From contig JAVJSI010000007.1 of NCBI GenBank assembly GCA_040219515.1, positions 248,001 to 312,000 of the forward strand: DNA of 64,000 nucleotides, given 5' to 3'. The notes beneath the pieces are model-generated. The model worked only from the letters and a program-made list of their open reading frames with translations, did not search any database and was not told where the DNA came from. This stretch comes from Acidimicrobiales bacterium (GTDB lineage Bacteria > Actinomycetota > Acidimicrobiia > Acidimicrobiales > Aldehydirespiratoraceae). Shown one piece after another: positions 1-64,000 of the stretch. Position 1 is the stretch's first letter. Each line of letters begins with the position of its first letter. The position numbers and the translations under genes were made by a program.

Positions 1-608
1 CGCTTCTTCTGGTCGAACTCCGCCTCGGTGATCGCACCCTGACGCCGGAGCTGGTCGAGCTTGTCGATCTGCTCGGGGATCGACTCAGGCGACGCACCCC
101 CGGACGCGGCCTGACCCATGCGCTGGTACTTGCGCGCCTCGAGACCCTCGACCTGACGGTAGATCTCGTTCTGCACCAGGTTGGGCCTGCGGATGTCCGT
201 GAACGTCTGGCGGCCTCCCTCACCCGCCGATTCGATCCCCAGGTCCCCGGCGCGGATCAACCGTTCGAACACCGACTGGTTGAAGAACACGGTGTTGATG
301 CGGTCGAGCGGAATCTCCTTGCCCTGCTTCGATATCACGCCGGCCCGCGAGATGACCCGCTCGTTCGTGACCACGAAGTTGGTGGTCGTCCAGTTGAGGT
401 ACCGCAGCCCGAACCAGCCCAGCGACCCTAGGACCCAGATGCCGATGGGCGTCTTCAACCAGTCGGACCAGTCCCCGATGAGTGCTCCGACGCCGAAGAG
501 AACGGCGACGACAAGGAGGGCGCCGGCGGGGGCCAGGTACCACCAGTGCGGACGGAGGTCGAGGACGAGATCCTCGTCCTCGGTGAGGAGATGACGCGGG
601 AAGGGCAT
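1..608 (-). CDS. PH-domain (bPH2/DUF304) membrane protein with C-terminal SHOCT motif, 3' end cut by window
   Basis: Reading back from the ATG at 606-608, the frame stays open to base 1, so the C terminus lies outside the window (about 202 residues seen). Two hydrophobic segments lie near residues 24-45 (WWYLAPAGALLVVAVLFGVG) and 55-68. They are followed by a bacterial PH-like core with the usual TTNFVVTNERVISRAGVISK stretch and an EIPLDRINTV strand. The last visible part (IDKLDQLRRQGAITEAEFD) is a SHOCT motif, a short oligomerisation or C-terminal tag common in such proteins. The family is membrane-bound and of unclear role. It ends 13 bases from the next gene on the same strand (622-966), which probably precedes it in a transcript. 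Confidence 0.85.
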   Translation of the reverse strand, partial: MPFPRHLLTEDEDLVLDLRPHWWYLAPAGALLVVAVLFGVGALIGDWSDWLKTPIGIWVLGSLGWFGLRYLNWTTTNFVVTNERVISRAGVISKQGKEIPLDRINTVFFNQSVFERLIRAGDLGIESAGEGGRQTFTDIRRPNLVQNEIYRQVEGLEARKYQRMGQAASGGASPESIPEQIDKLDQLRRQGAITEAEFDQKK

Positions 609-621
609 GACGGGATCGTAG

Positions 622-966
622 CTATCCCCATCCCCAGGCGTGGAGGGACGCGTCGTCGATCCCGAAGTGGTGAGCGATCTCGTGCACCACGGTGACCGCG
701 ATCTCCTCGACGAGGTCGGCCTCGTCGACGCACATCTCGCACAGCGCGAGGCGGTAGAGCGAGATCACGTCGGGCATCACGAGTCCGCCGTAGTCGTTGC
801 GCTCCGTCAACGGAATCCCCTCGTACAAGCCGAGCAGGTCCTCGGTCGGGTGACGGTCCTCGGCGACGATCGCGACGTTCTCCATCAACCGCCCGAGCTC
901 CTCGGGGAGGGCGTCGAGTGCGTCCCCGACGAGCTGTTCGAATCGACGGGTACTCACGGGCTCCAC
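622..966 (-). CDS. Small zincin-like metallopeptidase family protein (DUF1025 type)
   Basis: A 114-residue protein with the zinc protease signature HEIAHHFGIDD near residue 95, that is HExxH followed by the downstream Asp typical of the small bacterial MPN/zincin family found in actinobacteria. The region before it (LYEGIPLTERNDYGG, LPDVISLYRLAL-like) matches the family pattern, with an acidic loop. No signal peptide or membrane segment is seen, so it is likely cytoplasmic. The physiological substrate is unknown for this family. The ATG at 964-966 is used; a GTG three codons further in is an alternative. It is divergent from the helicase gene at 1005, with only 38 bases between the starts, and upstream of the PH-domain gene. 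Confidence 0.8.
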   Translation of the reverse strand: MEPVSTRRFEQLVGDALDALPEELGRLMENVAIVAEDRHPTEDLLGLYEGIPLTERNDYGGLVMPDVISLYRLALCEMCVDEADLVEEIAVTVVHEIAHHFGIDDASLHAWGWG

Positions 967-1004
967 CCGGCAGACACTACCGATCGAGTCGCTAGGGTCG
1001 GCCC

Positions 1005-2933
1005 GTGCACGACGCCGACGCGCTCCTCGCTGGTCTCACCGACGAGCAGCGCGACGCGGTCCTGACTGCGGCCAACCCCTTGTGTATCATCGCCGGCGCC
1101 GGATCAGGGAAGACCCGGGTGCTGACGCGACGTATCGCCTGGCACGCCGGCGACGGGGGGATCGATCCCCGCCGGGTGCTCGCCCTCACCTTCACCCGCC
1201 GGGCCGCAGCCGAGCTCCGCGGCCGGACCCGCCGACTCGGACTACGCGAGGAGGTCGCCGCGGGCACGTTCCACGCTGCCGCCCTCGCCATACTGCGGCG
1301 CTTCTGGGACCACACGGGTCGGAGCCATCCGACGCTGCTCGAGCGCCGCATGACCCTCCTCGCCAAGGCTCACCCCCGAATCGATCGCGCCACCGTTGCC
1401 GATCTCGATGCCGAGATCGGCTGGGCCCGGGCCCGGCTCATCACCCCGGAGTCCTATGGGGAGGCGGCCGCGGCCGCCCGGCGTCGTCCACCTCGCAGTG
1501 CCGAGTTCGTCGCCCGCGCCTATGCCGGCTACCAGGACCAGAAACGCAAGCAGCGCCTGATCGACTTCGATGACGTGTTGGCACTGTGTCACGCGACGAT
1601 GCATCGCGAAACCGCGTTCGCCGACGCGCAACGCTGGCGGCACCGCCATCTGTTCGTCGACGAGTTCCAGGACGTGAACCCGCTCCAGTTCGCGGTTCTT
1701 CAGTCCCTTCGCGGGCCCGAGTCCACCCTCGTCGTCGTGGGCGATCCCGACCAGGCGATCTACGGATGGAACGGGGCCGAGCCCGACTTCCTCAACGACA
1801 TCGGCCAGCACCTTCCCGGCGTCGCTGTGGTCCATCTGCGCACGAATTTCCGATCGACACCAGAGGTGCTCGCGGCGGCGGGTCGGGTTCTCGGGAAGGA
1901 ACCCCAGCCGGCCGCGAGGTTCCGCGGCGACCCACCGACACTCACGGCGGTGGGTCCCGACGGGGAGCCGGCCGCGGTCGCGCTGGCCGTCCGCGCTCGA
2001 CATCGCCCCGGCGCGCGCTGGCGTCAGCAAGCCGTGTTGGCGCGAACCAATGCACAGCTCCCGGCCCTGCGAAACGCGCTCGAGGCCGCCGGGATCCCCA
2101 CCCGGAGCCGCGGCGAAGGCGCCCTCCTTCGTCGTCCCGAGATCATCGACCTCCTCGATCGCTGGCCGAGGACGGGCTCGTTGTCGGCCGCGCTGGCCGA
2201 TGAGCGTTCGACGGGCGACGACCATGGCCTCGACGCCGAACGTGCCGCCATGGTGGAGGCGTTCCTGCAGATCGCCACCGACCACCTGGCGCTCGAGCCC
2301 GGCGTGAGCGTCGACGATTTCGTCACGTCGCTTCGCTCCGACGACCGGATCGGCGTCGTCGGCGATGCCGTCGAGCTCGCCACCTTCCACGCGGCCAAGG
2401 GGCTCGAGTGGCCGATCGTGCATCTGGTCGGACTCGAGGACGGGCTCGTTCCCATCGCGTTCGCCCGGACCCGAGCCGCTCGCGACGAGGAACAACGTCT
2501 GCTCTACGTCGCCACGACCCGGGCCGAACGGGAACTCCACGTCACCTGGTGCACCCACCGCACCGTCGGCGACACACTGCTCGCCCGTCCCCCGTCCCCG
2601 TGGCTCGCCGCGTTCGCGGATCCCGACGAGGCTGCGCCCGCGGTCACCGCCCCCCGCGTGGACGAGCTACGCGCGCGGGTCGACAACACCCCCGACATCG
2701 ACCTCGTCGACAACACCACTGCACTGCTGGCGTCCTTGGAGGACTGGCGCGGACAGGCTGCCCGCGGGGCCAGGATCGCTCCCGCGGCCGTCCTGTCCGA
2801 CGACGCGATCCGCCGGATCGCCGAGAGTCGCCCCACCACGGTCGACGAGCTCGCGGCCATCCCCGGCGTGGGACCGGGAAAGGCCCGCCGGTTCGGCTCA
2901 CGACTGCTCGAACTCAGCGCCTCAGTCGACTGA
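1005..2933 (+). CDS. uvrD2: UvrD2-like superfamily 1 ATP-dependent DNA helicase with HRDC domain
   Basis: A 642-residue SF1A helicase. Motif I AGAGSGKT is at about residues 30-37, the Walker B/motif II segment reads LFVDEFQDVN, motif III is GDPDQAIYGWNGAEP, motif V is TFHAAKGLEW and motif VI is LLYVATTRAERELHVTW. After a linker of about 90 residues comes an HRDC-like helical domain (DDAIRRIAESRPTTVDELAAIPGVG...). A helicase core plus C-terminal HRDC is the UvrD2 arrangement of mycobacteria. Mycobacterial UvrD2 also carries a tetracysteine module between the core and HRDC, and no Cys pair is present in that linker here. The role is ATP-driven 3'-5' unwinding in repair or replication restart. 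Start is GTG at 1005. The 3' end overlaps the convergent exonuclease gene by 12 bases. Confidence 0.9.
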   Translation: MHDADALLAGLTDEQRDAVLTAANPLCIIAGAGSGKTRVLTRRIAWHAGDGGIDPRRVLALTFTRRAAAELRGRTRRLGLREEVAAGTFHAAALAILRRFWDHTGRSHPTLLERRMTLLAKAHPRIDRATVADLDAEIGWARARLITPESYGEAAAAARRRPPRSAEFVARAYAGYQDQKRKQRLIDFDDVLALCHATMHRETAFADAQRWRHRHLFVDEFQDVNPLQFAVLQSLRGPESTLVVVGDPDQAIYGWNGAEPDFLNDIGQHLPGVAVVHLRTNFRSTPEVLAAAGRVLGKEPQPAARFRGDPPTLTAVGPDGEPAAVALAVRARHRPGARWRQQAVLARTNAQLPALRNALEAAGIPTRSRGEGALLRRPEIIDLLDRWPRTGSLSAALADERSTGDDHGLDAERAAMVEAFLQIATDHLALEPGVSVDDFVTSLRSDDRIGVVGDAVELATFHAAKGLEWPIVHLVGLEDGLVPIAFARTRAARDEEQRLLYVATTRAERELHVTWCTHRTVGDTLLARPPSPWLAAFADPDEAAPAVTAPRVDELRARVDNTPDIDLVDNTTALLASLEDWRGQAARGARIAPAAVLSDDAIRRIAESRPTTVDELAAIPGVGPGKARRFGSRLLELSASVD

Positions 2934-3707
2934 ACCGTCGATCACGACCGGTGCATGGTCGCTCGGCGGGTCGTCCTTCGGACCCTTCCGCTCGTTGCGA
3001 TCCACGAGTGCGGTGTCGATCGTGTCGGCGACACTCCGACTGGCGAGCAGCAGATCGATGCGCATGCCCAGCTTCTTGTGGAAGTTGCCGCCGCGATAGT
3101 CCCACCAGGAGTAGAGCCCGGCATCGTCGTGGTGTTCGCGGAACACGTCCACCAACCCCCAGTCGACCAGCGCGGCGAGTTTCTCGCGTTCGGCCGGGCT
3201 GGTGTGGGTCTGATCGAGGAACTTCGCCGGGTCGTAGACGTCGCGATCCTCGGGGGCGATGTTGAAATCCCCGCACACGACGATGTCGTCGGTGGGCCGG
3301 CACTGGCCGTCGAGGTCACCTCGGAGCCGGTCGAGCCAGCGGAGTTTGTACTGATAGTGCTCGTGGTCGAGCGAGCGGCCGTTGGGCACGTAGCACGACG
3401 CCACCCGCACACCACCACAGGTCGCCCAGGCCAGACGGGCCTCCGGATCGGGTTCCTCGCCATCGCCGAACCCGGCCACCGGATCGTCGATGCCGACACG
3501 ACTCAGGATGGCGACACCGTTCCAGCGACCCTCGCCGTGGTGGAAGGAGTCGTATCCGAGGGCCTGGAAAGCCAGGGCCGGGAAGGCATCGTCGGCGAGC
3601 TTCGTCTCCTGCAGACACACGACGTCGGGCTCGAAGGTCTGGAGCCAGCGCTCGACGCGGGACAGCCGGGCATTGAGCGAGTTGACGTTCCACGTGACGA
3701 TCCGCAC
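2922..3707 (-). CDS. xth: Exodeoxyribonuclease III / AP endonuclease
   Basis: A 261-residue member of the endonuclease/exonuclease/phosphatase family. It opens with MRIVTWNVNSLNAR, followed by the metal-ligand Glu in CLQETK, the WNGVAIL strand, the catalytic CGDFNIAP and the terminal SDHAPVV His/Asp pair. Length and order of motifs match bacterial ExoIII, which cleaves at abasic sites and degrades one strand from 3' ends during base excision repair. ATG start at 3705-3707. The stop lies inside the last codons of the convergent helicase gene (12-base overlap), an unusually tight tail-to-tail pairing of two repair genes. Confidence 0.93.
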   Translation of the reverse strand: MRIVTWNVNSLNARLSRVERWLQTFEPDVVCLQETKLADDAFPALAFQALGYDSFHHGEGRWNGVAILSRVGIDDPVAGFGDGEEPDPEARLAWATCGGVRVASCYVPNGRSLDHEHYQYKLRWLDRLRGDLDGQCRPTDDIVVCGDFNIAPEDRDVYDPAKFLDQTHTSPAEREKLAALVDWGLVDVFREHHDDAGLYSWWDYRGGNFHKKLGMRIDLLLASRSVADTIDTALVDRNERKGPKDDPPSDHAPVVIDGSVD

Positions 3708-3803
3708 GGCGGCACCCTATCCGCACCGGGCGATCCGAATACACGGAAGGGCCTCCGGATCGGCTCCCCCTCACCGCCACGGAAACCGCCATAGACTCCA
3801 CCC

Positions 3804-6800
3804 GTGGCAACCACGGAAAACTCAGCTGATCTTGGCCCGAACGCCTGGCTCGTCGACGAGATGCGGGCCCAATGGGCCGCCGACCCGACCTCGGTCGACG
3901 CCGAATGGCGCACCGCATTCGAGCACGACGGCCCCCACGCGACCCCCGAGGCCCCGCCGGTGGTCGAGCCCATCGAGGTCGGCTCGAGCGAGGTGAACCG
4001 GGCGACCGTGGCGTCCACCGCTGGGTGGAACACCACGCCGGCGGCAGCCCCGCCGACGCCGACGCCCGCGCCCGCACCCGCTGCCTCCGCAGCACCCGCA
4101 CCCGCGGCCTCCGCACCCGAGCCCGCGACTCCGGAAGCCGATGCCCCACCGACCCACACCGAGCACAGCGAGGCCATCCGCGGCGCGGGGGCGCGCATCG
4201 TCACGAACATGGAGGCATCGCTCGACGTCCCGACCGCCACGAGCTTCCGTCAGGTCCCGGCCAAGCTCCTCGAGATCAACCGCAAGGTGATCAACGGCCA
4301 CCTGGCGAGAAAGCAGACCGGCAAGATCAGCTTCACCCACCTCATCGGCTACGCGGTCGTGCGAGCGATCGCCGACGAGATGCCGGCGATGAACAACACC
4401 TACGAGGCCGACCACGACGGCAAGCCCCGTGTCGTTCGCAATCCCCACATCGGACTCGGCATCGCGGTCGATCTCCAGAAGTCCGACGGCTCGCGAACGC
4501 TCATGGTGCCGTGCATCCGCAACGCCGACACGCTGGATTTCCGTGACTTCGTCGACGACTACGAGGCACTGATCGCCAAGGTGCGCGACGGCAAGCTCTC
4601 GCCCGACGACTTCGCCGGCACCACGGTGAGCCTGACCAATCCGGGCACGATCGGCACCCTCCAGTCCGTTCCCCGACTGATGCCCGGCCAGGCGCTCATC
4701 GTCGGCGTGGGATCGATCGCGTTCCCGACCGAGTTCGAGGCCGCCGACCCTGCGAAGCTGGCCGACCTCGGCGTGTCGAAGGTCATCACCCTCACCTCCA
4801 CCTACGACCACCGTGTCATCCAGGGCGCCGAGTCGGGCATGTTCCTGAAGAAGGTCCACGAGCTCCTGCTCGGCGAGGACGACTTCTACGTCGACATCTT
4901 CCGGGCGCTCGACGTGCCCTACGAGGCCGTCAAGTGGCGCCGCGACATCAACCCGGTCGACCGAGACCACGCCCTGCTCGAGAAGCAGGCCAAGGTCAAC
5001 CAGCTCATCAACATGCATCGCGTGCGCGGCCACCTGATCGCCGATCTCGATCCTCTGCAGGTGAAAGAACCGAAGATGCACGCCGAGCTCGACCCGGCCA
5101 CCTACGGACTCACGATCTGGGACCTCGACCGGGAGTTCCTCACCGGCACCGACACCGGCATCTACGCCCAGGTCGGCGGCATCGCCCGCATGCCGCTCGG
5201 CGACCTCCTCGGCGTGTTGCGCGACGCGTACTGCCGCACCATCGGCGTCGAATACATGCACATCCAGGACCCCGTCGAGAAGCGCTGGATGCAGGAACAG
5301 CTCGAGGGTGCCGATCGAACGATCGACGCCGACGAGCAGCGCCATGTGCTGTCCCGACTCAACGCCGCCGAGGCACTCGAGACGTTCCTCGGCACCAAGT
5401 ACGTGGGCCAGAAACGGTTCGGCATCGAAGGTGCCGAGAGCACGATCCCGCTGGTCGATGCAGTGATCGGCGCGGCCGCCGATGCGGGCATGGCCGACGT
5501 GGTGATGGGCATGGCCCACCGCGGCCGTCTCAACCTCCTCGTCAACATCGTGGGCAAGTCCTACGGCGAACTCTTCAACGAGTTCGAAGGCGGCTCCATC
5601 GCGGCGATGACCCAGGGATCGGGCGACGTGAAGTACCACCTCGGCCAGACCGGCGTGTTCGAGAGCCGCAACGGCAACACCATCCCGGTCGAGCTGGCTG
5701 CCAATCCGTCGCACCTCGAGGCCGTCGACCCCGTGGTCGTCGGCATGGTGCGGGCGAAGATGGACCTGATCGACGTCGACAGTGGCTACGACGCCTACCC
5801 CGTGCTGCCGCTGCTCATCCATGGCGACGCAGCCTTCGCCGGCCAGGGCGTGGTGGCCGAGACGCTGAACCTGTCGCAGATCCACGGCTACCGCGTCGGC
5901 GGCTCCGTCCACGTCATCATCAACAACCAGCTCGGGTTCACCACGACCCCCGAGGTCGCCCGGTCGACCGAGTACTCGACCGACGTCGCGAAGATGATCC
6001 AGGCGCCGATCTTCCACGTGAACGGTGACGACCCCGAGGCCTGTGTCCGCGTTGCCCGCTTGGCGTTCGCGTACCGACAGCGGTTCAACAAGGACGTCGT
6101 GATCGACATGATCTGCTACCGACGTCACGGCCACAACGAGGGCGACGACCCGAGCTACACCCTGCCCGAGATGTACCGCCGCATCGACGCCCGTCCGTCG
6201 GTGCGGGCGCAATACACCACGTCGCTCGTCAAACGCGGCGACCTCACCCCCGAAGAGGAGGAGGACGCCCTCGCCGACTTCAAGATGCGACTGCAGGAGG
6301 CGCTCGACGAGACCCGTGAGGTCGAGAAGGACCCGGATGCGCGGGCCATGCCGCCGGTGGAGCCGATCGGCGTGCTCCCTCACCTGCGCACCGCGATCGA
6401 CCGCGCTGCCCTCGACCGGATCTACGACGCACTGTCGTCCACTCCGGGCGGCTTCACCGTCCATCCCAAGCTCGCCCAACAGTTCGCCAAGCGCGACGAG
6501 ATGTTCGCCGACGGCGAGGTCGACTGGGCGCTCGGAGAGGCCATGGCCATGGGTTCGTTGCTCCTCGAGGGCACGTCGATCAGGCTCGCCGGCCAGGACT
6601 CGCGGCGAGGCACCTTCAGCCATCGTCACTCCACACTCGTCGACTTCGAGACCAACGCCGACTTCGTGCCGCTCGCCACATTGGCCACCGGCGACACCAA
6701 TCTGTGGATCTACGACTCGCTGCTCAGCGAGTACGCGGCGCTCGGGTTCGAATACGGCTACTCGATCGCCAACCCCGAGGCGCTGGTCATCTGGGAGGCC

Positions 6801-7550
6801 CAGTTCGGCGACTTCGCCAACGGTGCCCAGATCATCATCGACCAGTTCCTGGTGGCGGCGAAGGACAAGTGGGATCAGGACTCGGGGCTCGTGCTGCTGC
6901 TCCCCCATGGCTACGAGGGCCAGGGACCGGAGCACTCGTCGGCCCGCATCGAGCGATTCCTCCTGCTCGCCGCCGAGGACAACATGCAGATCTGCAACGC
7001 CACCACCGCGGCACAGTTCTTCCACCTGCTGCGCCGCCAGAAGCTCCAGGACAAGCAGAGCCCGCTCGTCGTCTTCACCCCGAAGTCGTTGCTGCGGGCG
7101 AAGCAGTCCCGCTCACCGGTGACCGATCTCCTGTCGGGCACCTTCGAGGAGCTGCTCCGCGACACGACGATCGACGATCCTGCGGCCGTGCGCCGGGTCG
7201 TGCTCTGTTCCGGCAAGGTCGCCGTCGACGCCGAGGCCGAGCGCGACCGCCTCGGTTCCCCTGTGGCCATCGCCCGCGTCGAACAGCTCTACCCGTGGCC
7301 CTTCGACGCCGTGGCGGCGGAGCTCGCTCGCTACCCGAATGCCGACGAGATCGTCTGGCTACAGGAGGAGCCCGAGAACATGGGACCGTGGAACGCCATC
7401 AAGGGGCGGCTCTACGAACGCCACGAGGAGACCCACCGGATCCGGCGGGCGAGCCGGTTCGAGTCGGGCAGCCCGGCCTGCGGCAGCGCCAAGGTGCACG
7501 CCCAGGAACAGGCCGAGCTCCTGGCCAAGGCGCTCACCTTCGACGACTGA
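3804..7550 (+). CDS. kgd: Multifunctional 2-oxoglutarate decarboxylase / dehydrogenase E1 fused to E2-like acyltransferase domain
   Basis: A 1248-residue actinobacterial Kgd. Residues 1-40 carry the E1 N-terminal helix (GPNAWLVDEMRAQWAADPT), then an Ala/Pro-rich linker to about residue 115. An E2-type acyltransferase domain follows (TSFRQVPAKLLEINRKVING to YDHRVIQGAESG at about 330), and then the full thiamine-diphosphate E1 (HRVRGHLIADLDPL at about 405, VMGMAHRGRLNLLVN, GDAAFAGQGVV, GHNEGDDPSYT, SARIERFL). The linker replaces the lipoyl domain of ordinary E2, so the protein must work with a separate E2/E3 for the TCA cycle step. GTG start at 3804. The gene stands alone, flanked by convergent and divergent neighbours. 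Confidence 0.96.
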   Translation: MATTENSADLGPNAWLVDEMRAQWAADPTSVDAEWRTAFEHDGPHATPEAPPVVEPIEVGSSEVNRATVASTAGWNTTPAAAPPTPTPAPAPAASAAPAPAASAPEPATPEADAPPTHTEHSEAIRGAGARIVTNMEASLDVPTATSFRQVPAKLLEINRKVINGHLARKQTGKISFTHLIGYAVVRAIADEMPAMNNTYEADHDGKPRVVRNPHIGLGIAVDLQKSDGSRTLMVPCIRNADTLDFRDFVDDYEALIAKVRDGKLSPDDFAGTTVSLTNPGTIGTLQSVPRLMPGQALIVGVGSIAFPTEFEAADPAKLADLGVSKVITLTSTYDHRVIQGAESGMFLKKVHELLLGEDDFYVDIFRALDVPYEAVKWRRDINPVDRDHALLEKQAKVNQLINMHRVRGHLIADLDPLQVKEPKMHAELDPATYGLTIWDLDREFLTGTDTGIYAQVGGIARMPLGDLLGVLRDAYCRTIGVEYMHIQDPVEKRWMQEQLEGADRTIDADEQRHVLSRLNAAEALETFLGTKYVGQKRFGIEGAESTIPLVDAVIGAAADAGMADVVMGMAHRGRLNLLVNIVGKSYGELFNEFEGGSIAAMTQGSGDVKYHLGQTGVFESRNGNTIPVELAANPSHLEAVDPVVVGMVRAKMDLIDVDSGYDAYPVLPLLIHGDAAFAGQGVVAETLNLSQIHGYRVGGSVHVIINNQLGFTTTPEVARSTEYSTDVAKMIQAPIFHVNGDDPEACVRVARLAFAYRQRFNKDVVIDMICYRRHGHNEGDDPSYTLPEMYRRIDARPSVRAQYTTSLVKRGDLTPEEEEDALADFKMRLQEALDETREVEKDPDARAMPPVEPIGVLPHLRTAIDRAALDRIYDALSSTPGGFTVHPKLAQQFAKRDEMFADGEVDWALGEAMAMGSLLLEGTSIRLAGQDSRRGTFSHRHSTLVDFETNADFVPLATLATGDTNLWIYDSLLSEYAALGFEYGYSIANPEALVIWEAQFGDFANGAQIIIDQFLVAAKDKWDQDSGLVLLLPHGYEGQGPEHSSARIERFLLLAAEDNMQICNATTAAQFFHLLRRQKLQDKQSPLVVFTPKSLLRAKQSRSPVTDLLSGTFEELLRDTTIDDPAAVRRVVLCSGKVAVDAEAERDRLGSPVAIARVEQLYPWPFDAVAAELARYPNADEIVWLQEEPENMGPWNAIKGRLYERHEETHRIRRASRFESGSPACGSAKVHAQEQAELLAKALTFDD

Positions 7551-7565
7551 GCGGCGGTCCCGGCG

Positions 7566-8285
7566 CTACACCACGACCAGCGTCGCGCCGAGAGCGAGGG
7601 TCCAGCTGACGAGCGACCCGATCAGCACGTACTCGGTCACGGCGTGGATGTCGACGTCGTCGTGGGCGCGCAGTTCGGGGTAGCGCAGGAGTGACTTGGC
7701 GGTGACCACGAGCGCGGCGGTCGTCGGCTGGCCGGCGAGGACGAAGCCGAGGATCAGCAGACGTTCGAGCGAGCCGATCACGCGTCCACCGCGGATTCGG
7801 GTGGTGGGCGCCTCACCGTCGATCACGACCTCGAGCACGATGCGAACGACGGCATTGGCGGTGGAGATGAGCACCACGCCGAGCGCCAGCACCAACAGGA
7901 CCGTCACCGGGCCCTCGCGCTGGATCAGATGAATCCGCGACTCGTCGAGGAAGCTGCGCCACACGCTGTCGGCGCCGTCCTCGAGATGAACGGTGGAGAC
8001 CATGACCGCAGCCACGACGCCGGCACCGATGGTGCCCAGCTGGATCATGGCGTCGCTGAAGCCGACCCGCACGAGCTGCCACGCTGCCGACACGATGATG
8101 GCAATGACGGCGGTGGCCATCGCATCGCCACCCGCCGCGCCGACGAGAAGCGTGCCCGTGATCGCGGTGGCGATGCTGAATCCGGTCGCGATCACAGCCC
8201 GCCGTCGACTGACCGGCATCCCGGCGAGTCCATGGGTGAGGTCGCCCACACCGACGGACAGGAGAACGATTGCCAGCGCGGTCAT
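7566..8285 (-). CDS. Multi-span membrane protein downstream of satD, function unknown
   Basis: A 239-residue, strongly hydrophobic protein with about six predicted membrane spans (for example the N-terminal LAIVLLSVGVG, AVIAIIVSAAWQLV, VTVLLVLALGVVLI and a C-terminal LVSWTLALGATLVVV). I do not recognise a family. Before the last spans is a polar segment ELRAHDDVDIHAVTEYVLIG with several charged residues and a His. It starts 13 bases after the satD stop on the same strand, so the two are almost surely one operon. In other bacteria satD also tends to neighbour an integral membrane protein, which makes the pairing more meaningful than the sequence alone. Confidence 0.75.
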   Translation of the reverse strand: MTALAIVLLSVGVGDLTHGLAGMPVSRRRAVIATGFSIATAITGTLLVGAAGGDAMATAVIAIIVSAAWQLVRVGFSDAMIQLGTIGAGVVAAVMVSTVHLEDGADSVWRSFLDESRIHLIQREGPVTVLLVLALGVVLISTANAVVRIVLEVVIDGEAPTTRIRGGRVIGSLERLLILGFVLAGQPTTAALVVTAKSLLRYPELRAHDDVDIHAVTEYVLIGSLVSWTLALGATLVVV

Positions 8286-8298
8286 GACGCAGTGTCGC

Positions 8299-9057
8299 TC
8301 ATGGACCGGTGCCGATCACGCGCAGCGCCGCCACGAGCTCTCGCAGGTGGTTGCGTCCGCGCCGCTGGGAGACGGCGCTCGGGCCGAGGTCGAGTTCGGC
8401 GGCGAGCTCCTCGTTGGACCGGCCGTGGAGATCGCCGAGCACGATACGCGCTTCGGTGGGATCGACCGTGGCCAGGGCCCGGTCGAGCAGCGCGAGATGA
8501 CTTCGTAACACCACAGCGGCGTCGATCGAGAACGGGGCGGGCGGTGGCAGCGGGTCGGCGCTCGACCGACTGCCGGGTCGCGTCCCGGTGTTCGGCGTCG
8601 GTGTGTTCGGCGTCGGTGTGTCGGCGAACCCGATCCCGAGTCGGGCGGCGTAGCCCGAACGGGCGGTGGACGAGGCCACGTCGTCGAGGGCGGCGCGAGC
8701 GGCCCACCACGCCGGCCCGTCCTGGCCGAAGGGAGTCCGATCGGGGTCGTGCATCACGATGTCGCCCCACCCGATCCCCGCCCTGATCTCGACGACGCCG
8801 GTGAGCTCGAGTCGGAGTTCGGCTGCGCCCCGGATCGCCAGGAGGGCGTCGGCGTAGGTCGCCTGGAGCTCGTCGCCCACCGTGGCCGTCAACGGGTCGA
8901 GGGCGATGATGTGCCGGTTGACCTCGGCCGCCGCGGCGGCCACGATCGCTTGCAGCTGCGCCCGATCGCCGTGGCGGCGCGAGTCCACGATGTCGATCAG
9001 AACGGCGGCATAGCCCGGCCCCACGCCGGGAACCGTGCACTCGTGGATGGCGGCCAT
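8299..9057 (-). CDS. SatD family protein with C-terminal helix-turn-helix
   Basis: A 252-residue protein. The N-terminal half has the SatD pattern: AAVLIDIVDSRRHGDRAQLQ near residue 20, then TATVGDELQATYADALLAI, IRAGIGWGDI and GPAWWAARAALDDV. After a low-complexity linker, in which a 15-base repeat has produced the peptide TPTPNTPTPNTG, the C terminus holds a clear helix-turn-helix (DLHGRSNEELAAELDLG then AVSQRRGRN), like sigma region 4 or LuxR-type DNA-binding helices. SatD was named in Streptococcus mutans (secretion and acid tolerance); its biochemical role is unknown. The HTH suggests it may bind DNA, with the operator array just upstream as an obvious candidate (inference). Confidence 0.8.
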   Translation of the reverse strand: MAAIHECTVPGVGPGYAAVLIDIVDSRRHGDRAQLQAIVAAAAAEVNRHIIALDPLTATVGDELQATYADALLAIRGAAELRLELTGVVEIRAGIGWGDIVMHDPDRTPFGQDGPAWWAARAALDDVASSTARSGYAARLGIGFADTPTPNTPTPNTGTRPGSRSSADPLPPPAPFSIDAAVVLRSHLALLDRALATVDPTEARIVLGDLHGRSNEELAAELDLGPSAVSQRRGRNHLRELVAALRVIGTGP

Positions 9058-9070
9058 GGACTGATACTAG

Positions 9071-9141
9071 TGACGAAATTCGTCATTGCAAGCTTAAATG
9101 ACGAATAGAGTCATCTATGGTCCTGATGACGGATGCCGTCA
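9071..9141. promoter_or_regulatory. Three 15-bp TGAC-N7-GTCA palindromes with exact 28-bp period upstream of satD
   Basis: Sites lie at 9071-9085 (TGACGAAATTCGTCA), 9099-9113 (TGACGAATAGAGTCA) and 9127-9141 (TGACGGATGCCGTCA). Start-to-start spacing is 28 bp in both intervals. Site 1 has perfect 7-bp arms around one base. The block fills the gap between the end of the HAD gene (9163) and the satD start (9057), and site 1 is only 13 bases from the ATG, so binding there should block satD transcription or translation. This looks like a multi-site operator; the binding protein is not identified. Confidence 0.7.
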
Positions 9142-9162
9142 CCAACTCAGCGCGAGCACCCC

Positions 9163-9807
9163 TCAAGAGAGAGAGAGAGAGAAGCCAACGACGGACTCGA
9201 GTTCCGCCAGTGCCACGGCCGGATCCTCGACCTTGATGGTCGTCATGCCCATCGCCCGCGCCGGCTTGAGGTTCACCCCGAGGTCGTCGAGGAACACGCA
9301 CTCGTCGGGCCGCACGCCGAGCCGCTCGCACGCGATCTCGTAGAACCGGGGCTCCGGCTTTCGGACCCCGACCACGCTCGACTCGATCACCTCGTCGAAC
9401 ATGGCGAAGATCGACCCGAGTTCGCTCTCGGGGTCGTGGGAGGAGCCCCCACCCGCCGCCGGATCGCGGAAGTTGTTGGTGAGCATGGCCGTCTTCAATC
9501 GCTCGCCACACCGGCGGAGCGCTTCGACCATCTCGGGCCGCACCCGGCCTCGCAACGAGTCGAGCACCCGGCGGGCGTCGACCGAGTGACCGAGGGCCGA
9601 GGCTTCGCGCTCGAACACCTCGATGAACCCCACCGGGTCCAACTCACCGCGCTCGAACCGGGCCCACGCATTCGCATCCGGATTCGTCGCGTTGATCGTC
9701 CGGATCGTGTCGCGCTCGAGCCCGATCTCGGCTTCGTACGCGTTGAACGCGTCGAACGGACTGGAGAGAATCACTCCCCCGAAGTCGAAGAGAACTGCGG
9801 TGATCAC
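9163..9807 (-). CDS. HAD-superfamily (HAD-IA type) hydrolase
   Basis: A 214-residue HAD-like phosphatase. Motif I is AVLFDFGGVI with the nucleophile Asp at about residue 8, motif II is MLTNNF, the motif III Lys lies in VRKPEPRFYE and motif IV is CVFLDDLGVN. The DFGGV form of motif I and the helical cap match the subgroup related to the N-terminal domain of soluble epoxide hydrolases. Substrate is unknown. The final codons lie in an (AG)8 microsatellite at 9166-9181 that encodes the SLSLS tail, so slippage could change the C terminus. Start ATG at 9805-9807. It is divergent from the NYN/S1 gene, 35 bases away. Confidence 0.85.
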   Translation of the reverse strand: MITAVLFDFGGVILSSPFDAFNAYEAEIGLERDTIRTINATNPDANAWARFERGELDPVGFIEVFEREASALGHSVDARRVLDSLRGRVRPEMVEALRRCGERLKTAMLTNNFRDPAAGGGSSHDPESELGSIFAMFDEVIESSVVGVRKPEPRFYEIACERLGVRPDECVFLDDLGVNLKPARAMGMTTIKVEDPAVALAELESVVGFSLSLS

Positions 9808-9842
9808 GGCTGCACCCTAGGGCGCGTGGTTGACTGGCCGAC

Positions 9843-11066
9843 ATGCCCAGAGGGACCAAACCCAACAAGCACGCCGTCATCGATGGCTCGAATCTCGCGA
9901 CCGAAGGCCGCAAGGAGCCGAGCCTCGCCCAACTCGACGAGGCCGTTCGCGCCATCGATGCCGAGTACGACTTCGACGAGATCACGGTCATCGTCGACGC
10001 GACCTTCGAGCACCGCGTCGCCAAGTCCGAGACGAAGGCGGCTCGCGCCGCGATCGACGACAACGACATCCTCACACCTCCCGCCGGTGTGATCGGCCGT
10101 GGCGACGCGTTCATCCTCCAGGTCGCCGACCGAGCCGACGCCGTCGTCTTCTCCAACGACTCGTTCCAGGAGTTCCACGGCACCTACAAGTGGCTGTTCG
10201 ACGAGGGCCGCCTGATCGGCGGCAAGCCGGTACCGAGCGTGGGCTGGATCTATGTCGCCCGATCTCCGGTGCGAGGCCCGGTGAGCCGACGAGCCACGGC
10301 CGACAGTCGCCGAGAGGCGAAGAAGTCCACGCGCCGGACGACGTCCGCGGCCGCGAGCGGGCCCATGCCTCAGCCGAAGTCACCACCACCGAAGAAGGCC
10401 GCCGACGAGAAGCCGCCCGCCGAGAAGAGCGAGAAGTCGTCGCGACGAGGATCGTCGCAGAAGAAGAAGGCAGCGACGAGCGACGGCAGCAACGATCCGG
10501 CGCTCTGGAAGACCTTCAAGTCCGACTTTCCCGTGGGCAGCACGATCGCCGCCAAGGTCGATCGCTTCTCGTCACACGGCGCCTACGGCTCCGTCGACGA
10601 CGTCGTCGTCTACCTGCCCAACCGACTGCTCGGCGATCCCCCGCCCACCAAGGCGCGCGACGTGCTCGACCTCGACGACACCGTCGACTTCGTGATCCAT
10701 CGCTACGACGACGAGCGCAAGGGCATCGATGCCGGGCTGATCGCGACCGATGGTGGGGCCCGACCCGCCGGCCGACCGACCAAGAAGGCCGCCGCCAAGA
10801 AGACCACCCGCAAGTCGACAGCCAAGAAGACCGCCCGTAAGTCGACCGCCAAGAAGACCACGGCGAAGAAGGCCGCCGCCAAGAAGACGACGGCGAAGAA
10901 GACAACAGCGAAGAAGTCCGCACCCCGCAAGGCTGCCGCGAAGAAGACCGCCGCCAAGAAGGCAGCCCCCCGCAAGGCCGCCGCCAAGTCGACGGCCAAG
11001 AAAACCACCGCCAAGAAGACCGCCGCCAAGAAGACCACGGCGAAGAAGCGCACCACGCGCCGCTAG
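9843..11066 (+). CDS. NYN/Zc3h12a-like ribonuclease domain fused to S1-like domain and histone H1-like lysine-rich tail
   Basis: A 407-residue three-part protein. Residues 8-140 look like a NYN/Zc3h12a-type PIN-fold nuclease: AVIDGSNLA (Asp14, Asn16), TVIVDATF (Asp52), then [22 protein letters not shown] with acidic residues at about 88, 99 and 106 in the family's usual places. Residues 141-215 are a basic Ser/Lys/Pro linker. Residues 229-300 resemble an S1/OB RNA-binding fold ([20 protein letters not shown]...[11 protein letters not shown]). Residues 312-407 are almost only Lys, Ala, Thr and Arg in KKTTAKK and KKAAAKK repeats, as in histone H1 or mycobacterial HupB tails. I infer an RNA-processing enzyme that also binds nucleic acid or the nucleoid through its tail. 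Confidence 0.8.
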
Positions 11067-11077
11067 CTTGATGCGCC

Positions 11078-12778
<1,701 letters not shown>

Positions 12779-12815
12779 GTTGGGACACCGGGGTCAGACC
12801 CCCGTCCCAACTGGA
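12779..12815 (+). repeat. Palindromic repeat A (GGGGTCAGACCCC family, GTTGGGAC-arm type) at the ettA stop
   Basis: Begins at the base after the ettA TGA (preceded by CTGA). Outer arms GTTGGGAC and GTCCCAAC enclose the core GGGGTCAGACCCCC, giving a strong hairpin with a small bulge. It forms an inverted pair with repeat B at 13090-13125, and together they bracket the 78-residue zinc protein gene. It may double as a terminator, but no T-tract follows it. Confidence 0.85.
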
Positions 12816-12852
12816 TTCCTCATGGTCGACGCCTTGCCACCGATGGTGATGC

Positions 12853-13089
12853 ATGGCCAAAGCCGCAACCAAGACCAAGTGGAAGAGCCGTGCGGTCACC
12901 CGTCTGATCGAGGCCGGCTCGATGACCGAATGCTCGTACTGCGAAGAGCGAGTGAAGTTCAAGGCCCGCGAGCGTCACCAACAGGTGATCTGCAACGTCT
13001 ACGTCGACGGCGCCTGGGACCGTGTCGAGCACTACCACGAGCCCTGTTACAACGACGCCGGCAAACCCTTCGGTGACCCGGTCGACTGA
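12853..13089 (+). CDS. Small putative zinc-binding protein
   Basis: A 78-residue basic-then-acidic protein of unrecognised family. A CSYC pair near residue 27 and a HEPC pair near residue 62 give a CxxC...HxxC arrangement able to hold one zinc ion. The N terminus is Lys-rich (MAKAATKTKWKSR). ATG start at 12853. The gene sits alone in the space between ettA and cysC, exactly bracketed by two inverted copies of the palindromic repeat (A and B), and its TGA directly abuts repeat B. Codon use looks like its neighbours. A nucleic-acid or ribosome-associated role is possible but unproven. Confidence 0.75.
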   Translation: MAKAATKTKWKSRAVTRLIEAGSMTECSYCEERVKFKARERHQQVICNVYVDGAWDRVEHYHEPCYNDAGKPFGDPVD

Positions 13090-13125
13090 GATGGGACGGG
13101 GGTCTGACCCCGTCGTCCCAACTGG
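13090..13125 (-). repeat. Palindromic repeat B, filling the gap between two convergent stop codons
   Basis: Inverted relative to repeat A and built from the same parts (core GGGGTCTGACCCC read on the + strand, outer TGGGAC/GTCCCA arms). It occupies the whole 36-bp gap between the TGA of the zinc protein (13087-13089) and the TGA of cysC (13126-13128 on the other strand). Both edges therefore read CTGA outward from a coding sequence. Confidence 0.85.
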
Positions 13126-13719
13126 TCAGGTGAGCAGGTCGAGCACCAGCCGCGCCATCTCGTCGGCGTCGCCGTCGGTGGGGACCAGCCGCAACTCCGG
13201 TGCCGCCGGCGCCTCGTAGGGGTCGTCGATGCCGGTGAATCCGGTGATCTCGCCGGCCCGGGCCTTGGCGTAGAGGCCCTTCACGTCACGCTGCTCACAC
13301 AGCTCGATGGGCGTGTCGACGAACACCTCGAAGAAGGGCACCTCGGCGGCCTCGTGGAGGGCGCGGGCGTTGTCCCGGGCGGCCCGGTAGGGCGACACCA
13401 GAGGGATCAGGGCGACCACGCCGGAATCGGCGAACAGGCGACCGACCTCGGCCACTCGGCGAACGTTCTCGTCTCGATCAGCGGCGGAGAAGCCGAGGTC
13501 GCCGTTGAGCCCCATCCGGACATTGTCCCCGTCGAGGACATAGCAAGGCCGGCCCGTGTCGAGCAGCGCCTTCTCGACCGCCGTGGCCACCGTCGACTTG
13601 CCCGAACCCGAGAGGCCCGTGAACCACACGGTGGCCCCGCGATGTCCGATTGCCGACCACCGCTCGGCTTGCGAGAGGTGCCCGGGATGCCAGACGACGT
13701 TCGGCGAACTGGCACTCAC
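13126..13719 (-). CDS. cysC: Adenylyl-sulfate kinase
   Basis: A 197-residue APS kinase that phosphorylates adenosine 5'-phosphosulfate to PAPS. Walker A is GLSGSGKST near residue 35, followed by LDGDNVRMGLNGDLGFS (substrate-binding DGDN and the lid), VDTPIELCEQRDVKGLY and the C-terminal FTGIDDPYEAP. GTG start at 13717-13719, with one base between it and the cysN stop, so translation is probably coupled. Last gene of a cysD-cysN-cysC operon. CysN and CysC are separate here, unlike the fused CysNC of mycobacteria. Confidence 0.95.
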   Translation of the reverse strand: MSASSPNVVWHPGHLSQAERWSAIGHRGATVWFTGLSGSGKSTVATAVEKALLDTGRPCYVLDGDNVRMGLNGDLGFSAADRDENVRRVAEVGRLFADSGVVALIPLVSPYRAARDNARALHEAAEVPFFEVFVDTPIELCEQRDVKGLYAKARAGEITGFTGIDDPYEAPAAPELRLVPTDGDADEMARLVLDLLT

Positions 13720-13720
13720 C

Positions 13721-14977
13721 TCAGGTCGACTCGCCGAGGATCATGCCGGCACCGACTGTCACGTTGGTCGCCTCGTCGATCAGGATGAAGCTGCCGGTGT
13801 CGCGATTGCGGCGGTACTCGTCGAAGAACAGCGGCGCCTGGGTGCGGAGCTTCACGCGGCCGATCTCGTTGAGCTTCAGCTCGCCGGCCGACTCGTCACG
13901 ATGCAGGGTGTTGATGTCGAGCATGTAGGACACGTCCTTCACGATCGCCTTCGTCACCCGGGTCGTGTGCTTGATGATGAGCTTCGAGCTGGGTGTGAGC
14001 GACGACCGCTCGTTCATCCAGCTGACCATCGCGTCGATGTCCTGGGACACCTCGGGCTGGTTGTTGGGGCGCACGATCATGTCCCCGCGGGAGATGTCGA
14101 TCTCGTCGTTGAGACGCACCGTCACCGCCATCGGCGCGAACGCCTCGTCGAGCGTGCCCGTGAGCGTCTCGATCGACTTCACCGTCGACCGGAAGCCCGA
14201 GGGCAACACGATGACGTCGTCGCCGGGACGCAGCACGCCACCGGCGATGGTGCCGGCGTACCCGCGATAGTCGTGGAAGTCGTCGGACTGCGGCCGGATG
14301 ACGTATTGCACAGGGAACCGGGTGTCGATGTGGTTGCGGTCGGACGCGATGTGCACCTCTTCGAGGTGGTGCAGCAACGACGGACCCTCGTACCAACCCA
14401 TGTGGGCCGACCGATCGACGACATTGTCGCCGTGGAGGGCGGAGACCGGGATGAAGGTCAGGTCGTGGATGTCGAGCTTGCTCGCAAAGGACCGGAACTC
14501 GTCCTTGACCTCTTCGAACCGGGCCTGGTCATAGTCGACCAGGTCCATCTTGTTGACGGCCAGCACCAGATGGGGAATGCGCAACAGCGACGCCAGGAAG
14601 GCATGGCGGCGGCTCTGCTCGAGCACACCCTTGCGGGCATCGAGCAGCACGATCGCGAGATCGGCGGTGGAAGCACCGGTGACCATGTTGCGCGTGTACT
14701 GGGTGTGGCCCGGTGTGTCGGCGATGATGAACTTGCGCTTCGGTGTGGCGAAGTAGCGGTAGGCGACGTCGATCGTGATGCCCTGCTCGCGCTCGGCCCG
14801 AAGACCGTCGGTGAGCAGCGCCAGGTTGGTGTATTCGGTGCCCATCTGGACCGAGGCGCGTTCGACGGCCTCCATCTGGTCCTCGAAGATCGTCTTCGTG
14901 TCGTAGAGCAAGCGCCCGATCAGGGTCGACTTGCCGTCGTCGACCGAACCGGCAGTTGCGAATCGGAGCATCTCCAT
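13721..14977 (-). CDS. cysN: Sulfate adenylyltransferase, large (GTPase) subunit
   Basis: A 418-residue EF-Tu-like GTPase that energises ATP sulfurylase. G1 is GSVDDGKST, the switch region has GITIDVAYRYF, G3 is DTPGHTQYTRNM and G4 is NKMD. Beta-barrel domains follow (YAGTIAGGVLRPGDDVIVLPSG). Length equals a stand-alone CysN with no kinase domain. The ATG at 14975-14977 overlaps the cysD stop by one base (TAATG), the typical arrangement for coupled translation of the CysD/CysN heterodimer. A second in-frame ATG lies two codons later. Confidence 0.96.
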   Translation of the reverse strand: MEMLRFATAGSVDDGKSTLIGRLLYDTKTIFEDQMEAVERASVQMGTEYTNLALLTDGLRAEREQGITIDVAYRYFATPKRKFIIADTPGHTQYTRNMVTGASTADLAIVLLDARKGVLEQSRRHAFLASLLRIPHLVLAVNKMDLVDYDQARFEEVKDEFRSFASKLDIHDLTFIPVSALHGDNVVDRSAHMGWYEGPSLLHHLEEVHIASDRNHIDTRFPVQYVIRPQSDDFHDYRGYAGTIAGGVLRPGDDVIVLPSGFRSTVKSIETLTGTLDEAFAPMAVTVRLNDEIDISRGDMIVRPNNQPEVSQDIDAMVSWMNERSSLTPSSKLIIKHTTRVTKAIVKDVSYMLDINTLHRDESAGELKLNEIGRVKLRTQAPLFFDEYRRNRDTGSFILIDEATNVTVGAGMILGEST

Positions 14978-15882
14978 TAGAAGTACCCCTCCTTCTTGCG
15001 ATCTTCCATGGCGGCTTCGGACACTCGATCGTCGGCCCGCGTGGCACCACGCTCGGTGATGCGGGTGGCCGCGACCTCCTCGATGATCTTGTCGATCGTG
15101 TCGGCGCCCGACTCGACCGCACCGGTACAGCTCATGTCGCCCACCGTGCGGTAGCGCACCGTCTCCATGAACGGCTCCTCGTCGTCCATCAGCGTGATGA
15201 ACGGGCTCGTGGACAGCAACATGCCGTCACGCTCGAACACCTCGCGCTGGTGCGAGAAGTAGACGTTGGGGATCTCGATCCCCTCTTCCTTGATGTACTG
15301 CCAGATGTCGAGCTCGGTGTAGTTCGAGATCGGGAACACACGGATGTGCTCACCCTGCTTGATCCGGCCGTTGTAGAGGCTCCACAGCTCGGGTCGCTGG
15401 TTCTTCGGGTCCCACTGTCCGAACTCGTCGCGGAAGGAGTAGACGCGTTCCTTGGCCCGCGCCTTCTCCTCGTCTCGGCGGGCGCCGCCGAAGAGGGCGT
15501 CGAAACGGTGCTCGGCGATGCCCTCGAGCAGGGCAGTGGTCTGGAGCCGGTTGCGGCTCGCCCGGGGGCCGGTCTCCTCGACGACCTTGCCCGAGTCGAT
15601 CGCCTCCTGCACCGATGCCACCACCAGGCGAGCGCCCAGCTCTTCGACCCGGCGATCACGGAACTCGATCACCTCGGGGAAGTTGTGCCCCGTGTCGACG
15701 TGCATGACCGGGAACGGCAACTTCGCTGGCCAGAAGGCCTTCTCGGCCAGGCGGAGCATCACGATGCTGTCCTTGCCGCCGGAGAAGAGCAGGCAGGGAT
15801 TCTCGAACTCGGCAGCCACTTCGCGGAAGATGTGAATCGATTCCGCTTCGAGCTGCCGTAGGTGGGTCAAGTCGTAGGCCAT
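14977..15882 (-). CDS. cysD: Sulfate adenylyltransferase, small subunit
   Basis: About 301 residues, N-type ATP pyrophosphatase of the PAPS reductase fold. It carries the PP-loop CLLFSGGKDSIVMLRLA, HVDTGHNFPEVIEFRD, FGGARRDEEKARAKERVYSFRD in split form, and the GEHIRVFPISNYTELDIWQYI motif. CysD adenylates sulfate to APS with CysN. I start at the ATG for MAYDLTHLRQLE (15880-15882), which matches the family N terminus; a frame-continuous ATG four codons upstream is possible. First gene of the cysDNC operon, divergent from cysQ. Confidence 0.95.
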   Translation of the reverse strand: MAYDLTHLRQLEAESIHIFREVAAEFENPCLLFSGGKDSIVMLRLAEKAFWPAKLPFPVMHVDTGHNFPEVIEFRDRRVEELGARLVVASVQEAIDSGKVVEETGPRASRNRLQTTALLEGIAEHRFDALFGGARRDEEKARAKERVYSFRDEFGQWDPKNQRPELWSLYNGRIKQGEHIRVFPISNYTELDIWQYIKEEGIEIPNVYFSHQREVFERDGMLLSTSPFITLMDDEEPFMETVRYRTVGDMSCTGAVESGADTIDKIIEEVAATRITERGATRADDRVSEAAMEDRKKEGYF

Positions 15883-15988
15883 AAGCAACCGCAATGTTAC
15901 GGTCGCGGGCGGCGAACAGGAAATGGGTCACTCGGCACCCGTCAGACCCACACCGCCCGAGAACGCCGGAAACGAGAATCCACCCCAT

Positions 15989-16750
15989 ATGCCCGCCTCC
16001 TCCGAAGACCACCAGATCGCGGCCGATCTCGCCGGCGAGGCGGGCCGGCTCCTCGTCGAGCTCCGCGATCGGCTCGCGGCGGCCGACACCCCGCCGGCGG
16101 TGCTCAAGGCCGAGGGTGATCGCCAGGCTCACGAACTCCTGATGGCTCGTCTCGCCGAGTTGCGGCCGAACGACGCCGTGCTCTCGGAGGAGGGCAAGGA
16201 CGATCCCGCCCGCCTGGCCGCCACGCGGACATGGATCGTCGATCCGCTCGACGGCACCCGGGAGTTCTCCGAGGTTCCCCGCACCGACTGGGCGGTCCAT
16301 GTGGCGCTCGTCGAGAACCATCGACCCATCGCCGGCGCCGTCGCCCTGCCCGCCCTCGATACCGTTCTGTCCACTGGTGCGCCCGCCACACTCTCGGATT
16401 CCCCGGCCGTTCCTCCCCGGATGATCGTGTCGCGGAGCCGGCCGCCGGCCGCCGCCACCCACGTCGCCGCCGTGTTGGGCGCCGAGCTCGTCGAGATGGG
16501 GTCCGCCGGCGCCAAGACCATGGCCGTGATCCGTGGCGAGTGCGAGATCTACGCCCACTCGGGTGGGCAGTACGAGTGGGACTCCTGCGCCCCGGTGGCG
16601 GTCGCCGCGGCGGCCGGCTGCCACGTGAGCCGCATCGACGGCAGCGAGTTGCTCTACAACCAGGAGGATCCCTACCTTCCCGATCTCCTGGTCTGTCGTC
16701 CCGAACTCGCCGCCGCGGTGCTCGAGGCTCTCGCCTCGTTCGGCGGCTGA
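15989..16750 (+). CDS. cysQ: 3'(2'),5'-bisphosphate nucleotidase CysQ-like
   Basis: About 253 residues, inositol monophosphatase-fold phosphatase. Metal-binding motifs are LSEEGKDD, WIVDPLDGTREFSE (the DPLDGT hallmark) and YEWDSCAPVAVA. CysQ removes the 3'-phosphate from PAP left by PAPS reduction, which suits its place divergent from cysDNC. The start is set at ATG 15989 (MPASSEDHQIA). An upstream ATG at 15923 would add 22 residues without family similarity and would sit in the intergenic region shared with cysD. Confidence 0.9.
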   Translation: MPASSEDHQIAADLAGEAGRLLVELRDRLAAADTPPAVLKAEGDRQAHELLMARLAELRPNDAVLSEEGKDDPARLAATRTWIVDPLDGTREFSEVPRTDWAVHVALVENHRPIAGAVALPALDTVLSTGAPATLSDSPAVPPRMIVSRSRPPAAATHVAAVLGAELVEMGSAGAKTMAVIRGECEIYAHSGGQYEWDSCAPVAVAAAAGCHVSRIDGSELLYNQEDPYLPDLLVCRPELAAAVLEALASFGG

Positions 16751-16784
16751 CCAGGGTCGTTACCGCCGGCCGACGGCCCATACT

Positions 16785-18332
16785 GTGCAGGTGACCGAGT
16801 CCCCGTGGTTGGCCGATGTCGACACCATGGCCTGGCGGCGCGACGTGCCGGGTCTGCGGCGCGCGACCCGACGGCGACTGCCGTCGCTGATCACCCCGTC
16901 ACGGCGTCCGCCCGGTCGTCGGGCGATCACGGTCGTCCGTCATGTCGGCGGAGCACTCGCAGCCTGGGCGTTCGTGGGCCGACGCAAGGGCGGCTCGGCA
17001 TCGAACGCGGACCTCTCGCGCCGCCTCCGCGAAGCGGCCGAGACCCTCGGTCCCACCTACATCAAGCTCGGCCAGATCATCTCGAGCGGCGAAGGCATCT
17101 TTCCGCCGGAGCTCGTCGCCGAGTTCGTGAAGTGCCGCGATCAGGTCCCGGCCGAGGGATTCCATCTCGTGCGCGAGGTCGTCGAGCGAGATCTCGGCGC
17201 GCCGCTCGAGGCCGTTTTCTCCTTTTTCGACCGCACGCCGATCGCCGCGGCGTCGATCGCCCAGGTCCACGGCGCAACACTGCGTGACGGCACCGAGGTC
17301 GTGGTCAAGGTGCAGCGACCCTCGGTCGACGAGCTCGTCCACGACGACCTGCGGGTGATGGCATGGCTCGCCCCCCTGTTGGTCGGACGCATCCCGATCA
17401 CCGCCCTCGCCAACCCTCCCGCCCTCGTCGAGGTGTTCGCCCACACCATCAGCGAGGAGCTCGACTTCCGCGTGGAAGCCGACAACATGCTCGACGTCGC
17501 CCGAGTCTTCGCCGAACTCGGCCAGGACCAGTTCGTCGTGCCCCGGCCACACCCCGAACTCGTCACCCGCCGGGTGCTGGTGATGGAACGGATCAACGGC
17601 TTCAACTTCGACGATCTCGATTCCTACGCAGCGCACGGTGTCGACACCCACGCCGTGGTGCGAGCCGGGATGATCGGCTTCATGGAGGGCGCGCTCATCC
17701 ACGGGGTGTTCCACGGCGACCTCCACGGCGGCAATCTCTACGTTCTGCCCGACGGTCGCACCGCCCTCCTCGACTTCGGCATCACCGGGCGCATGAGCGA
17801 AGTACGCCGCTTGGCGTTCGTTCGCCTCCTCATCTCGGGGATGATGAACGACCGGATCGGCCAGCTTGCGGCCCTGCGAGATCTCGGGGCACTGCCCGCA
17901 GACACCGATCTCCAGGTCGTCGCCGAGGAGCTCGGTCTCCTCGGCGAACCGGTCGATCCGACCACCATGACCGCCGACGAGCTCGTGGCCGAGCTCCAGC
18001 GGGTCATCAAGTCGCTGCTCGGCTACGGCGCCCGCATGCCGAAGGAGCTCATGCTCTTCGTGAAGAACATGGTGTTCCTCGATGGCGCGATCGCGCGACT
18101 CGCCCCCGACCTCGACCTCTTCGCCGAGATCGCCCACATCGCGGCGTACTTCGCGTCGACCCACGGCGAGCAGCTCGCCGCCCAGGTCGGCATGGATCCG
18201 GAGGTCTACCAGTTCGACCCCGACGGTGTGCGCGCCGCGTTCGGTGTCGACGACACCGTGGAGAGCATGACCTACCGAGAACTCCAGGCCCGTCGGGAGC
18301 TGATCCGCAACCGCCTCCGCGCGCGCGGCTGA
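16785..18332 (+). CDS. AarF/UbiB (ABC1/ADCK) family atypical kinase
   Basis: A protein of about 515 residues with UbiB-family motifs: the KxGQ helix (YIKLGQIISSGEGIFPPEL), the Ala-rich loop AASIAQVHGA replacing a normal glycine loop, VVVKVQRP for the ATP-binding Lys, HGDLHGGNLYVLPDG as catalytic loop and LLDFGITGRM for the metal-binding DFG. There is no long C-terminal membrane pair, only weakly hydrophobic helices. UbiB kinases support quinone or isoprenoid lipid metabolism in other bacteria. Start GTG at 16785, or GTG at 16791, cannot be separated. Followed by nucS 52 bases downstream. Confidence 0.88.
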   Translation: MQVTESPWLADVDTMAWRRDVPGLRRATRRRLPSLITPSRRPPGRRAITVVRHVGGALAAWAFVGRRKGGSASNADLSRRLREAAETLGPTYIKLGQIISSGEGIFPPELVAEFVKCRDQVPAEGFHLVREVVERDLGAPLEAVFSFFDRTPIAAASIAQVHGATLRDGTEVVVKVQRPSVDELVHDDLRVMAWLAPLLVGRIPITALANPPALVEVFAHTISEELDFRVEADNMLDVARVFAELGQDQFVVPRPHPELVTRRVLVMERINGFNFDDLDSYAAHGVDTHAVVRAGMIGFMEGALIHGVFHGDLHGGNLYVLPDGRTALLDFGITGRMSEVRRLAFVRLLISGMMNDRIGQLAALRDLGALPADTDLQVVAEELGLLGEPVDPTTMTADELVAELQRVIKSLLGYGARMPKELMLFVKNMVFLDGAIARLAPDLDLFAEIAHIAAYFASTHGEQLAAQVGMDPEVYQFDPDGVRAAFGVDDTVESMTYRELQARRELIRNRLRARG

Positions 18333-18384
18333 ACACCTCGCTACGTTGCGTGCTCGGAAGTTGCCGGCCGGGAAGGACTGACCG

Positions 18385-19050
18385 ATGCGCCTCGTCGTCG
18401 CCGAATGCACCGTCGACTATGACGGTCGACTCCAGGCGCACCTGCCGTCCGCCACGCGGCTCGTCATGGTGAAGGCCGACGGATGTGTGGCGATCCACGC
18501 CGACGGCGGCGCGTACAAGCCTCTCAACTGGATGAATGCGCCGAACCGTTTGATCGAGGACCGTGACGAGGGAGTCTGGACGGTCACCAGCCCGAAGGGC
18601 GAGGTGCTCACCATCACGTTCCACGACGTCATCAGCGACTCGTCGCACGAGATGGGCACCGATCCCGGCCTGCAGAAGGACGGCGTCGAGGCCCACCTCC
18701 AGAAGCTGCTGGCCGACGACCCCACGTCGATCGCCGACGGGCTCCGCCTCGTCCGACGTGAGTTCCCCACCGACATCGGGCCGGTCGACCTCATGTGTCG
18801 CGACGCTGACGGCATCGCCGTCGCCGTCGAGGTGAAGCGCCGCGGCGACATCGATGGTGTCGAACAGCTCACCCGCTACCTCGAGTTCCTGAACCGCGAT
18901 CCGATGCTGCGCCCCGTGCGAGGCATCTTCGTCGCCCAGTCGATCAAGCCCCAGGCACGGGTGCTCGCCACCGACCGTGACATCGCGTGGGTCGAGGTCG
19001 ACTACGACGAACTGCGCGGCATCGAGTCGCCCAACCTGAAGCTGTTCTGA
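18385..19050 (+). CDS. nucS: Endonuclease NucS (mismatch-specific)
   Basis: A 221-residue NucS. The N-terminal beta domain is [16 protein letters not shown]...[11 protein letters not shown]. The RecB-like nuclease core has [38 protein letters not shown] in pieces (Asp, then ExK), and then [17 protein letters not shown] and the C-terminal tail ending ...NLKLF, a possible sliding-clamp contact. NucS replaces MutS/MutL in most actinobacteria, cutting both strands at G-T, G-G and T-T mismatches. No MutS or MutL gene is in the window. ATG start at 18385 preceded by a purine-rich GGAAGGA. Confidence 0.95.
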
Positions 19051-19081
19051 CCACCCCGGCGGGTACATTCGCGACGCCCCT

Positions 19082-20782
19082 ATGTCTCCGAACGACCTGC
19101 TGAAGTCGCTGACGCCGGCCCGCGCCGTCGTCGTGCTGTTCGCGCTCGTCGCGGCGTTGTTCCTCGGCCGCTTCGTGTGGGACGACATGATCTCCGCCGA
19201 GGACGTTCCCCGAGGTGTTGTGGTCGACGGCATCGCCATCGGCAACACCGACCGGACCACCGCGGCCGAGCGTCTCGGCGACCTCACCGTCGATCGCGAG
19301 GTGACCCTCACGTTCGCCGGCGACAGCCGCACCGAAACCCTCTCGGCCTGGGGCGTGGTGCTCGACACCGACGCCACACTCGACGCGGCCGAGGACACCC
19401 GGGGCGGATTCCCGGTTCGTCTCTTCCGCTGGGCGGCTGCGGTGATTCGTGATCGCCGGGTCGATCCGGTCTGGACCGTCGATCGAGCGGTGCTCGAGAC
19501 TCACTTCGGGCCGGACTCACTGGATCTCTCGTTCGACGCCGCGCCGATCGAACTCGTCGACGGCGAATTCGTCGCCGTCGAGTCGCGGGCGGTGCCGGTC
19601 GCCGACGTCGACGCGCTCGAAGCAGCGCTACTCGCCGCGGTCGACAGCGACGCCTACGAGTCCATCGAGGTGCCGGTCGGCGGCGAGCAGTCGGTCGAGG
19701 GCGATCCCGAACTCGCGGCCGCCGCCAACGAACTCACGGACCGCACCGTCGAGGTCCGCCTCGCCGGTCAACTCGAGACGCGGACCATCGAGCGGATCAC
19801 GCTGCGCGAGTGGATCGACCTGTCCGAGGTCACGGTTGCCGCCGACCTCGCCTTCGATGCGTCGCGGGTGCAGGCGACACTGGCCGACATCTATCCGACC
19901 GTCGGCGACGACGATATCGAGGGCGTGCAGTTCGTGGTCGGCTTCGACGCCGAGCTCTACCTCCTCGGCGCGCTGCCCGGTGCCGAGTGCTGCGCGGCCG
20001 ACAGCGCAGAACGGCTGATGAAGGCCGTGCGAGCCGGGACCGACGAGGTGGTCGTGGTGTTCCCCATCGAGGGCACCGACAGCGAAGGGCTCGCCTGGGC
20101 CGAGTCGCTCGGCATTCGAGAAGTCGTCAGCGAGTTCACGACGTATTACACCGCCGGCCAGACCCGCAACATCAACATCGAGCGCATCTCGGAGCTCACG
20201 AGGGGGGCGATCATCGAGCCCGGCGAGACATTCTCGATCAACGACTTCGTGGGTCGACGAACCACCGACAACGGGTTCGTCTCGGCCGGCGTCATCAGCA
20301 ACGGCGTCTTCGACAGCTCCGTCGGTGGCGGCATCTCGCAGTACGCAACGACGCTCTTCAACGCGGCATTCTTCGCCGGCCTCGACTTCGGGCAGTACCA
20401 GAGTCACTCGATCTACATCGACCGATACCCCTACGGCCGGGAAGCAACCGTGTCGTACCCGGCCCCGGATCTCCAGATCGTCAACAACTCGCCCTATGGC
20501 GTGCTGCTCTGGCCGACGACCACCGAGGACTCGATCACCGTCCGGCTCTACTCGACGAAGTGGGTCGAGGCCGAACAGACCGGCCAAACCGAGCGCACCG
20601 AGGGAACCTCGTGCACACGGGTCACCACCGAGCGGACCCGCACCTGGGTCGACGACGGCCGCACCGAGGTCGACACCGTGACCGCCCGCTACCGGCCGGA
20701 GGGCATCGCGTGCGACGGCAGCTCGACCGTGCCCGACGAGAACCCGTCGACGACCACGAGCGTGCCGACCACGGTCCCCTGA
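19082..20782 (+). CDS. VanW family protein with peptidoglycan-binding-like domain, membrane-anchored
   Basis: A 566-residue protein. One N-terminal membrane helix lies at residues 13-33 (ARAVVVLFALVAALFLGRFV). Two YoaR/PG-binding-4-like repeats follow in residues 45-300 (GVVVDGIAIGNTDRTTAAERL...). The VanW domain is at about 345-475 (EFTTYYTAGQTRNINIERI, PGETFSINDFVG, GGGISQYATTLFNAAF). The tail is rich in Thr, Ser and Pro. VanW proteins are linked to cell-wall processes; the exact reaction is unknown, although the name comes from vancomycin resistance clusters. I see no resistance genes here, so I would not infer a resistance role. Confidence 0.88.
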   Translation: MSPNDLLKSLTPARAVVVLFALVAALFLGRFVWDDMISAEDVPRGVVVDGIAIGNTDRTTAAERLGDLTVDREVTLTFAGDSRTETLSAWGVVLDTDATLDAAEDTRGGFPVRLFRWAAAVIRDRRVDPVWTVDRAVLETHFGPDSLDLSFDAAPIELVDGEFVAVESRAVPVADVDALEAALLAAVDSDAYESIEVPVGGEQSVEGDPELAAAANELTDRTVEVRLAGQLETRTIERITLREWIDLSEVTVAADLAFDASRVQATLADIYPTVGDDDIEGVQFVVGFDAELYLLGALPGAECCAADSAERLMKAVRAGTDEVVVVFPIEGTDSEGLAWAESLGIREVVSEFTTYYTAGQTRNINIERISELTRGAIIEPGETFSINDFVGRRTTDNGFVSAGVISNGVFDSSVGGGISQYATTLFNAAFFAGLDFGQYQSHSIYIDRYPYGREATVSYPAPDLQIVNNSPYGVLLWPTTTEDSITVRLYSTKWVEAEQTGQTERTEGTSCTRVTTERTRTWVDDGRTEVDTVTARYRPEGIACDGSSTVPDENPSTTTSVPTTVP

Positions 20783-20822
20783 CCACATCCCTGCGCATCG
20801 TCGCCTCCGTAGACTGCAACCG

Positions 20823-22223
20823 ATGACCGGGGTGCGCGCTGACCAACCCATGAGCAACCTCGATGCCCTCGTCTGGAACGTGGAGCAGCAGCCTCGTCAG
20901 CGCACGACGATTGCCGCCCTCGCCCGTTTCGCCGCACCCCTCGATCCTGCCGAACTGCGCCATCGCGTCGATCACGCCAGCCGCGTCGTCGGTCGTCTAC
21001 GCCAGCGAGTGGTGACCGATCCATCCGGGCTGACCGCACCCCGCTGGTCCGTCGACCCCGACTTCCACCTGAGCTTTCATCTCCGCACGGTGCGGCTGGC
21101 CGATCCCGCAGACGCCGAGCTGATGGATCTGGTCCGAGGTCTGCTCGTCCAGCCGTTCGACCGCTCACGACCGCTGTGGGAGTTCACCCATGTCACCGGC
21201 CTCGCCGAGGCGCTGTTGCTGAAGACCCACCACGCCGTCACCGATGGCGTCGGCGGAGTCGAACTGATGCTCGAACTCTTCGGTCTCGAGCCGCAGCCGG
21301 TGGCCCCGTCCCGGCCACTCCCCGAGGCACCCGTGGCGCCCGCTGCCTCCGTCATCAGCACTGCCGGGCGCGACGCTGCCGGACACGAGACCGCCGTCGA
21401 AGCCATACGCGGCCTGGCGACGGTCATCGACCACGTCACCCGCAGCCGGTCGGTCGACGACTGCGCCAGCGCGGGGCGTCGGGCCGGTGAAGCGATCGGG
21501 TCGGTGGTGCGCATGCTCCGACCGAGCCACGCCCCTCCGGTCGTCGCCCCGGCCCGCTCGGGTCGCCTCGACATCCGGTTCTTCTCCGTGCCGGTGGACG
21601 CCCTTCGTCAGGCGGGGCGGCGCCACGACGGCACGATCAACGACGCCTTCGTCGCGGCGGTGGCCCTCGGGCTCGCCGACCAGGTCGGGACCGAGCACCG
21701 GTCGCGGCTGCGGCTCTCGGTCCCGATCAGCACCCGGCCCTCGTCCGGGGATGGTGACACCGGCGGGGGGAGCAACCACTGGGCACCCAGCCTCATCGAG
21801 ATCGACCTGCGGGACGCGGCCGACCTTCCCACGCTGATGCGGCGGGTGCGGTGCGAGATGCGCCGGGTTCGACGGGACCCTGCGCACCGACTCCTTCCCG
21901 CGCTGACAGCGGGACTCCGTCGGCTTCCCCCGACGGCCGGCGCCGCCGTGCTCGACCGGGTCACCACCGGCATCGACGTCGCCGTGTCGAACGTGCCGGG
22001 AAGCCCGGTACGCCTTCACCTCGGACCACAGCCGGTCGATGCCCTGATTCCGTTCGGGCCCCTGAGCGGATGTGCGGTCAACGTCACCCTCCTGAGTCAC
22101 GCCGACACCGCTCACATCGGCGTGTCGTCGGATCCCGCCGTCATCGACGACCCCGGCGAGCTGCTGCGCAACCTCGAGGCCGGGTTCGCCGTCGTCACCG
22201 CCGTCTGCCGGGACGACCGATGA
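20823..22223 (+). CDS. Wax ester synthase / acyl-CoA:diacylglycerol acyltransferase (WES/DGAT)
   Basis: A 466-residue acyltransferase of the bacterial WS/DGAT family. The catalytic HHxxxDG motif is KTHHAVTDGVGG at about residue 140. Other family blocks include RPLWEFTHV, AFVAAVALGLADQV, NHWAPSLIEIDL and the C-terminal DVAVSNVPGSPVRLHLG. It esterifies fatty alcohols or diacylglycerol with acyl-CoA to make wax esters or triacylglycerol stores. The start is ATG at 20823, though an internal ATG at 20850 (MSNLDALVW) fits the family N terminus as well. Its TGA overlaps the start of the next gene (ATGA). Confidence 0.9.
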   Translation: MTGVRADQPMSNLDALVWNVEQQPRQRTTIAALARFAAPLDPAELRHRVDHASRVVGRLRQRVVTDPSGLTAPRWSVDPDFHLSFHLRTVRLADPADAELMDLVRGLLVQPFDRSRPLWEFTHVTGLAEALLLKTHHAVTDGVGGVELMLELFGLEPQPVAPSRPLPEAPVAPAASVISTAGRDAAGHETAVEAIRGLATVIDHVTRSRSVDDCASAGRRAGEAIGSVVRMLRPSHAPPVVAPARSGRLDIRFFSVPVDALRQAGRRHDGTINDAFVAAVALGLADQVGTEHRSRLRLSVPISTRPSSGDGDTGGGSNHWAPSLIEIDLRDAADLPTLMRRVRCEMRRVRRDPAHRLLPALTAGLRRLPPTAGAAVLDRVTTGIDVAVSNVPGSPVRLHLGPQPVDALIPFGPLSGCAVNVTLLSHADTAHIGVSSDPAVIDDPGELLRNLEAGFAVVTAVCRDDR

Positions 22224-23437
22224 CGGCCGATCGCACCGTCGACACGCTCGTGGTCGGTGGTGGACCCGCCGGTACGGCGGCGGCCACCACGCTGGCTCGG
22301 GCCGGGAACGACGTCCTCGTGATCGACAAGGCCACGTTCCCGCGCGACAAGTGCTGTGGTGACGGCTTGACCGCGCTCGCCCTACGGGAACTCGAGGCAC
22401 TCGGACTCGATCCCGGGTCGGTTGCCTCCTGGCGAATCGTCGACGATGTGATCGTTCGCTCACCGTCCGGAAAAGAACGCCGATACTCGCTGCCCGACGG
22501 ACCCGGCTATCACGCCGCCGTCGCTCGCCGGGTCGACCTCGACGCCGCACTCGTCGATCTCGCCATCGACGCCGGGGCCGGCATCGAGCAGGGCGTTTCC
22601 TTCACGAGTGTCACGACGACCGCCGAGGGTCTCACCGTGGCGACCGACGGCGCCGGGACGATCCGTGCCCGTCACCTCGTCGCCGCCGACGGCATGTGGT
22701 CGCCGGTACGCAAGGCGCTCGGTCTGCAGGTCGCGGGATACCTCGGCGAATGGCACGCCTTCCGGCAGTACTTCGAGAACGTCAGCCCCCGGGCCGGCAA
22801 CGAACTGATCGTCTGGTTCGAGAAGGACCTGCTCCCGGGCTACGCCTGGTCATTCCCCCTCGCCGACGGCCGAGCCAACATCGGGTTCGGTATCCAGCGG
22901 GGCGGAACACACTCCGTACGCGACATGAAGGCGCTCTGGCCGGACCTGCTCGCCCGGCCCCACATCCGCGCCGTGCTCGGGCCCGATGCACGCCCCGAGG
23001 AAACCCACAAGGCCTGGCCCATTCCTGCCCGGGTCGGCCGCGTGCCGCTCGTCGGTCCGCGCACGATGTTCGTCGGCGACGCCGCCGCGCTCACCGACCC
23101 GATGACGGGCGAGGGAATCGGTCAGGCGCTGTTGTCGGGACGCCTCTCCGCCGAGGCCATCCTCGGCCCTGACGACGCCACCGCCGCCTACGAACGCGAG
23201 ATCCGGCGCGAACTCGTGGCCGACGACCGCATGGCCCGCGCCCTCATCCCGATGCTGGCCAACCCGTGGATCGCCCGCGGCGCGCTGAAGCTCACCGGCG
23301 CGACGGATTGGACACGCCGGAACTTCGCCCGCTGGATGTTCGAGGACTATCCCCGGGCCATGGTCGCGACCCCGCGACGGTGGCATCGGGGCATGTTCAC
23401 CGGCCCTGGCGCGTACCCTCGCTCATCGTATGACTGA
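22220..23437 (+). CDS. Geranylgeranyl reductase family FAD-dependent oxidoreductase
   Basis: A 405-residue flavoprotein. The Rossmann motif is VDTLVVGGGPAGTAAATTLA at residues 6-25, then KCCGDGLTALAL, the conserved CCGDG patch of geranylgeranyl reductases, and later VGPRTMFVGDAAALTDPMTGEGIG for FAD phosphate binding. These enzymes saturate isoprenoid chains of quinones, chlorophyll or archaeal-type lipids; in actinobacteria menaquinone is a plausible substrate. The ATG at 22220 overlaps the acyltransferase stop. The 3' end overlaps the PAP2 gene by 8 bases, so the three genes form a tightly coupled lipid operon. Confidence 0.88.
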   Translation: MTADRTVDTLVVGGGPAGTAAATTLARAGNDVLVIDKATFPRDKCCGDGLTALALRELEALGLDPGSVASWRIVDDVIVRSPSGKERRYSLPDGPGYHAAVARRVDLDAALVDLAIDAGAGIEQGVSFTSVTTTAEGLTVATDGAGTIRARHLVAADGMWSPVRKALGLQVAGYLGEWHAFRQYFENVSPRAGNELIVWFEKDLLPGYAWSFPLADGRANIGFGIQRGGTHSVRDMKALWPDLLARPHIRAVLGPDARPEETHKAWPIPARVGRVPLVGPRTMFVGDAAALTDPMTGEGIGQALLSGRLSAEAILGPDDATAAYEREIRRELVADDRMARALIPMLANPWIARGALKLTGATDWTRRNFARWMFEDYPRAMVATPRRWHRGMFTGPGAYPRSSYD

Positions 23438-23966
23438 CGTGCCCGCGGCATTCGACAGGATCGACCTCACGGTCGACGAATGGTGGAACCGGTTGCGTGG
23501 CCGAGCGGTGATCGACCGGCTCTACTACACGGCATCGGAGGCGGCCGACTTCTCACTGCTCTGGCACGTGTGCGGCGTGGTGCAGGCGATCATCGAGGAC
23601 GACCCCCGGATCGCCATCGGACTGAGCACGGCGCTCGGCCTCGAGTCCGCGCTCGTGAACGGTCCGGTGAAGTCGGCGTTCAGGCGCAGTCGGCCCGTGC
23701 ACGACGTGCCGCGCCCACATCGCCTGCGGCAGCCCAGGACCAGCAGCTTTCCGAGCGGCCACGCGTCGGCGGCGATGGTGGCCGCCGCGCTGCTCTCTCG
23801 GCACACCGGTGGCGCTGCGTGGTACGGGGCGGCCGCCGTGGTGGCGACGAGCCGCATCCACGTGCGGATCCATCACGCCTCCGACGTCGCCGGCGGACTC
23901 GTGCTCGGCGCCGCGCTCGGTGCGATCGCCCGGCGCGTACTCTCCTCGGCCGTCGGCCCTAGTTGA
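23430..23966 (+). CDS. PAP2 superfamily phosphatase
   Basis: A 178-residue acid phosphatase/haloperoxidase-fold protein with the three PAP2 motifs: KSAFRRSRP, PSGHASAAMVAA and SRIHVRIHHASDVAGG (SR...H...D). Hydrophobic stretches suggest membrane association. A PAP2 lipid phosphatase would dephosphorylate phosphatidic acid to diacylglycerol, the substrate of the acyltransferase two genes upstream, which supports a triacylglycerol role (inference). ATG start at 23430 lies inside the end of the reductase gene. Confidence 0.88.
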   Translation: MTDVPAAFDRIDLTVDEWWNRLRGRAVIDRLYYTASEAADFSLLWHVCGVVQAIIEDDPRIAIGLSTALGLESALVNGPVKSAFRRSRPVHDVPRPHRLRQPRTSSFPSGHASAAMVAAALLSRHTGGAAWYGAAAVVATSRIHVRIHHASDVAGGLVLGAALGAIARRVLSSAVGPS

Positions 23967-24144
23967 CGCCGGCCGGTTCGACCGAGGGATCAGCCGGGAC
24001 GAAAGTGAGGATGGTCCTCAGATCGAGGAGAAGATCGGCCACTTCGGCGGTCGCCACGAGGTCGCGTCGCATCATCTCGCCGAGACCACGATCGATCACT
24101 GCGAGTGCTTCGACGAGCTGAGCGCCGTTGAGGGCTTCGGTCAT
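23959..24144 (-). CDS. Small hypothetical protein, 61 residues
   Basis: Starts at ATG 24142-24144 with an upstream GGAGG about 10 bases away. It encodes a mostly helical, acidic peptide (MTEALNGAQLVEALAVIDRG then LGEMMRRDLVATAEVADLLL), with no membrane segment and no recognised family. Its 3' end overlaps the PAP2 gene tail by 8 bases. The good ribosome site and amphipathic composition favour a real gene, but the evidence is modest. Without it, 23967-24194 would be an empty divergent gap. Confidence 0.55.
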   Translation of the reverse strand: MTEALNGAQLVEALAVIDRGLGEMMRRDLVATAEVADLLLDLRTILTFVPADPSVEPAGVN

Positions 24145-24194
24145 TCTCTGCGACCTCCGGTCGGGTTCGGTTGGTGAAGGCACCATAGTCGCGC

Positions 24195-25322
24195 GTGGTG
24201 ACAGAACCGAGGCGGGCTGCGCTCGACCTAACCTCGGGGGCCGTGAGCCTCGACCCCGCAACGCATGCCGTCTACGAGGCGAAGGCCGACGAGTGGACGA
24301 TGGCCCGGGAGGGCAAGTCGGTCGAGGCGGCGCAACGGCTGCGGGCACGCGCGCCGGTCGGCCACGGCCCGCTACTCGACCTCGGCTGCGGGCCCGGCCT
24401 CCTGACCGCTGCGCTCCCCGACGGTTCGATCGGACTCGACCCGTCGTCGGAGATGCTGTCGCTTCTCCGGGCCCGGGTCCCCTCCGCGCCGGCTCTCCAG
24501 GGAGAGGCTGCATCACTGCCGCTGCGCATGCGCTCGATCGGCGGCGCGGTGGTCAACGCAGTGTTCGTGCACATCGACCGGCCCGCCCTGCCACTCGTGC
24601 TCGCCGAACTCCACCGCGTGCTCGAGGTCGACGCACCGGTCGAACTCGGCATGTTCGGCGGCGACCAGGACCTGACGGGGCTGACCGACGGCGACTTCGC
24701 AGGACGACGGTTCGCCTTGTGGGAGGACGATCATCTCCTCGACGTGATCGTGGGGGCCGGGTTCGAGGTCGTCGAGCACACCCACACCGAGACCGAGCAC
24801 TGGCCCTATCTGCGCACCAGCCTCGTCCGGCGGCGTTCACTCCCCGACACCGTCGGACCGGGCATGCGCCTGCTCGTGTGCGGACTCAATCCGAGCCTGC
24901 ACTCGGCCGACCTCGCGGTCGGCTTCGGTCGGACCGGCAATCGATTCTGGCCTGCGGCGCTCGCCGCCGGCATCGTCACGATCGACCGAGACGCGCGCCA
25001 CGCACTCGAGGCTCACGGCGTCGGCATGACCGACCTCGTGAAGCGAGCGACACCGCGAGCAGACGAACTCTCCCGTGACGAGTACCAGGCCGGTCTCGCT
25101 CGTGTCGAGCGCCTGTGTGCCTGGCTGCGGCCGGCCGCCGTATGCATGGTCGGGCTCGCGGGGTGGCGGGCGGCCGCCGATCGCCGCGCCACGGCCGGAT
25201 GGCAGACGCGAGACCTCGGTGGGTCACCGGTCTACGTCATGCCCTCCACGAGCGGGCTCAACGCCCACTCGCAGCTCCCCGACCTCACCGAACACATCCG
25301 GAGCGCGATCCTGGGGCCATGA
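24195..25322 (+). CDS. SAM-dependent methyltransferase fused to mismatch-specific uracil/thymine-DNA glycosylase (Mug/TDG)
   Basis: A 375-residue two-domain protein. Residues about 20-205 form a class I methyltransferase: GPLLDLGCGPGLLTAAL motif I, SIGLDPSSEML, GEAASLPLRMRSIGGAVVNA and HRVLEVDAPVELGMFGG. Residues about 220-375 form a Mug-like glycosylase: RLLVCGLNPSLHSADLAVGF (the GxNP motif with catalytic Asn), GNRFWPAAL, GMTDLVKRAT and VYVMPSTSGLNAH. Mug enzymes remove U or T from G mismatches. The methyltransferase resembles small-molecule or ubiquinone-type enzymes, so it may be a passenger or a regulator. GTG start at 24195; an ATG at 24267 lies inside the methyltransferase domain. The TGA overlaps the next ATG (ATGA). 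Confidence 0.82.
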   Translation: MVTEPRRAALDLTSGAVSLDPATHAVYEAKADEWTMAREGKSVEAAQRLRARAPVGHGPLLDLGCGPGLLTAALPDGSIGLDPSSEMLSLLRARVPSAPALQGEAASLPLRMRSIGGAVVNAVFVHIDRPALPLVLAELHRVLEVDAPVELGMFGGDQDLTGLTDGDFAGRRFALWEDDHLLDVIVGAGFEVVEHTHTETEHWPYLRTSLVRRRSLPDTVGPGMRLLVCGLNPSLHSADLAVGFGRTGNRFWPAALAAGIVTIDRDARHALEAHGVGMTDLVKRATPRADELSRDEYQAGLARVERLCAWLRPAAVCMVGLAGWRAAADRRATAGWQTRDLGGSPVYVMPSTSGLNAHSQLPDLTEHIRSAILGP

Positions 25323-26632
25323 CCAGGCGGAGACCCTTCGGCACGGTAGTCCTCGCGGCACTCACCGTTCTCGTCCTCGCCACGGGCGCGTGCACCGTGG
25401 TCGACGAACCCGGCTCGGCGGGCCCGGACCGTCCCACAACCCCCCCGCCGGCGGCGATCGCCGGTGCGGATCTCGACCTGGTCGAGCTGTCGTGTGCGTC
25501 GATCCCGGAGGTCGACGTCCCCCTTCACGACCCCCACCGCCGGGCCCTCGACGACGCCCTCTCATCGCCCGCGTTCGACGGATTGGACGTGTCGGTCTCG
25601 ATCTGGATCGACGGCCACGGCGAGGTGGCCGCCACGGATCCCGACTCACGGCTGTTGCCCGCCTCGAACCAGAAGCTGTTCACGGCCATGGGGGCCCTCG
25701 CCCTGCTCGATCCGGCACACCGCTTCCGCACTGAGGTCACCCACCGGGACGGGGTGCTGACGCTCGTGGCCGGTGGCGACCCCACCCTCGCCCGTTCCGG
25801 ACCGCACTCGCTCGCCGCCCTGGCCGACCAGGTGGCGGCCGCGGGCGTGGGCCGGGTCGAAGTGGTCGCCGTCGACGCCGACCACTTCGAGTCGGCCCGC
25901 CGAGCCGAGGGGTGGCAGGACTGGCACATCCCCGACTGGGTCGGCCCGATGTCGGCCCTGATCGTGGAGGACAACCGGTACCGCACCGATGCCGCCTTCC
26001 TCGCCGATCCCGCCCTCGCGAACCTCGAGGCGTTCGCGGCCGCGCTCACCTCAGCCGGGGTCGACGTGGCCGGCGCTCCCCTCGTCACCACGACCGACGA
26101 GACAGGCGACGTGGTCGCCGTCCTCGAATCGGCTCCCATCGCCGAGCTCGTGCCCGACCTGTTGACCCGCAGCGACAACGAGACCGCCGAGGCCGTCCTG
26201 CGCGAGATCGGTGCCGGGAGCACGGCCGAAGGAGTCGCGACCGTGGACGACGCGCTGGCCGAGCTCTGCGAAGGGCTCCAGGGGGTGAGCGGCGATGGGT
26301 CGGGGCTGTCGCGCGCCGACCTGCGATCGGCCCGGGAATGGCGCTCGATGCTCCAGGCGGCGCGCGACGAACCATGGGGTCCGGCCCTGCGCGCCGGACT
26401 CCCGGTGGCCGGCCGGACCGGAACACTCGCTCGCCGACTGGGCGGGTCGACGACCGCCGGCAACGTCATGGCCAAGACGGGATCCATCATCGGAGGCCAG
26501 GCGCTGTCGGGCTACGCCGTCACCTCGGGGGGCCACGACATGGTCTTCTCCATCGTGGTCAACGGTGATCCGTCGGCGGCCCGTTCCGCCCGCGTCGCCA
26601 TCGACGCCCTCGTGGTGGCCGCGGTGGGTTGA
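25319..26632 (+). CDS. dacB: D-alanyl-D-alanine carboxypeptidase/endopeptidase (PBP4, S13 family)
   Basis: A 437-residue penicillin-binding protein of the DacB class. Serine motif SNQK at about residues 116-119 (LPASNQKLF), second motif SDN (LTRSDNETAEAVL) and third motif KTG (MAKTGSIIGG). The N terminus has a hydrophobic signal ending in ATGAC, a weak lipobox, so it is secreted and perhaps lipid-anchored. The enzyme trims peptidoglycan stem peptides and cross-links. I start at ATG 25319, where it overlaps the upstream stop by four bases; the frame is open further upstream but lies inside the glycosylase gene. Confidence 0.9.
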   Translation: MTRRRPFGTVVLAALTVLVLATGACTVVDEPGSAGPDRPTTPPPAAIAGADLDLVELSCASIPEVDVPLHDPHRRALDDALSSPAFDGLDVSVSIWIDGHGEVAATDPDSRLLPASNQKLFTAMGALALLDPAHRFRTEVTHRDGVLTLVAGGDPTLARSGPHSLAALADQVAAAGVGRVEVVAVDADHFESARRAEGWQDWHIPDWVGPMSALIVEDNRYRTDAAFLADPALANLEAFAAALTSAGVDVAGAPLVTTTDETGDVVAVLESAPIAELVPDLLTRSDNETAEAVLREIGAGSTAEGVATVDDALAELCEGLQGVSGDGSGLSRADLRSAREWRSMLQAARDEPWGPALRAGLPVAGRTGTLARRLGGSTTAGNVMAKTGSIIGGQALSGYAVTSGGHDMVFSIVVNGDPSAARSARVAIDALVVAAVG

Positions 26633-26655
26633 CGCCGCGACGGCGACTGCGATCC

Positions 26656-27639
26656 TCAGTCCAGCGGGGCGAGACCTTCGATGGCTTCGTCGACATCGAC
26701 GCCGGGGAACGGCATGAGGGCGATGGCCGGGCAGGTGATGCCGTTGTCGACGTAGCGCTGGATGTGGGCCCGACACTCGTCGTAGCTCCCGTGCACGATC
26801 AGCTCGTCGATGATGTGGTCGGGGATCTTCTCGAGCGATCCCTGGCGGTCGCCCGCCTCCCATTGTTCCCAGTGCTCGGCGAGGTCGTCGCCACGGCCCA
26901 TCCACTCGTGGAAGGCCTTGTACACGGGCACGTTGAGGTAGGCCGCAGCGGCGAACTTGCCGGTCGAGCGGGCCGATTCGGCGTCGGTCGTGGGCGCCAC
27001 GAAGATCCGCGCCACGATCTCCGCATCGGCGTTCTCGCCGCGCACCACCCCTGCGACGCGGCGGACGTTCTCGGCCGACAACCAGTTCACGATGGCACCG
27101 TCGGATTCGCGACCCGCCATCGTCAGCATGCCCTCTCGCAGGGCCGCCACGAGCACCGGCACGGGTTGTTCGGGCACCAGTCCCAGTCGAAAGCCCTTCA
27201 CCGAGAACGTGTCGTAGTCCTCGGTGATCTTCTCGCCGGTGAGAGCGGCCTTCACGAAGCGGACCATGTCGCGCGTCTGCTTGAACGGTTCCTCGAACGG
27301 CACGCCGTTCCACCGCTCGACGATGACGTTGGACGACGACCCGATACCGAGCACGAACCGGCCGGGCGCGGCGGACGCCATACCTGCCGCCGACTGCGCC
27401 ATGAGGGCCGGACCACGGGTGAATGCGGGCAGGATCGCGGTGCCGAGGCGCATCGTCGGCGTCCACACGGCCCCCAGCGCCAGCGGTGTGAGGCCGTCGG
27501 CGCCCATCGCCTCGGCCGACCAGAGATCGGTGTAGCCGGCTGCTTCCAGCCGGCGAAAGCGGTCGAACTGGGCGTGGAGCGGCTGACCGTCGAAGGGCAC
27601 GGTCATGCCGTAACGCGGGGTTTTCGTTTCTGCGGACAC
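26656..27639 (-). CDS. LLM-class (F420-type) oxidoreductase
   Basis: A 327-residue TIM-barrel oxidoreductase of the luciferase-like monooxygenase family. Family blocks are YTDLWSAEAMGADGLTPLAL, LGTAILPAFTRGPALMAQSA, GRFVLGIGSSSNVIVERWNG and the C-terminal PAIALMPFPG. In actinobacteria these mostly use cofactor F420 rather than FMN; the cofactor cannot be told from sequence alone. Substrate unknown. ATG start at 27637-27639. The region between its start and the next gene on the other strand is 56 bases and probably carries both promoters. Confidence 0.87.
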   Translation of the reverse strand: MSAETKTPRYGMTVPFDGQPLHAQFDRFRRLEAAGYTDLWSAEAMGADGLTPLALGAVWTPTMRLGTAILPAFTRGPALMAQSAAGMASAAPGRFVLGIGSSSNVIVERWNGVPFEEPFKQTRDMVRFVKAALTGEKITEDYDTFSVKGFRLGLVPEQPVPVLVAALREGMLTMAGRESDGAIVNWLSAENVRRVAGVVRGENADAEIVARIFVAPTTDAESARSTGKFAAAAYLNVPVYKAFHEWMGRGDDLAEHWEQWEAGDRQGSLEKIPDHIIDELIVHGSYDECRAHIQRYVDNGITCPAIALMPFPGVDVDEAIEGLAPLD

Positions 27640-27695
27640 GCCTGGATCCTGCCATGCGCCGGGTGAGTGTCACACCCCATCCGCATGATGTCTCC

Positions 27696-27878
27696 ATGAC
27701 CAACCAGCTCAGCCTCATCACCACCCACCGCAGCTGGCGCCTCGATCAGCGCACCAAGCAGCAGGGCCTCGACGGCATCGCCGCCGCTCGTGCCGTTCTC
27801 CAGGAATCCCGCATCCGGGCCCGCGCTGCGGCCCTGGCCGAAGGCGAGTTCCTCGAGCTCCACGCCGACGCCGCCTGA
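27696..27878 (+). CDS. Small conserved-looking hypothetical protein, 60 residues
   Basis: Starts at ATG 27696 (MTNQLSLITTHRSWRLDQRT) and ends in the first unit of a 16-bp tandem repeat. Positively charged in the middle, with an Ala/Arg-rich helix (GIAAARAVLQESRIRARAAAL) and an acidic tail. I do not recognise a family, but short proteins with a similar HRSWRLD...R..GI..AR layout occur in actinobacteria (from memory, unverified). Cytoplasmic, no metal motif. A longer start at 27654 would overlap the divergent promoter region. Confidence 0.6.
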   Translation: MTNQLSLITTHRSWRLDQRTKQQGLDGIAAARAVLQESRIRARAAALAEGEFLELHADAA

Positions 27879-27916
27879 TCCACACGCTGCCTGATCCACA
27901 CGCTGCCTGATCCACC
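27873..27916. repeat. 16-bp tandem repeat, about 2.75 copies
   Basis: Units of GCCTGATCCACACGCT begin at 27873, 27889 and 27905; the last is truncated. The first unit contains the stop codon of the 60-residue protein. Each unit contains a TGATCCAC block. The array ends 25 bases before the start of the nuclease gene, so copy-number change would alter that leader. Confidence 0.8.
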
Positions 27917-27940
27917 GAATCCATCGCCAGACTGAACGCC

Positions 27941-28555
27941 GTGAACCGATTCGTCCTGCTCCTCGCTGCGCTGGCCACGGTCGCGAGCGTCGGGGCGTGC
28001 ACCGAACCCGACAGCGACCAGTCGTTCTCCCCCACCGAGACCGTCGCCACTGAGATCGTCTCCACCGAGACCGTGGCGATGGCAACGGGACCGCCGGCCA
28101 CCGCCCCCGATCAGGCCGGGTTGGCGCCCAACGCCACGGTCGAACGCATCGTCGACGGCGACACCCTCGTCGCCGTGATCGACGGCGAGCGCGAGCGGGT
28201 GCGCCTCCTCGGTATCGACACGCCCGAATCCGTGGCCGAGAACCGCCCCGACCAGTGCTACGGGAAGGAAGCCAGCGACTATCTGGCGTCGTTGCTCCCC
28301 GAGGGCGCCGAGATCACCCTGGTCCTCGACGAAGAGGCGCGCGACCAGTACGACCGCCTCCTCGCCTACGTGATCCGCAGCGCCGACGATCTGTTCGTCA
28401 ACCTCGACCTGGTCGAACGTGGCTACGCCGACGTGCTCATCTACGACCCCAACGACCACTACGAATCCCTCTTCCGGGCGGCCGAGGCCGATGCCATCGA
28501 CGCGGGCGCCGGCCTGTGGTCGGTGTGCGGGGGCCCCGACGTTCCGCTCGAATAG
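27941..28555 (+). CDS. Secreted thermonuclease (SNase-like) lipoprotein
   Basis: A 204-residue protein with a signal sequence and lipobox-like VGACTEPDS at about residue 20, a Thr/Ser-rich spacer, and a staphylococcal nuclease domain from about residue 65. Catalytic residues are visible: VDGDTLV, RVRLLGIDTPES (Arg, Asp and Glu) and EARDQYDRLLAYV (second Arg). A pair of Cys in DQCYG and WSVCGG probably forms a disulfide. Expected to be a calcium-dependent nuclease on the outer face of the membrane. GTG start at 27941, following the 16-bp repeats. The deacetylase gene follows 18 bases later. Confidence 0.88.
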   Translation: MNRFVLLLAALATVASVGACTEPDSDQSFSPTETVATEIVSTETVAMATGPPATAPDQAGLAPNATVERIVDGDTLVAVIDGERERVRLLGIDTPESVAENRPDQCYGKEASDYLASLLPEGAEITLVLDEEARDQYDRLLAYVIRSADDLFVNLDLVERGYADVLIYDPNDHYESLFRAAEADAIDAGAGLWSVCGGPDVPLE

Positions 28556-28573
28556 GCGGCTACCGTCCCTGAC

Positions 28574-29404
28574 GTGGACTCACTCGCCGAAGCGCTCGGT
28601 CACCGACCCGACGCCAAGCTGCTCATCCTCAGCGCCGACCAGCTCGGCTCGACCCACGCAGCCACGGCCGGCGGGTTCACGGCGCTTCGCGAGGGTCTCG
28701 CCACCACCGGCACGGTGATGATGCCGGGCCCGTGGTCGCGCTACGCGGCGGACCGCCACGAGGGCGCCGACCTCGGTATCCACCTCACCCTCAACAGCCA
28801 ACTCGATTGTTATCGCTGGGGACCACTCACCGCGGCGCCCAGTCTGCTCGACGGCGACGGGGGATTCCCCCGCACCGTCGACGACCTGTGGGATCACGCC
28901 GATCTCGACGAGGTCCGCCGCGAATGCCGGGCTCAGATCGAGCGGGCCCGTCTGTGGGGCTTCGACATCACCCACCTGGCCACCCACCTCGGCACCCTGC
29001 AACAGCGACCCGAGTTCTTCGACGTCCTCGTCGACGTGGCCTACGACGCCGAGCTGCCGGTTCGACTCGAGAGCGGCCCGGCCGAAGACCGCGCCGGCTT
29101 CCCGTTCCGCCGTCTCGCGGCCGAGGAGGGCATTCTGATGCCCGACCACTTCACTCTCGTCCGCAACGGCGCCCGATCCCATCTCGAGGCCACCCTCGCC
29201 GACCTGCAACCCGGCGTCACCGTGGTGGCGTTCGAACCGACCATCGCGGCCGAGGAGATCCGGGCCATCGACCCCCACGCCACCAACCGGATGGACGACC
29301 TGGCCGTGCTCACCGACCGCGATCTGCCTGCTCGGCTCGAGACCGACGGCATCACCCTGATCGGGTTCCGCGAGATCCGCGACGTGCAACGAGCCCGACG
29401 CTGA
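28574..29404 (+). CDS. ChbG/HpnK (YdjC-like) family deacetylase
   Basis: A 276-residue protein of the carbohydrate deacetylase family. Family signatures are LLILSADQLGSTHAATAGGF (the usual DD pair near the start is SAD here), ADLGIHLTLNSQ with the GxHLxL motif, and DITHLATHLGTLQQRPEFF with the metal-binding His residues. The first motif differs from the classical N-[AV]-D-D-F-G, so metal coordination may differ. Family members deacetylate chito-oligosaccharides or hopanoid intermediates; the substrate here is unknown. GTG start at 28574. Confidence 0.82.
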   Translation: MDSLAEALGHRPDAKLLILSADQLGSTHAATAGGFTALREGLATTGTVMMPGPWSRYAADRHEGADLGIHLTLNSQLDCYRWGPLTAAPSLLDGDGGFPRTVDDLWDHADLDEVRRECRAQIERARLWGFDITHLATHLGTLQQRPEFFDVLVDVAYDAELPVRLESGPAEDRAGFPFRRLAAEEGILMPDHFTLVRNGARSHLEATLADLQPGVTVVAFEPTIAAEEIRAIDPHATNRMDDLAVLTDRDLPARLETDGITLIGFREIRDVQRARR

Positions 29405-29424
29405 CCGACCGATTCTGGGTGCGG

Positions 29425-29805
29425 TCAGATGGCGGTGTCGGCCATCACCGGGGCCAGCGCGATGATCGCTGCGGCCCGCACCGTACGGAGATCGAGCAAC
29501 CACCGTTCGTGGGCGCCTTCGACCTTGAGGGCACCGCTCATGAAGCCGGCATCGCTCGACATCTCGTTGGTCAGGATCCTCAACGCCGCGTCGTACGTGA
29601 GCGAGATGACCACATCGGGGTCGGCCGACTTCCCGTGGTGCAGCGACACGACCCGCCCCTCGTCGATCGCCACCCCGATGGTCGCCTTGCCGGCCGGACT
29701 CCCGGCGACGACATAGTCGATCACGGCACTCGCCCCCTCGACCGAGGGCAGCTGGGACAGGGCATCGAGGGCGGCCGACATCCACTCGTCGTCGAAGACC
29801 TGCAT
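29425..29805 (-). CDS. SCP2 sterol-binding domain protein
   Basis: A 126-residue single-domain SCP2-like protein: DYVVAGSPAGKATIGVAIDE, SADPDVVISLTYDAALRIL and MSGALKVEGAHERWLLDL match the core sheet and lipid-binding helix of the fold. Such proteins bind sterols or acyl lipids in the cytoplasm. The ATG at 29803-29805 overlaps the stop of the upstream mca gene (ATGA), so the two are translated together. The link between a lipid-binding protein and a mycothiol conjugate amidase is not obvious. Mca itself belongs to a detoxification route, so this one may act on a hydrophobic conjugate (inference). Confidence 0.82.
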   Translation of the reverse strand: MQVFDDEWMSAALDALSQLPSVEGASAVIDYVVAGSPAGKATIGVAIDEGRVVSLHHGKSADPDVVISLTYDAALRILTNEMSSDAGFMSGALKVEGAHERWLLDLRTVRAAAIIALAPVMADTAI

Positions 29806-30674
29806 CAGGTACGCGCCTCGGACCGAAGTCCGGCGAAGAGGTCGGTCTCGATCCCGTCGTCGGGGGCTGTCCCCGTTGCGAGGCGGTAGTCGTCGATCGG
29901 ATAGATGGCCTCGTCGACCTCGGCCGGGAGGCCGAACCAGAAGCTGGACTCGGGATCGATCTGGGTCGCGTGGGCCAGCAGGCCTTCTCGTCGGGCTCGA
30001 CCGAAGCCCTCGATCGAGATCTTCGTGGTGATCGTCGAGTCGTTGTCGGGACGTTCGAACCAGCGATCGTCGTAGGGCGACTCCATCCCCCTCTCGAGGA
30101 ATGCCTCGTGGCGAGCCTGGATGCGAGCCCGCGACCACGTCGAGTAGTAGATCTTCGCCACGGTCCACGCCTCGCCGAGGTCGGGCCGATAGTTCGCATC
30201 GGCGGCTCGGTCGACCGCCGGATGGGTGATGTCGTAGACCCGAAGATGATCGGGGTGCTGGTAGCTGCCCTGGTCATCGGGATAGGTGACCACCACCTGC
30301 GGTCGCTCAGCCCGCAGGATGGCGACGAAGCGGTCGATTGCCTCGTCGAGCGGCGCCATGGCGAAGCAGCCGGCGTGGGAATTGGACTCACAGTCGGCCA
30401 TGCCCGAGTCGCGGTAGCCGAGCATGTGCACGATGTCGTAGCCGATGGCCTCGGCGGCCGCGTCGAGCTCGCGACGTCGCACCTCGCCGATGTTCTCCCG
30501 TATCTCGGGGCGGTCCATCGCCGGATTCAGGATGTCGCCCTCCTCCCCGCCGGTGCAGCACACGAGGACCGTGCGCACGCCCTCGGCGTGGTAGCGGGCG
30601 ACCGTACCCGCCCCTTTCGAGGCTTCGTCGTCGGGGTGCGCGTGAATCGCGAGGAGGCAGAGTGGGGCTTCCAT
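29805..30674 (-). CDS. mca: Mycothiol S-conjugate amidase
   Basis: A 289-residue zinc LmbE-fold amidase. Zinc ligands lie in AIHAHPDDEASKGAG (AHPDDE) and QHPDHLRVYD. CTGGEEGDILNPAMDRP is the signature that separates Mca from MshB, and LGYRDSG follows. Mca cleaves mycothiol conjugates so that the mercapturic acid is exported. I choose the ATG at 30672-30674 (MEAPLCLLAIHAHPDDE), the usual distance before the first zinc motif; an upstream start would overlap the PhoU/TrkA gene. Operon with the SCP2 gene. Confidence 0.92.
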   Translation of the reverse strand: MEAPLCLLAIHAHPDDEASKGAGTVARYHAEGVRTVLVCCTGGEEGDILNPAMDRPEIRENIGEVRRRELDAAAEAIGYDIVHMLGYRDSGMADCESNSHAGCFAMAPLDEAIDRFVAILRAERPQVVVTYPDDQGSYQHPDHLRVYDITHPAVDRAADANYRPDLGEAWTVAKIYYSTWSRARIQARHEAFLERGMESPYDDRWFERPDNDSTITTKISIEGFGRARREGLLAHATQIDPESSFWFGLPAEVDEAIYPIDDYRLATGTAPDDGIETDLFAGLRSEART

Positions 30675-30684
30675 CCCACCGAAC

Positions 30685-31914
30685 CTATCCGGCTGCGACG
30701 GGCTCCAGTTCCATCTCACCGTCACCGTCGGGATCGACCAGCCGCCACCCACAGCGCAGGGCCAGCAGCTCCCGGCCCTCGTCGGGGCCGCTGGCGATCA
30801 GTTCGTCACCGGCCCGCAGGCGGGCGCGTCCGCTCGGGCGATACAGGTACTGCCCACCGCGAAGGATGGCGAGCACGGTGAAGCCGGGTTCGATGTTGAG
30901 CTGCAGCTCGGACAAGAGGGCCTGGTCCGCCTCGCTGCCCTCGGCCACGGGCACCCGGACCACGACGTCATCGCTGTCGCCGAGCGCCAGCCCGAGGATC
31001 GGGTGGACGTCCTCACGCTGCTCGATCAGCCACACCATCTGGCGGGCCTGGTCGCCGATGTCCTCCGCCGCCTGCGAGAGGTGCAACAGACCGCGCAGCG
31101 GCGACGGGTCGACCTTGTCGCTGGCTGCCCGCAACACCCAGAGCTCGAGTCGGTCCTTCATCTCGTCGAGGCGGTCCTCGAGGTGGCGCACCTCGGCGGC
31201 GAGGCCGACGTCGCGCAACACCAGCGCCGAGTAGGCGAGACCCACGGCGACCTCGGAGAGGTTCTTCATCTCCACCAGCACGTCGACGGCACGATCGAGA
31301 TCGGTGGTGAAGGGATCCTCCGGTGCCTGTGGTTGCTTCCACGGCGCGGCCGCCGCCAGCTCCCGCAACCGGGTGATGCCGTCGGGTGAACCGCGCAGGA
31401 ACAGCACGTCGTCGGGCACCAGCACGGTGTCGCCGTCGACATCGGTGATCCAGTCGCGTCCACGTCGGATGGCCATGACCCGCATGCCGGTCTGCACCGG
31501 GAGTTCGTGGGCCGAGAGGGCCCGGTGGGCCATGTGTGATCCGTCGGAGACGAGCACCCGATGGCTCACCTCCTCGGCGTCGGAGAGGTTGGCCACCAGC
31601 TGACCGGGGATCCCGAGCTTGTGGGTCACGATCCGGGCGATGTCGACGGCGTCGTTGGCGATGCGCTCGATGGCGCTGATGACCTGCAGCACCGAGGACA
31701 TGCCCTCGGCCTCCTTGGGACGGCGCACCGCCATGATGCACACCTCCCGCATGTCCTGGACGAGTTCGTTCATCCGATCTTCGAGCTCGCTGACCTCTTC
31801 GGCCATGTCCGGGTCGCTGAAGAACAGCGACGCGTAGGCCAGGTCGACCATCAGCTCGGAAAGGTCCTTCGCTTCGGCCAGCATCTCCCGCAGATTGCGG
31901 CGTCTGTCGTCCAT
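30685..31914 (-). CDS. PhoU-like / TrkA-C (RCK_C) tandem regulatory protein
   Basis: About 409 residues made of the same two-module unit twice. Helical PhoU-like segments are at about 5-85 (LREMLAEAKDLSELMVDLAY) and 213-290 (DRAVDVLVEMKNLSEVAVGL). Each is followed by a TrkA-C/RCK_C ligand-binding domain (GMRVMAIRRGRDWI...; GFTVLAILRGGQYL...). Such proteins partner ion transporters and sense nucleotides or ions. It follows the MgtE-like gene by 16 bases on the same strand, so it is likely its regulator. The start is ATG 31912-31914 (MDDRRRN). Confidence 0.83.
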   Translation of the reverse strand: MDDRRRNLREMLAEAKDLSELMVDLAYASLFFSDPDMAEEVSELEDRMNELVQDMREVCIMAVRRPKEAEGMSSVLQVISAIERIANDAVDIARIVTHKLGIPGQLVANLSDAEEVSHRVLVSDGSHMAHRALSAHELPVQTGMRVMAIRRGRDWITDVDGDTVLVPDDVLFLRGSPDGITRLRELAAAAPWKQPQAPEDPFTTDLDRAVDVLVEMKNLSEVAVGLAYSALVLRDVGLAAEVRHLEDRLDEMKDRLELWVLRAASDKVDPSPLRGLLHLSQAAEDIGDQARQMVWLIEQREDVHPILGLALGDSDDVVVRVPVAEGSEADQALLSELQLNIEPGFTVLAILRGGQYLYRPSGRARLRAGDELIASGPDEGRELLALRCGWRLVDPDGDGEMELEPVAAG

Positions 31915-31930
31915 CACATCCTCTGGTCCA

Positions 31931-33205
31931 CTATGCAACTCCAACGGCCACGATGGCCAGAATCAGGGCGAAGGCACCGACGAAGTCCAGCGTCGATGTC
32001 ACCACCGGAATGCCGTAGGTGTCGGGGTCGAGCCCGAACCGCACGGCGACGATGGTGGCGTAGTAGGCCACCATCACGACACATGACGTGGCGAACAGGC
32101 CGCCGATCACCGCGATCAGCACGAGATCGACGACACCGGGGCTCGCCTGATCGGCCAGGATGCCGCCGACCTCCGCGACCAGACCGGCCACCACGAACAC
32201 CGGGATCGAGAGCGAGAAGACCATCGCGATCTCGCTTCCGGCACTGCCACGCGGGACCGGACCCGGCTCGATGAGGCCGAGGTGGAGCTTGGTCGCGAGG
32301 CGGCTCGACAGGATGCCGCCCAGCGCACCGGCCGTGCCCAGAAAGCCGGGCAACAGCACCAACAGCACCGGAAACTCGAGGAAGTCGTCGAGGCGCTTCT
32401 CGATCGTGATGCCGGCGATCAGGTCGAGCAGTCCGGCGAACATCAGGATGGGCACCGACTCGCGGATGATTCCCCGCAGCACGTCGACCTTCGAGAAGAT
32501 CGCCCAGGCCAGGCCGACGGCCGAGGCGACGAGCAGCAGTCCTGCGATCACGGGGGTGACCCCGTCGATGCTCGTGAGGCCCGCAGCGAGAATCAGGGCG
32601 GGAAGGCTGACGACATCGCTCGTGGCGGTCACCAGTGGGGACACGACATTGTCGAGGTCCCAGCCCCGACGCACCGAGCCGCCGGCCAGGAGAAGCGTGA
32701 TCGCCAGGATGAAGACGGATGCGAGCATGCCACCGACCGCGGATACGACGACGAAGTCGGCGACCGACATGGTGGGCGAGATCGAGAAGACCACAGCCAC
32801 GCCCTTGGCCAGCAGGGCGATCGCAACGGCGATCACCAGGCTCAGCAGCAACGCACTGGCGATGTTGGCGCCGACGACGGTGTCGAGGCGGGGGCTGAGC
32901 CGGAACGTGCCGGTGTGGATGCTCGTCCCGAGCCGACTCCCCAGCGCCCCGAACACATTGCCCTTCACGGCCAGGGCGGCCGGAACCAGTAGGAGGAGCC
33001 CCGGAAGCTCCTCGAGCGTGTCGGTCGTGAGCGCGAGGGTCACGCCGGCCACCAGGCTCGTGACGCCGGCGATGATCAACGCGACGAGGCTGTCGCGATA
33101 CGCGCGGGGGTCGTTGCCGGTCAGGGCACGTCCGGCGCGTGCCAGTCGATCGTCGCGACCTCCCACCCCGCAATTCTGCTGGGCGAATCGCCGAAACCGC
33201 AGCAT
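31931..33205 (-). CDS. MgtE/SLC41-like divalent cation transporter with two tandem membrane domains
   Basis: A 424-residue integral membrane protein with about ten spans, formed by two MgtE-like repeats. The first is around GNVFGALGSRLGTSIHTGTF and the second around LGTAGALGGILSSRLATKLH; the paired GxxxSRL pattern shows the internal duplication. It lacks the cytoplasmic N and CBS domains of classical MgtE, as in eukaryotic SLC41 transporters. Regulation is presumably taken over by the adjacent PhoU/TrkA-C protein. Probable role is Mg2+ or other divalent cation transport. The ATG at 33203-33205 is used; an internal start is possible. Confidence 0.82.
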   Translation of the reverse strand: MLRFRRFAQQNCGVGGRDDRLARAGRALTGNDPRAYRDSLVALIIAGVTSLVAGVTLALTTDTLEELPGLLLLVPAALAVKGNVFGALGSRLGTSIHTGTFRLSPRLDTVVGANIASALLLSLVIAVAIALLAKGVAVVFSISPTMSVADFVVVSAVGGMLASVFILAITLLLAGGSVRRGWDLDNVVSPLVTATSDVVSLPALILAAGLTSIDGVTPVIAGLLLVASAVGLAWAIFSKVDVLRGIIRESVPILMFAGLLDLIAGITIEKRLDDFLEFPVLLVLLPGFLGTAGALGGILSSRLATKLHLGLIEPGPVPRGSAGSEIAMVFSLSIPVFVVAGLVAEVGGILADQASPGVVDLVLIAVIGGLFATSCVVMVAYYATIVAVRFGLDPDTYGIPVVTSTLDFVGAFALILAIVAVGVA

Positions 33206-33244
33206 CGATCCTGGAAAGCGACATCGAAGTGCCGATGGGGCGTC

Positions 33245-33811
33245 ATGTCGCCGTACGTCATCGCCGCGATCGGGGGCGGGCTCGTCCTCTCGTGGGCGGT
33301 GCTGTCGTTCAACCGATTCATCTCGCAGCGCAACCTGATCGCGAACTCATGGTCCAACGTCGACACCGAGCTTCGTCGTCGCTACGACCTCATCCCCAAT
33401 CTGGTGGAGACCGTCGGTGGCTACGCCGGCCACGAGAAAGCGACGCTGACCGAAGTCATCGAGGCGCGCGCCGGTGCCGTCGCCACCACCGGCGAACCGG
33501 CCGAACAGGCCGACGCCGAGAACATCCTCGTCCAGGGCCTCCGCCACCTCCTCGCCGTCAGCGAGGCCTACCCGGATCTGGTGGCCAGCGCGCACTTCCT
33601 CGATCTCCAGCGTGAGCTGGTGACGACCGAGAACCGCATCCAGGCGTCGCGACGGCTCTTCAACGGCAACGTGCGCGACTACAACCGTCGGGTCGCGTCC
33701 ATCCCCTCCGCCCTCATCGCGTTCGTGGGTCGCTTCGAGAAGGCCGACTACTTCGAGGTGGAGCCGGCGGTGCGCGACGCGCGCTCGCCCAGCTCGACCA
33801 GCACCTTCTGA
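33245..33811 (+). CDS. LemA family membrane protein
   Basis: A 188-residue protein with one N-terminal membrane span (YVIAAIGGGLVLSWAVL) and the LemA helical domain: SWSNVDTELRRRYDLIPNLV, HEKATLTEVIEARAGA and TENRIQASRRLFNGNVRDYN. LemA proteins are anchored with a long helical domain; function is poorly known. The C-terminal 20 codons overlap the convergent NMO gene by 64 bases, a large overlap that suggests the LemA tail (ARSPSSTSTF) may be a late extension. Confidence 0.88.
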   Translation: MSPYVIAAIGGGLVLSWAVLSFNRFISQRNLIANSWSNVDTELRRRYDLIPNLVETVGGYAGHEKATLTEVIEARAGAVATTGEPAEQADAENILVQGLRHLLAVSEAYPDLVASAHFLDLQRELVTTENRIQASRRLFNGNVRDYNRRVASIPSALIAFVGRFEKADYFEVEPAVRDARSPSSTSTF

Positions 33812-34704
33812 CAGTCGGCCCACGCGGTCGAGAGGATGTCGGCCACCGGCTCGACCGAGTGGATGCGTCCCTGGACCTGACCGCTCATCGCCAACCCGGC
33901 CTCGAGATCACCGCCGAAGTACGTCTGCATCATCGCGTCGAGTCCGAGCGTGGCCGGCTCGTCGTCGGCCTCGAGCTTCGTGGTGCGTTCGGTCTTCAAC
34001 GTGCGCATCGCCGGCCGGAAGTTGCGGTTCACCAGCACCGTGTCGGTCTCCTTGCCGGCGACGATCGCCTGCTTCCAGTTCTCGTGAATGGGCGACTCGA
34101 CCGATGCCACCATGCGGGTGCCCATCTGCACGCCATCGGCGCCGAGGGCGAACGCGGCCGCCATCGAAGGGCCGTCGACGAAACCTCCCGCGGCGATGAT
34201 CGGCAGGTCCGGGAACCGGGATGCGATCTCCGGGACCAACACCAGCGAGGACGGGCCGTCGGGCGACTTGAAGCCCCCGCCCTCGATGCCCTCGACGACC
34301 ACGCCGTCGACGCCCGCAGCGACGGCCTTCTCGGCCCCCCTCACCGACGGCACCACATGGAAGACGGTCACCCCGGCCTCCTTCAGCCGCGGCGCCAGCA
34401 CTGCGGGGTCACCGGCCGAGGTGGTCACGAACGCCACTTCCTGCTCGAGCAGGAACTGGAACAGGCCTTCGAGATCGCGCACGAAGTGCTGCGCGACATT
34501 GACGCCCCACGGGCGATCGGTGAGCGCCCGCATCGCCGCGATCTCGTCCTTGATGGCATCGAGTTCGCCCGATGAGGTCTCGATGATGCCGAGACCACCG
34601 GCGATCGACACCGCCGACGCGAGTTGTGATCGGGCGATCCAGCCCATCGGGGCCTGCACGATCGGGATCTCGATGCCCAACAGCTCGGTCACACGTGTCT
34701 GCAT
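33748..34704 (-). CDS. Nitronate monooxygenase / NAD(P)H-dependent flavin oxidoreductase family (2-nitropropane dioxygenase-like)
   Basis: A 318-residue FMN TIM barrel. Markers are IPIVQAPMGWIA at residue 13, DGVVVEGIEGGGF, IIAAGGFVDGPSMAAAFALG and DGVQMGTRMVASVESPIH. These bind FMN phosphate and are common to the NMO and enoyl reductase-like group. Substrate unknown; these enzymes often occur near acyl-CoA genes in actinobacteria. Start ATG at 34702-34704 (MQTRVTELLGI). The frame is open much further upstream, but there it lies antisense or within the next gene. Confidence 0.87.
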   Translation of the reverse strand: MQTRVTELLGIEIPIVQAPMGWIARSQLASAVSIAGGLGIIETSSGELDAIKDEIAAMRALTDRPWGVNVAQHFVRDLEGLFQFLLEQEVAFVTTSAGDPAVLAPRLKEAGVTVFHVVPSVRGAEKAVAAGVDGVVVEGIEGGGFKSPDGPSSLVLVPEIASRFPDLPIIAAGGFVDGPSMAAAFALGADGVQMGTRMVASVESPIHENWKQAIVAGKETDTVLVNRNFRPAMRTLKTERTTKLEADDEPATLGLDAMMQTYFGGDLEAGLAMSGQVQGRIHSVEPVADILSTAWADCQKVLVELGERASRTAGSTSK

Positions 34705-34717
34705 CCCCGGATCGTAG

Positions 34718-36877
34718 CTACCCGATGGCGATGGTCTCCCAGCCGCCCGCCCAGTCGCGGACCACGACGAGGTTGCCGTTGATGGCGGCCTGACCGAAGC
34801 CGGCGTCCTCGGTGTCGACCAGATCCTCGACGAACCAGGTGATGCCGTCACTCGTGGCCACCAGCCAGAAGTCGGGCTGGTAGTCGTAGACCGGCTCTTC
34901 CCAGCCGGCGGCCTCCTGGGCTGCCTGGATCGCCGCGCTCGTCTCCCGGTCGTAGGTCTCCATCGGGACGCTGACGACGACCTCGCCGGCGTCGTCGAGC
35001 AGTTCGACGTTGCCGGTGTCGTCATAGCGGACGAACTCGGGGAAGGCCGCCTCGTACTGGTTGAACGAACGCTCGAGCACGACGTCGCCGGTGGCGACGT
35101 CGGTGACGGTGACTGCCACGCCGCCATCGGAGGCATTGACGCTGCGGATCTCGAATCCGTCCTGCTCGAAGGTGACCGTGTACGGGACCTGCTCGTATTC
35201 GTAGTCGTAGACGGCAACGTCGACGACGGTCGCGACACCGCCGTTCTGCTGCTCGAACCAGAGACCGGTCATGGCCGGAAGGCCGTCGATCTCGACGGAC
35301 GCCCAGCCGGTGCCGTCGGCGGCGGCCCGCCAGACCGTGCCGGACTGGTCGACGGCCACGACACCGCCCACGACGGCCGTCAGGCTGTTGAACGAGACAC
35401 CGGCGGGATAGGCGACGTCGGACCAGGTCTGACCATCGGCCGAGAAGTACAGACGAGCCGGCTGCTCGCCGGTCTGCTCATCCCATGTCGCCCAGGTCTG
35501 GGCCAGAAGTCCGGCATCGGTGCCGACGACGGTGCAGCACGAGAGACCCCCCGGGGGGTTGGCCGGTGCCAGCGCGCCGTCCCAGGAGCCGATGTGGGCG
35601 ACGAGGGCGCCGGTTTCGCTGAATGCGTAGCGCTCGTAGTCGGCGAAGGTGATGCCCAGATCGCTCCAGGGCACGAGGCGGGTGGTGCCCTCGTCGGTGG
35701 TCGCTGGCTGCGGCACGACCGTCGTGGTCGTTGCCTCGGCGGAGTCGTCGGACATCGCGCCGCCCGACTCTCCTGCGCCGGAGATACCCACATCGCCTTC
35801 CTCGTAGATCATCTCGCCGCCCGAGGAGACCCGTACTCCGTCGACCTCGACCGTCCAGCCGTAGCTGTCGCCGAACTCGGCCAGCACGTCGGCGGGCATC
35901 AACGACCAGATGTCGACCCAGCTGCTGGTGCCGACGGTCAGATACCAGCCCCCGTCGAAGAGGGCGATGTCGTTGGCGTACTGGTCGCTCTCGACGAAGT
36001 CGGGAACGTCGGCCGCAACCTGAGGAATCGGGGTCGAGGTCCAGGAAACGAGGTCCGCGGTGGAGTGCACGATGATCTCGGCGTCCTCGGTGGTCTCGTC
36101 CCAGCGCTGCTCGACCACGACGAGGTGTTCGCCGTCGGAGCGGACGTAGTTGATGTACTCCCCGCCGCCGGGCGGGGCGAAGTCGGCGAGCACGGTCCAG
36201 TTCTCGCCGTCGTTGGACACCGATGCCTCGGCCCGATAGGTGCCACCGGCCATCACCTGGTTGTAGGCGTCGTAGAGCACGGGGTCGTCCATCACCGCGG
36301 TGGTCGCCTCGTCGAGGAGTCCCACACTGTCGAGCAATGCGGTGGCCTCGTCGACGTCGGTGACGTCACCGAGCGCCTCCATGACCTCGGGGGGCATGCG
36401 GTCGGCGATGTCGGGCACCAGGTCGGCCATGGTGGCATCGGACGGCTCGAGCACCTGACCGAACGACAGGAATCCGTCGCCCCAGGGAACGACCCACGAG
36501 CCACCGCCGTAGTAGGACGACGTCATGGCCGGGACATCGCCGCCCGTGGCAAGCGTCGTGGTCGTGGCGTCACCCTCGGCATCGGCGGTCTCGTCCGGTT
36601 CGTCGGCCGGCTGCTCGGCCTCTTCGGCATCCTCGTCGGCACCCGAGGCCACGTCGGCGTTGCTGCCGCCGTCGTCGGTGAACAGTCGCACCACCCCGGC
36701 CACGCCGGCCACGAGCAACAGCACTGCCGCGACGGCGAGGAGACGCTGGCGCCGAGCCGTCGACGAGCGGCGGCCCATGACCTCTTCGACGCTCAGGTCG
36801 GCCACTTCGCGGGTGGCCGCAAGTCGCTGCATGCGGGAACGGAGTTCGTCGTCGGAGGGCATCGAGTCAGAGGGCAT
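34718..36877 (-). CDS. Large membrane-anchored extracytoplasmic protein, probable anti-sigma partner of the upstream ECF sigma factor
   Basis: A 719-residue protein. About 45 cytoplasmic residues (MPSDDELRSRMQRLAATREV) precede one membrane helix (LLAVAAVLLLVAGVAGVVRLF). An Asp/Glu/Thr-rich linker follows (EDAEEAEQPADEPDETADAEGD in pieces), and then a 600-residue external part with WTVLADF, WSDVAYP and WFVEDL-type repeats of the sort seen in beta-propeller or BNR-like domains. The gene overlaps the sigma factor gene by 11 bases. There is no recognised zinc anti-sigma motif (HxxxCxxC), so the anti-sigma role is inferred from position and topology. Confidence 0.72.
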   Translation of the reverse strand: MPSDSMPSDDELRSRMQRLAATREVADLSVEEVMGRRSSTARRQRLLAVAAVLLLVAGVAGVVRLFTDDGGSNADVASGADEDAEEAEQPADEPDETADAEGDATTTTLATGGDVPAMTSSYYGGGSWVVPWGDGFLSFGQVLEPSDATMADLVPDIADRMPPEVMEALGDVTDVDEATALLDSVGLLDEATTAVMDDPVLYDAYNQVMAGGTYRAEASVSNDGENWTVLADFAPPGGGEYINYVRSDGEHLVVVEQRWDETTEDAEIIVHSTADLVSWTSTPIPQVAADVPDFVESDQYANDIALFDGGWYLTVGTSSWVDIWSLMPADVLAEFGDSYGWTVEVDGVRVSSGGEMIYEEGDVGISGAGESGGAMSDDSAEATTTTVVPQPATTDEGTTRLVPWSDLGITFADYERYAFSETGALVAHIGSWDGALAPANPPGGLSCCTVVGTDAGLLAQTWATWDEQTGEQPARLYFSADGQTWSDVAYPAGVSFNSLTAVVGGVVAVDQSGTVWRAAADGTGWASVEIDGLPAMTGLWFEQQNGGVATVVDVAVYDYEYEQVPYTVTFEQDGFEIRSVNASDGGVAVTVTDVATGDVVLERSFNQYEAAFPEFVRYDDTGNVELLDDAGEVVVSVPMETYDRETSAAIQAAQEAAGWEEPVYDYQPDFWLVATSDGITWFVEDLVDTEDAGFGQAAINGNLVVVRDWAGGWETIAIG

Positions 36878-37397
36878 TGGGGTTCTCCAAGAGGGTCGTC
36901 AACCGATCGAGCCCACGGCTCAATCGGCTCTTCACGGTGCCGGGGGCGATGTCGAGCGCCGCCGCGGTCTGGAACTCGGACCAGTCGAGCAGGTAGCGCA
37001 ACACCACCACTGTGCGCTGGTCGATGGGCAGGGCGGCCAGAGCGGCATCGAGCTCGGGCTCGACCTCGACCGGCGGCGTGCCTCGTTCGGGTGAATCTGC
37101 CCGGAAGACTTCGCGGACCAGTTTGCGGCGACGGCTCAGCGCCCAGTTGAGACCGACGCGATATACCCAGCCGGTCGGGTTCGCGTAGGTGCCGACGTCG
37201 TCCCACCGCTCGTACGCACGGGTCATCGCCTCGGAAGTGGCATCGGCGGCAAGTGCATCGTCGCGCAACGTCATGGCGAGCGCCGAGGCGATCGGTCGAT
37301 GGTGGTCGGCGAAGAACGCACGGAAGTCGAGCACGACCGGTGCCAGATCGGGATCGGTCACCAGTTCGAGAGGTCGAGGGTTCTCATTTGCCACCAT
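36867..37397 (-). CDS. ECF-type RNA polymerase sigma factor
   Basis: About 176 residues. Region 2 is near residues 23-90 (FFADHHRPIASALAMTLRDD then TYANPTGWVYRVGLNWALS). Region 4 is near 115-170 (LPIDQRTVVVLRYLLDWSEF then IAPGTVKSRLSRGLDRL) with a clear HTH. I start at ATG 37395-37397 (MVANENPRP) because the longer start at 37424 would place coding sequence over the promoter, and an AGAGG lies 5 bases upstream of this ATG. It directs its own transcription if the ECF promoter upstream is real. Overlaps the putative anti-sigma gene by 11 bases. Confidence 0.88.
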   Translation of the reverse strand: MVANENPRPLELVTDPDLAPVVLDFRAFFADHHRPIASALAMTLRDDALAADATSEAMTRAYERWDDVGTYANPTGWVYRVGLNWALSRRRKLVREVFRADSPERGTPPVEVEPELDAALAALPIDQRTVVVLRYLLDWSEFQTAAALDIAPGTVKSRLSRGLDRLTTLLENPNAL

Positions 37398-37408
37398 CAC
37401 ATCCTCTA

Positions 37409-37435
37409 GACGCCCGGGCACCACAATCGGTTCCC
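37409..37435 (-). promoter_or_regulatory. ECF-type promoter (GGAAC-N17-CGTC) for the sigma operon
   Basis: Read on the minus strand: GGGAAC at 37435-37430, a 17-base spacer, then CGTCTA at 37412-37407. GGAAC with CGTC at 16-17 bases is the classic promoter pattern of many ECF sigma factors. It is placed 12 bases upstream of the ATG at 37397, giving a very short leader. Two copies of a (G/A)GAATTCTC motif at 37442-37451 and 37457-37466 lie just upstream, between the promoter and the dnaE2 stop. Confidence 0.7.
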
Positions 37436-37467
37436 TCCTCGGAGAATTCTCTCGTCGGGAATTCTCG

Positions 37468-40400
37468 TCAGCGGAAGTCGCGGGACGCCGGGGCCGCCCC
37501 GACCGGGAGCGGTTCGAGCCGGTCGGCCACCACGTTGATGACCCCCTCGGACTTCTCGAGTCGGCCCCGGACGAGCAGGGCCGGCGACCCCCGGGCCGTC
37601 TTCTTGTAGCGCTGCCAACACCCGGCCGACACCACCACGTTGATCAGGCCGGTCTCGTCCTCGAGATTGATGAACATGGTGCCGCCGGCGGTGGCCGGAC
37701 GCTGGCGATGGGTGACCACCCCGCCGACGAACACCCGCTCCCCCGCCGGACGGTCGACCAGGCCCGCCGAGGTGACCACGCCCAGGCGATCGAGATCGGC
37801 CCGGATGTAGCGGGTGGGGTGGCCGTCGGGAGCGACGCCGGTGGCCCAGAGATCCGCGTGGGACAGCTCCTGGGGCGACATGCCCGGCAGGGTCGGGGCG
37901 TCGATGCCGGTGACAATGCCGGGCAGGCGATCGGTCGCGGTCTGGGCCATCGCGCCGGCCGTCCACAGCGCCGAACGACGATCGATGCCGAGGCAGCCGA
38001 ACGCGCCGGCCGTGGCCAACGCTTCGAGGATGGGGAGCGAGAGCTTCGGCACCCGGCGACGAAGGTCCTCGACCGAGCCGTAGGGCCGACCCGCCTCGAT
38101 CTCCTCGGCCAGTTCGGTGCCGAGTCCGCGCACGTAGTCGAGTCCCACCCGCACCGCCCACCCGCCGGTGGACGCCGGATCGAACTCGAGTGTGGCCTGG
38201 GCCGCCGAGGCATTGAGATCGGGGGTGCGGATACCCACCCCGTGGCGGCGAGCGTCGCCCACGATCGTGTGGGGCGACCAGAAACCCATCGGCTGGGCAT
38301 TGAGCAGCGCCGCGCAGAAGGCGGCCGGGTAGTGGTACTTGATCCACGACGAGGCGTAGACGAGATACGAGAACGACACCGAGTGGCTCTCGGGGAAGCC
38401 GTAGTTGGCGAAGGCCGCGAGCTTCACCCAGATCTGCTCGCCGATGTCGTCGGTGATGCCGTTGGCCCGCATCCCGTCGAAGAACCGCTCCTTGAGCTGT
38501 TCCATGCGTTCGCGGCTGCGTTTCGACCCGACGGCCTGACGCAGCTGGTCGGCATCGGTGGGCGTGAAGTTCGCGACGTCGATGGCGATCTGCATGAGCT
38601 GTTCCTGGAACAACGGGACACCGAGGGTCTTGGCCAGCGCGTTCTCGAGCAGCGGGTGGAGATAGGTGACAGGCTCCTCGCCGTTGCGGCGGCGGATGTA
38701 GGGATGGACCGACCCGCCCTGGATCGGCCCGGGACGGATGAGCGCCACTTCGACCACGAGGTCGTAGAAGCAGCGGGGCTTGAGCCGCGGCAGCGTGGCC
38801 ATCTGGGCCCGAGACTCGATCTGGAAAACGCCGATGGTGTCGGCCTTCTGGAGCATGTCGTAGACCTCTGACTCCTGGGGCAGCGCCGCGAGGTCGACCT
38901 CGATCCCGTCGGTGTCGCGGATGAAGTCGATGGCGTGGTGCAGCATCGACAACATGCCGAGCCCGAGCAGGTCGAACTTCACGAGACCCGCGGCCGCACA
39001 GTCGTCCTTGTCCCACTGGAGCACGCTGCGATCGGCCATGGTCCCCCACTCGACCGGGCACACCTCGATGACGGGGCGATCGCACATGACCATGCCCCCC
39101 GAGTGGATGCCGAGGTGGCGGGGGAAGTGTTCGATCTCGGCGGCCAACTCGAGCACCGGCAACGGAATCGAGGTGTCGGGATCGACGGCGCCGGCCTTCA
39201 CGTCCCTCCAGCGATCGACCTGCTTGGAGAAGGCATCCTGCTGGCCGGTGGCGTAGCCGAGCGCCTTGGCCATGTCCCTGATCGCCGACTTGGACCGATA
39301 GGTGATGACATTGGCCACCTGGGCGGTGTGGTGACGCCCGTGCTTTTCGTAGACGTACTGGATGACCTCTTCGCGACGGCCGCTCTCGATGTCGATGTCG
39401 ATGTCGGGCGGACCATCGCGTTCGGGTGACAGGAACCGCTCGAAGAGGAGGCCGAGCGACACGGCATCGGCGTTGGTGATGCCGAGGGCGAAGCACACGG
39501 CCGAGTTCGCGGCCGAACCGCGTCCCTGGCAGAGGATGTCGGCCCGTCGACAGAACTCGACGATGTCCCACACCACCAGGAAGTAGCCGGGGAACCCGAG
39601 CTCGTCGATGACCGTGAGTTCTCGGTCGAGTTGTGCCCATGCGCCCTTCACCTGCTCGGCGGACCGCGACCCGTAGCGACGGGTGCCACCCTCTTCGACG
39701 AGCCGACGGAGGAACCCCACCTCGTCGAGGCCGTCGGGACACGGATAGGGCGGCAGGTTCGGGGCGACGAGCGAGAGATCGAACGCACACTCGAGGCCGA
39801 TGGCCGCGGCCCGTTCGACCACCCCCGGGTAGCGGGCGAAGCGCAACGCCTGCTCGTCGCCCGACCGCAGATGCAACCCGGCCGGGGGGAGCCAGCCGTC
39901 GATCTCGTCGAGGCTGCGGCGGGCCCGCACCGCGGCCATGGCCGAGGCCAAGCGCTGACGAGCGACGGAATGGTGATGGACGTTACCGGTGGCGACGAGG
40001 TCGAGACCGGCGGCGACGGCCAACTCGGCGAGCCCGTCGTTGCGCACGGAGTCCGCGGGGAGGCCGTGGTCCGACAACTCGACCACCACGTTGGCTCGAC
40101 CGAAATCGGCGACCAAGCGGTCGAGGGCTCGACGGGCGGCCGCGGGCCCCGATTCGACGAGCGCCTTCGGCACCGACGCCTTGCGACAACCGGTGAGCAC
40201 GAGCCAATGATCCTGCCCCCGCGCCGACCCGACACCGCCGAGTTCGACCAGCCGCTCGTAGCTGATCCGGGGCGCGCCCTTCTCGCCGGCGAGTTGTCCT
40301 TCGCTGATGGCCCGACCGAGCATGGCGTAGCCCTCGGGGTCACGGGCCAGGATCAGCAGGTGCTCCCCCACCGGATCGGCCGGGCCGGGACGCGAGAGAT

Positions 40401-40812
40401 CACTCGTCGATCCCCCCGGAGAGGAGCGATCGAGTGTGAGCTCGGCGCCGAAGACGGTGGGCAGCCCGACCGCCCGAGCGGCCTCGGCGAAACGGACGAT
40501 GCCGTAGAAGCCGTTGTGGTCGGTCAAGGCCAACGCCGTCAGGTCGAGTCGAGCCGCTTCCTCGGCCAGTTCCTCGGGGTGTGAGGCGCCGTCGAGGAAC
40601 GAGAAGTTCGAGTGGCAGTGGAGTTCGGCATAGGGCACCCGACTCCGATGACGGGGCGCCTCCGGCACCGGCTCGTAGGCCGGACGCTTGCGCGACCACG
40701 CCGGACTGTCACCCCCGTCGCCCACCGGAATGGGTGGGCGATCACTGGCTGGGTGATCAGAGAGCGTCCGCTCGAGGTCCTTCCACGGGACGTCGGGGTT
40801 GTTCCATCCCAT
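37468..40812 (-). CDS. dnaE2: Error-prone DNA polymerase III alpha subunit DnaE2
   Basis: About 1114 residues. The N-terminal PHP domain has YAELHCHSNFSFLDGASHPE near residue 60. The polymerase palm carries PPDIDIDIESGRREEV with the catalytic aspartates. Further conserved blocks are GRGSAANSAVCFALGI, SDADILCQGRG-like context, GFPESHSVSFSYLVYASSWI and a C-terminal OB fold (RVFVGGVVTHRQRP). DnaE2 acts with ImuA'/ImuB in damage-induced mutagenesis. I start at ATG 40810-40812 (MGWNNPDVPWKDLER), the known N-terminal form. An earlier ATG (40848) would read through the LexA box. The gene overlaps the upstream O-antigen ligase-like gene by 56 bases. Confidence 0.95.
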   Translation of the reverse strand: MGWNNPDVPWKDLERTLSDHPASDRPPIPVGDGGDSPAWSRKRPAYEPVPEAPRHRSRVPYAELHCHSNFSFLDGASHPEELAEEAARLDLTALALTDHNGFYGIVRFAEAARAVGLPTVFGAELTLDRSSPGGSTSDLSRPGPADPVGEHLLILARDPEGYAMLGRAISEGQLAGEKGAPRISYERLVELGGVGSARGQDHWLVLTGCRKASVPKALVESGPAAARRALDRLVADFGRANVVVELSDHGLPADSVRNDGLAELAVAAGLDLVATGNVHHHSVARQRLASAMAAVRARRSLDEIDGWLPPAGLHLRSGDEQALRFARYPGVVERAAAIGLECAFDLSLVAPNLPPYPCPDGLDEVGFLRRLVEEGGTRRYGSRSAEQVKGAWAQLDRELTVIDELGFPGYFLVVWDIVEFCRRADILCQGRGSAANSAVCFALGITNADAVSLGLLFERFLSPERDGPPDIDIDIESGRREEVIQYVYEKHGRHHTAQVANVITYRSKSAIRDMAKALGYATGQQDAFSKQVDRWRDVKAGAVDPDTSIPLPVLELAAEIEHFPRHLGIHSGGMVMCDRPVIEVCPVEWGTMADRSVLQWDKDDCAAAGLVKFDLLGLGMLSMLHHAIDFIRDTDGIEVDLAALPQESEVYDMLQKADTIGVFQIESRAQMATLPRLKPRCFYDLVVEVALIRPGPIQGGSVHPYIRRRNGEEPVTYLHPLLENALAKTLGVPLFQEQLMQIAIDVANFTPTDADQLRQAVGSKRSRERMEQLKERFFDGMRANGITDDIGEQIWVKLAAFANYGFPESHSVSFSYLVYASSWIKYHYPAAFCAALLNAQPMGFWSPHTIVGDARRHGVGIRTPDLNASAAQATLEFDPASTGGWAVRVGLDYVRGLGTELAEEIEAGRPYGSVEDLRRRVPKLSLPILEALATAGAFGCLGIDRRSALWTAGAMAQTATDRLPGIVTGIDAPTLPGMSPQELSHADLWATGVAPDGHPTRYIRADLDRLGVVTSAGLVDRPAGERVFVGGVVTHRQRPATAGGTMFINLEDETGLINVVVSAGCWQRYKKTARGSPALLVRGRLEKSEGVINVVADRLEPLPVGAAPASRDFR

Positions 40813-42106
40813 CGCCGTGACCGTAGGCGAACACATGTTCGTTCTCAAGTCGGTCGATCTGGGCCACGATCGCCCCGACTGCGAGCACGTAGAAGACCAG
40901 CGGCGACGCAGTCTCGAAGACCGAGTCGGTCAGCGAGAAGACGGCGTAGCCCACGACCACCACGAGACCGGCGCCTCCCAGCGCCCGCACGTCGTCCTGG
41001 CGCCGCAGGAAGGAACGCAGACAGATCCAACCCGGCACCGCCAACAACGCCAGCAACGTGATCAAACCGACGATCCCGCCGCTGCCGAGATGCGACAGAT
41101 ACTGGTTGTGGGGATGATCGTGCTCGGCGATGCGTTCGGCCCGCACCCCGGCGTCCACGTCCTCGGCGAAACGATCGTCCATGTTGCCCCAGCCGATGCC
41201 CAGGGTCGGCGACTGGCGAAACCCGGCGAACGCGCTGCGCCACATCTCGAACCGCGCACCGACGGACGTGGATCCGCTCTCGTCGGCGCCGTGGTTGACC
41301 ATGTACTCCACCGTCTCGGACACCCCCCGGTCGAAGGCTCGCAGGGCGGCTCGATCGTTCGCGGTCACCGCGATGGCCATCACCGGGGTCAGCACCAGCA
41401 CGAGCACCGCGAGATAGCGGGCCAGTCGCTGGTTGGGCGACCGATAGTGATGGATCGCGGTCACGATGAGGATGGCCGGCAGGGCGACCCAGCCGCCGCG
41501 GGCGTGCGACAGCACCGCGGCCACCAGCGACGCCAGGATCGCCACGAATGTCCAACGATCGATGTTGCGCCGGTTGCCCACGGCGAGCCCTCGGGTGATC
41601 GCGGCGATGAAGCCGAGTACCAGCGCCATCTCGCCGAAGTGGATCGGATTCACGTAGGACGTCGGTCGCCCGACCTCGGCGATCACGAGCATCAGGACGG
41701 CAAGTCCGCCGGCCGCGATCGAACCCAGCACCGCGCCCAGCCAGATCGCCGGTCGCAGATCGACCCGGGCCGAGCCTCGTACGACAGCAAAACCGATCGG
41801 CACGAGCGCGAAACGAGCGATCTCGGCGGCGGCACCGAAGCCACCGTGACCGGCCAGGCCCGACCACAGTCCGGCCAGGGCGAACGCGACGCCGGTCACC
41901 ATCAGATCGTTGCTGGCGAACCGTGTTGCCTGAGGCCCGGCGTGGCCCCGGATCAGCCGGAACACGACCATCGCGGCCACGGCGAGAACGAGGAGATAGT
42001 CGGGAGCGACGATGATCAGCACGGGCGCGACGAGAGCGGCACCCAAGTACCACCCCGCCTCGCGGCTCTCCGCCGGTCCGCGGGCCGCTGCAACGCTGAC
42101 CGCCAT
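40757..42106 (-). CDS. O-antigen ligase / polymerase (Wzy_C) family membrane protein
   Basis: A 449-residue multispan protein with about 11 hydrophobic segments. The Wzy_C-like loop is at about 255-335: SVGARFEMWRSAFAGF, SPTLGIGWGNM and EHDHPHNQYLSHLGSGGIVGL. The HxHxHNxYL pattern and the SHARGGW motif fit O-antigen ligases, which move polymer from a lipid carrier to an acceptor or polymerise glycans. ATG start at 42104-42106. Its last 18 codons overlap dnaE2, and the dnaE2 LexA box lies in its coding region, encoding NEHVF. Confidence 0.82.
   Translation of the reverse strand: MAVSVAAARGPAESREAGWYLGAALVAPVLIIVAPDYLLVLAVAAMVVFRLIRGHAGPQATRFASNDLMVTGVAFALAGLWSGLAGHGGFGAAAEIARFALVPIGFAVVRGSARVDLRPAIWLGAVLGSIAAGGLAVLMLVIAEVGRPTSYVNPIHFGEMALVLGFIAAITRGLAVGNRRNIDRWTFVAILASLVAAVLSHARGGWVALPAILIVTAIHHYRSPNQRLARYLAVLVLVLTPVMAIAVTANDRAALRAFDRGVSETVEYMVNHGADESGSTSVGARFEMWRSAFAGFRQSPTLGIGWGNMDDRFAEDVDAGVRAERIAEHDHPHNQYLSHLGSGGIVGLITLLALLAVPGWICLRSFLRRQDDVRALGGAGLVVVVGYAVFSLTDSVFETASPLVFYVLAVGAIVAQIDRLENEHVFAYGHGDGMEQPRRPVEGPRADAL
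40828..40841. promoter_or_regulatory. LexA/SOS box upstream of dnaE2
   Basis: The perfect palindrome CGAACACATGTTCG fits the actinobacterial LexA consensus (CGAAC-N4-GTTCG). It lies 16 bases upstream of the dnaE2 ATG (40812) and inside the 3' coding part of the O-antigen ligase-like gene. The same 14 bases occur at 62849-62862 ahead of imuA'. Its place also argues against the longer dnaE2 start. Confidence 0.9.
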
Positions 42107-42174
42107 GCGCGAATCGTACGCACACGCGCGGCCAAATGGACGTCATGGTGACCAGTGGCACTACGGTCCATGCC

Positions 42175-43404
42175 ATGACGATCAGAGAGACGGTTCGCGC
42201 CTGGGCGGCCGCGAAATGGGACCCGGAGATGACGGTCGCCGAGTGGTGGCAGATCCTCGCTGACGAGCGCTATTCGCTGCCCTCGCTGCCCGAGCACGCC
42301 CACGGGCGCGGCTACTCCCGTCAGGAAGAGAACGAGGTCAAACTCGGCCTCAACGACGCCGGCACCCTCGGTCCGCCCGGCGGCATCGCGACGATGATGG
42401 CGGCACCCACGATCGCCGCTCACGGCACCCCTGAACAGATCGACCGGTTCGTGAAACCGATCGTGAACGGCACGGCCTCCTGGTGTCAGCTGTTCTCCGA
42501 ACCGGGGGCCGGATCGGACCTCGCCGGTCTCCAGACGAAGGCCGAACGCGACGGTGACGAATGGATCGTCAACGGTCAGAAGGTCTGGACCAGCCTCGCG
42601 GAGGGCACCGACTTCGGCATGCTGCTCGCCCGTACCGATCCGAACCAGCCGAAGCACGCCGGCATCACGTGGTTCGCGTTCCCGATGATGCAGGACGGCG
42701 TCGACATCCGGCCGCTGGTCGAGATGACCGGTCAGGCGTTCTTCAACGAGGTGTTCATGGACGACACCCGCGTGCCGGACGCCAACGTGATCGGTGATCT
42801 CAACAACGGTTGGCGAGTCGGCAACACCACGCTCGGCTTCGAGCGCGCCAGCCTCGCCGGTGCCGGCGTGGAACTGCCCTTCGCCCGCGCCGGTTCCACG
42901 TCGGCGGACCTCACGAAGCCCGCCGGAAGCTTCGGTCTGCGCACCGAGGGCGGTCCTCGACTGAAGATCGACGCCGCGCCCACCGCCGTCCGCTTCGGGC
43001 GCTACGCCCGCGACCTCGGCCTCGACGACGCCACCCGGCGCGATGCTCGCGTGCGGCTCCACATCCGCGAGGAGGTCAACCGCCTGCTCGGGCTGCGGTC
43101 ACGTTCCGGCGCGGTACCCGCCATCGGCAACCTGGGCAAGCTCGCCATGAGCGAGATCGCCCGCATGAAACGCGAGGTCGGCAACCAGTCCATCGGCGCC
43201 CACGGCATGCTCACGGGCGCCGACGCCGCGGCGGGCCCCGGCAACGGCGAGGTCCAGGCCTCGACCCTGCACTCGCCCGCACCGGCCATCTACGGCGGCA
43301 CCGACCAGGTCCAGCGCAACATCCTGGGAGAGCGCTTTCTCGGCCTCCCCAAAGAACCCGGCCCCGCCAAGACCACCCCCTTCAAAGACCTCCCCAGAAA
43401 CTGA
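42175..43404 (+). CDS. Acyl-CoA dehydrogenase family protein
   Basis: A 409-residue flavoprotein. FAD and acyl-binding blocks include WCQLFSEPGAGSDLAGLQTK, WIVNGQKVWTSLAEGTDFGM, RVPDANVIGDLNNGWRVGN and the C-terminal IYGGTDQVQRNILGERFLGL. The N terminus MTIRETVRAWAAAKWDPEMT fits members that act on CoA thioesters in steroid or long-chain lipid catabolism, though the substrate cannot be fixed. ATG start at 42175. The stop CTGA at 43401-43404 directly abuts repeat C. Confidence 0.9.
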   Translation: MTIRETVRAWAAAKWDPEMTVAEWWQILADERYSLPSLPEHAHGRGYSRQEENEVKLGLNDAGTLGPPGGIATMMAAPTIAAHGTPEQIDRFVKPIVNGTASWCQLFSEPGAGSDLAGLQTKAERDGDEWIVNGQKVWTSLAEGTDFGMLLARTDPNQPKHAGITWFAFPMMQDGVDIRPLVEMTGQAFFNEVFMDDTRVPDANVIGDLNNGWRVGNTTLGFERASLAGAGVELPFARAGSTSADLTKPAGSFGLRTEGGPRLKIDAAPTAVRFGRYARDLGLDDATRRDARVRLHIREEVNRLLGLRSRSGAVPAIGNLGKLAMSEIARMKREVGNQSIGAHGMLTGADAAAGPGNGEVQASTLHSPAPAIYGGTDQVQRNILGERFLGLPKEPGPAKTTPFKDLPRN

Positions 43405-43439
43405 CCGTTGCATTGGGGGTCAGACCCCCGTTGCAGTTC
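43401..43439 (+). repeat. Palindromic repeat C (GGGGTCAGACCCC family, CGTTGCA-arm type), left end of RAYT unit
   Basis: Begins with CTGA, where TGA is the acyl-CoA dehydrogenase stop, then CCGTTGCATT, core GGGGGTCAGACCCCC and GTTGCAGTT. It differs from repeat F (taken in the same orientation) at 2 of 39 positions. It forms an inverted pair with repeat D, 1 kb away, around the transposase gene. Confidence 0.9.
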
Positions 43440-44410
43440 GGGCGCAGTGTCACACCGACTTCCTAGGTTCGCGTCCATGGCGAGACGCACGAGATCTGCA
43501 GTGGAGGCCGACTGGCACCATGTGATGAACCGGGGCGCGAGAAAGCTGCCGGTGTTCGGTGACGATGCCGACCGCCATCGTTTTCTTCACCTGTTGGCCG
43601 ATGCGGCCGCAGGCGTAGGAGTGGAAATCCACGCCTACGCCCTGATGGGCAACCACTACCACGGGCTGTTCCGATCGCAGGTCTCGGCGCTGTCGGCGAT
43701 GATGCAGACGACCGGCTCGAGATACACGCAGTCCTTCAACGCCAAGTACGGGCTCGACGGCCCCTTGTTCCGGGGCAGATTTCGGTCACAACCGATTCTC
43801 GAGGAGACATATCTCTGCACCGTCGTGCGCTACATCCATCGCAATCCGATCGCAGGATTGGAACGCTTCGACCGAGCGGCATTCGACTGGACGAGCCATC
43901 CCGCCTACGTCGGCGAGGCGAGGGTGCCGGCGTGGCTCAGGACCACGACGCTGCTACGACTGATCGGCGGCACTCCCGATTCGTTCCGGCGCTTCGTCGA
44001 AGGTCCCGAACCGGTCGACCACTTGCCGACCCCGATCCGGTCGATCTCTGGGCCTCGCCCACTCCGTCCGGCCGACATCGAGGCGGCGGTGGGGGTGTCG
44101 TCGCCGATGGAGTTCGAACTCGTCCGGGCGGGCGGGCGAGGCATCCGCGATCCGTTGCGAGCCGCCACGCTGATTCTGTGTCGAGAGTTGACCGACGTCA
44201 CCGCCGACGAGCTCGCGTCTCGATACGGCTACCGCAGCGGAGGTAGCGTTCGCAGCGCCGCGACCCGAGCGGCTCAGCGCTTGGCCACCGATCCGCTGCT
44301 GCAAGAGTTGGTCGACGATGCCCGACGGAGGCTCATCCCGTCCGTGCGCCGGAGCGCGTAGACCCCGGCACGCCTCAACCGCAACGGGGGTCTGACCCCG
44401 AGTGCAACGG
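43405..44410 (+). mobile_element. RAYT unit: REP-associated tyrosine transposase between inverted palindromes
   Basis: Runs from the base after the acyl-CoA dehydrogenase stop to the end of repeat D. It comprises an inner transposase gene and inverted copies C and D of the same palindrome. Unlike a classical IS, the copies form hairpins rather than simple terminal repeats, which is the usual RAYT/REP arrangement. No target duplication is visible, as expected for HUH single-strand transposition. Confidence 0.75.
43477..44361 (+). CDS. REP-associated tyrosine transposase (RAYT, Y1/HUH, IS200-like)
   Basis: 294 residues. The HUH metal site is His60-Tyr61-His62 in ALMGNHYHGLF; the likely nucleophile Tyr119 lies in VVRYIHRNPIAGL; FRGRFRSQPILEETY is a further family block. 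A C-terminal helix-turn-helix (TADELASRYGYRSGGS then VRSAATRAAQRL) resembles the DnaA-like domain seen in longer RAYTs. These enzymes cut single-stranded DNA at REP hairpins. I start at ATG 43477 (MARRTRSAVE); the frame is open back to 43408 but that part reads through repeat C. Catalytic residues look intact, so the protein may be active. Confidence 0.92.
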   Translation: MARRTRSAVEADWHHVMNRGARKLPVFGDDADRHRFLHLLADAAAGVGVEIHAYALMGNHYHGLFRSQVSALSAMMQTTGSRYTQSFNAKYGLDGPLFRGRFRSQPILEETYLCTVVRYIHRNPIAGLERFDRAAFDWTSHPAYVGEARVPAWLRTTTLLRLIGGTPDSFRRFVEGPEPVDHLPTPIRSISGPRPLRPADIEAAVGVSSPMEFELVRAGGRGIRDPLRAATLILCRELTDVTADELASRYGYRSGGSVRSAATRAAQRLATDPLLQELVDDARRRLIPSVRRSA

Positions 44411-44414
44411 TGTG
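44376..44414 (-). repeat. Palindromic repeat D, inverted to repeat C, right end of RAYT unit
   Basis: Starts 14 bases after the transposase stop. Read in reverse it differs from copy F at 4 of 39 bases, two of them in the flanking tetranucleotide (CACA instead of CTGA). This is the one locus whose edge is not CTGA. The core is GGGGTCTGACCCC on the + strand. Confidence 0.88.
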
Positions 44415-44478
44415 ACGGATGACACGTTGGAGCGAATGCGTGGTACAACATGGCAGTTGTTGGACCAAGGGGGGCTCC

Positions 44479-45915
44479 ATGACCACACGCCGCACTCGAC
44501 GGGTTTCGTCGCTTCTGGCCGTCTTCACGCTCTTTGCACTGCTCGCTGCCGCGTGCAGCAGCGGTGACGACGGGGGCGAAACCGAGAGCGGCGAGGGGGC
44601 AGAATCGTCCACCACCACCGCCGCGCCCGACGACGGGACCACCACACCGCCCGACGACACCGAGGACACCTCTACGACCGCCGCACCCGCGGACGACGTC
44701 GAACCGTTCGACTCGTACCGCGGCGTCACCGCCGACACGATCACCGTCGGCGTCGTCAGCAGTGACCTCGACGAACTGCGGGAGCTGGGTCTGGTCGACA
44801 TCAACAACGGTGACGTCCCGCTCATCTGGGAGACCCTCATCGCCGACGTCAACGCCAACGGGGGCGTTGCCGGCCGCCAGCTCGAGATGATCTACACCGA
44901 GTACAACCCGGTGTTCACCGCGTCCGCCGACGACGCGTGCGTCCAACTCACCCAGGACAACGAGGTGTTCATCGTGCTCGGTGGTATCACCGGGCCGGCC
45001 ATCGACAGCGTGATGTGCTTCGTGCAGCAGAACGAGACGATGATGATCGGCGGCACCCACACGCCGGCCCACTTCCCCCAGGCGACCGTGCCTTGGGCCG
45101 CGATCGCCATGAGCGCGGAGCGTCGCCATGAGGGAACCCTCGCGCTGTACCAGGAGCTCGGCCTGCTCGACGGCAAGGTCGCCACCTACGACGACTCGTC
45201 GGAGAACCAGTCGATCACTCAGGATGTCGTGCTTCCCGCACTCGCGGATCTCGGTGTCGAGGTCGTCGAGTCGTTCACGAGCACCATCCCGCAGGGCGAC
45301 GAGGTGGCTCTCGCCAACCAGGCAGAGATCTACGCCGAGGTAGCGAAGGACGAGAACATCGACACCCTGATCGTCGTCCAGTCGCAGCTCGCGTTCGGCA
45401 TCGCCCACATGCGAGAGGCCGGATTCGAGGGCAACATCGTCGCCATCGACACCGGCGAGACCGTGTCGACGATCGGCGGCTTCGACGAACGCGACCCCGC
45501 CATCTACGACGGCACCTACTCGCCGATGGGGGCATCACGCGACGAGTCGTGGGACCTCGAGGCATCGCAGGCGTGCTACGACATCCTGCGCGAGGCCGAG
45601 GGCATCGAGGTGCTCGATCCCGCCGACGTGCCCGACGGCGAGGCCAACTGGGCCGGCGGGATGCAGGCGCCCTGCGCGTATCTCTCGGTACTGAAAGCGG
45701 CCGGCGACCGGGCGGGCGGGGACCTCAATCCCGACACCTTCCTGGCCGGGTTGGAAGCGATCGGGGCGATCGATCTGGCCAACATCCCGTTCGCCAGCTT
45801 CGGCCCGGGCAAGTACGACGCGGCCGACGGGCTGCGCATCGGTCAGTTCGACCCGACGCTCGGCGAGAACGGCGGCCTGGTCGAGGTGACCGAGCTCACC
45901 GACATCACTCAGTGA
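44479..45915 (+). CDS. Branched-chain amino-acid type ABC transporter substrate-binding lipoprotein (LivJ-like)
   Basis: A 478-residue periplasmic-binding protein. Signal peptide and lipobox are SLLAVFTLFALLAAACSSG with Cys at about residue 26, then a Glu/Ser/Thr-rich linker. The type I binding fold starts at ITVGVVSSDLDELRELG and contains NGGVAGRQLEMIYTEYNP, GPAIDSVMCFVQQN and YDDSSENQSITQDVVL. ATG 44479 is chosen for its good GGGGGG ribosome site and because it begins the signal peptide. Convergent with the LivHMG fusion, overlapping its 3' end by 11 bases, so its product likely feeds that transporter. Ligand unknown. Confidence 0.9.
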   Translation: MTTRRTRRVSSLLAVFTLFALLAAACSSGDDGGETESGEGAESSTTTAAPDDGTTTPPDDTEDTSTTAAPADDVEPFDSYRGVTADTITVGVVSSDLDELRELGLVDINNGDVPLIWETLIADVNANGGVAGRQLEMIYTEYNPVFTASADDACVQLTQDNEVFIVLGGITGPAIDSVMCFVQQNETMMIGGTHTPAHFPQATVPWAAIAMSAERRHEGTLALYQELGLLDGKVATYDDSSENQSITQDVVLPALADLGVEVVESFTSTIPQGDEVALANQAEIYAEVAKDENIDTLIVVQSQLAFGIAHMREAGFEGNIVAIDTGETVSTIGGFDERDPAIYDGTYSPMGASRDESWDLEASQACYDILREAEGIEVLDPADVPDGEANWAGGMQAPCAYLSVLKAAGDRAGGDLNPDTFLAGLEAIGAIDLANIPFASFGPGKYDAADGLRIGQFDPTLGENGGLVEVTELTDITQ

Positions 45916-48766
45916 TCGCGCCGCTGCGATCGATGGCCCGGCGATCGGTCCCGAGGTAGCTCGCGATCACCGCGGGGTTCGACCGCACCGTTTCGGGGGT
46001 TCCTTCCGCGATCACGATGCCCTCGTCGAGGCAGTACACCCGATCCGACAGCGACATGATCAGACCCATGTCGTGCTCGATCACCACCATCGTCGCCCCG
46101 AGCTCCTGCTGGATCGACTTGATCAGCGGTCCGAACGCCTCGGTCTCCCGTTGGGCGAGGCCGGCGGTCGGTTCGTCGAGGCACAAGACATGGGCATCGA
46201 GGGCGAGCAGGCCGGCGAGTTCGACGATGCGGCGAGTGCCGGTGGAGAGCTCGTTGATGAACGTGTCGGCGTAGCGGCCGAGGCCGAGGAAGTCGATGAG
46301 GTCGGCGGCCTGGCTGCGCTTGACCCGGTCCCGCCGGATCGCGCCGGGCCAGAACAACGCGGTGGAGACGAGGCCGGTCCGGTGTCGGGCCTCGAGGGCG
46401 ACGAGCACGGTCTCACGCACTGTGAGCTCGGGGAAGAGGTCGGCCGCCTGAAACGTGCGACCGAGGCCGGCCCTGGCCCGTTCGTGCGCGGCCAGACGAG
46501 TCACATCGCTGCCGTTGATCTCGATCGTTCCGGTGGCAGGGACATATCCCCCGATGGCGTTGAGCAGCGTCGACTTGCCGGCGCCGTTGGTTCCGATCAG
46601 ACCGACGATCTCGCCGTGGTCAGCGTCGATGCCGACCCCCGAGACAGCCAGGATCCCCCCGAAACGGACCTCGATGTCCGTCGCCCGCAGGGCGACCTCG
46701 CCGCGGCGCTCCTTGGGCTCATGGGTGACGACCGTCGCCGGGGCGGGGCGGGAGACACGCACCGGCGGAGGTGGGCGGCGCGCCGCGACCCAGTCGACCA
46801 CGGCGTCTCGTGCCACGTAGCCCACGTGCACGAGACCGGCCGGGAAGTAGAGGAGCAGGACGAGTAGGCCGATGCTCGAAGTGAGAAGCGGGACGAGCTC
46901 GTTGTCGGGCCAGAAGGACGGGAGGCCCACGACCCAGAACGCCCCGATCAGCGGACCGAGCAGCGTTCCGAGCCCGCCGATGACGACCATCGCCACCACC
47001 TGGAGCGAGTCGTCGAGGGTGAAGAAGCGGTTGGCCAGCGGAACGCTCTCGATGATGCCGGCCAGCAGTGCCCCGCCGAACCCCGCGATGCCGCCGGCGA
47101 GCGCGAACGCCATGAGCTTCATGCGAATGGGCGACACGGCGTAGGCGCTGGCCGAGTCCTCGTTGTCGCGCACCGCGATGATGCTGCGCCCGATGCCGGA
47201 GCGTCGGAGCCGAGCGACGACCACCAGCAACACGACCAACGAGATCATGGTGAAGTAGTAGAAGTCACGCTCGCTCTCGACCTCCCACCAGCCCACCTTC
47301 CCCCGCTCGAAGGCCACCGAGGACCCCTCGCCGTCGTCGAGGGCGTCGCGCCGGAAGAGATACACCTGCGCCGCCAACGCGAAGGCGAATGTGCTCACCG
47401 CGAGGAGCAGTCCGCGCACCCGCAACGAGCCGACCCCCACGATCGCGGCGATGCCGGCCGTGACGAGCGCGGCCAGGAACATGGACACCAGGAATGGCAG
47501 GTCCGGAAGAGTGACGTCGAACCATTGCCACTGCCCCCACCCGACGCCGAAGTGCAGGCCCCTGCTGAAGCCGGCGGCGAGGAGCGCACCGAATCCGGCG
47601 AACGCCATCTGGGCCAGCGACACCTGGCCCGACCATCCGGTGATGACGGTGACGGAGACCGCACAGACGGCGAAGGCGAGCACCCGGGCGTAGATGCGAT
47701 GCCGACTCGGCAGGTCGATCAGCAGCGGCACGACGATCCCGGCGACGAGCAGCAGTGCCGGTCCGAGGTGCACGAAATGACGGACCCACCAGATCGAACG
47801 AAGGTGCTCGGGAACGGGGCGCCGCTTGGAGATGAAGGCGAACGAGGCCCGGCCCTCGCCGTCAGCCCTGTTCGAGAAAACGATCGCGGCGACGACGAGC
47901 ACGAAGAGCACGAGATCGAACAGGCCCGGATCGGTGAGGTGGATTCGCACGATGTGCGTCTCCAGCAGACCGATCCCGATACCGGCCGCCACCGCACGCG
48001 GGAACGAGTACATGCCGGCGAGCACGGCGGCCGCGAGGGCACGCGTCATCGTGACGGGACCGAGGTTCTGGATGCCGGTCGCCTCACCCCGCCGACCGGC
48101 CAGCAGGATCATGGCGACGGCGCCGACGAAGCCGGCGACCGTCCACACGAACAGCGAGACCGTGCGGGGGCTGATGCCCTGGAGGCGGGCCAGATCGGCG
48201 TTGCCGGCCGAGGCCTGCACGGTCTGACCGAACACGGTCCGGTTCAGGAAGAGCGCGAGACCGATGGCGATGATCGGCACGACGACGATGACGGTGAGGT
48301 CCGGGCCGTCGACGCTGATACCCCAGAACGGCTCCCAGGAGGAACCGACCGGGATCGGATAGCCCTGCCCGGTCTCGGGCGTGGGGTCGGGCAGGGCGAA
48401 CAGGATCGCCTGCATCAGCTGGGCGATACCGATCGTCGCCACGAGCAGGATCACCCTCGGAGCGTCGAAGAGGCGACGAACCACCGCGAGTTCGAGGATC
48501 CCGCCGCCGATCGTGCCCACCGCAACCGCAACCGCAAGTGCGATCCAGTACGGGAAGTCGTAGTTGACGACCATGATCACCATCAGCCCCATCGCGGGCA
48601 GACCCATGTTGCCGACGGCGAGGTTGATGACCTTGGTCGAGCGGTAGATCAGCACGATCCCCATGGCGATCAACCCGTAGATCAGGCCGATGGTGGCACC
48701 GTTGAAGACGAGCTGCCACGAGCTCCGGTCGACCCACCAGGCCCAGATCGCGTCCCAGATCGCCAT
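45905..48766 (-). CDS. Fused ABC transporter: LivH permease - LivM permease - LivG ATPase
   Basis: A 953-residue single chain. Residues about 15-300 are a LivH-type permease (FNGATIGLIYGLIAMGIVLI, INLAVGNMGLPAMG, GISPRTVSLFVWTVAGFVGA). Residues about 330-670 are LivM (GWSGQVSLAQMAFAGFGALL, RSGIGRSIIAVRDNEDSASA, AFALAGGIAGFGGALLAG). Residues about 700-953 are LivG (IGTNGAGKST, signature LSTGTRRIVELAGLL, Walker B VLCLDEPTAGL). Normally these are three proteins. The gene is followed, on the other strand, by the binding protein and is preceded one base away by the MFS-LivF fusion. ATG 48764-48766. Confidence 0.92.
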   Translation of the reverse strand: MAIWDAIWAWWVDRSSWQLVFNGATIGLIYGLIAMGIVLIYRSTKVINLAVGNMGLPAMGLMVIMVVNYDFPYWIALAVAVAVGTIGGGILELAVVRRLFDAPRVILLVATIGIAQLMQAILFALPDPTPETGQGYPIPVGSSWEPFWGISVDGPDLTVIVVVPIIAIGLALFLNRTVFGQTVQASAGNADLARLQGISPRTVSLFVWTVAGFVGAVAMILLAGRRGEATGIQNLGPVTMTRALAAAVLAGMYSFPRAVAAGIGIGLLETHIVRIHLTDPGLFDLVLFVLVVAAIVFSNRADGEGRASFAFISKRRPVPEHLRSIWWVRHFVHLGPALLLVAGIVVPLLIDLPSRHRIYARVLAFAVCAVSVTVITGWSGQVSLAQMAFAGFGALLAAGFSRGLHFGVGWGQWQWFDVTLPDLPFLVSMFLAALVTAGIAAIVGVGSLRVRGLLLAVSTFAFALAAQVYLFRRDALDDGEGSSVAFERGKVGWWEVESERDFYYFTMISLVVLLVVVARLRRSGIGRSIIAVRDNEDSASAYAVSPIRMKLMAFALAGGIAGFGGALLAGIIESVPLANRFFTLDDSLQVVAMVVIGGLGTLLGPLIGAFWVVGLPSFWPDNELVPLLTSSIGLLVLLLYFPAGLVHVGYVARDAVVDWVAARRPPPPVRVSRPAPATVVTHEPKERRGEVALRATDIEVRFGGILAVSGVGIDADHGEIVGLIGTNGAGKSTLLNAIGGYVPATGTIEINGSDVTRLAAHERARAGLGRTFQAADLFPELTVRETVLVALEARHRTGLVSTALFWPGAIRRDRVKRSQAADLIDFLGLGRYADTFINELSTGTRRIVELAGLLALDAHVLCLDEPTAGLAQRETEAFGPLIKSIQQELGATMVVIEHDMGLIMSLSDRVYCLDEGIVIAEGTPETVRSNPAVIASYLGTDRRAIDRSGAITE

Positions 48767-48767
48767 G

Positions 48768-50993
48768 TCAGCCGCCCTCGTCGCCGAGGAACACGGCCCG
48801 GGCGATGTCGTCCCGCTCGAGCAGCTCGCGGGCCGACCCCTCGAAGCGGATCTGGCCCTTCTCGAGGAAGATCGCCCGGTCGCTGATCTGCAGAGCGATG
48901 TTGATGGACTGCTCGACGACGATCATCGTCTGCCCCGCCTCCCGCAACCGGTCGATGAGCTCGAGCAGCTCCGACACCACCGACGGGGCGAGCCCGAGTG
49001 ACAGCTCGTCGATGAGGAGTACGTCGGGCTCGTTGAGCATCGTGATCGCGAGGGCGAGCATCTGCTGTTGCCCTCCCGACAGGGTGCCGGCCTGGTCGTT
49101 CTCGCGTCCGACGAGCGCCGGGAAGAGCTCCTGCACCCGCTCGATGCGACGACGCACGTCGGCTCGGTCCTTGCGGTACTTGTAGGCCCCCATGACCAGG
49201 TTCTGGCGCACCGTCATGTCGGCGAAGACGCCACGTCCGCCGGGGAGCTGCTGGATGCCGAGCTGCGAGCGCACCTGGGGGGAGCTGAACGTGATCGTGC
49301 GCCCGTGGTGGCGGATCACCCCTCGCGACGGGGTGCCGAGTCCGCTGATCACCCGCAGGACCGTGGACTTGCCGGCACCGTTCGTGCCGAGCAGCGCCAG
49401 CGACTCGCCCTTGGCGAGCTCGAAGCCGACGTCGAAGAGCACCTGGACCCGGCCGTAGCCGAAGTCGAGGTTGTTGATCTGGAGAGCCGGGATCGCGTCG
49501 GGTGCCGCGGCGCGGCGATCGGATTCCTCGAGCTCCTCCTGGAGCTCCTGCACTACCTGTGAGAGATCGCGTTTCACGAACGAGGCAGCCCTCATCATGA
49601 GCCCCCCGCCGACGATGGTGGTGGGCACGCTCAGCACCAGCACAGTGGTGCGGGCCCCCCAGGCGTCGGCGAACAGCAACGCGACGAGTCCACCGCCCAA
49701 CGCACCCGTGAAGAAGATGTAGAGGGTGCCGAGGGCGGCACCCAGACCGCGGAGCCGGTACGGAATGATCGACTGGAGCATCGGCTGCACCATCGCGAAG
49801 GCCGAGAACAGCATCACCTCGCGGGGGATCGACATGATCACGAACGCCGGCACGTTGGGCATGAAGTACTGCACCGGCATGAGGAAGGCCGAGAAGAAGA
49901 CGAGCCCGCCGACGAGACGCAGCACCAGCGACGGGTCGCGTCGGTAGAGCCGATCGAAGCGGGGACCGATGAACACGAGGGCGACCATGACGAACACGCC
50001 ACCGGCCGTCTTGGCGATGCCCCGGTCGAGTGCTTCGAGGTCGAAGCGATCCTCGAGGAAGATGTTCTCGAGGAACGGCGCGGTGAAGATGCCGAAGCCC
50101 ATCGCGCTGAACCCGACGATCACCCCCTTGAGGGTCCGGATCTGCCAGAGCCGGGCGAAGGCCGCGTCCATGCTCGGCGGGAGCGGATCGTCTTCGGCGA
50201 TGGCCTGGCCGAGCACATCCTGCTTCTCCCACTGCCCGCGCGTCGGCTCCTTCAGCCGGAAGGCGGCGAAGGCGAAGAACAGAACCGGTACGCCCAGGAT
50301 GTAGTAGGCCCACCGCCAGCCGTCGACCTCACCCGGACCGTTGGCGATCTCGACGATCACACCCACGAGCAGGGGGCTCAGCACGGCCACGCCCCGACCG
50401 GCGATGGCGGTGATCGCACCGATCCGTCCGCGGATACCGATCGGGTAGGCATCGGCGATCATCGAGCCATGGACCGGGATCGTGTTGGCCTTGGCGATGC
50501 CGACACCGAAGCGGGCCCAGAAGAATGCGAAGGCGTTGGGCACCATGCCGCTCAGGAAGACGCTGATGCTGAAGGCCAGGCTCGACCAGCCGATGACCGG
50601 TCCCCGCCGGAACCGGTCGGCGAGCCAGCCCATCGGTACGGCGCCGAGCACCACGAACGCCGCCGAGATGGCACCGATGAACGTGATCACGCCGTCGCCC
50701 ACGCCGAAGTCGTCGCGGATGTCGGGGGCGAGGAGGGCGAACGCGGAGGCCTGGAGTTCGTCGAGGGAGTTGAGCACCAGGAGCACGACGAAGGTCGCGG
50801 CGCCGCCCCCCATCACCAGGCCCCGCTTGAGGCTCAGCTCCTCGCTGCCGACGCCGGGCAGCAGTTCGTCGGCGAAGAGGATCTCCTCCACCTCGGACGC
50901 GTCGCGTCGTGCCGCTTCCTCCTCGAGCACCAGACCGGCGAGCGCGGACGCATGCGGTCTCGACTCAACGGTGTTGTCGTCCCCCTCGGCCAT
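48768..50993 (-). CDS. Fusion of a 12-span MFS transporter with a LivF-type ABC ATPase
   Basis: A 741-residue chain. Residues about 60-480 are an MFS permease with the cytoplasmic loop signature GWLADRFRRGPVIGW and hydrophobic spans throughout. An acidic linker (VVQELQEELEESDRRA) joins it to a LivF-like ATPase at about 500-741, with LLGTNGAGKST, LSGGQQQMLALAITMLNEPD, LLIDELSLGLAP and VVEQSINIAL. MFS pumps work without ATP, so an attached ATPase is surprising. LivF is the missing partner of LivG in the next gene (1-base gap). The MFS part may tether LivF, or handle another substrate. Start ATG 50991-50993. Confidence 0.88.
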   Translation of the reverse strand: MAEGDDNTVESRPHASALAGLVLEEEAARRDASEVEEILFADELLPGVGSEELSLKRGLVMGGGAATFVVLLVLNSLDELQASAFALLAPDIRDDFGVGDGVITFIGAISAAFVVLGAVPMGWLADRFRRGPVIGWSSLAFSISVFLSGMVPNAFAFFWARFGVGIAKANTIPVHGSMIADAYPIGIRGRIGAITAIAGRGVAVLSPLLVGVIVEIANGPGEVDGWRWAYYILGVPVLFFAFAAFRLKEPTRGQWEKQDVLGQAIAEDDPLPPSMDAAFARLWQIRTLKGVIVGFSAMGFGIFTAPFLENIFLEDRFDLEALDRGIAKTAGGVFVMVALVFIGPRFDRLYRRDPSLVLRLVGGLVFFSAFLMPVQYFMPNVPAFVIMSIPREVMLFSAFAMVQPMLQSIIPYRLRGLGAALGTLYIFFTGALGGGLVALLFADAWGARTTVLVLSVPTTIVGGGLMMRAASFVKRDLSQVVQELQEELEESDRRAAAPDAIPALQINNLDFGYGRVQVLFDVGFELAKGESLALLGTNGAGKSTVLRVISGLGTPSRGVIRHHGRTITFSSPQVRSQLGIQQLPGGRGVFADMTVRQNLVMGAYKYRKDRADVRRRIERVQELFPALVGRENDQAGTLSGGQQQMLALAITMLNEPDVLLIDELSLGLAPSVVSELLELIDRLREAGQTMIVVEQSINIALQISDRAIFLEKGQIRFEGSARELLERDDIARAVFLGDEGG

Positions 50994-51028
50994 CGTCCCC
51001 CCGGATCGGCCTGCTTCTCGATGTTGCC

Positions 51029-52207
51029 TTAACGCTCTGCCCTGTCTGCCTGACGATCCGTTTTCTGTGCCTCTCGCCAGGTCAGCCCCTGCTCCACGTC
51101 GATGTCGTGAGGCAGGCCAAGTAGCCGCTCGGCGATGACATTGCGTAGCACCTCGCTCGTCCCCCCACCTACCGTGAGCGCCGGCGAGAAGAGGAAGCCG
51201 TCGTTCCACTGGGCCCAGCTACCGTCGAGCGGCCCATCGGCCAGCATTCCCGCCGCACCCTCGAGATCGACGGCCAACTCGTAGACGACCTTGCCGTGCG
51301 GGTCGGCCAGTGCCTTGCGCAACGACGCATCCGGCCCGGGCGTCTGGTTCACCTTGGCGGCCACCAACGCGAGCCGGTGGTAGCGGAGAATCTCGCCCTC
51401 GATGTAGGCCCGAACCAGGCGATCGCGGTGGGGGCCGGGTGCGATGCCGCCGCGCTTCTCGACCGCCTCCACCAGGTCACGAACGGTCGGGCCGTGACCC
51501 CACCGCAGTCCGCCCTGGCTGAGTGACACTCGTTCGTTGGCCAGCGTCTGCTTGGCCATCGACCAGCCGTTGTGCTCCTCGCCGATGAGGTTCTCGGCCG
51601 GGATCCTCACTTCGTCGAAGAACACCTCGTTGAACAGGCCGCCACCGCTCATGTTGACGATGGGTCGTACCTCGATGCCCGGCGTCGCCATGTCGACGAT
51701 GAAGTAGCTGATGCCGGTGTGCTTCGAGACCTCGGTGTCGGTGCGAGCGATGAGGATGCCGAAGCGCGAGACGTCGGCCAGCGAGGTCCAGATCTTCTGC
51801 CCGTTGACGATGTACTCGTCGCCGTCACGCACCGCCCGGGTGGAGAGGTTGGCGAGGTCCGAGCCGGCCTCGGGTTCGCTAAACAGCTGGCACCACATCT
51901 CCTCGCCGGTGAGCATCGGCGGCAGGTAACGCTCCTTCTGGGCGTCGGTGCCGTGGACGATGATCACGGGCCCGCAGTGGCCGGTGCCGATCGGGTTGAT
52001 CGGCTTCCTCGCCCCTGCCCGCTTCATCTCCTCTTCGATGATCAGCTGGTGCACCGGCTCGGCGTCGAGGCCCCACGGGGTCGGCCAGTGCGGCACCACG
52101 AGACCGGCGTCGCGGAGCTGCGCCGGTGTGGGGTCGGGATGATCGGAGAACCACGAGCGGAGTTCCTGGCGTCGTGGGTCGTCGTCTCCCGGCAGCTCCA
52201 GGGTCAT
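51029..52207 (-). CDS. Acyl-CoA dehydrogenase family protein
   Basis: About 392 residues. MWCQLFSEPEAGSDLANLST, YIVNGQKIWTSLADVSRFGI, IVNMSGGGLFNEVFFDEVRI, LIGEEHNGWSMAKQTLANER and LTVGGGTSEVLRNVIAERLL are the standard blocks. The long N-terminal EPVHQLIIEEEMKRAGARKP suits dehydrogenases acting on bulky CoA esters. Start uncertain: ATG 52205-52207 (MTLELPGD) chosen for a GGA upstream, ATG 52229-52231 possible. Downstream of it on the same strand is the MFS-LivF gene, 35 bases away, which suggests co-expression of transport and catabolism. Confidence 0.88.
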   Translation of the reverse strand: MTLELPGDDDPRRQELRSWFSDHPDPTPAQLRDAGLVVPHWPTPWGLDAEPVHQLIIEEEMKRAGARKPINPIGTGHCGPVIIVHGTDAQKERYLPPMLTGEEMWCQLFSEPEAGSDLANLSTRAVRDGDEYIVNGQKIWTSLADVSRFGILIARTDTEVSKHTGISYFIVDMATPGIEVRPIVNMSGGGLFNEVFFDEVRIPAENLIGEEHNGWSMAKQTLANERVSLSQGGLRWGHGPTVRDLVEAVEKRGGIAPGPHRDRLVRAYIEGEILRYHRLALVAAKVNQTPGPDASLRKALADPHGKVVYELAVDLEGAAGMLADGPLDGSWAQWNDGFLFSPALTVGGGTSEVLRNVIAERLLGLPHDIDVEQGLTWREAQKTDRQADRAER

Positions 52208-52257
52208 CGTCGATCCGGGACTGGCAGCCATGCGGCACATTAGGTCAATGTGGAGGC

Positions 52258-53490
52258 ATGACCGCCACCGACGCATCGACTGAGCACTACACCGTCATCT
52301 CCGCCGACACCCATGCCGGCGGGAGCCACCAGGCATATCGCGAGTACCTCGCCGAGGAGTTCCGCGACGAGTTCGACGCCTGGCGCGGAAAATACAAGAA
52401 CCCCTACAAGGATCTCGGCGACAACCGTCGGCTCCGCAACTGGGACAACGACATGCGCAACCAGGCGCAGCTCGACGAAGAGGGCGTGGTCGGCGAGGTC
52501 ATCTTCCCCAACACCGTGCCGCCGTTCTTCCCGAGCTTCGTGCTGTTCGCCCAGCCCCCGACGGCCGAGCAGTACCGCCAGCGTCGGGCCGGTATCCAGG
52601 CTCACAATCGTTGGTTGAAGGAATTCTGCGAGGACTATCCCGAGCGGCGCGCCGGTGTGGGCCAGATCTTCCTCAACGATGTCGACGACGCCATCGAGGA
52701 CGCCAAGTGGATCAAGGAGAACGGGCTGCGCGGCGGCATTCTCCTGCCCAACATCGCCCCCGACGTCAAGTGGGTCAAACCGCTCTACGACCCCTGCTAC
52801 GACCCGCTGTGGGAGGTGCTCACCGATCTCGACATGCCGATCAACATGCACTCGGGCACCGGCAACCCCGACTATGGCAAGTACCCGATCTCGATGCTGC
52901 TCTACATCGGCGAGGTCGGCTTCTACACCCAGCGGCCGCTGGTCCACATGATCCTCGGCGCCGTGTTCGAGCGCTTCCCGACGATGAAGTTCGTGCTCAC
53001 CGAGATCGGCGCAGCGTGGATCCCGCCGCTGCTCGAACAGCTCGACGGCACCATCTCGCGCATCCGCGACACCGGTGAGACCGGCGAGATCAAGTACGAC
53101 CGCGGAGTGCTGCCGTCGATGCTCGCCTCGGAGATGTGGGCCCAGTGCGGCTACGTCGGCGTGTCCGGTCCGGGGGCGGGCGACATGGAGGCTCGCCACG
53201 CGGTCGGCGTCGACCGTTTCATGTGGGGCAGCGACTACCCCCACGACGAGGGCACCCATCCGAACACCAAGGAGCACCTGCGTCGTCGCTTCGCCGACAT
53301 CCCCCACGAGGACTGCGTGAAGATGTTGGCCGGCAACGCGGCGAAGCTCTACGACTTCGATCTCGACAAGCTCGCGCCGCTGGCCAAGCAGTACGGCCCG
53401 ACCCGGGAAGAACTGCACACCCCGGTCGACGGCCCCGACGACGCCGACTACCTCGGCATCGGCGAAGACATGGACACCGACGCCCTCTGA
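52258..53490 (+). CDS. Amidohydrolase family 2 (metal-dependent TIM-barrel hydrolase)
   Basis: A 410-residue member of the amidohydrolase-2 group. Metal ligands are seen in VISADTHAGGS (DxH), DMPINMHSGTGNP, FVLTEIGAAWI and FMWGSDYPHDEGT with the final Asp. The family covers decarboxylases and hydrolases of aromatic and lactone substrates. It is divergent from the acyl-CoA dehydrogenase gene (51 bases between starts), so the shared control region may serve both. ATG 52258 has GGAGG only one base away, so a leaderless or nonstandard start is possible. Its stop CTGA abuts repeat E. Confidence 0.87.
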   Translation: MTATDASTEHYTVISADTHAGGSHQAYREYLAEEFRDEFDAWRGKYKNPYKDLGDNRRLRNWDNDMRNQAQLDEEGVVGEVIFPNTVPPFFPSFVLFAQPPTAEQYRQRRAGIQAHNRWLKEFCEDYPERRAGVGQIFLNDVDDAIEDAKWIKENGLRGGILLPNIAPDVKWVKPLYDPCYDPLWEVLTDLDMPINMHSGTGNPDYGKYPISMLLYIGEVGFYTQRPLVHMILGAVFERFPTMKFVLTEIGAAWIPPLLEQLDGTISRIRDTGETGEIKYDRGVLPSMLASEMWAQCGYVGVSGPGAGDMEARHAVGVDRFMWGSDYPHDEGTHPNTKEHLRRRFADIPHEDCVKMLAGNAAKLYDFDLDKLAPLAKQYGPTREELHTPVDGPDDADYLGIGEDMDTDAL

Positions 53491-53544
53491 CCGTTGCATT
53501 CGGGGTCAGACCCCCGTTGCAGTTGGGGTCAGACCCCCGTTGCA
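53487..53544 (+). repeat. Palindromic repeat E, two tandem units at the amidohydrolase stop
   Basis: Unit one (CTGA, CCGTTGCATTC, core GGGGTCAGACCCCC, GTTGCAGTTG) spans 53487-53525 and is identical over 39 bases to repeat F in reverse orientation. A second core follows at 53525-53538, sharing the middle GTTGCAGTT segment. It is the left member of an inverted pair that brackets the second sigma operon. Confidence 0.9.
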
Positions 53545-53550
53545 CCACTT

Positions 53551-54690
53551 CTAGGAGACTGCGCGGCGAACGATCGTCGTCGGGGAGTCCTTCGTCGCCG
53601 ACCAGATCACATTCGGTTCGGCGCCACGGCCGACCGCACCCGCAGCGACTCCATCGATCGTCCGGATCGCCCTGCTGCCCCGATCGATGAGGAAGGTGGC
53701 TCCGTCGGCGGCCAACGCGAGGACACCGGCATCGATCTCCAGTAGGTCGATGGCGCGGGTCCCCAGGTCAATGGTGTCGAGCAGCTCGCCGTCGGCGATT
53801 CCAACAACATAGACACTGTTGTCCTGGCCGTTCCCTCTGATCCATACCTCGTCGCCGAGAATCGCCGATCCTGCCAACGGCACACCCAAGTCGGCGATCT
53901 CTCGTCCGCCGCCACGAACATCGGCGACGGTCACGATCCCGTCGTACGGGCTGGTGAGCACGGCGATGTCATCGCGTGCGGAGACGAACAGCGGTGGAGT
54001 GAGCTCGCCGCCCTTGAGACCGCCGCGATAGCCGCCGTTCTCGCCACCGATGTACTCCACCGATCCCACGCCATCGAGCACCCATGCACCCATCGTCGAT
54101 GCAGCGATGCCGCCGTCCGTTTCTGTGGTCCTCTCGATCGGGGCGTACGTGCCGTCTGGGGAGATCTGGACGAATCCCGATGGAATCGACATCCATCCGG
54201 CCGTTCGGACCCACACCGAGTCGGCGCTGAACGCAATGTCGGTGGGCTCGCCGGTGACCCTGATGTCGTCGACGACGTCGCCGGTCACCGGGTCGAGGCG
54301 AAGCACATGACCCATGCCGCCGGACTCCTCGGTGTCGATCGATCCTCCGACCACCCAGAGGCTGCCGAACGCCTCCCCCAATGCGGTCGCGGCGAACGGC
54401 ACCTCGATCGTGAGGTCGGTGAGCTCTGACGTCGCCGGCCCGTCACCGGCCGCCCCGCCGGTCGTCGGCGATGTCGTCGTCGTGGGGCTGGTGGCAACGT
54501 CGGGCCCGTCGGTGCCGACTGGCCACACGGCGAGGACACCGGCCGCGACGAGGAGCCCGGCCAACAGGAACCCCGCACCGAGCCGCCGGCGTCGGCCTCG
54601 GTTCTGCGCAACGGCGGCGGCCTCGACCGCGGCCGCGCCGCGAACCGTGCCTCGCACTGCGAGTCGACGAAGTTCGTCGCGATCGTCCAT
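53551..54690 (-). CDS. Membrane-anchored extracytoplasmic protein, probable anti-sigma partner
   Basis: A 379-residue protein. About 33 cytoplasmic residues (MDDRDELRRLAVRGTVRGAA) and a membrane helix (LGAGFLLAGLLVAAGVLAVW) precede an outer part that reads like a beta-propeller (LWVVGGSIDT, VWVRTAGWM, AWVLDGVGS, VWIRGNGQD). The ATG at 54688-54690 overlaps the sigma gene stop by one base (TGATG). Same layout as 34718-36877, but half as long. The outer part repeats the W-V-x-G motif at near-regular spacing. Anti-sigma role inferred from position. Confidence 0.72.
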   Translation of the reverse strand: MDDRDELRRLAVRGTVRGAAAVEAAAVAQNRGRRRRLGAGFLLAGLLVAAGVLAVWPVGTDGPDVATSPTTTTSPTTGGAAGDGPATSELTDLTIEVPFAATALGEAFGSLWVVGGSIDTEESGGMGHVLRLDPVTGDVVDDIRVTGEPTDIAFSADSVWVRTAGWMSIPSGFVQISPDGTYAPIERTTETDGGIAASTMGAWVLDGVGSVEYIGGENGGYRGGLKGGELTPPLFVSARDDIAVLTSPYDGIVTVADVRGGGREIADLGVPLAGSAILGDEVWIRGNGQDNSVYVVGIADGELLDTIDLGTRAIDLLEIDAGVLALAADGATFLIDRGSRAIRTIDGVAAGAVGRGAEPNVIWSATKDSPTTIVRRAVS

Positions 54691-55154
54691 CAGGCCAGTC
54701 CTTCCATGTCGAGTTCGTTTCTCAGCCGGGTCCGCCCACGGCTCGCCCGAGCTCGAGCCGCCTCCTCGCTGCACCCGAGCACGGCTGCAACCTCGGCGTA
54801 CGTGGCGTTCTCGACGTCGACCATCCAGAGGACCGCACGCACCTCGGGCGCCAGCCGGGTCAGATCGCTCACGTCCGACGGGTAGCGATCCGCGCTCGTC
54901 GTGTCGGCGGTACCGATACGCACCAACGCTCGGCGAAGTCGGCCGAGCGACCGGCGTCGATTGGACGCCAGATTCAGGATCGACCGACGGAGGTACGCCT
55001 CCGGGTGTTCGACAGCCCGGTCCGATCGTCGCCGCAGCATTCGGGCAAGCGCCTCCTGGACGAGATCATCGGGTTCATCCTCGGACGGCCCGACGACCGC
55101 TGCGAACGCCCGCAACCGCGGGTAGAGCGCAGCGAAGTCCATGGCCGTCATCAT
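54690..55154 (-). CDS. ECF-type RNA polymerase sigma factor
   Basis: About 154 residues. Region 2 shows DEPDDLVQEALARMLRRRSD and PEAYLRRSILNLASNRRRSL. Region 4 shows LAPEVRAVLWMVDVENATYA then EVAAVLGCSEEAARARASRG, with the HTH. Start could be ATG 55142, 55151 or 55154 (three close starts); none has a good ribosome site. No GGAAC-N17-CGTC type promoter was found just upstream. First gene of a two-gene operon held between inverted repeats E and F. Confidence 0.85.
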   Translation of the reverse strand: MMTAMDFAALYPRLRAFAAVVGPSEDEPDDLVQEALARMLRRRSDRAVEHPEAYLRRSILNLASNRRRSLGRLRRALVRIGTADTTSADRYPSDVSDLTRLAPEVRAVLWMVDVENATYAEVAAVLGCSEEAARARASRGRTRLRNELDMEGLA

Positions 55155-55196
55155 CACAGAGACACCGAACCGCTCGGATTCGTGACAGGTCGTTCT

Positions 55197-55235
55197 CAAC
55201 TGCAACGGGGGTCTGACCCCGAATGCAACGGTCAG
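55197..55235 (-). repeat. Palindromic repeat F, inverted to repeat E, at the ABC exporter stop
   Basis: Identical over 39 bases to unit one of repeat E when reversed. Its outer edge is CTGA, whose TGA is the stop of the exporter gene at 55232-55234. It lies 43 bases upstream of the sigma factor start, so it also shapes that leader region. Confidence 0.9.
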
Positions 55236-57100
55236 GTGAGGCCGCCGGTTTGCCACATGTCGGCGAAGTGGCCGCCGGCCGCGATCAACTCGTCGCGGGT
55301 GCCGACCTCGGCGATGCCACCGTCGGCGACAACCACGATGCGATCGGCTCGCATGGTGGTCTGGAGACGGTGGGCGATGATGATCGCCGTGCGGCCCTCG
55401 AGGACGACGTCGAGCGCGTGTTCGACGGCCTGCTCGGTGCGCAGGTCGAGCGAGGAGGTCGCCTCGTCGAGGACGAGCAGTCGCGGCTGTGACAGGAAGG
55501 CGCGAGCGAGCGCGAGCAGCTGACGTTCGCCGGCCGAGAGCGAGACGCCACGCTCGTGGCACGGGGTGTCGAGTCGCTCGGGGAGTCGGTCGAGGAGGCG
55601 GCCGAGACCGACCTGCTCGCACGCGGCTTCGAGCTCGTGGTGTTCGAGGTCGCGTCCGCCCATCAGCAGGTTCTCGCGAATGGATCCGGCGAACAGGAAT
55701 GGCTCCTGCGGCACGACCCCGATCTGGCGCCGCAACGACGCGAATGTGACATCGCGCACATCGTGACCGTCGATCGTCACCCGGCCGACCTGGGGGTCGT
55801 AGAAGCGGTTGAGCAGCTTGGCGATGGTCGACTTTCCCGCACCGGTGGGACCGATGACCGCGATGGTCTCGCCGGGGTGGATCTCGAGATCGACATCGGC
55901 GATCACCGGCACGTCCGGGTCGTAGCCGAACGTGACGTTCTCCAGCCGGATCTCGCCGACCACCGGGGGCAGCGGGTGAGCGCCGTCCTTCTCGGCGACC
56001 GTCGGTTCGCTGGCCAACACGCTGTCGATCTTGACCACCGACGCCGCACCCTGCTGGTAGATGTTGAGGAGGGCCACGATCTCGGTGATCGGCGCGAAGA
56101 ACGCACCGACGTAGAGCACGAAGGCGATCAGTTCGCCGAGCGTCACGCGACCCTCGAGCACGAACTGGCCGCCGATGACGAGCAGGACCATCTGGGCGAA
56201 GGGTCCCATTGCCTCGGAGCCCGGGCCGTAGACGCCGTTGATGAAGGCCGTGCGATCGTTGGCATCGAGATACTCGCCGGCCTCGTTGCGATGCTCGACC
56301 ACGGTGCGCTCTCGCCGGTTGTGGGCGGTGACGAGCCGGATGCCGGCGAGGCTCTCCTGAAGGTGGGCCAGCACGTCGGCGATCGTGTCGCGCACGCGGA
56401 TCTGGGCGATCTCCGCCACCCGCCGGTACCAGAGCGACAGGGCGAGCGTGCCCGGGATCACCGCCACGAGGGTGATCAATGCCAGCAGCGGGTTCAGCAG
56501 GAACAGCGCGATGGTGACGGCCACGAGGGTCACGCCCTGGACCGCGAGTTGCACGAGCCCTTGTTGGAACAATTGCTGGAGAGGCTCCAGGTCGCTCGTC
56601 ATGCGGCTGAGGAGGCGCCCGGCCCGCTCGTTCGTGTAGTAGTCGATGCTCAGCCGCTGGAAGTGGGAGAACATCTGCACCCGTAGGTTCGCCATGATCC
56701 GCGCGCCGACCCGGCCGGCCACCATGGTGCGGATCGTGCCGACGACGACCGCGACGGGGACGAACACGGCGAAGACGACGCCCAGCGTCACGACGAGGCC
56801 GCGGTCGCCCTTGCGGATGCCCTCGTCGATCGAGATCTGGAGCAACAACGGCCCGGCCTGCGACATGACCGCCTCGAGCGTGACCAGCAGGAACACACCG
56901 AACAGCGGCAGTGCGTAGGGCCGCAGGAAGCGGGCCATCGTGAAGCGGCGATGGCTGTAGCGGGTCTGGCTGAACTCGGGCGGGTCGACGGCGACGTCGG
57001 GAGGACCTTCGGCCATCCATTGCTCGACCTTGTCGCGCACCTCGGGCGGCACGCCGCTGAATCCGGTGTCGGCCGCGCCTCCCCATCCGGCGTTGGACAT
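55232..57100 (-). CDS. ABC exporter half-transporter, ATPase with canonical catalytic Glu
   Basis: A 622-residue MdlB/LmrCD-type half-transporter: six-span membrane domain at about 60-340 (LYVGAFFAPITEIVALLNIY near its end) and nucleotide-binding domain at about 370-610. Walker A GPTGAGKST, signature LSAGERQLLALARA (degenerate, A and E instead of LSGGQ), Walker B LLVLDEATSSLD with the catalytic Glu. Paired with the next gene upstream it forms a heterodimer. Its ATG at 57098-57100 overlaps the partner stop by one base. The pump probably exports lipids or drugs. Confidence 0.9.
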   Translation of the reverse strand: MSNAGWGGAADTGFSGVPPEVRDKVEQWMAEGPPDVAVDPPEFSQTRYSHRRFTMARFLRPYALPLFGVFLLVTLEAVMSQAGPLLLQISIDEGIRKGDRGLVVTLGVVFAVFVPVAVVVGTIRTMVAGRVGARIMANLRVQMFSHFQRLSIDYYTNERAGRLLSRMTSDLEPLQQLFQQGLVQLAVQGVTLVAVTIALFLLNPLLALITLVAVIPGTLALSLWYRRVAEIAQIRVRDTIADVLAHLQESLAGIRLVTAHNRRERTVVEHRNEAGEYLDANDRTAFINGVYGPGSEAMGPFAQMVLLVIGGQFVLEGRVTLGELIAFVLYVGAFFAPITEIVALLNIYQQGAASVVKIDSVLASEPTVAEKDGAHPLPPVVGEIRLENVTFGYDPDVPVIADVDLEIHPGETIAVIGPTGAGKSTIAKLLNRFYDPQVGRVTIDGHDVRDVTFASLRRQIGVVPQEPFLFAGSIRENLLMGGRDLEHHELEAACEQVGLGRLLDRLPERLDTPCHERGVSLSAGERQLLALARAFLSQPRLLVLDEATSSLDLRTEQAVEHALDVVLEGRTAIIIAHRLQTTMRADRIVVVADGGIAEVGTRDELIAAGGHFADMWQTGGLT

Positions 57101-58893
57101 CAGTCACCACCCTCGTCGAGATGGGCGAGCAGTTCTCGGTAGCGCGGCTCGCCGGCCATCAGGTCGTCGTGGGTGCCGGTGGCGGCAACGACACCGCCCT
57201 CGAGGAACACGACCCGGTCGGCGAGCGCGATCGTCGACAGCCGGTGGGCGATGACGATCACCGTTCGGCCGGCGGTCGCTTCCCGCAGTCCCGAGTGGAT
57301 CTTCTCCTCCACGCGGACATCGATGGCGCTGGTCGCGTCGTCGAGCACGAGGATCTGCGGGTCGTGCAGGAGCGCCCGAGCCAGCGAGATGCGCTGGCGC
57401 TGTCCGCCCGACAGGGTGTAGCCCCGCTCCCCCACCACCTCGTCGAAGCCGTCGTCGAGTTCGTCGATGAACTCCATCGCCTGGGCCGCGGCTGCCGCGG
57501 CGCGGACCTGCTCGTCCGGTGCGGTGGGATCGGCGAACGCGATGTTGTCGCGAATGCTCATCGAGAAGAGGAACGGATCGTCGAATGCCACTCCCACGGT
57601 CGCCCGGAGACTGCGCAGCGTGGCGTCGCGGACATCGATCCCGTCGATCTCGATGGCACCCGATCGAACGTCGTAGAACCGGGGTAGCAGGCGGGCCACG
57701 GTCGACTTTCCCGACGCGGTTTCACCGACGAGCGCCACGGTCTCACCCGCGGCGATGTCGAGTGTGAATCCGTCGAGCACGTCGGCGTCGCCGCCGTAGC
57801 CGAAGTGCACATCGCGAAACGTCACCGCGCCTCGGGCCCCGGCGAGGTCGACCGCGTCGTCGCGCTCGACGATGGTCTCGGGCTCGTCGAACAACTCGTA
57901 GACCCTCATCGCCGAGGCCTTCGCCCGCTGGGCCATCTGCACGAGATGCCCGATGAATCGGAACGGCACCTGCACCATCACGACATAGGAGCTGAAGGCG
58001 ACCAGCGCGCCGATTCCGAGGGTGCCGTCCTCCACCAGGAGCCCGCCGTAGAGCAGGACGATGGCGAAGCTCAGGCGGGGCAGATGCTCCAGGGCGGGGA
58101 TGTAGCGGGCCGACACGTCGGCGCCCTTGACCATCGCCCATCGGAGCTGGTCGGCGACACCGGCCATGCGAGCGACCTCGTGCTGCTCGCCGGCGAAGTT
58201 CCGCACGACCCGCACACCGGCGATGTTCTCCTCGACCAGTGTGGCGACGTCGGCCTGTCGAGCCATCACGAGCCACCACGCCGGTAGTTGCGGGTGACGA
58301 CTCCGAAGTCCGATGACCGCGACGAACGGCACCGGAATGATGGTGACGAGGGTCAACGGGACACTCACCGAGAGCATCAGCACCAGCGCGAAGCCGAGAC
58401 TGGCGAGCGAGATGACCATGAACGGGCCGAAGTTCAGGAACATCTGCACGGCACGGATGTCGCCGTTGGCCCGGGCGAGGAGCTGGCCGGTCTCGCTGCG
58501 GTCGTAGAAGTCCGCCGACAGGCGCGAGATGTGGTTGAAGACGGCGTAGCGGAGCGCGTTCTCGACGCGGAAGGCCACCTCGAACATCGCCCGACGCGCG
58601 TAGAAGCCGCTGAGCGCTCCCAGCGCCGTCAGCCCCGCCAGGGTCCACGCGTAGGGGGCGATCGAGGCGGTCCGTTCGTCGAGCGCGTCGTCGATCGCCA
58701 GCATGAGAACGGCCGGCACCAGCATGCGCGCCGCCATTCCGACGGTCGTGCCGATCACCGCAACGGCGAAGCCCCAGCGCAGCGGCGACAGCACCGGCCA
58801 GAGGCGACGCAGCCAACCCTTCGACGCGTCGGGATCGGGGCGTCCCTGCGGCTCGGCGTAGCGGGCCAGCGCGTCGGTGGCGAGCGCGGTCAC
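57100..58893 (-). CDS. ABC exporter half-transporter with degenerate Walker B (Asp for Glu)
   Basis: A 597-residue partner of the preceding entry. Membrane domain at about 30-315, then Walker A GETASGKST, signature LSGGQRQRISLARALL and Walker B ILVLDDATSAID, where Asp replaces the catalytic Glu. In heterodimeric exporters one ATP site is degenerate: Walker A/B here with LSAGE of the partner. The canonical site pairs the partner's Glu with this LSGGQ. That split is exactly seen. GTG start at 58891-58893 overlaps the marR stop by 4 bases. Confidence 0.9.
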   Translation of the reverse strand: MTALATDALARYAEPQGRPDPDASKGWLRRLWPVLSPLRWGFAVAVIGTTVGMAARMLVPAVLMLAIDDALDERTASIAPYAWTLAGLTALGALSGFYARRAMFEVAFRVENALRYAVFNHISRLSADFYDRSETGQLLARANGDIRAVQMFLNFGPFMVISLASLGFALVLMLSVSVPLTLVTIIPVPFVAVIGLRSRHPQLPAWWLVMARQADVATLVEENIAGVRVVRNFAGEQHEVARMAGVADQLRWAMVKGADVSARYIPALEHLPRLSFAIVLLYGGLLVEDGTLGIGALVAFSSYVVMVQVPFRFIGHLVQMAQRAKASAMRVYELFDEPETIVERDDAVDLAGARGAVTFRDVHFGYGGDADVLDGFTLDIAAGETVALVGETASGKSTVARLLPRFYDVRSGAIEIDGIDVRDATLRSLRATVGVAFDDPFLFSMSIRDNIAFADPTAPDEQVRAAAAAAQAMEFIDELDDGFDEVVGERGYTLSGGQRQRISLARALLHDPQILVLDDATSAIDVRVEEKIHSGLREATAGRTVIVIAHRLSTIALADRVVFLEGGVVAATGTHDDLMAGEPRYRELLAHLDEGGD

Positions 58894-59327
58894 GGCGCGG
58901 TCCGCTTCGCATCGAGGGCGTCGCGCCAGAGGTCGAGCCCCGCCAGGGCCGCTTCCCGCGCCGACTTGTCGAGCGACGACGCCAATGACGCGAGCGCGCC
59001 GTCGGCGGCTGCGTTGGCCTCCGTGAGCGCGTCGACACCGCTCGGCGTCAGCTCGTAGTCGACTCGGCGGCGATCGTCGGCTCGGCGGGTGCGGGCGACG
59101 AGACCGTCCTCGACCAGGCCCTGCATCACGGTCGTGACCGTCGGCGGGCGCACGGCGAGGAACCGGGCGAGTACGCCGCTGTTGGTGATGCCCGCACGGA
59201 CCAATGCCAGTGCCCGGAACTGCGAGCTGGTCAGGCCTGTCTCGTTGACCGCGATCTCCATCGAGCGGCCGAGCGCGATCACCGTGACCGCGTGGGCGCG
59301 GTCCGTCGCGGTTCCCTTTGTCCCCAT
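58890..59327 (-). CDS. MarR family transcriptional regulator
   Basis: A 145-residue winged-helix regulator: LTSSQFRALALVRAGITNSG, VLARFLAVRPPTVTTVMQGL (recognition helix), VARTRRADDRRRVDYELTPS (wing) and a C-terminal dimer helix. It leads an operon with the two exporter genes, overlapping the first by 4 bases. A palindrome sits 5 bases before its ATG (59325-59327), which suggests self-repression and ligand-induced expression of the pump. Confidence 0.9.
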   Translation of the reverse strand: MGTKGTATDRAHAVTVIALGRSMEIAVNETGLTSSQFRALALVRAGITNSGVLARFLAVRPPTVTTVMQGLVEDGLVARTRRADDRRRVDYELTPSGVDALTEANAAADGALASLASSLDKSAREAALAGLDLWRDALDAKRTAP

Positions 59328-59331
59328 AACT

Positions 59332-59346
59332 ATTAGCTTAGCTAAT
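59332..59346. promoter_or_regulatory. Probable MarR operator ATTAGC-TTA-GCTAAT
   Basis: A perfect inverted repeat of 6-bp arms around 3 bases, directly upstream of marR. It also covers the TAA stop of the upstream membrane protein gene (59338-59340). On the minus strand the AT-rich TAATAGTTAT after it would make a fair -10 region, giving a nearly leaderless transcript. Confidence 0.75.
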
Positions 59347-60525
59347 GACCCTCTCGGGGACCAAGACCCGGAGGTACACGGCCCGCACCGCGAGCGCCTC
59401 GCGGATCTCAGACATCATCCCCTCGGCGAAGTCGGCCCGGTACGCCTCGTCGGTCACCACCTGCACCGCGAACTGCAGGCCCGACATCATGCCGATGAAG
59501 GCCGACACGAGCACGAGCTGACGCGTGAAGATCAGTTCCGACCCGAGGACCGACCAGCGCTCGGCCCAATCGAGTTCCGCCGTCAGTGTCTCGGCCGTCG
59601 TCCACTGGAGCAGCGTGGTCTCTCGCACGGTGAACAGGCCGAACACCAGGTAGAAGGCCATGATCACCAGAGCAACCAGCAGGATCTGGATCGCCTGGGA
59701 GACGAAGAGCAACAGGGCGACGTTGAGTTCGGCCCGCCGACCGAGCCGGAGAGCTCCGGGCGGCGGCGCATCGTCGCCGGGAACCAGGTCGGCCACCGGC
59801 GTGTCGCCGCAGTACGGCCGCACCTCGGACCAGCGCTCGAAACGGGCCAGGTCCACGGTGATGCGGCGCACCGCCACCATCACGAACGCGCTACCGATCG
59901 ACAGAACGATCACCAGCACGCACAGGAAGTAGGGCATCGTGAAGTCGTTGGCGACCTGCCACATCTCGGCGTTGAGGAAGATGAAGGCCGAGAAGATCAG
60001 CAGGATCGGCAGCGACTTCATCGCCAGGGTCGCGATGTCGTTGATCTGGGCCCAGACCTGGCCGATCGACCACCGCAACATCGGGATGATGCCCCAGGCG
60101 GTGAGCACGAAGCCGACGACGAGCACGCTGGCGTTGAACGCGAACAGCCACAAGAGGTTGTCGCTCCACGAATCCTCGGCACCGATGGCCGTGGGGATCG
60201 CGGGCAGCAGGAAGAAGAGGAGCAGTTCCGGGATGCCGACGTCATCGGGCAGCATCCAGAGTGGTCGCCCCCGCAACCGGTTGACCACGAGGAACGCGCC
60301 GACCATGAGGGCGAGGCCGCCGACGACGGCGAGCGCCTGCGCGACCCCGACCCATCGATCGCCGAAGACGAGGAACACCTCGAGGAACACCACGAGCGAC
60401 AGGAACGGGAACATCCGGGTGAGCACGTCTTCGCGCACCGAGTAGCGGTCGATGAGATACGGCAGACCCTGACGAACGAACCAGCGCTCGGTGCGGCCCC
60501 TCTGCATCTCGTCGGCGGTCGTCAT
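59338..60525 (-). CDS. Integral membrane protein of unknown function
   Basis: A 395-residue protein with about eight hydrophobic spans: FLSLVVFLEVFLVFG, LAVVGGLALMVGAFLVVN, ELLLFFLLPAIPTAI, ASVLVVGFVLTAWGII, LPILLIFSAFIFLNAEMW, FLCVLVIVLSIGSAFVMVAV, VALLLFVSQAIQILLVALVI and LVSAFIGMMSGLQFAVQVV. The charged N terminus has DRYSVREDVLTRMFP. I do not recognise the family, but it reads as an ordinary conserved gene. The stop codon is inside the marR operator, so transcription from upstream could read into marR. Confidence 0.8.
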   Translation of the reverse strand: MTTADEMQRGRTERWFVRQGLPYLIDRYSVREDVLTRMFPFLSLVVFLEVFLVFGDRWVGVAQALAVVGGLALMVGAFLVVNRLRGRPLWMLPDDVGIPELLLFFLLPAIPTAIGAEDSWSDNLLWLFAFNASVLVVGFVLTAWGIIPMLRWSIGQVWAQINDIATLAMKSLPILLIFSAFIFLNAEMWQVANDFTMPYFLCVLVIVLSIGSAFVMVAVRRITVDLARFERWSEVRPYCGDTPVADLVPGDDAPPPGALRLGRRAELNVALLLFVSQAIQILLVALVIMAFYLVFGLFTVRETTLLQWTTAETLTAELDWAERWSVLGSELIFTRQLVLVSAFIGMMSGLQFAVQVVTDEAYRADFAEGMMSEIREALAVRAVYLRVLVPERVIS

Positions 60526-60564
60526 CGCAGTGACCCTGCCACAGAACCGCCGGCTCGCGACGGC

Positions 60565-62136
60565 TCAATCCCAGAGTGCGGTGACCCACCATCGGCCCTG
60601 CTCGAGGGTGACGAGACGAGCCTGACCGTCGTCGGTGAGCAGCTGGAACCGGGCCCGGCGTCGATGGTCGTCGGTGTCCCACCAGCGCTCGTCGACCGGC
60701 CACGGACCGGCCCACCCGACGATCGACAGCGTGCGGCTGCGGATGCCCAGCGTTACCGGTGCCCCCGAGGCCATTCCCCGGCCGGTGACGGTGACCATTT
60801 CGCCATCGCCGTCGAGGAGCTCGACCACGCGGGGCTGCGCCGGGACTCGACTCGGCGAGGGCGCCGGGAGCCGACCGGGCCACGGGGCCGGTCCGTCGCC
60901 AGCCCGGTCGCCGGACGGCGCAGCGACCGAACGGCCCCGCAGCTCGACCGTGGACGCCGATACGAGCACCAGCTGTTCGCCGGGGTGACGGCCACCCCGA
61001 CGCTCGGGCACCTTCACCGCGTCGGCACCGAGCTGGCCCTGAAGACGGGCCGCCACCCGCGCGGCCCGCTCGTCGACCTCGGTCTCGCCGCCCCAGAAAC
61101 CGAGCTGGCGGCCTTTCGCCGGCACGATCTCGTCAGGGAGCAGCGTGACCCGGGAGATGCCGCCACTCGGCCGGGTGGCGGCCGAGCCGTTGAGCCAGCC
61201 GTCGAGCTGCCATCGCACCCGATCGGCGATCGCCCCCGCCGACAATGCCCCTTCGTGGCGCCAGAGACGCAGCAGGGTCTCGCCGAACTCGGTTTCCGCC
61301 TCGATGGCGATGCGCACACACGAGACGCCTTCGCGTTCGAGCCGCTGATGGAGTTCGTCGGCCAGACCCCGGGCACAGAACGCCACCCGATCGATGCGAT
61401 CGGCCGGCGGGTCGATCTCGGTGGTGATGGACCAGTCGGGCGGCGTGAGCCGAGCGTCGGGCGGGCGCTCGTCGAGACCCGACGCGAGCCGATGCGCGCA
61501 CCGTCCCTCGTCGCCGAACCGGGCGAGCACATCGGCCGGCGGCAGCTCGGCGAAGGCACCGAGGCTGCGCAAGCCGAGCCGTACCAACACGTCGGTGAGT
61601 TCGGGCCGGTCGAGCACGGAGATCGACATCGGGGCGAGGAACGCGGCACTCCCACCGTCGGCGACGATGTGCACCGGACGGGCGGCCCGAGCAGCGAGCC
61701 CGGCCGCGAACGGGCCGTCGGCGATACCGATGCGAATCTCGGTGCGGCCGTCGAGCACCTCGCCCATCCGCTGCCGCATCAGCGTGGCCACCGCCTCGTC
61801 ACCGCCGAAGTAGCGCGAGGGACCGCGCATGGCGATGGCACAAGTGCCGGGGCGGGTGACCTCGACCCTGGGGGTGATGTCGTCGAGCGCGGCGAGGACC
61901 GGCTCGAACGTGCGGGCCTCGCGCGCCTCGTCGCGCTCGAGCACCTCGAGCTCGGCACAGCGGGACTGGGCGACCCGGCGACGCAGGTCGCGCACCACAC
62001 CGTGATGACGCGCGGCCGGCGATGAGGCGACGACCCGGTTGGCGTGCACGACCGCCACGGGTTCGTCGAGCGGGCGACCGAGCGCGACCACCGGCCAGTC
62101 CGGACACCAGGCGACCAGTGTGCGAACCGGCCCCAT
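60565..62136 (-). CDS. imuB: ImuB, inactive Y-family polymerase-like SOS mutasome adaptor
   Basis: A 523-residue protein with Y-family palm and finger layout: VAWCPDWPVVALGRPLDEPV at the start, ITPRVEVTRPGTCAIAMRGP where catalytic acids are missing, FGGDEAVATLMRQ and LRLGLRSLGAFAELPPADVL. The clamp-binding motif is RQLGFWGG at about residue 350. ImuB links DnaE2 and ImuA' to the beta clamp. Start ATG 62134-62136 overlaps the imuA' stop by one base (TGATG). The last residues carry the RRRARFQLLTDDGQARL region of the family. Confidence 0.93.
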   Translation of the reverse strand: MGPVRTLVAWCPDWPVVALGRPLDEPVAVVHANRVVASSPAARHHGVVRDLRRRVAQSRCAELEVLERDEAREARTFEPVLAALDDITPRVEVTRPGTCAIAMRGPSRYFGGDEAVATLMRQRMGEVLDGRTEIRIGIADGPFAAGLAARAARPVHIVADGGSAAFLAPMSISVLDRPELTDVLVRLGLRSLGAFAELPPADVLARFGDEGRCAHRLASGLDERPPDARLTPPDWSITTEIDPPADRIDRVAFCARGLADELHQRLEREGVSCVRIAIEAETEFGETLLRLWRHEGALSAGAIADRVRWQLDGWLNGSAATRPSGGISRVTLLPDEIVPAKGRQLGFWGGETEVDERAARVAARLQGQLGADAVKVPERRGGRHPGEQLVLVSASTVELRGRSVAAPSGDRAGDGPAPWPGRLPAPSPSRVPAQPRVVELLDGDGEMVTVTGRGMASGAPVTLGIRSRTLSIVGWAGPWPVDERWWDTDDHRRRARFQLLTDDGQARLVTLEQGRWWVTALWD

Positions 62137-62837
62137 CAGGCCAGCGCCGCCAGCTCGGGCGGGTCAGCCGACGCAGGCGCAGGCTCGCCCAGCGGCACCG
62201 GCTGACCATGCGGACCCGGCAACAACAAGGCCGCGCCGCGAGGACGGGCCGCCGACCCGCGGCCGCTGGACTCGACTCGCACTCGACGGACCCGGAGCAG
62301 TCCATGGCCGATGCCCAGCCCGCTCCATTCGGACTCGACGATGCGCAGGCCGATGTCGACCCCGGGCTCGTCGAGCGCGCCGAGGCGGATCAGCACCGAA
62401 CCCCGTTCCCGCATCCGGGCCGACAATCGGCGCAGGTCGGCCGGTCGGATCCGCACCCCGGGGCCCACCAGCACCACATCGACCGCACCGACGAGTGCGG
62501 CCACCACACCGGCCGCACCCGATGACCCCTGCGGGTCGACGACGAGCATGCGTTCGAGCACCACCCCCGCTTCTTCGGCGGCGGCGAGCCCGAGCCCCGG
62601 GTCGCCGACCACCGCCACCCACGACCCTGCGGCCGACGGCCCGGCCGCCACGGCGAGGGCCAGCGACGTTGCGCCGACGCCTCCGACCGCCACGGTCGAG
62701 CCTCGGCGCAGGCCTCCTTCGGGGAAAAGGGAGGTCACCGCGGGCAGCAGCGGCATGGTGTGTTCGCGGGCCAGCACGAGCGGCGCGACCCTGTCAGCGA
62801 CAAGCCGAAGGCTTCCGACTCGCTCCGCAGCAGCCAT
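62136..62837 (-). CDS. imuA': ImuA' (RecA-like SOS mutasome component)
   Basis: About 233 residues, weakly RecA-like: LFPEGGLRRGSTVAVGGVGA then TSLALAVAAG as the degenerate P-loop, VAVVGDPGLGLAAAEEAGVV, MLVVDPQGSSGAAGVV and VLIRLGALDEP. I start at ATG 62835-62837 (MAAAERVGSLRL), because the open frame's first ATG at 62855 lies within the LexA box and could not be the start of a LexA-controlled gene. Operon with imuB; the dnaE2 partner is 22 kb away. Confidence 0.9.
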   Translation of the reverse strand: MAAAERVGSLRLVADRVAPLVLAREHTMPLLPAVTSLFPEGGLRRGSTVAVGGVGATSLALAVAAGPSAAGSWVAVVGDPGLGLAAAEEAGVVLERMLVVDPQGSSGAAGVVAALVGAVDVVLVGPGVRIRPADLRRLSARMRERGSVLIRLGALDEPGVDIGLRIVESEWSGLGIGHGLLRVRRVRVESSGRGSAARPRGAALLLPGPHGQPVPLGEPAPASADPPELAALA

Positions 62838-62848
62838 CCCGCGAGTAT

Positions 62849-62862
62849 CGAACACATGTTCG
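62849..62862. promoter_or_regulatory. LexA/SOS box upstream of imuA'-imuB
   Basis: CGAACACATGTTCG, identical over all 14 bases to the dnaE2 box at 40828-40841. It lies 12 bases upstream of the imuA' ATG, and 66 bases from the divergent selenoprotein-like gene, which might therefore feel LexA as well. Confidence 0.9.
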
Positions 62863-62927
62863 CTTTCCGCAAGAGGGGAATGTGGCCCTCTCCCACACGT
62901 TCATCGGAACACATGGTTCACTGGACC

Positions 62928-63236
62928 ATGGACCTCGAGCTGACCGACCGTGCCGCGCACGTCATTCGCCGCAAGGGCGGCACCGCCGTGGTCGACCTGC
63001 TCGAACCGTTCGGTTGAGGCAAGAAGTTCGAGGTGTCAGTTGACACCAGAACCAAGGGCCGCCGCCTCGACGGCTACACCCGGTACATGGTCGATGGCCA
63101 CGAGCTGCTGCTCGACCCCGACCTGCTGAAGCTCCCGGTCGAACTCACCATCACCACCGGCGGCATCTTCGGCCGCGGCCTCAGCGCCACCGTCGACGGC
63201 CTCAACGGCGCCGCCTGCCCCATCGAACTGCTCTGA
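62928..63236 (+). CDS. Candidate selenoprotein, HesB/IscA-like (CC/Se motif family), with in-frame TGA at 63015-63017
   Basis: If TGA is read as selenocysteine the chain is 102 residues. Residues 1-29 (MDLELTDRAAHVIRRKGGTA then VVDLLEPFG) precede U30, then GKKFEVSVDTRTKGRRLDGY, YMVDGHELLLDPDLLKLPVE and ATVDGLNGAACPIELL. Both halves are in one frame and look like the two halves of one HesB/IscA-like fold; the VDL...G-U position and the VDGHELLLDP and LSATVDGLN strands fit the family called CC/Se motif (seleno)protein, as I remember it. A hairpin suitable for SECIS follows the TGA. The alternative is a gene broken by a nonsense mutation. Starts at ATG 62928; ATG 62913 also possible. Confidence 0.6.
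63032..63047 (+). promoter_or_regulatory. SECIS-like hairpin downstream of the in-frame TGA
   Basis: GGTGTC-AGTT-GACACC: a perfect 6-bp stem with a 4-base loop that carries G at its second position. The loop begins 20 bases after the TGA, within the spacing of bacterial SECIS elements (from memory, about 16-37 bases). Extending the stem by A-T leaves a 2-base loop, so it is a full palindrome of 16 bases. Confidence 0.55.
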
Positions 63237-63545
63237 CCCAAACGCGAGGAGGGGCGGTAGTCGATCATCGGCCGCGAGGTAGTGTCGGATCCATGGATCC
63301 GAGGGAAACCATCCCAGTTGTCGAACCGGGGCGAGCAGCTCCCAGCTGACAGGGATGAGGTGTTCCGTGCCCATGACCTGCCCGAAGCGATCGAGGCGCT
63401 GTGACTTGTCGACTGGTGGAGCCTGCCAGAGGTCGCGCAGTCCCCGGGCATTCGTCGATTCCCGCTGGACCCGACAGGTAGCTCGGTGGAACGGCTCCAC
63501 CTGCCCGATCGACCTGCTCTGAAGGGCTGTCCCTCGTTCCTCAGA
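63237..63545. other. 309-bp gap without an intact gene
   Basis: Between the selenoprotein-like gene and the frameshifted gene. No convincing start, ribosome site or codon bias was seen on either strand. One open frame on the minus strand (63036-63500) runs antisense through the selenoprotein-like gene and is rejected. The gap holds the 33-bp duplicate listed separately, so it is probably decayed coding DNA. Confidence 0.55.
63490..63522 (+). pseudogene. Duplicate of the 3' end of the selenoprotein-like gene
   Basis: 33 bases, 29 identical to 63204-63236, offset by exactly 286 bp. Both encode the end of a protein: NGAACPIELL-stop in the intact gene, NGSTCPIDLL-stop here. Synonymous and conservative changes (Glu to Asp, Ala to Ser/Thr) suggest the copy was once under selection. 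No clear upstream homology was seen, so this is a remnant of a tandem paralogue or of recombination. Confidence 0.6.
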
Positions 63546-64000
63546 TCAGGCGAGGTCGATTTCAACGCTGAACAGCACGATGGACCCGTCGTCGACCAGC
63601 TGACCGACCACGAGCGCGGCTCGCACGAGCTTGCCGGCGACCACGAGATAGCAGTAGTCGCCGCGGTCGGGATACATGGCGGGGAACTCGTCAAAGCGCT
63701 CGGCGAACGCATCGGAGATCGTCGGCAGGTCGATCACCAAGAAGTCGCTTGCGGACGGCTCGCCGGCCGGTCCTCGAGAATCGCTCAGTTGCGGGTCGAG
63801 CTCAGCGAAGAACTGCGCATGTCGCCCTCGCTCGATCAGATCAGTGGGGATCTTCTCAGGTTGGTCACGAAGCCCGAACGGATCACCTCGTCGCGTTCGT
63901 CGGGCGTGAGCGCTTCGAGCTCTGCTGTCCAGATCCGATCAGCGTTCGCCGATCTGACGCGGATGCGTCCCCGACAGAGACACCCGGACCCGAGAACGGT
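63546..64000 (-). pseudogene. Frameshifted hypothetical gene, 5' end beyond the window
   Basis: Two frames on the minus strand join. From base 64000 the frame reads ...VRSANADRIWTAELEALTPD then ERDEVIRSGFVTNL, and soon stops at 63836-63838. The second frame takes over near 63855 with EKIPTDLIERGRHAQFFAEL, DFLVIDLPTISDAFAERFDE and ends GSIVLFSVEIDLA at 63546. Both have coding character, and the switch point is the ACCTGAGAAGATC stretch. This suggests one-base loss or gain, a sequencing error, or programmed frameshift. Family unknown. A short frame from GTG at 63738-63740 (64 residues) could be the surviving piece. Confidence 0.5.

Follow-up and report, generated by a model that had tools for sequence, protein, structure and literature searches.

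What does an entire MFS carrier do in one polypeptide with an ATPase that should serve another permease? ABC importers and MFS carriers form two large classes of transporter that are generally regarded as distinct in mechanism. In the stretch of 64,000 nucleotides analysed here (the window), a single gene encodes a whole MFS carrier together with an ATPase of an ABC importer.

Organization of the transporter locus

The features identified on the window are listed below.

42136..43404 (+), the cluster's second acyl-CoA dehydrogenase, on the far side of the binding-protein gene (locus comparison)
44479..45915, alternative start 44419 (+), LIV-type substrate-binding lipoprotein, convergent with the transporter (Peripla_BP_6, 39.7 bits)
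45905..48766 (-), LivH~LivM~LivG fusion gene, 953 aa (ORF list; Pfam)
45908..46702 (-), LivG-type ATPase domain, residues about 689-953 (ABC_tran 710-868; BCA_ABC_TP_C 918-941)
46772..47731 (-), LivM permease domain, residues about 346-665 (BPD_transp_2, best stretch 360-615)
47852..48736 (-), LivH permease domain, residues about 11-305, boundary set by eye (BPD_transp_2 in two stretches)
48768..50993 (-), MFS~LivF fusion gene, 741 aa (ORF translation; Pfam; 94 further fused frames in fetched loci)
48771..49493 (-), LivF-type ATPase domain, residues 501-741 (Pfam; NCBIfam; fold comparison; motifs)
49494..49583 (-), helical linker, residues 471-500, continuing TM12 (predicted helix 447-496)
49584..50828 (-), MFS domain, residues 56-470, Spinster/DgoT-like fold (profiles; structure model; fold comparison)
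50829..50993 (-), N-terminal cytoplasmic tail, residues 1-55 of the 741-aa protein (structure model; alignment A1)
51029..52207 (-), acyl-CoA dehydrogenase, 35 bases upstream of the fusion

The two frames, both beginning with ATG, encode the chains of 953 and 741 residues with four Liv subunits that an earlier note on this DNA had described, and the Pfam domains agree with this description. The 741-aa protein carries MFS_1 at 79-433 (111.6 bits; cut-off 33.4) and ABC_tran at 521-663, and the 953-aa protein carries BPD_transp_2 twice (191.4 bits), followed by ABC_tran and BCA_ABC_TP_C (41.9 bits; cut-off 25.5). The ORF list gives the MFS~LivF frame from an earlier GTG, as a protein of 813 aa. 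The spacing of one base between the genes was also confirmed, a single base separating the TGA of MFS~LivF (48770-48768) from the ATG of LivH~LivM~LivG (48766). A total of five modules, LivH, LivM, LivG, LivF, and the MFS carrier, are carried on two polypeptides, and all the membrane and ATPase subunits of the LIV system of the window lie within these two chains, whereas an importer of this kind ordinarily consists of four or five individual components. The two BPD_transp_2 permease domains of the 953-aa protein and the Peripla_BP_6 binding protein (44419-45915) are those of an LIV-type (HAAT) importer.

Among the NCBIfam models, UrtE and LivF matched best to the ATPase of the 741-aa protein, under the curated equivalog cut-offs, and LivG to that of the 953-aa protein (207.9 bits, under the equivalog cut-off of 362). 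The LivF-type domain gave Z 31.1 against 1ji0. Walker A was present in all 82 fused LivF and all 74 LivG domains examined, and Walker B of the fused LivF was DEL in 78 and DEM in four of the 82 (counts that include L042 besides L040, though L042 is a duplicate), whereas the ordinary LivF has DEP. The switch position is Q in LivF and H in LivG, as is usual for LIV systems.

Distribution and origin of the fusion

In the fetched loci, 94 further frames joining MFS to LivF were identified, excluding that of the window and after removal by hand of L042, L125, and L126 as duplicates. Since the loci were not random but were chosen by a whole-fusion search, followed by fetching of a selected part of the listed MFS-only matches, 94 of 110 is no estimate of frequency; beyond Actinomycetota, coverage was by a pattern-based whole-fusion scan and plasmids only. 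Four such loci are present in the genome of the window, and the same fusion was found at 83-87% identity in independent assemblies (L026, L027, and L056). Counterparts of the two genes also occur in the cultured Embleya scabrispora (L052). The ATPase is joined to a carrier other than its own permease, as had been claimed. LivH~LivM adjoins the fusion on the same strand in 90 of the 94 cases, the remaining four being truncated at the end of a stretch or contig. No second LivF was found at any of the 94 fused cassettes.

The earlier note named a frameshift or an assembly error joining separate genes as the way in which its claim might fall. Split frames do exist at two loci (L062 and L106), where MFS, or MFS and LivF, are divided over frames, with the MFS of L106 in an overlapping frame. 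The window's fusion, however, recurs in independent assemblies, and the 94 fused frames come from many separately assembled genomes, belong to one LivF clade, and share a near-fixed linker, leaving practically no room for a frameshift, missed stop, or misassembly. The same build in many related bacteria indicates a real old hybrid, not a sequencing error.

Two subunit layouts, A and B, were distinguished. The MFS domain is on the LivF chain in both, and in layout B it shares the chain with both ATPases. Searches with two profiles inside short stretches detected a binding protein at 30 of the 63 cassettes of layout A and at 26 of the 31 of layout B; a 517-aa gene adjoining the L021 cassette may be a missed binding protein. 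In addition, seven members matched by the MFS profile stand alone, with no ATPase in frame, their membership being defined by profile score (196 to 466 bits) and tree only. The persistence of these seven genes implies that the carrier part can serve alone.

In the LivF tree of 62 rows, the 50 fused rows form one clade (support 96/89) and its sister is an unfused four-gene LIV set (L121), indicating one old fusion. In a first tree of 52 rows, where L106 and the LivF at the edge of L098 were counted as ordinary, monophyly of the fused rows had been rejected (AU p 0.005). Once this tree had been seen, L106 was relabelled as a fusion split between frames and L121 was treated as a separate group; in addition, the 62-row tree omits the long-branch L009 and L010 along with two exact duplicates, and it contains twelve further fused rows and two further ordinary ones. 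The LivF at the L098 edge belongs to the unfused four-gene set of L121, L098 and L121 being neighbouring parts of one contig. A second independent fusion, considered for L132 (linker 50), was not supported, since the long branch of its LivF is placed within the fused clade, with weak support (83/72). In the MFS tree with midpoint root, layouts A and B were not cleanly separated; the reading of the stand-alone MFS genes as losses is based on the LivF tree. The MFS-LivF join stems from a single old event and was kept while the surrounding parts were rearranged.

Fold and constraint of the MFS domain

The earlier claim that the second chain contains an entire MFS is supported not only by the MFS_1 match but also by the complete fold, which gave Z 38.1 against Spns1 over 411 residues and Z 34.9 against DgoT. 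The best match of the family profile of MFS was PDB 6e8j (E 4.8e-40). The 50 matches listed from plain Foldseek were ABC entries, and the MFS matches are from the profile search and fold comparison. In the 44-row alignment A1, the motif A residues D126, R127, and R130 are unchanged in all rows, which, together with the fold, places the domain in the MFS superfamily. Position 78 is an acid in all 44 rows, and E79 and K168 are each kept in 41. The MFS domain stayed below the NCBIfam subfamily cut-offs, including that of DgoT/ACS (TIGR00893; 66.1 bits vs 395). Instead of the Spinster Asp of TM1, position 81 is Q in 24, E in 19, and D in one of the 44 rows, and instead of the Glu of TM4, position 168 is K in 41 and Q in three. 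Q81 and K168 of the window protein are aligned with D41 and E129 of HnSpns, which we take to be its proton-coupling acids, and thus proton coupling, if any, must differ.

The dN/dS of MFS was the lowest among the transporter domains in every pair compared. For three pairs with the window, omega was 0.084-0.108 for MFS and 0.139-0.142 for LivF; for two window pairs each, it was 0.142 and 0.226 for LivH, 0.147 and 0.161 for LivM, and 0.138 and 0.156 for LivG. In a fourth pair, L026 vs L056, the values for MFS and LivF were nearly equal (0.098 for MFS and 0.105 for LivF). At longer range, divergence is faster in MFS than in LivF (mean majority fraction in A1, 0.69 vs 0.78). The inner-over-outer conservation of the MFS helices is weak (102 of 5000 permutations as large), and the most variable helix is TM10, expected to line the cavity. 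A degenerate MFS, also raised by the earlier note against itself, is ruled out by the low dN/dS, the full fold, and the retained motif A and helix charges. The low omega of MFS fits a receptor and a carrier equally.

Linker between MFS and LivF

The N-terminal tail showed low pLDDT in the structure model, with a helix at 15-36, and its residues E26, R29, D42, L45, P46, G47, and V48 are almost unchanged in A1. At the other end of the MFS domain, the join to LivF is predicted as one helix with TM12 (447-496), with 10-residue pLDDT means of 83-93 from 451 to 500. The length of this linker departs from the median by at most three residues in 39 of the 42 fusions left after removal of redundancy, and the corresponding values for other linkers are 5 of 20 (LivF-LivG), 8 of 16 (LivM-LivG), and 33 of 39 (LivH-LivM). 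Since the LivH-LivM linkers are fairly fixed too, fixed length alone is no proof of coupling. The MFS-LivF join stayed nearly constant in length while other subunits were rearranged, and this fixed linker suggests that the ATPase state and the MFS state affect each other.

Tethering of the ATPase was one of two roles offered by the earlier note. MFS might mainly be a membrane tether or assembly platform for LivF, fixing stoichiometry, its own transport being unimportant. The packing of the window LIV subunits into two chains, with layouts varying between clades, points to packing into few chains as a family trend, in line with such a platform. For a tether, however, the strongest constraint of all the domains among close relatives would be surprising, as would the retention of motif A and the in-helix charges, and in ordinary LIV systems LivF already binds its permease without an added domain. 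The predicted continuous helix, its near-fixed length, and the lowest dN/dS for MFS also weaken a plain tether, which we regard as unlikely.

A better candidate, although still a rather doubtful one, is that MFS is a receptor that binds substrate at one face of the membrane and switches the LIV ATPase on or off via the rigid helix, as UhpC is an MFS protein that senses and does not transport. The near-fixed, predicted helical link to the ATPase, the loss of the Spinster proton-coupling acids, and the choice of LivF as the joined partner in all 94 cassettes would all fit a receptor, but the seven stand-alone MFS members have persisted with no ATPase in frame.

Neighbouring genes and the substrate

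The acyl-CoA dehydrogenase upstream of the fusion is probably in the same operon as the transporter. Of the 55 type A cassettes for which an upstream gene was called (L042 again being counted besides L040), 11 have an acyl-CoA dehydrogenase at this place on the same strand, and in five of the drawn loci a PaaK-like CoA ligase precedes the acyl-CoA dehydrogenase. The binding-protein gene is likewise convergent in L026 and L027. The enzymes beside the cassette vary among loci, which makes a shared substrate less certain. The sequences nearest to the upstream acyl-CoA dehydrogenase are 4x28 and 6wy8, presumably steroid side-chain enzymes. Steroid transport is not claimed, since a 3-ketosteroid dehydrogenase model, used as one marker, gave no match above the cut-off in the genome of the window. 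Branched-chain amino acids as the substrate find no support here beyond the family name.

Proposed mode of action

The reading that we prefer, with a confidence about evenly balanced, is an importer with two modes for acids whose degradation proceeds through CoA esters, in which a working MFS carrier is clamped to the LIV ATPase. The two polypeptides would assemble with one copy of each module, because an LIV system needs one each of LivH, LivM, LivG, and LivF, and each is found only within a chain. LivHM and the two ATPases would form an ordinary LIV-type, binding-protein-dependent importer for ATP-driven, high-affinity uptake. The MFS domain would function as a secondary carrier, belonging to the Spinster/DgoT-like branch, for gradient-driven uptake or exchange, and the rigid helix leading from its final transmembrane segment into LivF would hold it against the complex. 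Both routes would probably serve the same carboxylic acid, or an acid and one of its breakdown products, and the neighbouring genes would then process the imported acids as CoA esters. Joining of two transport modes, the other role offered by the earlier note, fits better than tethering as a proposed role.

The predicted continuous helix would also allow a stronger coupling, in which the LivF-LivG ATPase cycle acts through it on an ATP-gated or ATP-driven MFS in step with the LIV importer; this is distinctly improbable. Still less probable is that the LivF-LivG pair powers or gates MFS via the last helix besides powering LivHM. We know of no MFS that is driven by ABC ATPases, and the ordinary ATPase partner LivHM stands beside 90 of the 94 fusions, the other four being cut short. 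On the other hand, the LivF chain carries the MFS in layouts A and B alike, with LivG on the chain as well in layout B, and the predicted continuous helix is of near-fixed length. In an excerpt of PMC13381914, ArsB is described as a carrier with gradient-driven and ATPase-assisted modes. If MFS were ATP-gated or ATP-driven, the system would be a hybrid of primary and secondary transport within one complex. The MFS~LivF family provides a natural system for the question of whether an ABC ATPase steers a secondary carrier, or the reverse. Annotation after one half, as 'MFS transporter' or 'ABC transporter ATP-binding protein', may hide the other half, and one annotated record examined lists no gene at the position of the fusion. 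Among the open-licence PMC papers listed by the literature searches, judged by titles and abstract starts, none was on an MFS fused to an LIV or other ABC ATPase.

Comparison with known systems

The window system shares with LIV-type importers such as E. coli LivKHMGF the two BPD_transp_2 domains, the LivG- and LivF-like ATPases, and the Peripla_BP_6-type binding protein, but differs in its two fused chains, in LivF joined to MFS, and in Walker B (DEL or DEM). On the plasmid loci L117, L118, and L120, the LIV subunits are separate genes. The fold and the best profile matches are shared with the Spinster/SPNS and DgoT (ACS) carriers (PDB 6e8j, 9boi, and 6e9o), from which the window MFS differs by Q81 and K168 in place of the aligned proton-coupling acids and by the C-terminal ATPase. 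The likeness to ArsAB is the use of a proton gradient or an ATPase, but ArsAB consists of separate proteins and is an exporter, and its carrier fold and ATPase differ from the parts of MFS~LivF. In LplT-Aas, an MFS transporter is joined to a cytoplasmic enzyme acting on its cargo, the fused LplT~Aas forms being uncharacterized according to an excerpt of PMC11416262; the MFS-enzyme join is shared, but the partner of LplT is an acyltransferase, not an ATPase. The pairing of ABC and MFS uptake is found in Rhodococcus jostii RHA1, in which camABCD (ABC) and camM (MFS) take up related metabolites of one pathway (excerpt of PMC8399759); the RHA1 transporters are separate, whereas those of the window are fused.

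Organization of the fused cassette

The two reading frames claimed by the earlier note, in which four Liv subunits are carried on two chains with an MFS permease joined to LivF, were both found by ORF listing and translation. The spacing was also confirmed: the TGA of MFS~LivF ("~" indicates fusion in one chain) is followed by one base and then by the start of LivH~LivM~LivG. The following features were identified.

50993 to 48768, - strand: MFS~LivF gene, first of the pair
Residues 56-470 of the MFS~LivF protein: MFS domain
Between the MFS domain (end, 470) and the LivF domain (start, 501): helical linker
Residues 501-741 of the MFS~LivF protein: LivF-type ATPase domain
48766 to 45905, - strand: LivH~LivM~LivG gene, second of the pair, single chain
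44479-45915, + strand: LIV-type binding protein gene, convergent with the LivH~LivM~LivG gene

An acyl-CoA dehydrogenase gene on the cassette strand ends 35 bases upstream of MFS~LivF, and another of the same sequence cluster is located past the binding protein gene. Between the latter dehydrogenase and the binding protein lies a Y1 (IS200-like) transposase gene (43501-44361, +; 27.7 bits), flanked on both sides (43416 and 44387) by copies of a palindromic repeat around GGGGTCAGACCCC. The repeat is present at 12790-12802, 13099-13111, 43416-43428, 44387-44399, 53502-53514, 53525-53537 and 55208-55220, and the copies inspected are flanked by TTGCA-like words. Its 11-base core gave 16 matches with at most one mismatch (14 of which are these seven sites counted on both strands), compared with 2.8 expected and none of 100 shuffles reaching that number. 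Gene and repeats together resemble the pairing of REP elements and RAYT transposases. Two ABC exporter-type genes, each encoding permease plus ATPase in one chain, lie side by side at 55232-58893 (-), and a comparable pair is located upstream of the cassette in two related loci, L026 and L027.

Distribution and layouts

A frameshift or assembly error, an artefact for which the earlier note had allowed, was ruled out, as L026, L027 and L056 carry the same fusion (83-87% identity). Four loci of the window's genome carry MFS plus ATPase in one frame, that of the window and C10, C5 and C1 (56, 46 and 39% identity), each adjoined by LivHM or LivHMG. The whole protein matched at E <= 1e-40 in 51 of 51 genomes of the family; four of these (G021, G022, G024 and G031), with best matches weaker than 1e-60, were not counted toward the presence of the MFS part. 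When only the MFS part served as query, matches at 1e-20 were obtained in 84 of the 296 class genomes; in a sample of 396 genomes from the phylum, 24 matched at 1e-15, including nine that do not belong to the class. Among named records, the fusion is carried by Acidimicrobiia assemblies, Embleya scabrispora, Embleya hyalina, Streptomyces sp. SID3343 and a linear replicon (5.7 Mb) of Embleya sp. NBC_00888; of 1066 matching plasmid records, this replicon alone had 80% or more cover at a single place. The assemblies of L040, labelled Terriglobia, and L056, labelled Acidobacteria, are likely to be mislabelled because their sequences are so near to those of Acidimicrobiia.

The open frames of the fetched stretches were scanned with profiles made from the fetched loci. 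Leaving aside that of the window, 110 family MFS frames scored 150 bits or more, and 94 of them also contain LivF (63 MFS~LivF and 31 MFS~LivF~LivG). The joining of MFS and ABC ATPase in one chain, for which the earlier note had proposed a survey, recurs in many relatives. The remaining 16 include six truncated by stretch ends, seven stand-alone genes (L107, L108, L110, L112, L113, L134 and L137), two in which MFS, or MFS plus LivF, is divided between frames (L062 and L106), and L100, for which the profiles used found no ATPase. At L106 (5171-7393), MFS and LivF lie in overlapping frames, either a natural split gene or a sequencing error.

A same-strand LivH~LivM is located within 1500 bases of 90 of the 94 fusions; the four exceptions (L131, L038, L063 and one copy in L067) are truncated by stretch or contig ends, three retaining part of LivH or LivM. 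No second LivF was detected by profile search in any of the 94 cassettes. In layout A, MFS~LivF precedes LivH~LivM~LivG; in layout B, LivH~LivM precedes MFS~LivF~LivG. LivG also occurs as a separate gene (L115, L127 and L128). Hence the join of MFS to LivF stays constant, while the other modules shift around it. L067 (500-10208) carries two divergently oriented MFS~LivF genes, each of another subfamily, with two binding-protein genes in between. The LivH part of the layout A partner gene was matched by the profile as two pieces in L055, L057 and L067, which suggests that LivH has diverged or gained an insertion there.

A tree of 62 LivF domains placed all 50 from fusions, the split case of L106 included, in one clade (96/89), with the LivF of L121, where LivH, LivM, LivG and LivF are all separate genes, as the sister branch (99/95 for the 51). 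Support for a single fused clade was lacking in an earlier tree, in which two rows bore other labels. The simplest reading is one fusion event, after which some MFS genes lost the ATPase. L110 (9-3403) has a stand-alone family MFS and then a layout B binding protein with no ATPase between them, and no LIV ATPase or permease was found in the fetched stretch; it is counted as a hint of such loss because the assembly is fragmented (860 contigs), and it may represent an MFS carrier that depends on a binding protein, or else a broken locus.

Properties of the MFS and ATPase domains

By the Nei-Gojobori method, dN/dS of the window against L026, L027 and L056 was 0.094, 0.108 and 0.084 for MFS and 0.142, 0.139 and 0.142 for LivF. 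In the L026 and L027 comparisons, LivH gave 0.142 and 0.226, LivM 0.147 and 0.161, and LivG 0.138 and 0.156. Between L026 and L056 the gap is small (MFS 0.098, LivF 0.105). At longer range, in a wider, 44-row alignment, conservation is lower in MFS than in LivF (mean majority fractions of 0.69 and 0.78), as expected for a membrane domain. In this alignment motif A is intact, and intrahelical charges are kept (D/E at 78, 44/44; E79, 41/44; K168, 41/44; H175, 38/44; residue numbers of the window's fusion protein).

The modelled MFS domain aligned with Spns1 over 411 residues (Z 38.1), followed by OxlT (37.5), SPNS2 (37.4) and DgoT (34.9). The best solved relative by profile was 6e8j (E 4.8e-40), a bacterial Spinster homologue, and next Spns1 and DgoT. 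By predicted fold and sequence the domain is thus placed in a Spinster/DgoT-like branch. It is not filed as a Spinster protein because the acids responsible for proton coupling in that group, which align with Q81 and K168, are not kept.

After thinning of the 94 fusions to 42 with MFS parts less than 60% identical, and correction for profile ends, the MFS-LivF linker had a median of 26 residues (quartiles 25 and 27, range 15-50), 39 of 42 lying within three of it. At the loci of the same 42, the corresponding numbers were 5/20 for LivF-LivG (range 9-75), 8/16 for LivM-LivG (10-44) and 33/39 for LivH-LivM (35-44). In the AlphaFold model (mean pLDDT 82.8, pTM 0.76), residues 447-496 form one predicted helix, TM12 extending into the linker. 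A plain flexible tether would not need a near-fixed linker or a continuous helix, but a fairly fixed length can arise from other causes, as the LivH-LivM linker shows.

Among ATPase domains 225 residues long or longer, taken from the loci fetched at that point, Walker A is present in all fused LivF (layout A, 56/56; layout B, 26/26) and all LivG (49/49 and 25/25), and Walker B with glutamate in 82/82 and 72/74 (two not found), respectively. The switch position is Q in 81/82 fused LivF and H in 73/74 LivG, one of each being missed by the pattern; this combination is usual for LIV systems. A crude expression for the signature found no match in 13 of the 82 LivF.

Neighbouring genes and candidate substrates

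Of 55 layout A cassettes for which an upstream gene was called, 11, among them that of the window, have as this gene a same-strand acyl-CoA dehydrogenase, 22 to 169 bases away. The dehydrogenase is preceded by a PaaK-like CoA ligase (below the model cut-off) in five of the loci drawn (L030, L032, L036, L069 and L070). Proline racemase-family and ornithine cyclodeaminase-family genes were each found in eleven loci (near-duplicates L040 and L042 each counted), and an AMP-binding enzyme cluster in ten, eight being layout B.

Binding proteins were recognized in 26 of 31 layout B cases; the one scanned was not recognized by Pfam, but profile-to-profile comparison linked the group to the binding proteins of layout A (probability 99.6, E 4e-24). 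In layout A they were recognized in 23 of 46 cases with at least 3.5 kb, partner gene included, on both sides of the fusion gene; in the others the protein may be encoded elsewhere or overlooked by the profiles. The common theme points to an acid that is imported and then handled as a CoA ester or imino acid as the candidate substrate class, with substrates probably differing between paralogues.

Proposed mechanism and known systems

The two chains would supply each module exactly once, and a normal LIV importer would be formed by LivHM together with the LivF-LivG pair. The MFS, carried on the LivF chain in both layouts, would sit beside this importer with its C-terminal helix set into LivF. 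Such a complex could offer two uptake routes for one acid, or for an acid and its product, which would influence each other via the helix. The favoured reading, two mutually influencing routes in one complex, is given about an even chance. A receptor role of the MFS is judged rather unlikely, and a plain tether and direct driving of the MFS by ATP are judged still less likely, in that order.

No account of the MFS~LivF family was found in open-licence papers; subscription journals or transporter databases may hold an earlier mention of this system, a LIV importer with a built-in MFS. That both classes can share one pathway is shown by Rhodococcus jostii, in which cholate metabolites are handled by an ABC transporter and a separate MFS transporter (PMC8399759; PMC4810484), camM being described as not conserved (PMC4810484). 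An MFS is apparently fused to its cytoplasmic partner in LplT-Aas of some bacteria (PMC11416262), and ArsB illustrates a carrier that works in a gradient-driven or an ATPase-assisted mode (PMC13381914).
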